From positions 1-32,041 of the forward strand of contig CAMCNU010000014.1 in assembly GCA_945876385.1 (NCBI GenBank): a stretch of 32,041 nt of DNA, in the 5' to 3' direction. Position 1 is the first letter of the stretch; each line of letters starts with the position of its first letter. A program made the position numbers and the translations under genes. The notes under the pieces were generated by a model. It had not been told where the DNA came from. It saw only the letters and a program-made list of their open reading frames with translations, and searched no databases. Origin of the DNA: an uncultured Veillonellaceae bacterium. GTDB taxonomy: Bacteria; Bacillota; Negativicutes; Veillonellales; Negativicoccaceae. Below, piece by piece: positions 1 to 32,041 of the stretch.

Positions 1-55
1 TAAACGCCGAACCTACTTGGCCGGAGACGGCCCGGGAACATAGGTAGCCGCTGAT
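1..55 (+). rRNA. rrf: 5S ribosomal RNA, 3' part (gene enters from the left edge)
   Basis: The first ~55 bases look like the 3' portion of a bacterial 5S rRNA. They contain the helix IV/loop E block CTTGGCCGGAGACGG, closed by CCTA and TAGG, and then the strand that would form helix I (GCCGCTGATT). A strong intrinsic terminator follows at once, as expected at the end of an rRNA operon. The 5' half lies outside the window, so the mature 3' end is estimated from the family fold rather than from a closed helix I. Confidence 0.82.
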
Positions 56-62
56 TACATAG

Positions 63-90
63 ACGCCTCTGCATCAGCAGGGGCGTTTTT
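63..90 (+). terminator. Intrinsic terminator of the rRNA operon
   Basis: Ten-base-pair stem (63-72 with 77-86, one G-U pair), loop ATCA, followed by a run of T (86-90). It sits a few bases after the 5S rRNA end. Confidence 0.85.
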
Positions 91-170
91 GTGTGGCATT
101 TATAGGGCGCGGTGCAACGCGCACGGCATGCAGTTGCGTATGCCGTAACTTGCTTGCGGGAAGGCAAGCA

Positions 171-198
171 CCCCCACGTTAGCGGGGGGGGGGTTTTT
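171..198 (+). terminator. Second terminator-like hairpin
   Basis: CCCCC (171-175) can pair with part of the following G run (184-193), and T5 follows at 194-198. There is no gene directly upstream, so it is either a back-up rRNA terminator or the end of a small transcript. Confidence 0.5.
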
Positions 199-272
199 AT
201 GTGTAGATATTTATGGGAGCGTAGCAACGGCAAATGCATAAGCGACCCGCAAATAATATATTCCACTACGAT

Positions 273-294
273 AACCACTCTACGGGGTGGTTTT
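273..294 (+). terminator. Third terminator-like hairpin
   Basis: Eight-bp stem (273-280 with 285-292, one T-G pair), loop TACG, T-run 291-294. Possible back-up terminator insulating the next gene from rRNA transcription. Confidence 0.5.
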
Positions 295-381
295 GTATGC
301 ATGTGCGTTCCCTTATCGATAGCCAACGGTCTGACAGGAACGGTGTGCGGCGTGCAGTTCAATTCGGGTTGCAGGGGAAGC

Positions 382-410
382 TTGGCGACGGGTGCGGTTA
401 GGTATATACT
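382..410 (+). promoter_or_regulatory. Promoter of the DUF805 gene
   Basis: TTGGCG (382-387), 17-bp spacer, TATACT (405-410). The same -35/-10 pair occurs before the cbiZ gene at 30703. Confidence 0.6.
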
Positions 411-473
411 GGGCATAGATGTAGATAAGGTGTCAATTGGCGCAAGGAGTCATTCCGAGAAGGAGGGATGCAT

Positions 474-1001
474 ATGGATAGGGATAATGATGCAGTGGCC
501 GATGCGAATGCGGCGACCGTTCGGTACCATATGGGCTGGACGGATGCGCTGCGGATTTGTGTGACACAAAAGTACGCGACGTTTGGGGGAAGGGCGTCGC
601 GGGCGGAGTTTTGGAAGTTTACTTGCTGGATGTGGCTGATTGGAAGTGTATTGAATGTGCTCTTGCCGATAGTGCCGATAGTGATGATGATAGCGTCGAT
701 GGTGTTTTCGGTGATATTCTTTTTGCCGTCGCTCGCTGTCACGGTCAGGAGGTTTCACGACATCGGCAAGAGCGGCTGGTGGGTGTTGCTGCCCGGGGCG
801 GCGGGACTCATCTCCGGATGGATCATCTTTGTGGCGATGACATCGGACGGTGCGTCGGCGATTTGGTTGGGTGTCGCGGGGTTGGTCTACGTGGGCGTTG
901 TTATTTTGTCTTGGTATTGGTGGTGCAAGCCCTCACAGCCGGGACCGAATCGTTACGGCGAGCAGCCGCCGGAAACGATAGCGGTACGCGGCGCGGTATG
1001 A
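474..1001 (+). CDS. DUF805 family inner-membrane protein
   Basis: Encodes 175 residues matching the DUF805 pattern: an N-terminal FGGRASRAEFW block (about residues 37-47), the central PSLAVTVRRFHDIGKSGWW block (about 87-105) and a C-terminal PGPNRYGE. Three to four hydrophobic stretches (about 48-84, 104-120 and 126-147) indicate a small polytopic membrane protein. The family has no established biochemical role, so none is assigned. An upstream in-frame ATG at 468 directly abuts the SD sequence AGGAGGG (461-467). ATG 474 has a 6-nt spacing and is preferred. The ASCH gene starts 13 bases downstream and probably shares the transcript. Confidence 0.85.
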   Translation: MDRDNDAVADANAATVRYHMGWTDALRICVTQKYATFGGRASRAEFWKFTCWMWLIGSVLNVLLPIVPIVMMIASMVFSVIFFLPSLAVTVRRFHDIGKSGWWVLLPGAAGLISGWIIFVAMTSDGASAIWLGVAGLVYVGVVILSWYWWCKPSQPGPNRYGEQPPETIAVRGAV

Positions 1002-1014
1002 GAGGAGGCGTGAC

Positions 1015-1422
1015 ATGAAAGCGTTATCGATTCATGCCGATAATGGCGTGGAGATTATGGCAGGACGCAAGACGGATGAGTTTCGCAGTTGGCAGACGGA
1101 CTATCGCGGGGACCTGCTCATTTGCGCAAGTGTCAAACCGTGCGGGCCGGAGTATCTGCACGGCCATGCTATCGGGGTGGTGGAGCTTGCGGATATCGTT
1201 CGCGACGGTGCATATGATTTTGTCTGGAAACTGCGCCGCCCGCGGCTGATTAACCCGTTTCCCGTAAAGGGGAAGCTGCATCTCTACGAGGTAGACGAGC
1301 CGATTACGTATTGGGATTTCCGCGCGGCGGGGCCGGAGGCGGATACGGAGGCAGGACGGTATCGGCTGTGGGCACGGGCGCTTTTCGAGCGCGGGCTGAT
1401 TCGTGCGTGGCGAGAGCTGTAG
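1015..1422 (+). CDS. ASCH domain protein
   Basis: Encodes 135 residues that look like a single ASCH domain, a beta-barrel fold related to PUA that is generally linked to RNA binding and, in some members, to hydrolysis of modified nucleosides. The signature features are MKALSI at the start, the G-R-K-T-D-E-F-R-S-W block (residues 18-27) and YRGDLLICAS (30-39), where the family has its G-x-K-x-x-E-x-R and hydrophobic strand motifs. No substrate can be read from the sequence. The start is supported by a strong SD (GAGGAGG) a few bases upstream. It lies 13 bp after the DUF805 gene and no terminator separates it from the rpsO promoter region. Confidence 0.8.
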   Translation: MKALSIHADNGVEIMAGRKTDEFRSWQTDYRGDLLICASVKPCGPEYLHGHAIGVVELADIVRDGAYDFVWKLRRPRLINPFPVKGKLHLYEVDEPITYWDFRAAGPEADTEAGRYRLWARALFERGLIRAWREL

Positions 1423-1486
1423 GTGCGGACGGTCGGCAAGGTGTACACGAGTGTACAGTGCTGCCTTGACGCGATGATAGATGGAG

Positions 1487-1515
1487 TTTACTTTTCGTGA
1501 TGAATGGAGTATAAT
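1487..1515 (+). promoter_or_regulatory. rpsO promoter
   Basis: TTTACT (1487-1492), 17-bp spacer, TATAAT (1510-1515). It predicts an 80-base leader before rpsO. Confidence 0.75.
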
Positions 1516-1521
1516 GGCAAG

Positions 1522-1599
1522 GTATCGACATAGCGAGGCGGATCGAATCTCCGACGATGGGCTTGGCTATGCTCAGTGAGAAAACAGGGAGGAATCAGT
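1522..1599 (+). promoter_or_regulatory. Possible S15-responsive leader in the rpsO mRNA
   Basis: The 5' untranslated region can fold. CATAGC near 1530 pairs with GCTATG near 1567, enclosing an inner CGGA/TCCG hairpin, just before the SD (GGGAGG, about 1588-1593). Ribosomal protein S15 represses its own mRNA through structured leaders in several bacterial groups. That this is such a leader is inference; I have not matched it to a known class. Confidence 0.4.
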
Positions 1600-1866
1600 A
1601 TGTTGACAGTGGAACAGAAACAGGCATTGATTGCCGAAAATCGTGTGCATGATAAGGACACGGGCTCGCCGGAAGTGCAGATTGCCATTTTGACGGCACG
1701 GATTAACTATCTGACGGAGCATTTGAAGGAACACAAGAAAGACCATCATTCCCGTCGCGGCCTGCTCAAGTTGGTCGGTCAGCGTCGCGGTCTGCTTGAC
1801 TACCTGCGTCGCAAAGATATCGAACGGTATCGTGCGTTGCTGGTCAAACTGAATTTGCGCAAGTAA
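1600..1866 (+). CDS. rpsO: Small ribosomal subunit protein S15
   Basis: Encodes 88 residues, the usual S15 length. The diagnostic features are the [12 protein letters not shown] block (about residues 21-32), then [16 protein letters not shown] (about 44-59) and the C-terminal [22 protein letters not shown]15 is a primary binding protein of the 16S rRNA central domain and helps form an intersubunit bridge. ATG 1600 is chosen because of SD GGGAGG about 6 nt upstream and because family proteins begin at this point; an in-frame GTG at 1576 would add eight unrelated residues. It has its own promoter and terminator, so it is a single-gene unit. The usual partner pnp (polynucleotide phosphorylase) does not follow it here. 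Confidence 0.97.
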
Positions 1867-1869
1867 GCG

Positions 1870-1897
1870 AAAAAGGACGGTACGCCGTCCTTTTTTT
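1870..1897 (+). terminator. Intrinsic terminator after rpsO
   Basis: GGACGG (1875-1880), loop TACG, CCGTCC (1885-1890), flanked by A5 and T7. It starts three bases after the rpsO stop codon. Confidence 0.95.
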
Positions 1898-1919
1898 GTT
1901 GGACAACCGACGGCATTGT

Positions 1920-1949
1920 TTGCATCGGCGTGGGGCGTTGGTGTATAAT
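1920..1949 (+). promoter_or_regulatory. Promoter of the fapR-plsX-fab operon
   Basis: TTGCAT (1920-1925), 18-bp spacer, TATAAT (1944-1949). It lies directly before the FapR operator. Confidence 0.7.
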
Positions 1950-1960
1950 TACAACTAGGT

Positions 1961-1980
1961 ATTAGTAGCTGGTGTTAAAA
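1961..1980 (+). promoter_or_regulatory. FapR operator
   Basis: The bases 1961-1980 read ATTAGTAGCTGGTGTTAAAA, very close to the known FapR box (inverted-repeat form TTAGTACCT-N-GTCTTAAT). It begins 12 bp after the -10 element, over the likely transcription start, where a bound repressor blocks transcription until malonyl-CoA releases it. It implies autoregulation of the whole operon. Confidence 0.8.
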
Positions 1981-1996
1981 GAAGGGAGGTGCACAG

Positions 1997-2542
1997 ATGA
2001 GGGTCGGACGTGAAGAGCGACAGCAGGAGCTGCTCGCGATGCTCACGCGTGAACCGTTTTTGACGGACGCGGAGTTGGCGGACAGGTTGGCGGTGTCGGT
2101 GGGAACCATTCGTTTGGATCGGCATGTGTTGCACATCCCCGAGGTGCGTCAGCGCATGCGGATGGCGGCGGGAGAGGTGGCCGACGATCCGGTGTTGCCG
2201 CTCGGCGAGGTGCTGGAGATGCGCCCTCGCAAGTCGGCGATATCGGTGTTGACGGTGACGCCGGCGCTGTTGCGCGGGGAGCGGTATGTCCCGGCGCAGG
2301 TGCTGTACGGCATTGCGGCCAAGTTGGCGGAAGCGGTGCTGGATTTGTCGGCGGGGTTGTGCGGCGTGGGCAATATCAAGTATAAAGCGCCGGTGGCCGC
2401 AGGAGATCGGCTGTTGATTAAATTGAGTGTCGTTCGGACACGAGCCAGCGAGAATTACGTGTGGGTCAAGATGGCACGGGAGTCGGCGGAGGTGTTTCGG
2501 ACGAAGTTTATTATGAAGGCATGGGAAGAAGGTACATCGTGA
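1997..2542 (+). CDS. fapR: Transcription factor FapR, malonyl-CoA-responsive repressor of lipid synthesis
   Basis: Encodes 181 residues. The N-terminus is a DeoR-like helix-turn-helix (about residues 19-43, including PFLTDAELADRLAVSVGTIRLDR), then the linker helix with IPEVRQR. A hotdog-fold effector domain follows (about 95-178), with the LSAGLCGVGNIKYKAPV and GDRLLIK strands typical of FapR. In Bacillus and Staphylococcus FapR represses fap, plsX and fab genes and is released by malonyl-CoA. Here it heads exactly such an operon and a FapR box covers its own transcription start. SD GGGAGGTG precedes ATG 1997. Its stop overlaps the plsX GTG start by 4 nt (2539-2542). Confidence 0.93.
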   Translation: MRVGREERQQELLAMLTREPFLTDAELADRLAVSVGTIRLDRHVLHIPEVRQRMRMAAGEVADDPVLPLGEVLEMRPRKSAISVLTVTPALLRGERYVPAQVLYGIAAKLAEAVLDLSAGLCGVGNIKYKAPVAAGDRLLIKLSVVRTRASENYVWVKMARESAEVFRTKFIMKAWEEGTS

Positions 2543-3555
2543 GTGAACAAATCGCGATAGATGCAATGGGCGGCGATTATGCGCCGCGGGAGATTGTGCT
2601 CGGCGCGCTCGATGCGGTGCGACGGGACGGTATCGGCGTCGTCCTGGTGGGCGATGAAGCGCAGGTGCGGCCGCTGGTGGAGGCGGAAGGGATGTTGTCC
2701 CATCCATTGGTGACGATTCATCATGCGTCGCAGACGATCGACATGGACGAGCATCCGGCGATGGCGTTTCGCAAGAAGAAAGATGCGTCGGTATCGGTGT
2801 GCGCCCGCTTGGTCAAGGACGGTACCTGCGGCGCGATGATTGCACCGGGGTCGACGGGCGCGGCGGTGACGGTGGGGCTGTTCGGCTTGGGCCGGATACC
2901 GGGTATTCACCGGCCGGCGATTGCCTCGGCACTTCCGAATGAAAAAGGCGGCCTGACGCTGTTAATCGATGCGGGGGCGAGTACGCAGCCGGAGGTAAAG
3001 AATCTGCTCCAAAACGCGTTGCTCGGGCATTATTATGCCAAAGAGGTGTACGGTATCGCCCGGCCGCGGGTCGGATTGCTCAATGTCGGCACGGAAGCGA
3101 CGAAGGGCAGTGCGCTGATTACGGAAACGTATGCGGCGATGCAGGCGCAGTCGCAGTATCATTTCGTCGGCAACGTGGAAGGCCGGGAAGTCTTGGGCGG
3201 CGATGTCGATGTCGTGGTGTGTGACGGATTTACGGGCAATGCGCTGCTCAAGTTCGGCGAAGGACTGGCACGGATGTTTTTTACACTGATGAAAGATGCC
3301 GTGATGACGGGCGGACTCCGCGCCAAATTGGGTGCGTGGCTGCTGCGGCCGGCACTGCGGGCGATGAAACGGCGGGTCGATTATAAAGAATACGGCGGCG
3401 CGATGTTGCTCGGTGTGAGCGGCGGTCTGGTGATTTGTCACGGGGCGTCGGATCGGCGGGCAATCGCCAATGCGACACGGCTTGCGGCGAAGATGACGGC
3501 ATCGGGCGCGCATGAAAAGGTCCGTGCGGCGTTGGCCGCGGAGGCGGCGTCATGA
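2539..3555 (+). CDS. plsX: Phosphate acyltransferase PlsX
   Basis: Encodes 338 residues. PlsX transfers the acyl group of acyl-ACP to inorganic phosphate, giving acyl-phosphate for PlsY in phosphatidic acid synthesis; it acts at the inner face of the membrane. The N-terminal IAIDAMGGDYAP, the PGSTGAAVT block and the VVCDGFTGNALLK block are family signatures, and the length is normal. GTG 2539 is chosen because it gives the canonical MSEQIAIDAMGGD N-terminus, has SD-like AAGAAGG about 6 nt upstream and overlaps the fapR stop as GTGA. An upstream in-frame ATG at 2521 is possible. Its 3' end overlaps fabH by 4 nt. Confidence 0.95.
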   Translation: MSEQIAIDAMGGDYAPREIVLGALDAVRRDGIGVVLVGDEAQVRPLVEAEGMLSHPLVTIHHASQTIDMDEHPAMAFRKKKDASVSVCARLVKDGTCGAMIAPGSTGAAVTVGLFGLGRIPGIHRPAIASALPNEKGGLTLLIDAGASTQPEVKNLLQNALLGHYYAKEVYGIARPRVGLLNVGTEATKGSALITETYAAMQAQSQYHFVGNVEGREVLGGDVDVVVCDGFTGNALLKFGEGLARMFFTLMKDAVMTGGLRAKLGAWLLRPALRAMKRRVDYKEYGGAMLLGVSGGLVICHGASDRRAIANATRLAAKMTASGAHEKVRAALAAEAAS

Positions 3556-4556
3556 CGGGGGCTGCCTCGGTCGGCGCAGCGGTGACGGGGACGGGATTTT
3601 ATGTCCCCGAGCGCATTTTGACCAATGCGGAATTAGAACAAATGGTGGACACCTCGGACGAATGGATTCGCACGCGGACGGGGATTTGTGAACGGCGTAT
3701 TGCGCCGAAAGGGACGCGTACCGCGACCTTGGCGACGGCCGCGGGACGGCGGGCGTTGGCCTCGGCGGAGCTGGCGGCGGACGAGATCGATCTCATTATC
3801 GTCGCGACGTGTACGCCGGATACGCCGACACCGTCGACGGCCTGTGTCGTCCAGCAGGAGCTGGGCGCGACGCGGGCGGCGGCCTTTGATTTGGCGGCGG
3901 GGTGCAGCGGTTTTGTCTATGCGCTGGCGACGGCGGCGCAATTTATCCATGCGGGGGTCTATCGGCATGTCCTTGTCATCGGGGCGGAAGTGCTTAGTCG
4001 TGTGGTGAATTGGCACGATCGTAATACTTGCGTGCTGTTCGGTGACGGCGCGGGCGCGGCGGTGGTCAGTGCCGCGGCGGCCGACGGCGTGCGCGGTATC
4101 GAACTCGGTGCGGACGGATCGGGTGCCGGCGTGCTGGGGATTTTCGGCGGGTCATACATGCCCCATGCGGGGCTCGACGCGCAGGCGGACGGCCCGCAGA
4201 TTTATATGGAAGGACAGGAAGTATTCAAATTTGCTACGCGGATTTGCGCGACGGCGGCAGAGCGGTCGCTTGCTGCGGCCGGTGTACCGCCGGAACGGCT
4301 CGGACTTTTGATTCCGCATCAGGCCAATTGGCGGATTATTCATGCGGCGGCCAAACGCCTGCATTTGCGTGACGAACAGGTATTTGTCGATGTCGACCGG
4401 TACGGCAATACCTCGGGCGCATCGGTCGGGATTGCGCTGGCGGAGGCCGCGGCGGCGGGACGTATCGCCGCCGGTGATGCGGTCGTGCTGGTCGGATTCG
4501 GCGCGGGTCTGACGTGGGCCGCGGTCACGCTGATTTGGCAGGGAGGAACGAAATGA
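3552..4556 (+). CDS. fabH: Beta-ketoacyl-ACP synthase III FabH
   Basis: Encodes 334 residues. FabH condenses an acyl-CoA primer with malonyl-ACP to start fatty-acid synthesis. The Cys-His-Asn catalytic triad is visible: C118 in AAGCSGF, H256 in IPHQAN and N286 in YGNTSGA. The C-terminal GFGAGLTWAAV is also typical. Primer preference (straight or branched) cannot be judged by eye. It starts within the plsX stop (ATGA, 3552-3555) and its own stop overlaps the fabK start, so translation is probably coupled along the operon. Confidence 0.96.
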   Translation: MTGAASVGAAVTGTGFYVPERILTNAELEQMVDTSDEWIRTRTGICERRIAPKGTRTATLATAAGRRALASAELAADEIDLIIVATCTPDTPTPSTACVVQQELGATRAAAFDLAAGCSGFVYALATAAQFIHAGVYRHVLVIGAEVLSRVVNWHDRNTCVLFGDGAGAAVVSAAAADGVRGIELGADGSGAGVLGIFGGSYMPHAGLDAQADGPQIYMEGQEVFKFATRICATAAERSLAAAGVPPERLGLLIPHQANWRIIHAAAKRLHLRDEQVFVDVDRYGNTSGASVGIALAEAAAAGRIAAGDAVVLVGFGAGLTWAAVTLIWQGGTK

Positions 4557-5494
4557 GAGAATGGATTACGAGTTTACTCGGCATCCGCTATCCCGTGATT
4601 CAAGGCGGGATGGCATGGTTGGGTACATGGGAATTGGCGTCGGCGGTATCGGAAGCGGGCGGACTGGGTGTCATCGGTGCGGGCAATATGCCGGGCGAGG
4701 CACTGCGTGAGCAGATTCGGCAGATGAAAGCGCATACCGATCGGCCGTTCGGAGTCAACCTGATGCTGCGTTCGCCCTTTGTCGACGAATGCGTGGCGGC
4801 GGTCTGCGAGGAGCGCGTACCGGTGATTACGACCGGCGCGGGCAATCCGGGGAAATATATGGCCGATTTTCACGCCTCGGGCGCCAAGGTCATTCCCGTG
4901 GTTTCGTCGGTCGCGTTGGCGCTTAGGTTGGCACGGGCGGGCATTGATGCGGTCATCGCCGAAGGCGGTGAAAGCGGCGGTCACGTCGGCAAGATGGCGA
5001 CCTTGCCGCTGATTCCGCAGGCGGTGGACGCACTCGATGTACCGGTCATCGCCGCGGGCGGTATCGCCGACGGACGCGGCGTGGCGGCGGCGTTGGCGCT
5101 CGGTGCGTCGGGCGTGCAGATGGGGACGCGTTTTGTCATGAGTACGGAATGCATCGCGCATCCCGCGTACAAGGAAGCCATCCGCAAGGCGCATGACCGC
5201 TCGACCGTAGTGACCGGCATGACGACGGGCCATCCCGTCCGCGTCATCGCCAACGCGCTCTCGCGCGAATATGAAAAAATGGAAGCCGCGGGCGCGCCCG
5301 TGTCCGAAATCGAAGGCTTGGGTGCCGGCGCTCTGCGCAAGGCGGCCATCGAGGGTGATGTCAAGTACGGCTCGGTCATGGCGGGGCAAATCGCCGGATT
5401 GGTGAACGATATCAAACCGTGTGCAGACATTATTGCGGATATTATGGAAGATACTCGTCGGGTCTTGGCGGACCTGCAAGGGGTGACACTATGA
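4553..5494 (+). CDS. fabK: FMN-dependent enoyl-ACP reductase FabK
   Basis: Encodes 313 residues. FabK reduces trans-2-enoyl-ACP with NAD(P)H and FMN, the last step of each elongation round; it is structurally unrelated to FabI and insensitive to triclosan. The order of motifs matches streptococcal FabK: YPVIQGGMAW (13-22), the PFGVN strand, TTGAGNP (93-99), AEGGESGGHVGK with H144 in the catalytic position, the phosphate-binding AAGGIADG, and a C-terminal GSVMAGQIAG. ATG 4553 has SD GGGAGG six bases upstream and overlaps the fabH stop as ATGA. A paralogue lies in the same operon at 7527. Confidence 0.94.
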   Translation: MREWITSLLGIRYPVIQGGMAWLGTWELASAVSEAGGLGVIGAGNMPGEALREQIRQMKAHTDRPFGVNLMLRSPFVDECVAAVCEERVPVITTGAGNPGKYMADFHASGAKVIPVVSSVALALRLARAGIDAVIAEGGESGGHVGKMATLPLIPQAVDALDVPVIAAGGIADGRGVAAALALGASGVQMGTRFVMSTECIAHPAYKEAIRKAHDRSTVVTGMTTGHPVRVIANALSREYEKMEAAGAPVSEIEGLGAGALRKAAIEGDVKYGSVMAGQIAGLVNDIKPCADIIADIMEDTRRVLADLQGVTL

Positions 5495-6435
5495 AGACAG
5501 CATTTGTATTTCCGGGACAGGGTTCACAGCAAGTCGGGATGATGCGGGATTTGTACGAGGCGCATGCCTCCGTGCGGGAGCGTTTTGCGGCGGCGGACGA
5601 CGCCCTCGGGTTTTCCCTTTCAACGCTGATTTTTGAAGGGCCGGAGAGTGAGCTGGTCAAGACGGAATTCACCCAGCCGGCGATTTTGACGGCCAGTGTC
5701 GCCGCCTATGACCTCGTCGCGGCGGCAGGCGAACGGGCGGACTTTATGGCAGGCCACAGTCTGGGCGAATACTCCGCGCTGGTGGCCGCCGGCGCGATGG
5801 ACTTTACCGACGCGGTGCGGGCCGTGCATTTGCGCGGGCGGTTCATGCAAGAAGCGGTGCCGCTCGGCGAAGGCGCGATGGCGGCGGTCATCCGCTTGGA
5901 TCGGGACGATATCATCGCGATTTGTCGGGAGGTCTCGGCGGAAATCGGCGCCGTGCAGGCGGTCAATTTCAATTGTCCGGGGCAGGTCGTCATCGCCGGC
6001 AAAGCCGATGCGGTGGCAGAAGCGGGCGAGCGGATGAAGCGCGCCGGCGCGGGACGCATCGTACCGCTGGCCGTGAGCGCGCCCTTCCACAGCACGCTGA
6101 TGGAGCCCGCGGCACAGCGACTCAAGGCGGTACTCGACGACATCGAAATCCGGCCGCCGCAGGTAGCGGTGATTGCCAATGTACATGCCCGTCCCGTGAC
6201 GACGGCGCAGGACGTGCGCGACGCCTTGGTCGAGCAGGCGGCGCATCCCGTACTGTGGGAAGACTCCGTGCAGTATATGCGTGCGCAGGGGCTGACGCGA
6301 CAGGTGGAAATCGGGCCGGGCAGCGTACTGACCGGATTCATGCGCAAGATTGACCGGCGCATGGAGATGTACCATGTAGAAGATGAGGCCACATTGACAG
6401 ACACATTGGCCAAGCTGAAAGGAGCGGCACGATGA
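5491..6435 (+). CDS. fabD: Malonyl-CoA:ACP transacylase FabD
   Basis: Encodes 314 residues. FabD loads malonyl groups from CoA onto acyl carrier protein. The nucleophile is S90 in GHSLGEYSALVAAG, the substrate-binding arginine R115 follows in HLRGRFMQ, and the catalytic H200 is in SAPFHSTLM; these spacings fit E. coli FabD (S92, R117, H201). The N-terminal FVFPGQGSQ is canonical. ATG 5491 lies in the fabK stop (ATGA). A longer in-frame reading from 5419 runs inside fabK and is not supported. The SD (AGGGGTG) is modest, consistent with translational coupling. Confidence 0.96.
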   Translation: MKTAFVFPGQGSQQVGMMRDLYEAHASVRERFAAADDALGFSLSTLIFEGPESELVKTEFTQPAILTASVAAYDLVAAAGERADFMAGHSLGEYSALVAAGAMDFTDAVRAVHLRGRFMQEAVPLGEGAMAAVIRLDRDDIIAICREVSAEIGAVQAVNFNCPGQVVIAGKADAVAEAGERMKRAGAGRIVPLAVSAPFHSTLMEPAAQRLKAVLDDIEIRPPQVAVIANVHARPVTTAQDVRDALVEQAAHPVLWEDSVQYMRAQGLTRQVEIGPGSVLTGFMRKIDRRMEMYHVEDEATLTDTLAKLKGAAR

Positions 6436-7166
6436 GCAAAACAGCAATTGTAACGGGAGGATCCCGCGGATTGGGGCGGGCGATTGCCTTGGCGTTGGCC
6501 GAGGACGGCTATGATATTGTCATCAATTACGCCGGCAACGCCGCCGCCGCGGAAGACACCAAGGCAGCGGTAGAAGCACACGGCGTGAAGGCACTGACGG
6601 TGCAGGGGGATGTCTCGGACAAAGCGGCCGTCGAGGCGCTCGTCCAAACGACTGTCGATACGTTCGGGGGCGTGGACGTACTCGTCAACAACGCGGGTAT
6701 CGTCCGTGACCGACTGATGCGCCGGATGAAGGAAGAAGACTGGGACGCGGTGCTCAATACCAACCTCAAGGGCGTATTCCTGATGACGCAGGCCGTCTCG
6801 CCGTACATGCTCAAAGCGCGGCGCGGGGCGATTGTCAATATCAGCTCGATTGTCGGTGAAATCGGCAACCTCGGGCAGTCAAACTATGCGGCGGCCAAAG
6901 CGGGTGTCATCGGTCTCACCAAAGCGTCGGCCAAAGAATTTGCCGCGCGCGGCGTCCGCGTCAATGCGGTCGCGCCGGGATTTATCGAAACCGATATGAC
7001 GGCGGTGCTGTCGGATGCGGTCAAAGAGCAGCTGGTGGCGGGTATTCCGCTCGGTCATATGGGGGCACCGGAAGATATCGCGGAAGCGGTGCGCTACCTG
7101 GTCTCCGATCGGGCCGGATTCGTGACCGGTGCGGTGCTCGACGTCAACGGCGGCATGGCGATGTAG
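6432..7166 (+). CDS. fabG: 3-oxoacyl-ACP reductase FabG
   Basis: Encodes 244 residues, the standard length of a short-chain dehydrogenase. FabG reduces beta-ketoacyl-ACP with NADPH. The cofactor motif TGGSRGLG (8-15), the structural NNAG (86-89), and the catalytic S139, Y152 and K156 (NISSIVG and NYAAAKAG) are present, as is the C-terminal GAVLDVNGGM. It begins inside the fabD stop (6432-6435) with SD AAAGGAG. No terminator follows; the next gene, acpP, has its own promoter. Confidence 0.96.
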   Translation: MSKTAIVTGGSRGLGRAIALALAEDGYDIVINYAGNAAAAEDTKAAVEAHGVKALTVQGDVSDKAAVEALVQTTVDTFGGVDVLVNNAGIVRDRLMRRMKEEDWDAVLNTNLKGVFLMTQAVSPYMLKARRGAIVNISSIVGEIGNLGQSNYAAAKAGVIGLTKASAKEFAARGVRVNAVAPGFIETDMTAVLSDAVKEQLVAGIPLGHMGAPEDIAEAVRYLVSDRAGFVTGAVLDVNGGMAM

Positions 7167-7182
7167 GTCGGCTCTGCGGTCA

Positions 7183-7211
7183 TTGAAATGGCCGGGGAGA
7201 TGTAATATAAT
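7183..7211 (+). promoter_or_regulatory. acpP promoter
   Basis: TTGAAA (7183-7188), 17-bp spacer, TATAAT (7206-7211). An extra promoter here would raise acyl carrier protein above the other Fab proteins. No FapR box is visible beside it. Confidence 0.8.
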
Positions 7212-7239
7212 AGACAAAATATGAAAGGTGGTGAAACGG

Positions 7240-7473
7240 ATGAGCACATTTGATAAAGTAAAAGCAATCGTAGTCGAACAGTTGGGTGTCGATGAAGCGG
7301 ACGTCAATATTGATTCGACTTTCATCGACGACTTGGGCGCGGATTCTTTGGACATCGTCGAATTGATTATGGCGTTTGAAGAAGAATTTGAAATCGAAAT
7401 TCCGGATGACGTGGCGGAAAAAATCAAAACCGTACGCGATACAGTGGAATACATCGACAAAGCAATCGCCTAA
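7240..7473 (+). CDS. acpP: Acyl carrier protein
   Basis: Encodes 77 very acidic residues. S36 in the [10 protein letters not shown] motif is the site for attachment of 4'-phosphopantetheine, and the four-helix pattern and length are those of bacterial type II ACP. It carries growing acyl chains between all the Fab enzymes and PlsX encoded around it. ATG 7240 has the SD AAAGGTGGTGA upstream; an in-frame GTG at 7231 lies inside that SD. It has its own promoter (7183) and is followed by a terminator (7485), so it can be expressed as a separate short and abundant mRNA. Confidence 0.97.
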
Positions 7474-7484
7474 GCGCGGCCGAT

Positions 7485-7510
7485 ACCGGGGGGCAGGGCC
7501 TCCCGGTTTT
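7485..7510 (+). terminator. Intrinsic terminator after acpP
   Basis: Nine-bp stem (7485-7493 with 7499-7507, one G-U pair), loop of five, then TTTT (7507-7510). The short T-run suggests partial read-through into the next gene, which has no obvious promoter of its own. Confidence 0.8.
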
Positions 7511-7526
7511 ATCATAGGAGGAATCT

Positions 7527-8771
7527 ATGCAATTACCGACACTCAATATCGGCAAATTACACGCGAAGTTACCCTTCGTGCAAGGCGGGATGGCGATTCG
7601 GCTGTCGCTTTCCAAGTTGGCGGGCGCGGTCGCGCGGGAAGGCGGCATCGGTCTGATTGCCGCGACGGCGTTGCCGCTCGACGAATTGCGGCGGGAGATT
7701 CGCGCCGCCCGCAAGTTGGCACCGGAAGGGATTATCGGGATAAATATCATGGTGGCGGCGAGCTCGTTTGCCGAAACGGTCAAGACCGCCATTGAAGAAA
7801 AAATCGATTTGGTCGTTGCGGGCGCGGGATTTTCCCGTGACGTGTTCGACTGGTGCAAGGAGGCGGCGACCGAGTTTGTACCGATCGTATCGTCGGCAAA
7901 ACTGGCGCGCATCGCCGAACGGCTGGGCGCGTCGGCGGTCATCGTCGAAGGCGCGGAAGCGGGCGGTCATCTGGGGACGTCGCGCTCGGTAAAAGACATC
8001 GTGCCGGAAGTCTTGGCAGCGGTGAAAATTCCCGTCATCGGGGCCGGTGCGATTGTCAATGGCTATGATGTCGCGGCGATGCTGCGCCTCGGCGCGGCCG
8101 GCGTCCAAATCGGCAGCCGTTTTGCCGCCAGTACCGAGTCGGCGGCGTCGGACGTGATGAAAGAGGCCTATGTCCGTGCGAGCAAGCCGGAGGATATCAT
8201 CATTATCCAAAGCACGGTGGGATTGCCGGCGCAGGCGATACGGACGCCGTTTTCCGAGGCGATTTTGCAGGATACCGTGCCGCGGCCGACGGTCTGCACG
8301 AATTGTCTGAAGCATTGTACGCGCCGGTTTTGTCTGAGCCAGGCACTGATCCGCGCCCAGCAGGGTGACGGAGAGACGGGGCTCATCTTTGCCGGGTCGA
8401 ATATGCTGCGTATCCCGTCGATTTTGCCGGTCAAGGATATCGTGGCGAAGATGGTGACGGAAGCACAGGCGGTGCGGTCGTACTTGCCGTGGCGCGAGCT
8501 CTTGCCGCAGGTGCCGCGTTGGACGGGCAAATTGCGCAGTATGCCGATTCGGCAGATTGCGGTCGAGCGGGTGGCGTTGACGTGGGAAGATACGTGCAGC
8601 GCCTTGGCCGACACACGCGCGGAGCTGGCGGACAAACGGGCGGAAATCCGCGAAAAACGCCGCGGATTGGTCGCCAAACGAGCCGCCGTATGGAAACGGG
8701 TGCATGCCCGTATCGGCGCATGGAAACAGGCAATGGTGAAGGGCGAAGAACCGCTCGGGACGATAGGATGA
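7527..8771 (+). CDS. FabK/nitronate monooxygenase-family FMN protein with Cys cluster and C-terminal helix
   Basis: Encodes 414 residues. Residues 1-245 match the FMN-dependent FabK/nitronate monooxygenase TIM barrel: FVQGGMAIRLS (17-27), a VAGAGFS strand, EGAEAGGHLG with H148, GAGAIVNG and GVQIGSRF. It differs from the operon's FabK by an insertion with four cysteines in CxxCxxxCxxxxC spacing (C257, C260, C264, C269), which suggests a metal or Fe-S site. It also has a charged C-terminal tail (about 355-395) in heptads such as LADTRAELADKRAEI. The position between acpP and fabF suggests a role in fatty-acid synthesis, for instance as a second enoyl reductase, but nitronate or 2-oxo substrates are equally possible. 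SD AGGAGG precedes ATG 7527. Confidence 0.8.
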   Translation: MQLPTLNIGKLHAKLPFVQGGMAIRLSLSKLAGAVAREGGIGLIAATALPLDELRREIRAARKLAPEGIIGINIMVAASSFAETVKTAIEEKIDLVVAGAGFSRDVFDWCKEAATEFVPIVSSAKLARIAERLGASAVIVEGAEAGGHLGTSRSVKDIVPEVLAAVKIPVIGAGAIVNGYDVAAMLRLGAAGVQIGSRFAASTESAASDVMKEAYVRASKPEDIIIIQSTVGLPAQAIRTPFSEAILQDTVPRPTVCTNCLKHCTRRFCLSQALIRAQQGDGETGLIFAGSNMLRIPSILPVKDIVAKMVTEAQAVRSYLPWRELLPQVPRWTGKLRSMPIRQIAVERVALTWEDTCSALADTRAELADKRAEIREKRRGLVAKRAAVWKRVHARIGAWKQAMVKGEEPLGTIG

Positions 8772-8780
8772 GGTGAGAGG

Positions 8781-10031
8781 ATGAAGCAACGACGAATAGC
8801 AGTAACGGGCATCGGTCTGGTGACGCCGCTGGGATTGGATACGGCGTCCACATGGGAGGCACTCTTGGCAGGGACATCGGGTATCGGTCCGATTACGGCG
8901 TTTGATGCGAGTGACTATGCCGTCAAGATTGCCGGCGAAGTCAAGGGATTTGACGCGGCGGCGCATTTTGATCGTAAAGAAGCCCGTCATATCGACCGCT
9001 TTGCCCAGTTTGCCGTCGTCGCCGCGCGGCAGGCGGTGGCCGATGCGGGCTTGGATATGGCGGCGGAAGACCACGATCGGATCGGGACGGTGGTCGGGAC
9101 GGGGATCGGCGGGATACTGACGACGGGGGAACTGTACCGGCAGCTGTATGACCGCGGTCCGTCGCGGATGAGTCCGTTTGCGATTCCGAAGATGATTGCC
9201 AACATGGCGGGCGGTCAGGTGTCGATTGACTTGGATTTGCGCGGGCCGGTCTTGACCGATGTCACCGCGTGTGCGTCCGGTACGAATGCGGTCGGCGATG
9301 CGATGCGTTTCATCCGGGACGGCGATGCGGATATCATGGTCGCGGGCGGTACGGAGGCGGCCATCGACGGAATGCCGATGGCGGGATTCGCCGCGATGAA
9401 AGCGTTGTGTGCGTCGCACAACGACGACCCCGAGGGCGCGTCGCGTCCGTTTGATGCGACCCGTGACGGGTTTGTCATGGGCGAAGGTGCCGGGATGCTC
9501 GTCCTGGAAGAATGGGAACATGCGGTGGCACGCGGAGCGCGGATTTATGCGGAGTTTTGCGGCTACGGTACCAACGGCGACGCGTATCACATCACCGCAC
9601 CGGCACCGGAAGGACGGCAGGCGAAACGCTGTATGGAGCGTGCGCTGGCCGATGCCGGCATGACGGCGGACGAGATTGATTATATCAATGCGCACGGCAC
9701 CTCGACCGCGCTCAACGACAAAAACGAAACGATGGCGATTAAGAGCCTGTTCGGTCCGCGGGCCTATGCACTCGCCGTCAACTCGACGAAATCGATGACG
9801 GGACACCTGCTGGGAGCGGCCGGCGCAGTGGAAGCGGCGGTATTGGCACTCTCACTGGCACAAGGACGCGTCCATCCGACGCGGAATCTGACGACGCCCG
9901 ATCCGGATTGCGATTTGGATTATGTGACGGACGGCGCACGCAGTTTGCCCTTGCGGGCGGGTATGTCCAATTCGTTCGGTTTCGGCGGTCAAAATGCCGT
10001 CATCGTGATGCGGCGCGCCGTGCAGGAGTGA
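8781..10031 (+). CDS. fabF: Beta-ketoacyl-ACP synthase II FabF
   Basis: Encodes 416 residues. FabF performs the elongating condensation of acyl-ACP with malonyl-ACP. The active-site triad is present: C164 in VTACASGTNA, H305 in NAHGTSTALND and H342 in KSMTGHLLGAAG; the C-terminal NSFGFGGQN is canonical. It starts nine bases after the preceding gene with SD GAGAGG nearby and ends at a TGATG junction with rnc, so it belongs to the same transcript. No fabZ or acc gene is seen in the window; these must lie elsewhere. Confidence 0.96.
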   Translation: MKQRRIAVTGIGLVTPLGLDTASTWEALLAGTSGIGPITAFDASDYAVKIAGEVKGFDAAAHFDRKEARHIDRFAQFAVVAARQAVADAGLDMAAEDHDRIGTVVGTGIGGILTTGELYRQLYDRGPSRMSPFAIPKMIANMAGGQVSIDLDLRGPVLTDVTACASGTNAVGDAMRFIRDGDADIMVAGGTEAAIDGMPMAGFAAMKALCASHNDDPEGASRPFDATRDGFVMGEGAGMLVLEEWEHAVARGARIYAEFCGYGTNGDAYHITAPAPEGRQAKRCMERALADAGMTADEIDYINAHGTSTALNDKNETMAIKSLFGPRAYALAVNSTKSMTGHLLGAAGAVEAAVLALSLAQGRVHPTRNLTTPDPDCDLDYVTDGARSLPLRAGMSNSFGFGGQNAVIVMRRAVQE

Positions 10032-10033
10032 TG

Positions 10034-10753
10034 ATGTCCAAGCAGGAAAAACGGCTGGCAAGGGTGCGTGCCTTTGCCGCCGAACAGGGCATACCCGTGC
10101 ATAATGTGCACCTGCTGAATCGGGCGCTCACGCATACGTCCTATGCCAACGAGCACCGTGAAGAGCATGTGCACGATAATGAACGGCTGGAATTCTTGGG
10201 GGATGCGGTACTTGATTTGGTCATCGGCGAGTACCTGTTCCTCAAGTATCCGGAATGGACCGAGGGAGAGCTCACCCGCGCCAAAGCGAGTGTCGTCTGC
10301 GAGAGTGCGCTGGCGCCGCGGTCGGAGTACTTTCACGTCGGTGAGTACTTGCTGCTGGGACGCGGAGAAGAGCAGACCGGCGGGCGGACGCGCGCGTCGA
10401 TTTTGGCGGATGCGTTTGAGGCGATTGTCGGGGCGATTTACATCGATAATTCCTACGAGCAGGCGGCGGCGTTTATCCTGACGCACCTGAACGTGTACTT
10501 GGAGCAAATCGAGTCGGGCGACTGTGCGCACGATTATAAGACGGATTTGCAGGAATGGGTACAGCGGCAGGGCGAGGCGGAAATCCGCTACCAGTTGGAG
10601 CACGATGAAGGCCCCGACCACGACAAGACATTTTATATGGGCGTCTATATCAACGGCACCCGCTACGGTACGGGCACGGGCAAAAGTAAAAAAGAAGCGG
10701 CGCAGCAGGCGGCACGGGAAGCCATGACAGCGCTGACGGAGCAAGCGCGATGA
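10034..10753 (+). CDS. rnc: Ribonuclease III
   Basis: Encodes 239 residues. RNase III cleaves double-stranded RNA in rRNA maturation and mRNA turnover. The signature NERLEFLGDAVLDLVIGEY includes E50, E53 and D57; the second metal-site pair is D126 and E129 in ADAFEAIVGAIYID. A double-stranded RNA-binding domain follows (about 168-238) with the basic GKSKKEAAQQAAREAM helix. ATG 10034 has SD AGGAG at 5 nt; the adjacent ATG at 10031 would leave only 2 nt. Following fabF/acpP is a common location for rnc. Its stop codon lies inside a perfect hairpin (10743-10764). Confidence 0.95.
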   Translation: MSKQEKRLARVRAFAAEQGIPVHNVHLLNRALTHTSYANEHREEHVHDNERLEFLGDAVLDLVIGEYLFLKYPEWTEGELTRAKASVVCESALAPRSEYFHVGEYLLLGRGEEQTGGRTRASILADAFEAIVGAIYIDNSYEQAAAFILTHLNVYLEQIESGDCAHDYKTDLQEWVQRQGEAEIRYQLEHDEGPDHDKTFYMGVYINGTRYGTGTGKSKKEAAQQAAREAMTALTEQAR

Positions 10754-10768
10754 ACATCGCGCTTCTTT
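10743..10768 (+). terminator. Perfect hairpin across the rnc stop codon (possible terminator)
   Basis: AAGCGCGATG (10743-10752), AA, CATCGCGCTT (10755-10764), then CTTT. It overlaps the rnc stop codon and ends 3 bases before the radical SAM start. It could be a leaky terminator, or a structure limiting translation of the next gene, which has no SD. Confidence 0.55.
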
Positions 10769-10771
10769 ACT

Positions 10772-11821
10772 ATGCGTAACGCGATTATTCCGCTCTTCAT
10801 TCCGCATGACGGTTGCCCGTACCGATGCACGTTTTGCAATCAATGGCGGATTACGGGGACGCAAACGGGCGTGACACCTGCGCAGGTGGCCGAGACGATT
10901 GCGGCGTATCGCAGGTCGACGACGCGACCGTATCGCTGGGAAGTCGCCTTTTACGGCGGGAGCTTTACGGCGCTCGCACCGGCCCGTATGCGCGCCCTCT
11001 TGGCGCCGGCGACGGCGGCGTGGCAAGCGGGCGAGATTGATTCAATTCGGATTTCGACACGGCCGGATGCGATTACGGAGGAGATTGCCGCGGAATTGTA
11101 TACGGCCGGCGTGCGGACGGTGGAGCTGGGCGTACAGAGTATGGATGATACCGTGCTGCGTCTGGCCAAGCGCGGTCACACGGCGACGGATGTCGAGCGG
11201 GCGGTGCCGATTTTGCGTGCGCATGAGATGGCGGTCGGGGTGCAACTCTTGCCGGGACTCATGGGAGAGACACGGCGGACGTTGGCACGGACGGTGCGGC
11301 GGGCGGCGGCGCTGCAGCCGGATTTTGCGCGGATTTATCCCGTCCTTGTGATGGCCGATACGGAGCTGGCGGCGGACTATCTGCGCGGGCGGTATCAGCC
11401 GCTGTCCATGCAGACCGCCGTCTGTATCGCGGCGTGGTGGCGCTCGTACTTGCAGGCGCGCGGGATTGCCGTCATTCGCATGGGCCTGCAGGCGACTGCG
11501 GCGCTGGACGCCGGTGACGGATTGCTGGCAGGTCCCTATCATCCCGCCTTCGGGGAACTGGTCATCAGTCGTCTCTACGGACAGCAGCTGCGGCATGCGC
11601 TGCGGCGGACGACGGGCGCGGTGACGGTCGTGTTGTCGCCGCGTGACGCGAGCAAGGTCTACGGCCTCGGCGGACGGCAACGCCGGGAGTTGGGCGCGCT
11701 CTGTCCGGACGGCGTGACCTGGCGCATCGATACGGCGCAGCCGCAGGGACGGCTGCGGTTGTACGATGCGGGCGGTGTACGGGAGATTATCGCAGAGCGG
11801 GCAGTGAAGCGAGGCGACTAG
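10772..11821 (+). CDS. Radical SAM protein, Elp3-like without acetyltransferase domain
   Basis: Encodes 349 residues. The N-terminus has the radical SAM motif CPYRCTFC with C15, C19 and C22 binding a 4Fe-4S cluster, just after FIPHDG. FYGGSF, the ISTRPDAI strand and the VELGVQSMDD strand follow, as in the Elp3/HemN-like branch. Proteins of this type lacking the GNAT domain of Elp3 are common next to rnc in Firmicutes and have no agreed function. No SD is visible before ATG 10772; only a perfect hairpin separates it from the rnc stop, so translation may depend on rnc. Alternative starts are excluded by the in-frame rnc stop upstream. Confidence 0.82.
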   Translation: MRNAIIPLFIPHDGCPYRCTFCNQWRITGTQTGVTPAQVAETIAAYRRSTTRPYRWEVAFYGGSFTALAPARMRALLAPATAAWQAGEIDSIRISTRPDAITEEIAAELYTAGVRTVELGVQSMDDTVLRLAKRGHTATDVERAVPILRAHEMAVGVQLLPGLMGETRRTLARTVRRAAALQPDFARIYPVLVMADTELAADYLRGRYQPLSMQTAVCIAAWWRSYLQARGIAVIRMGLQATAALDAGDGLLAGPYHPAFGELVISRLYGQQLRHALRRTTGAVTVVLSPRDASKVYGLGGRQRRELGALCPDGVTWRIDTAQPQGRLRLYDAGGVREIIAERAVKRGD

Positions 11822-11839
11822 GGGGCAAGGCGGCGGCTA

Positions 11840-11848
11840 TGATATAAT
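11840..11848 (+). promoter_or_regulatory. Extended -10 promoter for the mltG cluster
   Basis: TGATATAAT (11840-11848): a perfect -10 with the extended TGn element. No good -35 is seen at the correct distance. Confidence 0.6.
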
Positions 11849-11884
11849 AAGTACGAATTCTATCGATACAGGAGTGTGAAACGC

Positions 11885-12913
11885 ATGAACGAACCGCCGG
11901 CACAACGCATCGGCCGCATCGGTAAAATCGTCGCCGCCGTCGTCGCGACAGCGGCATTGCTCGGCGTGCTTTGGCTGGGCTGGGGGACGAACCCTTGGGG
12001 CGTCTCGCAACCGGTGTCCGTGCGGATTGCCAAAGATATGACCGGCCGACAAATCGCCGACGAGCTCGTCGCACGCGGTGTCATTCACCACGCGGGCGTG
12101 TTTCGTGCGGCGTTGTTGCTCAGCGGTGCGGGACGGGAGTTGCAGGAAGGCACGTACCGCCTGCATACGAATATGTCTCCGATGGCGGCGATTGCAGAAT
12201 TAAAGACCGGCAAAGAAGAAGGCGTCCGCGTCGTCATCCCCGAAGGGTTCACCGTGCGGCAGACGGCGCGGGCGCTTGCGGCGGCCAAGATTACGACGGA
12301 AGCGGAGTTTTTGGCGGCGGCGCAGGCGGCGGACTTGCCGGCGGACATGCGCAGCAGTGTACCGACCGACTTTGCGGCGGAGGGATTTATCTTTCCCGAT
12401 ACGTGCGAATTTGTCGTGCCGACACCGGCGGCGGAGATTGTGCGGCGTATGCAGGATGAACTCAGCGCGCGTCTGACACCCGAGCGGCGGGCACAAATCG
12501 CCGCAGCCGGCTACTCGGTGCATGAGTTCATCACCTTGGCCTCGCTGGTGGAAAAGGAAGCCAAGTTTCCCGAAGATCGGCCGCTGATTGCGGCGGTATT
12601 CCGCAAACGCCTGGCCATCGGGATGCCGCTCCAGTCTTGCGCGAGCATTCAGTATATCTTGGGCGAGCCGAAACCGCTGCTCTCGATTGCGGACACGCAG
12701 ATACCGTCCGCGTACAATACGTACCTGCACCCGGGCTTGCCCCCGGGACCGATTGCCGCGCCGGGGCTGGCGGCCATGGACGCAGTCCTGCAGGCGCCGC
12801 CGACGGAGTATTTGTACTTTGTGGCGGATGCCGAAGGACACCACCACTTTGCGACAACCTATGAAGAACACGAAGCCAATATCCGGCGGGTGACGGCCGA
12901 TGCCGCATCCTGA
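11885..12913 (+). CDS. mltG: Endolytic peptidoglycan transglycosylase MltG
   Basis: Encodes 342 residues. MltG (YceG family) is a membrane-anchored lytic transglycosylase that cuts nascent glycan strands and sets their length. It has a short cytoplasmic N-terminus, one transmembrane helix (about residues 15-33), a LysM-like segment with VVIPEGFTVRQTA, and the catalytic domain with LASLVEKEAKFPEDRP, containing the proposed catalytic Glu. RLAIGMPLQS and YNTYLHPGLPPGPIAAPG follow. ATG 11885 is preferred over GTG 11876, which nearly touches the SD GGAG (11871-11874). In Bacillus the same gene precedes trmR and the U32 genes, as here. Its 3' end overlaps the next gene by 14 nt. Confidence 0.93.
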   Translation: MNEPPAQRIGRIGKIVAAVVATAALLGVLWLGWGTNPWGVSQPVSVRIAKDMTGRQIADELVARGVIHHAGVFRAALLLSGAGRELQEGTYRLHTNMSPMAAIAELKTGKEEGVRVVIPEGFTVRQTARALAAAKITTEAEFLAAAQAADLPADMRSSVPTDFAAEGFIFPDTCEFVVPTPAAEIVRRMQDELSARLTPERRAQIAAAGYSVHEFITLASLVEKEAKFPEDRPLIAAVFRKRLAIGMPLQSCASIQYILGEPKPLLSIADTQIPSAYNTYLHPGLPPGPIAAPGLAAMDAVLQAPPTEYLYFVADAEGHHHFATTYEEHEANIRRVTADAAS

Positions 12914-13496
12914 CGACGACACGCGTGCACTGCGGCGGCGGGCGGAAGCGCAGCATATCCCGCTCCTGCGGGCGGAAGAGGAGCGCGCATTTACGGCGGC
13001 AGTCAAGGCGGCCCGCCCGCGGCGCATTCTGGAAATCGGGACGGGCATCGGCTATTCGGCCCGGCTCATGGCGCAATGTGCGCCGGAGGCGACGATTGTC
13101 ACGATGGAGTCGCTCGCCGCACGCTACGCCGACGCACGGCGCAATCTCGCGCCGCTGGGGGCGCGGGTGCGGCTGTTGTTCGGAGAGGCGGAGGACATCC
13201 TGCCCTGCCTGACGGACACCTTTGATTTGTTGTACTTGGACGGGCCGAAAGGGCATTACCTGGCACATCTGCAGATGATAGAGCCGCGCCTGACCGCAGA
13301 CGCGACCGTCATCGCGGACAATGTCCTCTTTCGCGGCTACGTGGAAGGACGCGTGCCGGTGCCGCGCCGCATGCGGACGATAGCGGTGCGCATGCGTGAG
13401 TATTTGGCGTACGTCGGCGATGCCCGACGCTATGCGACGACCATCGACCGGACGGGCGACGGGCTCGCCGTGTCGAAACGGAAAGGAACGAGATGA
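12900..13496 (+). CDS. trmR: Class I O-methyltransferase, likely tRNA 5-hydroxyuridine methyltransferase TrmR
   Basis: Encodes 198 residues. It is a SAM-dependent, metal-type O-methyltransferase: SAM-binding ILEIGTGIGYSA (G47-G51), acidic E70 in the adenosine-binding strand, and metal ligands D114 (YLDGPKGHY), D140 and N141 (IADNVL). In Bacillus subtilis the orthologue at this position (YrrM) methylates 5-hydroxyuridine at tRNA wobble position 34 to 5-methoxyuridine, using the product made by the U32 proteins encoded next to it. The order mltG, O-methyltransferase, U32 is conserved here, which supports TrmR. The specific function is inferred from family and neighbours. Start ATG 12900 overlaps the mltG end. 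Confidence 0.82.
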   Translation: MPHPDDDTRALRRRAEAQHIPLLRAEEERAFTAAVKAARPRRILEIGTGIGYSARLMAQCAPEATIVTMESLAARYADARRNLAPLGARVRLLFGEAEDILPCLTDTFDLLYLDGPKGHYLAHLQMIEPRLTADATVIADNVLFRGYVEGRVPVPRRMRTIAVRMREYLAYVGDARRYATTIDRTGDGLAVSKRKGTR

Positions 13497-14725
13497 AGAA
13501 GTTGGAATTAATGGCGCCGGCGGGCAATTCGGAGAAATTGCGGTTTGCCTTGGAATACGGCGCCGATGCAGTCTATTTGGGCGGAAAAGCCTTCGGTCTC
13601 AGGGCCTACGGGGGCAATTTCGATGAAACGGAAATGAAAGCGGCACTGGCCTATGCGCACGAACGCGGGAAAAAGATTTATGTCACGGTCAATATCATCC
13701 CGCACAATGCGGACTTGCCCGATTTGCCCGAGTATGTGCGGAGCCTGCGCGATTGGGGCGTCGATGCGATTATCGTCGCGGACGCGGGGATTTTTTCGCT
13801 GGCGCGCAAGGTGGCGCCCGATTTGCCGATTCATATTTCCACGCAGGCCAACACGACGAACTGGGCGGCGGCGCAATTTTGGCGCGATTTGGGTGCGGAG
13901 CGGATCGTCTTGGCGCGGGAAGTGTCGCTCGACGATACTCGCGAGATATACGAACGCACGGGCATCGAGCTGGAGAGCTTCGTCCACGGAGCGATGTGTA
14001 TTTCCTACTCGGGGCGGTGCCTGCTGAGTAATTATTTTTCCGAAACACGCGACTCCAACCGCGGCCAATGCATCCAGGCCTGCCGCTACAAGTATCGTGT
14101 CGTCGAAGAAGAACGTCCGGGTGAATATTTTCCCGTCGAAGAAGACGAACGGGGCACATATATTTTCAACTCCAAAGATTTGTGCATGCTGCCGTTCATC
14201 CCGCAGATGGCGCAAGCGGGGATTACCAGTTTCAAGGTGGAAGGCCGCATGAAGAGCGCGCACTATGTCGCGACTGTCACGGGGGTCTATCGGCAAGCGC
14301 TCGACGCCTACCTGCGCGAGGGTGATGACTATTACGTCCGCCCCGAATGGTACGCCGAACTGGAGAAAATCTCGCATCGGCCGTACACGACGGGATTTGC
14401 CGTCGGTCGCCCCAGCGAGAACGACCAGATTTACGCTTCCTCGTCCAACACGCAAAGCCACGACTTCATCGGCTTGGTACTCGGCTATGACGCGCGGACG
14501 GGCGAGGCGCTCATCGAACAGCGCAATCATTTTGCCGTGGGCGAGACGGTCGAATTTCGCACGCCGGAAGGGGAGGTCATCACGCATCGAATCGACCGCA
14601 TGACCGATGCCGACGGCCATGAGATTACGCGTGCGCCGCATGCGCGCATGCAGGTGCGGATGCCCGTCGCCCGTGCGCTCAGCGTGCACAGCCTGATGCG
14701 AAGGGAGATTGCCGCGCATGACTGA
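13493..14725 (+). CDS. trhP: U32 family protein, likely tRNA prephenate-dependent hydroxylase TrhP
   Basis: Encodes 410 residues. U32 'peptidases' are now known mainly as RNA-modification proteins; TrhP hydroxylates tRNA U34 with prephenate as oxygen source. The N-terminal LMAPAGNSEKLRFALEYGAD, the ISTQANTTN strand and the U32 signature with C169 and C176 (GAMCISYSGRC) are present. C193 and C197 (GQCIQAC), probably binding an Fe-S cluster, and the KDLCMLP and FKVEGRMKS blocks follow. The neighbouring TrmR-like methyltransferase would finish the 5-methoxyuridine. Bacillus has two U32 genes here, this genome one. The start overlaps the preceding stop (ATGA) with SD AAAGGA. Confidence 0.85.
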   Translation: MKKLELMAPAGNSEKLRFALEYGADAVYLGGKAFGLRAYGGNFDETEMKAALAYAHERGKKIYVTVNIIPHNADLPDLPEYVRSLRDWGVDAIIVADAGIFSLARKVAPDLPIHISTQANTTNWAAAQFWRDLGAERIVLAREVSLDDTREIYERTGIELESFVHGAMCISYSGRCLLSNYFSETRDSNRGQCIQACRYKYRVVEEERPGEYFPVEEDERGTYIFNSKDLCMLPFIPQMAQAGITSFKVEGRMKSAHYVATVTGVYRQALDAYLREGDDYYVRPEWYAELEKISHRPYTTGFAVGRPSENDQIYASSSNTQSHDFIGLVLGYDARTGEALIEQRNHFAVGETVEFRTPEGEVITHRIDRMTDADGHEITRAPHARMQVRMPVARALSVHSLMRREIAAHD

Positions 14726-14942
14726 AGCCGACGTCTACCTGCAGCTCGCTCCGAAAGACCTCAACTACCTCGTACGGATATTGGAAGGCTACGAACACCT
14801 CGGTGTCGTGACCACCGTGAGCCGCGCGGACGGCATCGTCAAAGTCCGCTCCACGGCCGATACCGCGCCGCTGGTACGGGAGATTGCGGCGAGTCTGCCG
14901 ATTGCACTGAAATTATTGCCGGGCCGACAGGAAAAATCTTGA
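14718..14942 (+). CDS. DUF4911 family small protein
   Basis: Encodes 74 residues resembling DUF4911: a beta-alpha-beta pattern with LAPKDLNYLVRILEGYEHLGVVTTV and a following strand GIVKVRSTAD. No cysteines, membrane segments or signal peptide are seen, so it is probably a small soluble partner protein. It overlaps the end of the U32 gene by 8 nt and has SD AAGGGAGA (14701-14708), which favours ATG 14718 over the in-frame TTG at 14709. Tight coupling to the U32 gene suggests a role in the same tRNA modification; this is inference, as the family has no assigned function. Confidence 0.72.
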   Translation: MTEADVYLQLAPKDLNYLVRILEGYEHLGVVTTVSRADGIVKVRSTADTAPLVREIAASLPIALKLLPGRQEKS

Positions 14943-14949
14943 TTTTTAT

Positions 14950-14979
14950 TTGGTAAAAAGCAGGTAGGTGTGATATACT
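14950..14979 (+). promoter_or_regulatory. Possible upstream promoter of the tRNA cluster
   Basis: TTGGTA (14950-14955), 18 bp, TATACT (14974-14979) with an extended TG. It may act in tandem with the consensus promoter 70 bp downstream. Confidence 0.45.
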
Positions 14980-15018
14980 GTATAAGTCAACAAGAGATGG
15001 CGAGATAGCAAAATCCCC

Positions 15019-15047
15019 TTGACAGCGGCGGCGGTGTTCGTTATAAT
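15019..15047 (+). promoter_or_regulatory. Consensus promoter of the tRNA cluster
   Basis: Perfect TTGACA (15019-15024), 17-bp spacer, perfect TATAAT (15042-15047). A fully consensus promoter 18 bp before the first tRNA fits a strongly transcribed stable-RNA unit. Confidence 0.92.
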
Positions 15048-15064
15048 AGTCTTTGTTACGGCAC

Positions 15065-15140
15065 GCTGGCGTAGCTCAATCGGTAGAGCAACTGATTTGT
15101 AATCAGTAGGTTGTGGGTTCAAGTCCTATCGCCAGCTCCA
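15065..15140 (+). tRNA. tRNA-Thr (anticodon TGT)
   Basis: Acceptor GCTGGCG (15065-15071) pairs with CGCCAGC (15130-15136), followed by discriminator T and encoded CCA. The anticodon arm ACTGA-TTTGTAA-TCAGT gives TGT, reading ACA and related Thr codons. First of five tRNAs. Confidence 0.95.
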
Positions 15141-15149
15141 GTGACACAT

Positions 15150-15235
15150 GGAGGGATTCCCGAGCGGCCAAAGGGAGCAGACTGTAAATCTGCCGGTTTT
15201 CACCTTCGAAGGTTCGAATCCTTCTCCCTCCACCA
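15150..15235 (+). tRNA. tRNA-Tyr (anticodon GTA)
   Basis: Class II tRNA of 86 nt with a long variable arm. Acceptor GGAGGGA (15150-15156) pairs with TCCCTCC (15225-15231), then A and encoded CCA. Anticodon loop CTGTAAA gives GTA. Confidence 0.95.
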
Positions 15236-15243
15236 TTTGACAT

Positions 15244-15319
<76 letters not shown>

Positions 15320-15353
15320 ATGTATATAACGGTATGGTATCACCGACGGATAG

Positions 15354-15429
15354 GCTGGTGTAGCTCAGTCGGTAGAGCGTATCCTTGGTAAGGATAAGGT
15401 CACCGGTTCAATCCCGGTCATCAGCTCCA
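15354..15429 (+). tRNA. tRNA-Thr (anticodon GGT)
   Basis: Acceptor GCTGGTG (15354-15360) pairs with CATCAGC (15419-15425, one G-T pair), then T and encoded CCA. Anticodon arm TATCC-TTGGTAA-GGATA gives GGT for ACC/ACT. Confidence 0.94.
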
Positions 15430-15433
15430 GTAC

Positions 15434-15510
15434 GGCGGCGTAGCTCAGTTGGCTAGAGCATGCGGTTCATACCCGCAGTGTCCGGGGTTCAAATCCCTGC
15501 GCCGCCACCA
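15434..15510 (+). tRNA. tRNA-Met, elongator (anticodon CAT)
   Basis: Acceptor GGCGGCG (15434-15440) pairs with CGCCGCC (15500-15506), then A and encoded CCA. Loop TTCATAC gives CAT. The fully paired acceptor start and overall sequence resemble elongator Met tRNAs rather than initiator or Ile2. Confidence 0.9.
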
Positions 15511-15515
15511 CTTTA

Positions 15516-15540
15516 CCCCCTACGGACAGGGGCTTTTTTA
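15516..15540 (+). terminator. Intrinsic terminator after the tRNA cluster
   Basis: CCCCT (15517-15521), six-base loop, AGGGG (15528-15532), then C and T6. It separates the tRNAs from tuf. Confidence 0.8.
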
Positions 15541-15558
15541 TTGCCGTCATCATTTTAC

Positions 15559-15601
15559 TTGTGATTATCGGCTTGCAGTGGTATGATAAGTACGATAAAA
15601 T
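15559..15601 (+). promoter_or_regulatory. tuf promoter region, two overlapping candidates
   Basis: TTGTGA (15559) with TATGAT (15582-15587), 17-bp spacer; and TTGCAG (15573-15578) with TAAAAT (15596-15601), also 17 bp. Either would give a short leader ending in SD AAGGAGG before ATG 15646. Confidence 0.55.
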
Positions 15602-15645
15602 AATCATAAGATGCACCTATTTTATTCAAGGAGGAATCGTTTCAC

Positions 15646-16833
<1,188 letters not shown>

Positions 16834-16846
16834 GAGATAGAGTAAC

Positions 16847-16883
16847 AAAAACACACACTTGCATGAGCAAGTGTGTGTTTTTG
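16847..16883 (+). terminator. Strong intrinsic terminator after tuf
   Basis: Perfect 16-bp inverted repeat (16847-16862 with 16867-16882) with loop ATGA; the arms are A-rich and T-rich at their outer ends, so it may work in both directions. Confidence 0.93.
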
Positions 16884-16968
16884 TGTGCGGATATATCGTG
16901 TTATGAGTCCGGTTTGCCCAAAATCACTATTCGTTGGGTTGATTTCGGGCGATACTGATGATGACGCA

Positions 16969-16996
16969 CTGACAATACATTTTAATTTGATATAAT
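16969..16996 (+). promoter_or_regulatory. Promoter of the restriction-modification operon
   Basis: CTGACA (16969-16974), 16-bp spacer, TATAAT (16991-16996). The predicted transcript starts near 17003, only about 25 bases before the chosen start codon. Confidence 0.65.
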
Positions 16997-17028
16997 AAAG
17001 ATATACTATCATGAGTGAGGAGCAATGC

Positions 17029-17892
17029 ATGGAGCAACAGGAAACCATTATTAAGTCAAAACGCCGCGTCAAGAAACACGGGGAAGTCTTTACCCCGCGC
17101 AGGATTGTGCGACAAATGCTTGATGCGCCGGAATGGGACGGTGCGCTCATGGACAATACCAAACGATTGCTCGAGCCGTCAGCGGGAGAGGGAAATTTTT
17201 TGGTAGAAATACTGAAAGACCGATTGGACAAGATTCGCATCGCCTGCGGTGACAATGTGACCAAGTATGAAAACCAGGCACTGCTGGCACTCAGCACGAT
17301 GTACGGCATTGAGCTTTTGGAAGATAATGCGCAAAAATGCGTCTTGAATGTGTACCATGCGTTTTATCAGGACTATGCCGACTGGGTGGCGCATCAAAAC
17401 CGGCAGCTGTCTATCACGACGCAACTCGCAAGCACGAAGGCGGCAGGTGACCCTTCGGAGACGGAAGGGGGACGGTTGCGGCGGCGCAAGTGGTACTGCC
17501 GGAAAAAAATCATTGACAGTGCGATGACGATTGTGGCCGCCAATATCATGCAAGGGGATTTTTTGACAGGGCGACGTGCCGACGGCACACCGCTGCTATT
17601 GACCGAGTGGCGTGTGGCGGGAGACAGCACACGCACGACCGTCTATGTCATTCCGACGGAATGGACATGGGACGAATGGGAACAGGATGCGGATGTACCG
17701 GCAGGGAGGGTATATACCGGCAGGCGGATACGTCCCGCGCATTTACAGATGTCGTTGTTTGCCGAAGAAGAGGAAGAATCAACCATCAGTCGGCGATATA
17801 TCAAAACTGCGATTGAGAATGTATGTGACGAAGAACAAGAGGAGGAGTACGTACATGATGCGGACGGAGCAGGTACAGCGGACCCCGTATGA
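17029..17892 (+). CDS. N6-adenine methyltransferase-like protein of the restriction-modification operon
   Basis: Encodes 287 residues. The N-terminal part resembles N6-adenine DNA methyltransferases: KHGEVFTPRRIVRQMLD (about 16-32), SAM motif I LLEPSAGEGNFLVEIL (about 48-63), motif II-like YGIELLEDNAQK (about 92-103), and NIMQGDFL (about 171-178). The catalytic NPPY/DPPY motif is not visible. The rest is polar, with a Trp-rich TEWTWDEWEQ stretch and an acidic end. It overlaps the large nuclease-helicase-methylase gene by 38 nt and is surely co-expressed. It may supply SAM binding, regulate, or form a complex with that protein; this is inference. ATG 17029 has SD GAGGAG at 6 nt, while ATG 17011 has none. 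Confidence 0.75.
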   Translation: MEQQETIIKSKRRVKKHGEVFTPRRIVRQMLDAPEWDGALMDNTKRLLEPSAGEGNFLVEILKDRLDKIRIACGDNVTKYENQALLALSTMYGIELLEDNAQKCVLNVYHAFYQDYADWVAHQNRQLSITTQLASTKAAGDPSETEGGRLRRRKWYCRKKIIDSAMTIVAANIMQGDFLTGRRADGTPLLLTEWRVAGDSTRTTVYVIPTEWTWDEWEQDADVPAGRVYTGRRIRPAHLQMSLFAEEEEESTISRRYIKTAIENVCDEEQEEEYVHDADGAGTADPV

Positions 17893-20800
17893 ACCGTTAA
17901 AACGGAAACTATATGCCTATCGGGTGACCGACTCGAATATTCACGAGGGGCTATTCAAAATCGGCCATACCGACCGCAGTGTGGCCAAGAGGATTCACGA
18001 GCAAGTCGGTACAGCGGGATTGAATGCGGATTTGGTCCTGCAAGTCCCGGCTCATCATACGGACGGCCGCGGATTTACCGATAAAGATTTTCATCGCTTT
18101 TTGATTCGCAAAGGCATTCGTCAAGTCAATTTGAATAACTCGGCGGCGGAATGGTTTGCGTTTGATGACGACGTCACAAAACTCAAGGAATATCTGGATG
18201 AGTTTATCGTCCGTTCCCCCACGAAGGTACAGGGCACGGAAGAAGAACACAGCGGCTATGTATTGCGTGACGAACAAGAGGCCGCCGTGGCGAAGACCTT
18301 GCAGTACATGACGACGCACAGCGATGCCGAGTTTTTATGGAATGCCAAACCGCGGTTCGGCAAGACGCTCAGTTCCTATGACTTGGTGCGCCGGCTCAAG
18401 GCATACAAGCGCGAGCAGGGCGACATGACGGCGATGAACGTACTGATTGTCACGAATCGCCCGGCGATTGCCAACTCATGGTATGAGGATTTTGTGAAAT
18501 TTATCAGCTGGCGAGAGGAAGACTTGCGTTTTGTGTCCGAGACATCGGCGTTGGAGGGAACAGAAGCATTGACGCGAGACGCGTTTGTCGAGTTGGCGCA
18601 GAAGAATACGGCCAAGGTATATGGCTGTATCGCGTTTGTTTCCTTGCAAGATTTGAAAGGTGCACGGTTGGCCGGCGGCCAATATGACAAACTGCAATGG
18701 ATATGGGGACTGTCATGGAATCTCATGATTATTGACGAGTCGCACGAAGGGATTGCCACCGACAAGACGGAGAAGGCATTTGCGCATATCCGCAGAAACG
18801 CGACCTTGCACTTATCGGGCACCCCGTTCAAGGCATTGGCACGCGGGCAGTTTACCGAGGAGCAGATTTACAACTGGACCTACATGGACGAGCAGGAAAT
18901 GAAGGCGTCCTGGGAGCAGCGGGAAAAGGGGATTCCGACGCCCGTCAGCCCCTACGCGGACCTGCCGACCTTGCATATGTTTACCTATCGTATGGGAGAT
19001 GCCGTCGTCGAGAAACTGAAGAAAGGCACCAAAATCGGCGAAAAAAACGTAGACTATGCCTTTTATTTGAATGAGTTTTTTGCGACCGACAAAAAAGGAC
19101 GCTTTATCCATGAAGAGGATGTCCGGCAGTTTTTGGACAACTTGCATCAGAGGCACTATCCGTTTTCCGCCGGCAAGCATCGTGACCAACTGGCGCATAC
19201 GTTTTGGCTGTTGCAGCGGGTCGATTCCGCCAAAGCATTGGCCAAAATGCTGCGCGAGCATCCGTTCTTTCGTGATTACTATGTCGTGATTGCCGCCGGT
19301 GACGGACAGGACTTGCGGGCGGACAATCGTGAAGGGGAAGTCGGCCGCTGGGACGGCTGGAGCGAGCCGGCACTTGACCGCGTACGGCGTGCGATTGCCG
19401 ATCATGACAAGACCATTACCCTGTCGGTCGGCCAACTGACGACCGGCGTGACCGTGCCGGAATGGACAGCCGTCCTGATGCTCAGCGACATCGAATCGCC
19501 GGAACGCTACTTCCAAGCGGCCTTCCGTGCCCAAAATCCGTACCGGTATTTTGACGAGGCGACCGATACCGTCTATAAGAAGGAACGCGCCTATGTATTT
19601 GACTTTGCACCGGAGCGTACCCTGCGACTGGTCGAGACGATGGCGACGAAACTCATCAGCGGCGCCGATACCGTCGCGACAGCCGAGCGCAAAGAGTACA
19701 TCCGTCGCCTGCTGAACTATTTCCCCGTCATCGGTGAAGATGAAGACGGTGAGCTGGGCGAATTCAGCGTCGAGGATGTCATGACCGTACCGCTCCGCAA
19801 CATCGCGCGCAATGTCGTCGAAAGAGGGTTTTTGTCGAACGAGCTGTTTACCGATATCGACCGCGTCATCGGTGCGCCGCAACGGATTCTGGATATTTTG
19901 AGCAAATTGTCGCCCGATAAAAATAATAAACGGCAAAAGCCTCGTACGTTGGAAGTGCCCGACAGCTTGGTAGAAGAGGCGACGGGAGCGGATATCGACA
20001 TCCCGCGGGACACGGAGCCAAGCCCGCTCGGCGAAGGTATCTGGCTCAATATCCCCGTAGATGACGATGCCGATGCGCAGCGGCGGTGGCTGGAGGCCGC
20101 GAAAAAACAGCAGCACGAGTACGTCAAAACCGTCGTGGATACGGTCGATCTGACGCCGGTACAGGAGAAATACGACCTGACGACCAAAGAAGTCGCACAC
20201 GTAAAACAACAAGTCGTCAAACGGGCGGCCAAGGCACTGGTCACGCATGACAAGGCGCATTGGCAGACCATCCGGGATATCACCGAGAGCTATGACCGCA
20301 AGTTTGATGAGATACAGACAGCGACCGCGCGGGAGCAAGCCGAGGCGAGCAAGCAAGCCGAGATAGACGCCGAACGGCAACGCTACGAAACGTCGCAGCA
20401 AGAAACGCTGGAGCGGGAGATTCGCAATGCCGACCGGATTGCCCAGGAGATGCGCCGCCGTGAAAAAGAAAAAGACGTGCGCGACCACTTGCGCGGATTC
20501 AGTTGTTCGATACCGATGTTTCTCATGGCGTACGGCGACCGCCGGACGACACTGGCCAACTATGACACCATCGTCGATCCGCAGGACTTTGCGGAAGTGA
20601 CCGGCATCACCGTCGAGGAATTTCGTCTCTTGCGAGACGGCTGTATCTATCTCGATGACGAGGGGCAGGAACAGCGCACGGGCGGGTATTTGAATGCGGA
20701 AGTCTTCAATGCATCCGTGCAACTCTTTTTGGACAAAAAAGAAGCCCTCGCCGACTATATGGCGGACGGGCAGACGGAGGATATCTTTGACTATATCCCC

Positions 20801-22219
20801 CAACAGCAAGAAAACCGCGTCTTTACGCCGCGCGCCGTCGTCGAGCGCATGCTGGACGAACTCGAACGCGAAAATCCGGGCATCTTCGGCCGCAAGACGC
20901 TGCGTTATGCCGACCTCTACGTCAAGAGCGGGATGTTTTTGGCGGGACTGGTCAAGCGCTTGTATCGCGGCCTGCGTCGTGCGATCCCCGATGAGCGCCG
21001 GCGGCTGGAGTGGATACTCACGCATCAGATTTATGCCGTCGCGCCGACCGAGACCTTGCGACGCGTTGCGGCCAACTACGTCTACGGCGCCTTTGATGAC
21101 CGCGCCAAGGCGCAAATCAAATGCTGCGACTTCAGCAAACTGTCCTATGCGGACGGCCCGTGGTCGGCGGCGATCAAAGCGGAATGGAGACATATCATGA
21201 AATTTGACATCATCATCGGCAACCCGCCGTATCAGGAAGTCACGGAAGACGGCAATCCGAACTTCGGTAAGCCGCTGTATCATCTCTTTATCGATAAAGC
21301 CTACGCGACGGCCGACAGAGTGATGCTGATTCATCCCTCGCGCTTCTTGTTTGATGCGGGAGCGACACCGAAAAAATGGAACAAAAAAATGCTGGCCGAT
21401 ACGCATCTCAAGGTCATCGACTACCGGCCGGATGCGGGGGAGGTATTCCCGAGTACGGATATCAAAGGCGGCGTCTGCATTACGTATCGTGACAAGTCGA
21501 AAACATTCGGAGCGGTGGGGGTGTTTGTTCCGTTTCCGGAGTTAGCATCAATACTGCGCAAAGTGCAGAAATTGCGGGAAAAGTCTATCTCAGAGTGTAT
21601 CTATGAACAAACCAAATTTGATTTGGAGGCTCTATTTAGTGATTTTCCTGAGTTTAGGACTTTGTTAGGGAGCAATGGAAAGGACCGGCGTTTGGAGACC
21701 AATATTTTCAATAGAATTCCGTTGTTCACGAAAACAAAGGAAGAAAAAGATGACTTGAAAATAGTCGGCTTAATAAATAACAGGAGGGTTTTTCGATATA
21801 TTTCTCCCCAATACATAGGAAAAGAGAACAACTTAAATAACTATAAAGTTATTATTCCTAAGTCTAATGGCTCCGGTGCATTGGGTGAGGTGATAAGTAC
21901 GCCGCTCATCGGGTCGCCGCTCATCGGGTATACCCGTAGTTTTATTAGTATTGGAAAGTTTGAGAAAAAAGAAGAAGCAGAAGCGGCGTTGAAATATGTC
22001 AAGACTAAATTTGCACGAGTATTGTTGGGGATATTAAAAGTGACACAGGATAATCCTCAAGATAGGTGGCAACATGTTCCTTTGCAAGATTTTACCAATC
22101 AGTCAGATATCGATTGGACGCAGTCGGTAGCGGATATCGACCGGCAGTTGTATCAGAAATATAAGCTGACCCAAAAAGAGATTCGTTTTATTGAAGAAAA
22201 AGTCACTCCTATGGAATAG
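17855..22219 (+). CDS. Fused restriction-modification protein: GIY-YIG nuclease, SF2 helicase, Eco57I-like methylase
   Basis: Encodes 1454 residues. Residues 18-105 fit a T5orf172/MUG113 GIY-YIG nuclease: LYAYRV, GLFKIGHT, R46 and E99 in AAEWF. A superfamily 2 helicase follows: Walker A-like NAKPRFGKT (163-171), DESH (294-297), SGTP (321-324) and motif VI QAAFRAQNPYR (554-564). A charged coiled coil spans about 822-875. The methylase part has VFTPRAVVERML (989-1000), an unusual motif I region ADLYVKSGMFLAGL (1019-1032) and catalytic NPPY (1123-1126). The rest (about 1230-1412) is probably the target-recognition domain and is much more AT-rich. ATG 17855 has SD GGAGGAG at 7 nt. The layout recalls single-chain type ISP enzymes, but with a GIY-YIG instead of an Mrr-type nuclease. 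Recognition sequence unknown. Confidence 0.85.
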   Translation: MMRTEQVQRTPYEPLKRKLYAYRVTDSNIHEGLFKIGHTDRSVAKRIHEQVGTAGLNADLVLQVPAHHTDGRGFTDKDFHRFLIRKGIRQVNLNNSAAEWFAFDDDVTKLKEYLDEFIVRSPTKVQGTEEEHSGYVLRDEQEAAVAKTLQYMTTHSDAEFLWNAKPRFGKTLSSYDLVRRLKAYKREQGDMTAMNVLIVTNRPAIANSWYEDFVKFISWREEDLRFVSETSALEGTEALTRDAFVELAQKNTAKVYGCIAFVSLQDLKGARLAGGQYDKLQWIWGLSWNLMIIDESHEGIATDKTEKAFAHIRRNATLHLSGTPFKALARGQFTEEQIYNWTYMDEQEMKASWEQREKGIPTPVSPYADLPTLHMFTYRMGDAVVEKLKKGTKIGEKNVDYAFYLNEFFATDKKGRFIHEEDVRQFLDNLHQRHYPFSAGKHRDQLAHTFWLLQRVDSAKALAKMLREHPFFRDYYVVIAAGDGQDLRADNREGEVGRWDGWSEPALDRVRRAIADHDKTITLSVGQLTTGVTVPEWTAVLMLSDIESPERYFQAAFRAQNPYRYFDEATDTVYKKERAYVFDFAPERTLRLVETMATKLISGADTVATAERKEYIRRLLNYFPVIGEDEDGELGEFSVEDVMTVPLRNIARNVVERGFLSNELFTDIDRVIGAPQRILDILSKLSPDKNNKRQKPRTLEVPDSLVEEATGADIDIPRDTEPSPLGEGIWLNIPVDDDADAQRRWLEAAKKQQHEYVKTVVDTVDLTPVQEKYDLTTKEVAHVKQQVVKRAAKALVTHDKAHWQTIRDITESYDRKFDEIQTATAREQAEASKQAEIDAERQRYETSQQETLEREIRNADRIAQEMRRREKEKDVRDHLRGFSCSIPMFLMAYGDRRTTLANYDTIVDPQDFAEVTGITVEEFRLLRDGCIYLDDEGQEQRTGGYLNAEVFNASVQLFLDKKEALADYMADGQTEDIFDYIPQQQENRVFTPRAVVERMLDELERENPGIFGRKTLRYADLYVKSGMFLAGLVKRLYRGLRRAIPDERRRLEWILTHQIYAVAPTETLRRVAANYVYGAFDDRAKAQIKCCDFSKLSYADGPWSAAIKAEWRHIMKFDIIIGNPPYQEVTEDGNPNFGKPLYHLFIDKAYATADRVMLIHPSRFLFDAGATPKKWNKKMLADTHLKVIDYRPDAGEVFPSTDIKGGVCITYRDKSKTFGAVGVFVPFPELASILRKVQKLREKSISECIYEQTKFDLEALFSDFPEFRTLLGSNGKDRRLETNIFNRIPLFTKTKEEKDDLKIVGLINNRRVFRYISPQYIGKENNLNNYKVIIPKSNGSGALGEVISTPLIGSPLIGYTRSFISIGKFEKKEEAEAALKYVKTKFARVLLGILKVTQDNPQDRWQHVPLQDFTNQSDIDWTQSVADIDRQLYQKYKLTQKEIRFIEEKVTPME
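21542..22091 (+). other. AT-rich segment encoding the presumed target-recognition domain
   Basis: Within the large restriction-modification gene, base composition drops sharply. By hand count, line 21601-21660 is 35% GC and 21781-21840 is 33%, against 55% for 20881-20940. Codons such as AGG, AGA, ATA and TTA become frequent. The composition recovers in the last ~40 codons. This fits replacement of the specificity segment by recombination. Confidence 0.7.
21901..21929 (+). repeat. 15-bp in-frame tandem duplication
   Basis: GCCGCTCATCGGGT occurs at 21901-21914 and again at 21916-21929. It encodes PLIGS-PLIGY in the target-recognition region and stays in frame. It is GC-rich inside an AT-rich block. 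Confidence 0.85.
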
Positions 22220-22298
22220 GCGGACAGGCGCAACGCGCCGATTCCGCCGTCCGACGATGTGAGTGAGCCGCCCCGCTTGCCCATGCAAGCGGGGCATT
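22219..22298 (+). terminator. Two hairpins ending the restriction-modification transcript
   Basis: The first (22219-22248) overlaps the stop codon: outer GGCGGA/TCCGCC and inner GGCGC/GCGCC with loop AAC. The second (22270-22295) is an 11-bp stem, GCCCCGCTTGC with GCAAGCGGGGC, loop CCAT, followed only by ATTTG. Termination is likely but the T-run is weak. Confidence 0.6.
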
Positions 22299-22311
22299 TG
22301 TGTGGGCGGAT

Positions 22312-22340
22312 TTGCGCGGGCGCGGGGGAGGTTGTACAAT
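22312..22340 (+). promoter_or_regulatory. Promoter of the HAD-racemase pair
   Basis: TTGCGC (22312-22317), 17-bp spacer, TACAAT (22335-22340). Confidence 0.5.
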
Positions 22341-22373
22341 AATGGGGAATGAATACAAGGCAAAGGAGTCATG

Positions 22374-23330
22374 ATGGCAAATATCATTGCGGTGATTTGG
22401 GATTTTGACAAGACGTTGATTCGCGGGAATATGCAGGATCCGATTTTTCGGCATTACGGCGTGGATGCGGCGGCGTTTTGGGATGAGGTCAATGCGATGC
22501 CGGCGCGAATTTGGGCGACGCAGCAGGTACGGGTCAATCCGGATACGGTGTACCTGAATCGGTTTTTGCGCGAGACGGGGGCGGACGGTCTTTTCCCCGG
22601 ACTGAATAATGCGATGCTCCGCGAGTTCGGCAAGGAGCAGGAGTGGTATCCGGGGGTGCCGGCGCTCTTTCAGCGGCTGGCGACGTTGCACGAGGGGCGC
22701 AGTGATTGGGAGGAGTACGGCATCCGCGTGGAGAATTATATCGTCAGTACGGGGTTTGCGGAGTCGGTGCGCGGTTCGGAGCTGGCGGCGTATACGCGGG
22801 AAATCTGGGGCTGTGAGCTGATTGAGTGCGAGACGGAGCCGCGGGTGCTGGCGGAAATCGGCTATACGATTGACAATACGACGAAGACGCGGGCGATTTT
22901 TGAGATTAATAAAGGGATTCGCGAGCTCAATCGCGACGGCGAAGCGGTGAATGTGAATACGAAGATAGCCGAGTCGTCACGGCGGGTGCGGCGGGAGAAT
23001 ATGATTTACGTCGCGGACGGGCCGAGCGATGTGCCGGCGTTTTCGGTGGTGCGCGCGGGCGGCGGTCATACGATGGCGGTATACCCGAAGGGGGATATCG
23101 CGGCGCTGCGGCAGGTGAACGGTCTCTTGGTCGATGAGCGGGTCGATGTGATTGCGGAGGCGGATTATCGTGAGGACGCGACGGCGACGATGTGGCTGCT
23201 TGCGACGATTGAGGATCGGGCGCAGGCGATGATGGCGGAGGAGCGGTCACGCATTCGCGCGGGCATCGGTTCGGCGCCGCGGCATTTACGGGAGAAAGAG
23301 GCGACGATCAATGACACAGGCAAACGGTAA
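22374..23330 (+). CDS. HAD-superfamily hydrolase
   Basis: Encodes 318 residues. HAD motif I is DFDKTL (10-15), with the nucleophile D10 and general acid D12. Motif II is the Thr/Ser in IVSTG, and the late acidic motif is ADGPSDVPAF, typical of phosphatases of the phosphoserine phosphatase-like branch. A long C1 cap lies between motifs I and II. No signal peptide or membrane segment is seen, so it is a cytoplasmic phosphatase of unknown substrate. ATG 22374 has SD AAGGAG at 5 nt; ATG 22371 would leave only 2 nt. It overlaps the following racemase-family gene by 20 nt, implying a joint transcript and possibly a joint pathway. Confidence 0.82.
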   Translation: MANIIAVIWDFDKTLIRGNMQDPIFRHYGVDAAAFWDEVNAMPARIWATQQVRVNPDTVYLNRFLRETGADGLFPGLNNAMLREFGKEQEWYPGVPALFQRLATLHEGRSDWEEYGIRVENYIVSTGFAESVRGSELAAYTREIWGCELIECETEPRVLAEIGYTIDNTTKTRAIFEINKGIRELNRDGEAVNVNTKIAESSRRVRRENMIYVADGPSDVPAFSVVRAGGGHTMAVYPKGDIAALRQVNGLLVDERVDVIAEADYREDATATMWLLATIEDRAQAMMAEERSRIRAGIGSAPRHLREKEATINDTGKR

Positions 23331-24009
23331 GATACTCGGGGTGCTGGGCGGTATGGGGCCGGCGGCGGCGGCGGAGTTTTTGCGGCTGCTCGCGGTCAAG
23401 GCGCCCGCGCAGACGGATCAGGAGCATCCGCGGGTCATCATGTACGGGGATACGCAGCTGCCCGATCGCAGTGCGGGGATGCTCGGCATCGGACCGAGCC
23501 CGGAGCCGCAGCTCAAGGCGGATATGGAGCGGCTCATCGACTGGGGGGCGGATGTGGTGTGCGCGCCGTGCAATTCGGCGCATTATTTTATCAATCATTT
23601 CCGCAAAGAATTGGCCGTGCCGCTGGTGCATATCATCGAGGAGACGGTGCGCGCGGCGCAGACGCTTTCGCCGGCGGGGGCGTGGCTCTTGGGGACGCAG
23701 GGTACGATGCAAAGCGGCATGTACCAGCAGGAGGCGCAGCGTATCGGCTACCCCTTGCGGGAGGTGCCGCCCGCGGTGGCGGCGCAGAGTGAGGCATCAC
23801 TGCGGGCGATCAAGGCGGGAGATATGACGGCGGCCGCTGCGGCGATGACGGCGCTCGCCGAGACGTTGTGGGCGCTCGAGGATGTGCCGCTGCTGCTGGC
23901 GTGTACGGAGCTGCCGCTGGCGTATGACGCGGCGGGCCTGCCGCCGGAGCGGGGCGTGTCGAGCCTTGCGGCGCTGGCGGATGCGTGCTTGCGCGTACTA
24001 TATGAATAA
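23311..24009 (+). CDS. Aspartate/glutamate racemase family protein
   Basis: Encodes 232 residues. The family uses two cysteines as acid and base for cofactor-free racemisation. Here C87 in APCNSAH and C198 in LACTELPLA take these places, and the N-terminal ILGVLGGMGPAAAAEFLRLL is the typical first strand and helix. This pattern is closer to aspartate racemase and YgeA-type proteins than to MurI, but the substrate cannot be fixed. It overlaps the HAD gene by 20 nt and is followed by a terminator. GC content is high, as in its partner. Confidence 0.88.
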   Translation: MTQANGKILGVLGGMGPAAAAEFLRLLAVKAPAQTDQEHPRVIMYGDTQLPDRSAGMLGIGPSPEPQLKADMERLIDWGADVVCAPCNSAHYFINHFRKELAVPLVHIIEETVRAAQTLSPAGAWLLGTQGTMQSGMYQQEAQRIGYPLREVPPAVAAQSEASLRAIKAGDMTAAAAAMTALAETLWALEDVPLLLACTELPLAYDAAGLPPERGVSSLAALADACLRVLYE

Positions 24010-24019
24010 AAATGCGGAG

Positions 24020-24046
24020 AATCGCCGCTTGCGGGCGGCGATTTTT
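24020..24046 (+). terminator. Intrinsic terminator after the racemase gene
   Basis: AATCGCCGC (24020-24028), six-base loop, GCGGCGATT (24035-24043), T-run to 24046. Confidence 0.92.
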
Positions 24047-24187
24047 GTATGCGCATGCGGGAAAGTCGGCAGGGCGGCGAAATGTATCGATGCAAAGCAG
24101 GCGGATTCTCATCAAACAACGAGTAATATCACACAGAATTAAGAAAACGGATAGTTTATGGAAAATAGAAAGAATAGTGCAAAAAGA

Positions 24188-24216
24188 TTGGACTTAGCGC
24201 GGATATTTGGTATACT
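24188..24216 (+). promoter_or_regulatory. Promoter of the APC permease gene
   Basis: TTGGAC (24188-24193), 17-bp spacer, TATACT (24211-24216), in an AT-rich intergenic stretch. Confidence 0.7.
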
Positions 24217-24253
24217 GAATGCACTATCATAGGAAACAGAAAGGGTGATGAAG

Positions 24254-25600
24254 ATGAGCGGACAAACGGAATCTCAAGGGGGCCAAGCCTTGAAACGCGT
24301 ACTCACGCGGCGCGATCTCATTTTGTACGGGATTGCCTTTATGACGCCGATTGCCCCGGCGTATATCTACGGGTATGCGACGGATGTGACGGGCGGGACA
24401 CTGGCGATGGCGTATGTGATTGCGATGGTCGCGATGCTCTTTACCGCGCTCAGTTACGGCAAGATGGCCAATGCTTTTCCGGTGGCGGGGTCGACGTATG
24501 CGTATACCGCCAAAGGCATCAATCCGTACTTGGGATTTTTTGCGGGGTGGGCGATGTTTTTGGACTATGTACTCGTCCCGCTCATCGTGTTTATGGTGGG
24601 CGCGTCGTATGCACATTCGACATTGCCGGAAGTCCCGTACGCGGCGTGGGTGCTGCTGATTGCACTGGTGACGACGGTGGTCAACTATTTCGGTGTCGAT
24701 ATCGCCGCCAAGACCAATTTGATACTGGTCGGCATCATGTCGGTCATCGTCTTGCTTTTTGTCGGGGCGTGCGTGCTGGCGCTCGATGCGGGTGTCGGCG
24801 CGGGGACGCTGGTATCGGCGGCGCCGTTTTATCAGGAGGCGACGTTTTCGGCGTCGGCGTTGGTCGCGGGCGCGGCGATTGCGTGTTTCTCGTTTTTGGG
24901 ATTTGACTCGATTACCACGATGGCCGAAGAAGCCGTCAATCCGAAACGCGACATCGGCCTGGCGGCGGTGGCGGCTTGCCTTATCGGCGGCGTGATTTTT
25001 ATCGTGCAGGCGTATGTCGCGCAACTCGTGTGGCCGGACTACACGACCTTTGCCAGTGCGGACACGGCGCTCTTTGAAGTGGCGCAACTCGCCGGCGGGC
25101 GCGGACTGGCGGTGCTGTACACGGTGGCGGTCATCATCTCGACGATGACGGCAGGACTGGCCGGTCAATCGAGTGCCGCGCGCCTGCTCTACGGCATGGG
25201 GCGCGACGGGCTGCTCCCGGCGAAATTTTTCGCCTACCTGCATCCGAAACATCGGACACCGACGTACAATATCCTCATGATGTGTATCATCGGCATCGTC
25301 GGCGCGGTCTTTCTCGATATCCCCGTCGTCACCGAGCTCTTGAACTTCGGCGGGCTGTTCGGATTTATGTGTGTCAATCTCGCCGTCGTGTCGTGGTACT
25401 GGCGGCGGCAACAGCAACGCCGCGTGATGAGCTGCCTCGTCTTCCCGCTCATCGGCTTCGGCGTGTGCGCGTACCTGTGGGCGCATCTCTCCGATGAATG
25501 CCTGCTCGTCGGGGGCGCGTGGTTTGTCATCGGCCTCATCTACCTCCTCGTCTCGACGAAAGGACTCAAAGAAAAACCCCCCGTCCTGCGCGAAGGATGA
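24254..25600 (+). CDS. APC-superfamily amino acid/polyamine permease
   Basis: Encodes 448 residues with about 12 hydrophobic segments, as expected for an amino acid-polyamine-organocation transporter in the inner membrane. Conserved features are the broken first helix (GIAFMTPIAPAYIYG), AFPVAGSTYAYTAKGINPYLGFFAGW in helices 2-3, FLGFDSITTMAEEAVNPKRDIG after helix 6 and the RLLYGMGRDGLLP loop. The substrate is probably an amino acid or polyamine, taken up by proton symport or exchange; it cannot be specified. ATG 24254 has SD AAGGGTGA at about 5 nt, while ATG 24248 and GTG 24245 lie inside it. It stands alone between its promoter and a strong terminator. Confidence 0.88.
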   Translation: MSGQTESQGGQALKRVLTRRDLILYGIAFMTPIAPAYIYGYATDVTGGTLAMAYVIAMVAMLFTALSYGKMANAFPVAGSTYAYTAKGINPYLGFFAGWAMFLDYVLVPLIVFMVGASYAHSTLPEVPYAAWVLLIALVTTVVNYFGVDIAAKTNLILVGIMSVIVLLFVGACVLALDAGVGAGTLVSAAPFYQEATFSASALVAGAAIACFSFLGFDSITTMAEEAVNPKRDIGLAAVAACLIGGVIFIVQAYVAQLVWPDYTTFASADTALFEVAQLAGGRGLAVLYTVAVIISTMTAGLAGQSSAARLLYGMGRDGLLPAKFFAYLHPKHRTPTYNILMMCIIGIVGAVFLDIPVVTELLNFGGLFGFMCVNLAVVSWYWRRQQQRRVMSCLVFPLIGFGVCAYLWAHLSDECLLVGGAWFVIGLIYLLVSTKGLKEKPPVLREG

Positions 25601-25643
25601 GATGATGGGGTGAAGTCGAAACGGAAAAGCACACAGACGGATA

Positions 25644-25679
25644 CGCAAAACGCGCATGCATGAGCATGCGCGTTTTGCG
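25644..25679 (+). terminator. Strong hairpin terminator after the permease
   Basis: Perfect 16-bp inverted repeat (25644-25659 with 25664-25679) and loop ATGA; TTTT lies within the 3' arm, so it works less like a classical T-tail terminator. It has the same arm length and loop as the hairpin after tuf. Confidence 0.75.
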
Positions 25680-25845
25680 TGCAGATAAAAGTTTATCCTA
25701 TGATAATATTGATACATTGCGGAGGTAGAAGAATGATGCTAGAATTCTTGTAAAGAGGCCAAAATACTAATCAGGAGGTATGAAGTAGGGAGTAAAGGAA
25801 GAGAGAAGGAATTTTGTTCATTGGTTACAAGGGAGAGGTGTAGAC
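25680..25845 (+). promoter_or_regulatory. Leader region of the autotransporter gene with extra SD sites
   Basis: This 166-base gap holds two weak promoter candidates: TTGCGT (25675) with TATGAT (25699-25704), 18 bp, and TTGCGG (25717-25722) with TAGAAT (25740-25745), 17 bp. It also holds GGAGGT (25721-25726) before a six-codon reading frame (25733-25753, MMLEFL), and AGGAGGT (25773-25779) directly abutting ATG-AAG-TAG. The adhesin's own SD (GGGAGAGGTG, near 25830) follows. The extra SD sites may be leader-peptide or ribosome standby features. Confidence 0.4.
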
Positions 25846-28713
25846 ATGAATACAAAATTCTTAACGATGTTAATCGGATTGGCGGTTGTAGGGGCGAGCG
25901 TGAGCAATGCTGCCGACGTAGAAAATACGGACACGAAAGTGCCTTATGTGGGAGTCAAAGCAGGCACCGAAAAGATGCAGAACTACAACGGTGACGGGGC
26001 CAAAGCGCAGGGCGCCATCGCAGTCGGGGAAGATGTGGAGGCGCTGACGGAATATTCCATTGCTATAGGCAAAAATATCAAAGCAAAAGGCGGAAAACTC
26101 GAAGGATATAATACGCATTATTATCCCGCTATCGGGATTGGCCTGAAAGTGGAAGCGGAAGGAAACGATGCAATTGCTATCGGCCGGGATGTTCGAGCGC
26201 AAGGCAGGGACGCTGTTGCCTTCGGCCGTAATGCGATGGCGGAAGGTGAGATGACATTGGCTATCGGCTTTAACGCCAGTGCTAAACTCGCCAAAAAACC
26301 GAATGCCGGACCGGAGTATAAGATGGCGACAGCAGTCGGACCGTATGCAAAGGCAATGGCGCCAAGCTCCAGCGCATTCGGCGGTCACGCCAGCGTGTAT
26401 GAGCAGTTTGCAACAGCGGTTGGCGATTTTGCCAGTGTTTATGGGGTGAGCGGCATTGCCATCGGCAATCAAGCAAAGGCAGGTATGAATAGTAACAAGG
26501 CGTTTGCCTCCGGCATTGCAATCGGTGAGGAGTCAAAATCCGAAGCCAACCAGGCGATTGCCATCGGGAAAAAGGCTTGGTCGCAAGCTACCGGCAGTAT
26601 CGCATTGGGAGAAAATTCGGAAACACAAAATCAATACACCGCCACGAAGGCTCTGTTTAGCGGTACAGACAACAACGATAATCAAGTCGGCGTAGTGAGC
26701 GTCGGCCGAGCTAAGCGAGGGTATTCTATCGAAGCGGTCAACCGACGAATTACGCATGTCGCAGGGGGTGTCGATGACAACGATGCTGTCAATATCGCTC
26801 AATTGAAAACGATATCCGAGGCGATTGGTTACACGACAGACCAAACTACAGGGAAAATCACCAACAACGGTACCCAAACTGTATTGGCGCGGCTTGACAA
26901 ATTAGAAAAGAATTCGAGCGGTGATGCTTCAACGGGTGGTACTGCAACCGGCGGCGGTGTCCATTATATCGCCTTCGGCGGTGATGAGAATACAGCCGAT
27001 GCCAACTATAATAACGACGGTGCCGCAGGTAAAGGCAGTATCGCTATCGGCCGTGCGGCGCACAGTGAATATGACGGCTCGGTCGCAATCGGAGACGAGG
27101 CAATCGGCAATGGATATGATGGTGGCGGTATAAGTCATTATGCCGGTACGTCAATTGCTATCGGCAAAAAAGCTAAGGCCACCGGCGGTGCGGTGGTCAT
27201 CGGTGAGAATGCGGCCGGTATTGCGCTCGGTGATTTGGCGCTGGGGCGTGGTGCCAAAGCCGAGGGCACGACCAAAATGACGGGCGGAAAAAACTTCGGT
27301 GCGGCTATTGCAATCGGTAACCACAGTAAGGCACAAAAGGTCGGTGCGGTTGCGTTGGGCTTGCGAACGAAAGCGACGAACAAGTATGCCATCGCCATCG
27401 GCGGTGACGGTACGACAGAGGCTAAAGGGGAAGAGTCATTGGCCGTCGGTAATGCGACCAAAGCGGAAGGGAAAAATTCGATGGCCATCGGTACATCGGC
27501 ATGGATTAAAGGAGAGGACAGCATCGGTATCGGGCATAATTCCAAGGCGGATTCTCGCGAGAGTGTGGCGATTGGCCGAGGTGCGACGGTTAAAGTCATG
27601 AACAGCGTAGCCATCGGGGCCGGTTCGTATGCGGAAGGACGATTGCAGGATACAGTTGCATTGTTCAGCGGTAGTAAACAGACAGATACCAAGAGTGGTA
27701 TCGTGTCTTTCGGTTATCAAAATCGTGAACGCCGACTGACGAATGTCGCCGGCGGTGTGAATCCGACAGATGCGGCAAACATTGCGCAATTGCAAGCATT
27801 GTCAACGCACATCGGTTATACGACGGACGCAGCGACAGGGAAAATCAATAACGCCGGCACTAAAACTATCCTGGCACGGCTTGACGCATTGGAAGAGAAT
27901 GTCTCGTCGGCACCGCAGCCTCAACCTCAACCTCAACCTCAATTGCAGTTGGCGGCGGGGGACGGTATTGCGTTGACGGAAAAAGACGGCAAGACGACTA
28001 TCGGACTGAATGCCGATACGCAGCAGAAGATCGCTAATGCCGGGCCGGCAATCAATCAGCAGACGGAGCTGGACGTCAAATCCGTGAAAGCGACAGCATT
28101 CAGTGTCGGGGATAAAGTGTATATTGATGCGGACGGATTACACGCGGGTGACCAAAAAATTGTCAAAGTAAAAGCCGGTACAGAAGATACGGATGCGGTG
28201 AATTTCGGTCAATTGAAAGTGTTGGACGGAAAAGTTGCCGCCGCGGAAAAACAGCTTACCGACATGTCGGCTACAGTCACACAGGCAAGTCGCAAAGCAG
28301 ATCAAGCATTGCGGGAAGCAATGGAGGTTCGTGATGAAAGTCGCGGAGGAGTGGCACTTAGTACTGCATTGGCCGCGTTGAAACCGGTGTCGTTTGACGG
28401 TACGAACCGTAGCCAAATCATGGCTGGAGTCGGTCATTACCGTAGTCATACAGCCGTAGCGTTAGGGGTTGCTTATTATGCGAATGCGCATACGATGTAT
28501 CATGTCGGTGCATCCTATGCTGATGGGGCAGATACGGCCATCAATGCCGGGGTGACGTGGAGTTTCGGTTCGGGCGGCGATGGGCAGGTAGTGCCGAAAA
28601 ACAAATCGTGGGAACAGATGCAACAGCAGATGGATACATTGCAACAGGAAAATGAACAGATGAAAGCACAGTTGCAAGAAATGTGGCGCTTGTTGAAACA
28701 CGGCAATAACTAA
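25846..28713 (+). CDS. Trimeric autotransporter adhesin (YadA-like)
   Basis: Encodes 955 residues. A Sec signal peptide (1 to about 22, cut near SNA-A) is followed by head 1 (about 50-285), built of repeats like SIAIGKNIKAKG. A neck follows (about 296-324, ITHVAGGVDDNDAVNIAQL), then a second head (about 370-620) and neck (about 627-654), and a (PQ)5 linker (690-699). The stalk has a third neck-like motif (AGTEDTDAVNFGQL), and the YadA C-terminal anchor is at about 834-907, ending GVTWSFG. Such proteins trimerise, form a 12-strand barrel in the outer membrane and mediate adhesion. Unusually, a further 48 residues with a coiled coil (about 920-951) follow the barrel. ATG 25846 has SD GGGAGAGGTG. 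Confidence 0.93.
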   Translation: MNTKFLTMLIGLAVVGASVSNAADVENTDTKVPYVGVKAGTEKMQNYNGDGAKAQGAIAVGEDVEALTEYSIAIGKNIKAKGGKLEGYNTHYYPAIGIGLKVEAEGNDAIAIGRDVRAQGRDAVAFGRNAMAEGEMTLAIGFNASAKLAKKPNAGPEYKMATAVGPYAKAMAPSSSAFGGHASVYEQFATAVGDFASVYGVSGIAIGNQAKAGMNSNKAFASGIAIGEESKSEANQAIAIGKKAWSQATGSIALGENSETQNQYTATKALFSGTDNNDNQVGVVSVGRAKRGYSIEAVNRRITHVAGGVDDNDAVNIAQLKTISEAIGYTTDQTTGKITNNGTQTVLARLDKLEKNSSGDASTGGTATGGGVHYIAFGGDENTADANYNNDGAAGKGSIAIGRAAHSEYDGSVAIGDEAIGNGYDGGGISHYAGTSIAIGKKAKATGGAVVIGENAAGIALGDLALGRGAKAEGTTKMTGGKNFGAAIAIGNHSKAQKVGAVALGLRTKATNKYAIAIGGDGTTEAKGEESLAVGNATKAEGKNSMAIGTSAWIKGEDSIGIGHNSKADSRESVAIGRGATVKVMNSVAIGAGSYAEGRLQDTVALFSGSKQTDTKSGIVSFGYQNRERRLTNVAGGVNPTDAANIAQLQALSTHIGYTTDAATGKINNAGTKTILARLDALEENVSSAPQPQPQPQPQLQLAAGDGIALTEKDGKTTIGLNADTQQKIANAGPAINQQTELDVKSVKATAFSVGDKVYIDADGLHAGDQKIVKVKAGTEDTDAVNFGQLKVLDGKVAAAEKQLTDMSATVTQASRKADQALREAMEVRDESRGGVALSTALAALKPVSFDGTNRSQIMAGVGHYRSHTAVALGVAYYANAHTMYHVGASYADGADTAINAGVTWSFGSGGDGQVVPKNKSWEQMQQQMDTLQQENEQMKAQLQEMWRLLKHGNN
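27919..27942 (+). repeat. Hexanucleotide repeat (CCTCAA)4
   Basis: Four perfect CCTCAA units encode the Pro-Gln linker of the adhesin. Copy-number change would lengthen or shorten the linker in frame. Confidence 0.9.
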
Positions 28714-28740
28714 ACATTTCCCCTGCGAATGGAAATAGGG

Positions 28741-28746
28741 TATAAT
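28741..28746 (+). promoter_or_regulatory. -10 element before the TonB receptor gene
   Basis: Perfect TATAAT without a good -35 at 16-18 bp, which would fit an activator-dependent promoter. A short imperfect inverted repeat (ATTTCC and GGAAAT, 28716-28736) lies just upstream. Confidence 0.45.
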
Positions 28747-28801
28747 GTGGATAATCCGTACAGATTATGTCTAATTTACACAGGGAAAGAGAGGAATCAG
28801 T

Positions 28802-30661
28802 ATGAAACAGGGAGTATTGGCGGCACTGGTGGGGGCGGCACTGCTGGCGGGCGGTTCGGCTCAGGCGGCGGTGCAGCTTGACCCGATCGTGGTCACGGCG
28901 ACACGGACGGAGATGGCGATGTCGGAGGTACCGGCAAATGTGGCGGTCGTCACGGCACAGCAGATCGAGCAGCGCAACTACACGGATGTGATGTCGGCGT
29001 TGCGGGATGTCCCGGGGGTCGAAATCCGTGAATACGGAAACGGTGTCGGCTATGAAGGGTCGAGTTCGCTCTATATCAACGGGGCGAAGGAAGTCGTCTG
29101 GATGGTGGACGGCGTGCGGATGAACACCCGCGGCACAAACTTGGCGTTGAGCAATTTGCGCGATATGAGCAATATCGAACGCATCGAAGTCGTCAAGAGT
29201 GTGACGGGCTCGCTCTACGGCTCGGATGCCAAGGGCGGCGTCATCAATATCATCACGAAAAAACCGCAGGACGGTCTGCAGGGGAATGCAGGCTTTATGG
29301 CGGGGAATTTCGGACGCCAGCAGTATACGGTAGGCGCGAGCGGCAAGTCCGGCAAGAACGGTCTGCGCATTCAGTACACGAAAGATAAAAAAGGTGACTT
29401 CAAGGACGGCGACGGCCTGACCATCCCGAGCAAACTCGACGGAGACACGCTGGGGCTCACCTTTACGCATGAACTCAACGACGAAAATGATTTGCAACTC
29501 AGCTTGGATAAATACTCTGCCGATGTGATGTATGCGGATGACAACACGAAATTGGCTAAACGCCGTTACGGCAAAATCGATACCCAAAGCGCGCGCTTGG
29601 TGTGGACGTACAAAGGAGAAAAATGGGATAACCATTTCTCCATGGCGTGGAACAAGTACAAGACCAATTACAACAATTGGCCGACCAACGTACGCACGAA
29701 ACTCATCAGCGACCAGCTGACCTGGCGGCCGAATGACAGCCACCGTGTCATTCTCGGTGCAAGCCACCAGAAAGATACCATCGTATCATCGGGGAATGCC
29801 ATCGTGAAAAATTCGGCGTACTTCATTCAGGACGAATGGAGCTTTGCGCCGCAGTGGACGCTGACGGCGGGGGTACGCTATGACGATTACGATCCGTTCG
29901 GGTCGAAAAACACCCCGCATGTGTCGCTCATGTACAAAGTCGATGACGGCATGGACATCTATGCCAGCTGGGGTAAGTTTTTCGTCGTACCGACGACATA
30001 CCAGTACAATACGAACCTGAACAAGACTTTGCCGCTCGAACCGGAATCCGGTCATGCTACCGAATTCGGCGTGAATTGGCAGCCGAACGACACGACGGCG
30101 GTGAATGCGCACGTGTACAAACGTTCGACGACGAATAAAATCGGCTGGGTGCCGACGCCGACAGAGGCAAACAAATGGGACGGACATTACAAAAACTATG
30201 ACGAAGAAAAAGCCAAAGGGGTGGATATCTCCGTCCGCAAGGTCTTGAGCGATACGCTCTCGGGACAGATCGGCTACGTCTATACGGATGTGGAAGCGAC
30301 ACCGTCGCGGACGCGCAATATCGACGGCTATATCCCGCGGCATGCGGTGACGGCGAGCCTGACCTATGCGCAGGAACGGTTTGACGCGACGCTCGGCGTA
30401 CGCGGCGTCATTAATCGTCCGGGACCGTCGGCAGACGATGTCATCAAGCCGTTCTTCCCGAAGAATACGTACTGGATTACGAATCTGAGTGCGAATTGGC
30501 ATGTCACGGATGATGTGACCGTCTACGGACAGGTGGACAACCTCTTTGACGTGATGTATGCGGAACAATCCAATGCGCGGACAAGTTGGTGGGGCACGGC
30601 CGGCGCCTGGTGGTCGCAACCGGGCCGCAGCATGCAAGTCGGCGTGAACGTACGGTTCTGA
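28802..30661 (+). CDS. TonB-dependent outer-membrane receptor, possibly for corrinoids
   Basis: Encodes 619 residues. The signal peptide is residues 1-22 (ending GGSAQA), followed by a TonB box-like segment DPIVVTATR (about 27-35). The plug domain (to about 150) has the motifs VPANVAVVTAQQIEQ, DVPGVEI, VWMVDGVRMN and GSLYGSDAKGGVINIITKK. A beta-barrel ends with aromatic-rich strands and C-terminal VRF, the outer-membrane insertion signal. Size and plug resemble the BtuB group. The next gene encodes CbiZ, which remodels corrinoids, so cobamide uptake is the best guess; haem or siderophore transport remains possible. No cobalamin riboswitch is visible upstream. SD AGAGGAA precedes ATG 28802. 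Confidence 0.88.
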   Translation: MKQGVLAALVGAALLAGGSAQAAVQLDPIVVTATRTEMAMSEVPANVAVVTAQQIEQRNYTDVMSALRDVPGVEIREYGNGVGYEGSSSLYINGAKEVVWMVDGVRMNTRGTNLALSNLRDMSNIERIEVVKSVTGSLYGSDAKGGVINIITKKPQDGLQGNAGFMAGNFGRQQYTVGASGKSGKNGLRIQYTKDKKGDFKDGDGLTIPSKLDGDTLGLTFTHELNDENDLQLSLDKYSADVMYADDNTKLAKRRYGKIDTQSARLVWTYKGEKWDNHFSMAWNKYKTNYNNWPTNVRTKLISDQLTWRPNDSHRVILGASHQKDTIVSSGNAIVKNSAYFIQDEWSFAPQWTLTAGVRYDDYDPFGSKNTPHVSLMYKVDDGMDIYASWGKFFVVPTTYQYNTNLNKTLPLEPESGHATEFGVNWQPNDTTAVNAHVYKRSTTNKIGWVPTPTEANKWDGHYKNYDEEKAKGVDISVRKVLSDTLSGQIGYVYTDVEATPSRTRNIDGYIPRHAVTASLTYAQERFDATLGVRGVINRPGPSADDVIKPFFPKNTYWITNLSANWHVTDDVTVYGQVDNLFDVMYAEQSNARTSWWGTAGAWWSQPGRSMQVGVNVRF

Positions 30662-30671
30662 TACGGCAACG

Positions 30672-30701
30672 AAAGGCTACGACGAGGTCGTAGCCTTTTT
30701 T
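30672..30701 (+). terminator. Intrinsic terminator after the TonB receptor gene
   Basis: AAAGGCTACGAC (30672-30683), loop GAG, GTCGTAGCCTTT (30687-30698), T-run to 30701. Confidence 0.95.
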
Positions 30702-30702
30702 G

Positions 30703-30731
30703 TTGGCGGTCGCTGAGAATTCGAGTATACT
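30703..30731 (+). promoter_or_regulatory. cbiZ promoter
   Basis: TTGGCG (30703-30708), 17-bp spacer, TATACT (30726-30731), directly after the terminator. Confidence 0.65.
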
Positions 30732-30757
30732 GAAAGAAAATGCGTGAGGAGGACACG

Positions 30758-31807
30758 ATGGAATTGATGCGATGGGAGAACGGCGATGTATTGCACCGCT
30801 ATCAGAAGGCGTTGGTGCTGGTGCTCGGGGGGGCACGGCGGACGGTGTCGACATCGCCGCTGCATGGCGGTGTGCGCGAGGATATGCGCTATGTATTTAA
30901 TTACGATGCCAATCCGGGCGCGGGGATGGCGGCGAAGCTGGAGGCACCGACATATGAGGAGCATTTGATGCTGCTGGCGACGCGATTGGGGCTGGACCCG
31001 GCGGTGACGACGGGACTGTCGACGGCGGCGAACATGCAAAATGTCGCCTTGGCGACGGAGTCCTATGAGGCGCTTCACGTGACGGCTATCATCACGGGCG
31101 GCATCGAGGTGAACGGCGGCCGCGTGGGCGATCCGGCGACGTGGCATGTACCGCGGGAAAAGCCGCTGCAGGGGACAATCAATACGCTGGTGCATATCGA
31201 TGCGGATCTGCCCGCAGGGGTGCTGACGCGCGCCTTGGTGACGGCGACGGAGGCCAAGACGGCGGCCTTGCAGGAATTGATGGCCAACAGCAATTATTCG
31301 TACGGGATTGCGACGGGAAGCGGTACGGACGGCACGGTCATCATCAGTGACATGACGGCGCCGTATCGGTTGACGGATGCGGGCAAGCACAGCAAGCTGG
31401 GCGAGCTCATCGGTCGGGCGGTCATGCGGGCGACGAAGGCGGCACTGGCCAAGCAGTCGGGGTTGACGCCGGAGCGGATGCATGCGCTGGGTGAACGCTT
31501 GCGGCGGTATCGGATAACGGCGGATACGTTGTGGGAAGAATACCGCACGGCGGGCGGCACGGCAGAAAAGTACGATTTTATCGCGGCGTGGGAGCGAGCG
31601 GAGCATGGCGAGGCGTTCGTGCCGACGGTGCTGTGGATTCACACATTGGACGAATGGCAATGGGGCCTGCTGGCGGTAGATGATGTCCGCGCGGCATGGG
31701 CAGAGCTGGGCATGACGGCGGAGTTGCCGCAGGGTGACGACGTACGGGAGTGGCTGCTCACGTGGTGTCGGGAGCGGATTGTACGGCCGTTGGTGGCGGG
31801 CGAGTAA
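30758..31807 (+). CDS. cbiZ: Adenosylcobinamide amidohydrolase CbiZ
   Basis: Encodes 349 residues. CbiZ hydrolyses the amide between the corrin ring and the aminopropanol linker, giving adenosylcobyric acid, so that imported cobamides with a foreign lower ligand can be rebuilt. The family core is visible: LSTAANMQNVAL (about 85-96), VTAIITGGIEVNGGRVGDPA (about 108-127), GTINTLVHIDADLPAGVLTRALVTATEAKTAAL (about 138-170), and the TGSGTDG loop (about 186-192). The C-terminal ~130 residues are less clearly assigned. ATG 30758 has SD GAGGAGG at 5 nt; the in-frame ATG at 30740 has none. The upstream TonB receptor is a natural partner. A diverged copy of its 3' end lies at 31994. Confidence 0.85.
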   Translation: MELMRWENGDVLHRYQKALVLVLGGARRTVSTSPLHGGVREDMRYVFNYDANPGAGMAAKLEAPTYEEHLMLLATRLGLDPAVTTGLSTAANMQNVALATESYEALHVTAIITGGIEVNGGRVGDPATWHVPREKPLQGTINTLVHIDADLPAGVLTRALVTATEAKTAALQELMANSNYSYGIATGSGTDGTVIISDMTAPYRLTDAGKHSKLGELIGRAVMRATKAALAKQSGLTPERMHALGERLRRYRITADTLWEEYRTAGGTAEKYDFIAAWERAEHGEAFVPTVLWIHTLDEWQWGLLAVDDVRAAWAELGMTAELPQGDDVREWLLTWCRERIVRPLVAGE

Positions 31808-32041
31808 CGGCGCAAGCGGAATAGCGAGTGACGATATAAGTTGTGGTGACGCGCGAGTCATGGGGCAAGTAGTGGCGGCGTGTGAATTACCGCGCAAGTG
31901 GCGTGCAAGAGCGCGACAGGTAACGGCGTAAGTGCGGGATATATGCCATAAGGCGCGACGCGTGTATCGGGATAGCGGCAAGCGCTATGATGTGACGTAC
32001 GGGAGCGGTTGCTTGCGTGGTGTCGGGAGCGGATTGTACGA
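31808..32041 (+). other. Non-coding tail with short degenerate repeats and a cbiZ remnant
   Basis: No gene is supported. GTAACGGCGCAAG (31804-31816, covering the cbiZ stop codon) recurs with one mismatch at 31920-31932. Variants of GCAAG next to GCG or TGG are scattered between. The last 47 bases copy part of the cbiZ coding sequence. Confidence 0.6.
31994..32040 (+). pseudogene. Diverged duplicate of the cbiZ 3' end (may continue past the window)
   Basis: Bases 31994-32040 match 31739-31785 inside cbiZ at 43 of 47 positions; all four differences are transitions. The copied frame still reads DVRERLLAWCRERIVR against DVREWLLTWCRERIVR in cbiZ. An in-frame TGA at 31988-31990 and unrelated sequence upstream show that it is not an intact gene. 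Confidence 0.75.

What the first reader, a model, noticed from the sequence alone, without database searches (positions are those of the whole stretch)
17029..22219. Two-gene restriction-modification system with GIY-YIG nuclease, SF2 helicase and methylase in one chain
Visible motifs place a T5orf172-type GIY-YIG domain (R46, E99 in AAEWF), a helicase (GKT, DESH, SGTP) and an Eco57I-like NPPY methylase in one 1454-residue protein. Single-chain helicase-methylase-nuclease enzymes are known as type ISP (for example LlaGI), but those use an Mrr-type nuclease. A GIY-YIG nuclease together with a dedicated upstream methyltransferase-like partner gives a combination I do not recognise as a characterised class. 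That it is a DNA defence system is inference.
Basis: partly seen in the sequence, partly recalled or inferred. Interest (0 to 1): 0.8.

Follow-up and report, generated by a model that had tools for sequence, protein, structure and literature searches.

The report
Split methyltransferase restriction system, hidden gene start
A bacterial DNA-defence locus whose DNA-marking enzyme is built from separate half-proteins, one of them apparently made from a hidden second start inside the big nuclease-helicase gene, an arrangement kept in nearly all of about 190 related loci although the genes have been cut and joined in at least eight ways.

Summary
GIY-YIG, helicase and NPPY residues are 90-100% conserved across 166-185 relatives. 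It is not simply one enzyme plus a methylase. The small protein is half a methyltransferase: its SAM-binding motifs are conserved in about 160 loci, but NPPY is absent from 105 of 106 stand-alone copies. The large chain carries a second N-half (N2) whose SAM pocket is altered (K replaces the first Gly, A the motif II acid), then the catalytic and target-recognition C half. N1, N2 and C are cut and fused in at least eight layouts. In fused genes, a start codon with a ribosome-binding site persists exactly where stand-alone C genes begin (anti-SD energy -7.7, against -2.45 at other internal Mets, p=4e-36; 11 of 11 plasmid genes checked afterwards). In the window this is ATG 21197, a 340-aa product. 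I infer a trans-assembled N6-adenine methyltransferase (N1·C) serving a helicase/GIY-YIG translocating nuclease. PADLOC lists the pieces separately as type II/IIG proteins; I found no paper on the assembly or internal start. Expression and activity are untested.

The parts
17017..17022 (+). GAGGAG, ribosome-binding site of the small gene
   Evidence: Sequence; anti-SD duplex -8.5 kcal/mol for ATG 17029, against -0.9 for the upstream ATG 17011
17029..17892 (+). N1: 287-aa half-methyltransferase (motif X EVFTP, motif I EPSAGEGNFL, motif II YGIE, motif III NIMQGDFL; no NPPY)
   Evidence: motif conservation in about 160 loci; NPPY-like motif in only 1 of 106 stand-alone N1 ORFs
17855..22219 (+). 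R: 1454-aa chain GIY-YIG - SF2 helicase - middle region - N2 - C (167.7 kDa)
   Evidence: RBS GGAGGAG, -12.0 kcal/mol
17912..18193 (+). GIY-YIG (T5orf172-like) nuclease domain, residues 20-113; Y20, K35-I-G37, R46, H80, E99
18242..19774 (+). SF2 helicase, about residues 130-640 (KPRFGKT, DESH, SGTP, QAAFRAQNP)
20738..21109 (+). N2: second methyltransferase N-half with altered SAM pocket (DLYVKSG; motif II acid replaced by A), about residues 962-1085
   Evidence: K at the first-Gly position 95% of 117 and motif II acid replaced by A 94% of 117
21186..21189 (+). GGAG, candidate internal ribosome-binding site, 7 nt before ATG 21197
   Evidence: Sequence; anti-SD duplex -6.4 kcal/mol
21197..22219 (+). 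C: NPPY + target-recognition half (residues 1115-1454 of R), probably also made separately from the internal start as a 340-aa, 39.1-kDa protein
   Evidence: stand-alone genes for this half in L059, L062, L068, L069 and others

Best explanation
The locus is an ATP-dependent restriction-modification system with a trans-assembled N6-adenine methyltransferase. N1 (17029-17892) binds SAM. The C half (NPPY plus target-recognition domain) supplies catalysis and sequence specificity, and is made in two forms: as the end of the big chain, and as a free 340-aa protein from an internal start at 21197. N1 with a C half forms the modifying enzyme. N2 in the big chain is a retained, altered copy of the N-half (Lys in the SAM pocket) that holds a C half next to the helicase without being SAM-competent. 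At an unmodified target the complex would fire the SF2 motor and the GIY-YIG domain would cut, probably after two motors meet, as in type ISP enzymes. Shown by sequence: the domains, motif loss and retention, layouts, and the internal start signal. Inferred: that the start is used, that N1 pairs with C, that N2 is SAM-free, that the motor translocates, and that it restricts phage or plasmid DNA.
For: N1 keeps all SAM determinants: in about 160 loci motif I E 98% and first Gly 100%, motif II acid 99%, motif III N 100%, with NPPY absent from 105 of 106 stand-alone N1s. N2 has lost the first Gly (K 95-97%) and the motif II acid (A 94% in R-type) in 117 R-type copies; K also 97% in 46 E-type copies. 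The C half exists as a stand-alone gene starting about 7-12 aa before NPPY, so it lacks any SAM-binding half of its own and must be complemented. Nearly all complete loci carry two N-halves, one C gene and one helicase, and 166 of 192 have GIY+HEL+N1+C; most of the rest run into contig ends. Layouts change at least 27 times on the helicase tree, so the pieces must work whichever way they are joined. Junction start: 100 fused genes mean -7.7 kcal/mol against -2.45 at 1205 other internal Mets (p 4e-36) and -7.77 at 35 real starts of stand-alone C genes; it has the best site of the gene in 64 of 92 against 9.7 expected; when not ATG it is TTG or GTG at the same codon, or an ATG a few codons upstream. 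Unbiased scan: 81-87% of genes have a strong site there, median 4-5% per 10-aa bin elsewhere. Later-fetched plasmid genes: 11 of 11. AF2 folds both N2-C (pLDDT 89.7) and N1-C as complete MTases like CamA.
Against: No expression, binding or activity data. AF2 also folds N2-C in cis with high confidence, so structure alone does not say which N-half uses the NPPY. Module distances show no N1-C co-evolution (partial r -0.10), as expected if C is an exchanged cassette but giving no support for pairing. The window's own internal site is moderate: -6.4, third best of 24. The single-chain variant L070 lacks the C start; its relative L026 has a strong internal TTG site before N1 instead.
Confidence: 0.68

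Rival explanations
1. N2-C in cis is the working methyltransferase; N1 is a SAM-sensing regulatory subunit and the internal start is not used.
For: N2-C is contiguous in canonical motif order and folds as a whole MTase with pLDDT 89.7, pTM 0.84, matching CamA, DrdV, LlaGI. K-[ST]-G is strongly conserved, so N2 is functional in some way.
Against: N2 lacks the first Gly and the ribose-binding acid. In the commonest layout the C half is fused to N1 instead, and in another it is a free gene. It does not explain conserved start codons and ribosome sites at the junction.
Confidence: 0.15
2. The Shine-Dalgarno-like sequence at the junction slows ribosomes between domains to help folding, or is a relic of recent gene fusion, and makes no separate protein.
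For: SD-like pauses at domain borders have been proposed generally (own knowledge); stand-alone C genes with real starts exist, so fusions could have inherited the signal.
Against: A pause needs no start codon, yet the codon is ATG, GTG or TTG. In the E layout, one clade with median 49% identity, the SD lies in different reading frames and spacings encoding different residues (PEEIFNM versus ELFGGDM), which inertia would not preserve. In 8 Bacteroidota genes the SD is absent while the ATG stays, consistent with that phylum's SD-poor initiation (own knowledge).
Confidence: 0.1
3. P0001 is a complete, independent methyltransferase modifying the other strand, beside an ordinary type IIG or ISP-like enzyme.
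For: Annotated as N-6 DNA methylase in plasmids and matched by PADLOC MTase_II models.
Against: No NPPY in 105 of 106 copies and no recognition domain; the rest of the enzyme (C) is fused to it in 47 loci.
Confidence: 0.04
4. Degraded or inactive R-M remnant in this particular genome.
For: Some relatives are broken (L082, L080); B. subtilis DnmA-YeeBC is reported inactive against phage (PMC9973331).
Against: In the window all ORFs are intact, no stops, all catalytic residues and three ribosome sites present.
Confidence: 0.08

Closest known systems
Type ISP enzymes LlaGI / LlaBIII
   Same: Nuclease, SF2 helicase, gamma-class N6 methyltransferase and TRD in order; the window N2-C model aligns to 5ffj and 4xqk at Z 18-19
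   Different: Mrr nuclease and one self-contained methyltransferase in one chain in ISP (PMC4666363 abstract); here GIY-YIG, an obligatory N1 partner, a second altered N-half, and a probable internal start
DnmA-YeeB-YeeC (B. subtilis, Vibrio crassostreae)
   Same: N6 methyltransferase + SF2 helicase + T5orf172 GIY-YIG nuclease; the Vibrio system affects phage sensitivity (PMC9973331)
   Different: Whole MmeI-like methyltransferase in one protein, helicase and GIY-YIG in separate genes; no split methyltransferase described
PADLOC/REBASE 'type IIG' and 'type II MTase' entries PDLC03626, PDLC03390, PDLC03375
   Same: Direct sequence matches to the large chain, the GEAP-type N1 and the C half
   Different: Catalogued as three separate R-M proteins; two of the models each describe only half of a methyltransferase
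PacII M1M2S (non-canonical type I)
   Same: Two unlike M subunits in one complex (PMC9613975); model match Z 17
   Different: Each M is complete and bears a SAM site, with a separate S subunit; here the halves are split and C joins catalysis with specificity
McrBC (McrB-S)
   Same: An R-M family gene that makes a second product from an in-frame internal start (PMC3874153)
   Different: Unrelated protein; there the short form interferes with the long one

Membership tests
Type ISP restriction enzymes | Mrr-family nuclease at the N-terminus | tested here: not met
   Residues 20-113 are GIY-YIG/T5orf172 with conserved Y, K-x-G, R, E
Type ISP restriction enzymes | All activities, including a self-sufficient methyltransferase, in one polypeptide | tested here: not met
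   A separate N1 gene accompanies nearly all complete loci; the in-chain N-half has an altered SAM pocket
Type ISP restriction enzymes | ATP-driven translocation and cleavage on convergence of two complexes | not testable with these tools
   Helicase motifs present; needs biochemistry
Type IIG restriction enzymes | Endonuclease and methyltransferase in one chain, SAM-stimulated, without an ATP-dependent motor | tested here: not met
   An SF2 helicase with intact motifs is present, although PADLOC labels the relatives IIG
DnmA-YeeB-YeeC | One-piece MmeI-like methyltransferase with separate helicase and GIY-YIG genes | tested here: not met
   Split methyltransferase, GIY-YIG fused to the N-terminus of the helicase; direct sequence comparison with YeeB/YeeC was not done
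GIY-YIG (T5orf172) nucleases | Catalytic Y, Y/K-x-G, R and E of the GIY-YIG fold | tested here: met
   Y100, K100, G100, R99, E99, W98 percent in about 176 relatives; Pfam support for relatives, this protein alone just below threshold
Gamma-class N6-adenine methyltransferases (Eco57I-like) | Motif X, I, II, III and IV (NPPY) and a TRD within one fold | tested here: inconclusive
   NPPY and TRD in C, intact SAM motifs only in N1; both N1-C and N2-C model as CamA-like folds, Z about 20. Assembly in trans was not observed

The most novel reading that the evidence does not exclude
One gene is read twice so that the modification arm (N1·C, SAM-competent) and the restriction arm (nuclease-helicase-N2·C, SAM pocket filled by a conserved Lys) share the same catalytic and recognition polypeptide. 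Specificity of marking and cutting can then never drift apart, and new specificities can be swapped in by exchanging the C cassette alone. This would be a new assembly principle for restriction-modification, hidden because annotation pipelines miss the internal start and list the halves as separate methyltransferases.
Probability: 0.45. Interest if true: 0.87.

Novelty: new variant of a known kind. Interest (0 to 1): 0.72.

Why it matters
The family is widespread: at least 591 sequence relatives came from a single capped scan of species genomes, across Bacillota, Actinomycetota, Bacteroidota, Spirochaetota, Pseudomonadota and others, and on plasmids of Enterococcus, Staphylococcus and lactic acid bacteria. 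If right, its members are probably mis-annotated as lone 'N-6 DNA methylase' plus 'type IIG' genes; cloning or assaying either gene alone, or altering the internal start by codon optimisation, would give an inactive enzyme. It would give a natural split N6-adenine methyltransferase with an exchangeable specificity half, and a clear case of a conserved internal translation start in restriction-modification besides McrB.

Tried and rejected
(1) AlphaFold competition of N1 and N2 for the C half in the natural single chain L070: MAFFT could not keep both N-halves in register, so the model used N1-C rows only, N2 stayed below pLDDT 50 and the question stayed open. (2) Mirror-tree test of N1-C against N2-C pairing: no signal; it showed instead that the TRD is uncorrelated with the rest and N2 follows the helicase. 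(3) phmmer of both proteins against PDB: no usable match; the N2-C profile finds only DrdV, the N1-C profile none. (4) Empty-site comparison in family members: HAD homologues are only about 30% identical and tuf hits are mostly fragments at contig ends, so no clean empty site was shown. (5) Considered and rejected: P0001 as a full methyltransferase (no NPPY); the locus as type ISP (nuclease differs); as type IIG (has a helicase). (6) Paper searches for GIY-YIG/helicase/methylase systems, split adenine methyltransferases and internal starts in R-M gave only the comparators cited; subscription papers and preprints were not searched. (7) One first attempt at N1 motif counting used wrongly cut domains; it was redone.
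Full report
OBSERVATION. The two ORFs are present as described. The small gene runs 17029-17892 (287 aa) and the large one 17855-22219 (1454 aa), overlapping by 38 bp; each has a clear ribosome-binding site (-8.5 and -12.0 kcal/mol against the anti-SD). Pfam finds ResIII and Eco57I in the large protein well above threshold and T5orf172 just below it. Helicase motifs are 93-100% conserved at their key positions in 182-185 sequences, and NPPY is 98-100% conserved in 166.

RELATIVES. The large chain has relatives in 56 of 252 genomes of its class and 9 of 398 drawn across its phylum. They also occur on 90 plasmid records, in 591 or more places in species genomes (capped scan) and in 71 viral contigs. 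Many relatives of the large chain stop after residue 1085, and the part 1113-1453 sits in another gene. I therefore typed 192 loci by five modules: GIY, HEL, N1 (= P0001), N2 (in-chain N-half) and C (NPPY + TRD).

LAYOUTS. Found: N1-C | GIY-HEL-N2 (47); N1 | N2-C | GIY-HEL (41); N1 | C | GIY-HEL-N2 (33); N1 | GIY-HEL-N2-C, as in the window (25, including a divergent subgroup whose N2 was inferred from an NSKTG motif); N1 | GIY-HEL-N2 | C (7); the same with N1 downstream (3); rarer ones; and a single chain GIY-HEL-N2-N1-C (L070). 166 of 192 loci have GIY, HEL, N1 and C, and most others are cut by contig ends. Module genes are tightly packed: 222 of 269 neighbouring pairs overlap or lie within 30 bp. 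On a helicase tree of 153 rows the layouts need 27 changes, and well-supported branches alone force at least 9 changes for the N1-C fusion, 7 for the three-gene form and 6 for the window form (FastTree, midpoint root). These counts come from searches ranked by similarity to the window and are not population frequencies.

TWO N-HALVES, ONE C HALF. In about 160 loci N1 keeps EVFTP (motif X), motif I with E 98% and first Gly 100%, a motif II acid 99%, and motif III N 100% and D/N 99%. An NPPY-like motif occurs in only 1 of 106 stand-alone N1 ORFs. In N2 the first Gly is Lys (95% of 117 R-type, 97% of 46 E-type) and, in R-type, the motif II acid is Ala (94%), while K-[ST]-G itself is nearly invariant, so N2 looks repurposed rather than decayed. 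DrdV, a solved enzyme, has DPATGTG where N2 has DLYMKSG. Stand-alone C genes begin about 7-12 residues before NPPY and so contain no SAM-binding half.

INTERNAL START. In fused genes the residue where a stand-alone C gene would start is still Met in most cases (N1-C 38 of 45, R-C 21 of 25, N2-C 38 of 39). At these 100 codons the predicted pairing of the preceding 16 nt with the anti-SD averages -7.7 kcal/mol, against -2.45 at 1205 other internal Met codons of the same genes (Mann-Whitney p 4e-36; related genes, so not fully independent) and -7.77 at 35 true starts of stand-alone C genes. It is the best site of the gene in 64 of 92 cases outside labelled Bacteroidota (9.7 expected). In 8 Bacteroidota genes no SD is seen (mean -0.12), consistent with the SD-poor initiation of that phylum (own knowledge). 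Where ATG is missing at the position, the codon is TTG or GTG with a good SD, or an ATG lies a few codons upstream. An unbiased scan of all in-frame start codons puts 81-87% of genes in the junction bin, against a median of 4-5% per bin. In 11 further plasmid genes fetched after the hypothesis was formed, all 11 have a start codon with -6.2 to -12.1 there, ranking first or second in the gene. In the N2-C clade (one origin on the tree, median identity 49%) the SD occurs in different reading frames and spacings, encoding different residues, which argues for selection on the nucleotide signal. In the window the start is ATG 21197, preceded by GGAG at 7 nt (-6.4 kcal/mol, third best of 24), giving 340 aa, 39.1 kDa.

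STRUCTURE. AF2 models of the window's N2-C (pLDDT 89.7, pTM 0.84) and of N1-C in the natural fusion L070 (N1-C mostly 80-98, N2 without alignment below 50) both match CamA, DrdV, LlaGI/LlaBIII, BrxX and MmeI (Z about 17-20). Either N-half can therefore complete the fold with C. The models do not decide which does so in the cell; the SAM motifs point to N1.

C AS A CASSETTE. In 94 loci N2 and GIY distances track the helicase (r 0.70, 0.69), the C core only weakly (0.35) and the TRD not at all (0.01), while C core and TRD track each other (0.78). C with its TRD thus appears to be exchanged between systems as a unit, in the way HsdS is in type I systems (own knowledge).

MECHANISM. Shown from sequence: the module set, motif losses and retentions, layout changes and the internal start signal. 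Inferred: (a) the internal start is used; (b) N1 + C is the modifying enzyme; (c) N2 + C anchors recognition beside the helicase; (d) an unmodified site fires the SF2 motor and GIY-YIG cuts, by analogy with type ISP; (e) the role is defence. With a free C half available in nearly every layout, both N1 and N2 can have a partner, which removes the puzzle of two N-halves sharing one C half. L070 lacks a C start; its relative L026 has a strong internal TTG site at the start of N1 instead (-10.6).

COMPARISON. It works like a type ISP enzyme but fails two of its defining features (Mrr nuclease; self-sufficient single chain). It shares its three activities with DnmA-YeeB-YeeC (PMC9973331), where the methyltransferase is whole and the genes are separate. 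PADLOC lists pieces of it as type II and IIG proteins. McrB-S is an R-M precedent for an internal start (PMC3874153), and fragment complementation is known for C5-methyltransferases (PMC5944983). I found no description of this assembly in the papers searched.

CONTEXT. The locus lies between a tuf gene with five tRNAs upstream and a HAD-family gene downstream, in a stretch of lower GC (0.48-0.57 against up to 0.65 nearby), which suggests acquisition but is not proven. The genome is 1.5 Mb; an order-mate genome (G210) shares its contig length with a record titled Veillonellaceae, so the host is probably in that neighbourhood; this is inference.

Noticed in passing
L262, L263, L268-L271 (plasmids of Staphylococcus, Lactococcus and Lactobacillaceae): A sister group keeps the same C half and internal start but begins with a different N-terminal region instead of GIY-YIG; L269 also carries a separate gene that looks like an Mrr-type nuclease. 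The nuclease seems exchangeable on the same split-methyltransferase chassis.
   Followed up: partly
L061, L092, L095, L096 versus L058, L060 and others: C halves only about 25% identical to the window's sit beside R chains that are about 50% identical in the helicase, indicating swapping of specificity cassettes.
   Followed up: yes
window 17855-22219, residues 965-1100, and N2 of all layouts: K-[ST]-G is almost invariant where methyltransferases have GxG. The strong conservation of a Lys that should block or alter the SAM pocket is unexplained.
   Followed up: partly
L076 4298-5857 and L079 6334-7917: The N2-C proteins of this layout carry a CxxC-containing insertion (HCIYCGI / RCIYCGI) between motif III and NPPY, possibly metal-binding.
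   Followed up: no
L080, L082: Broken relatives: L082 (G413) has the large chain split into two ORFs with stops between; L080 (G449) has an in-frame TAG in the C part.
   Followed up: no
window 25846-28713: 955-aa protein matching trimeric autotransporter adhesins (EmaA/Ata/YadA), next to a TonB-dependent receptor (28802-30661) and a CbiZ gene (30740-31807).
   Followed up: no
window 16800-22500: GC drops to 0.48-0.54 at the ends of the system between tuf and the HAD gene, consistent with an acquired island at a tRNA/tuf site.
   Followed up: partly
L026 (G128:C2): Second single-chain N2-N1-C form; a strong internal TTG site (-10.6 kcal/mol) lies exactly at the start of N1, so here the free product would be N1-C.
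   Followed up: partly
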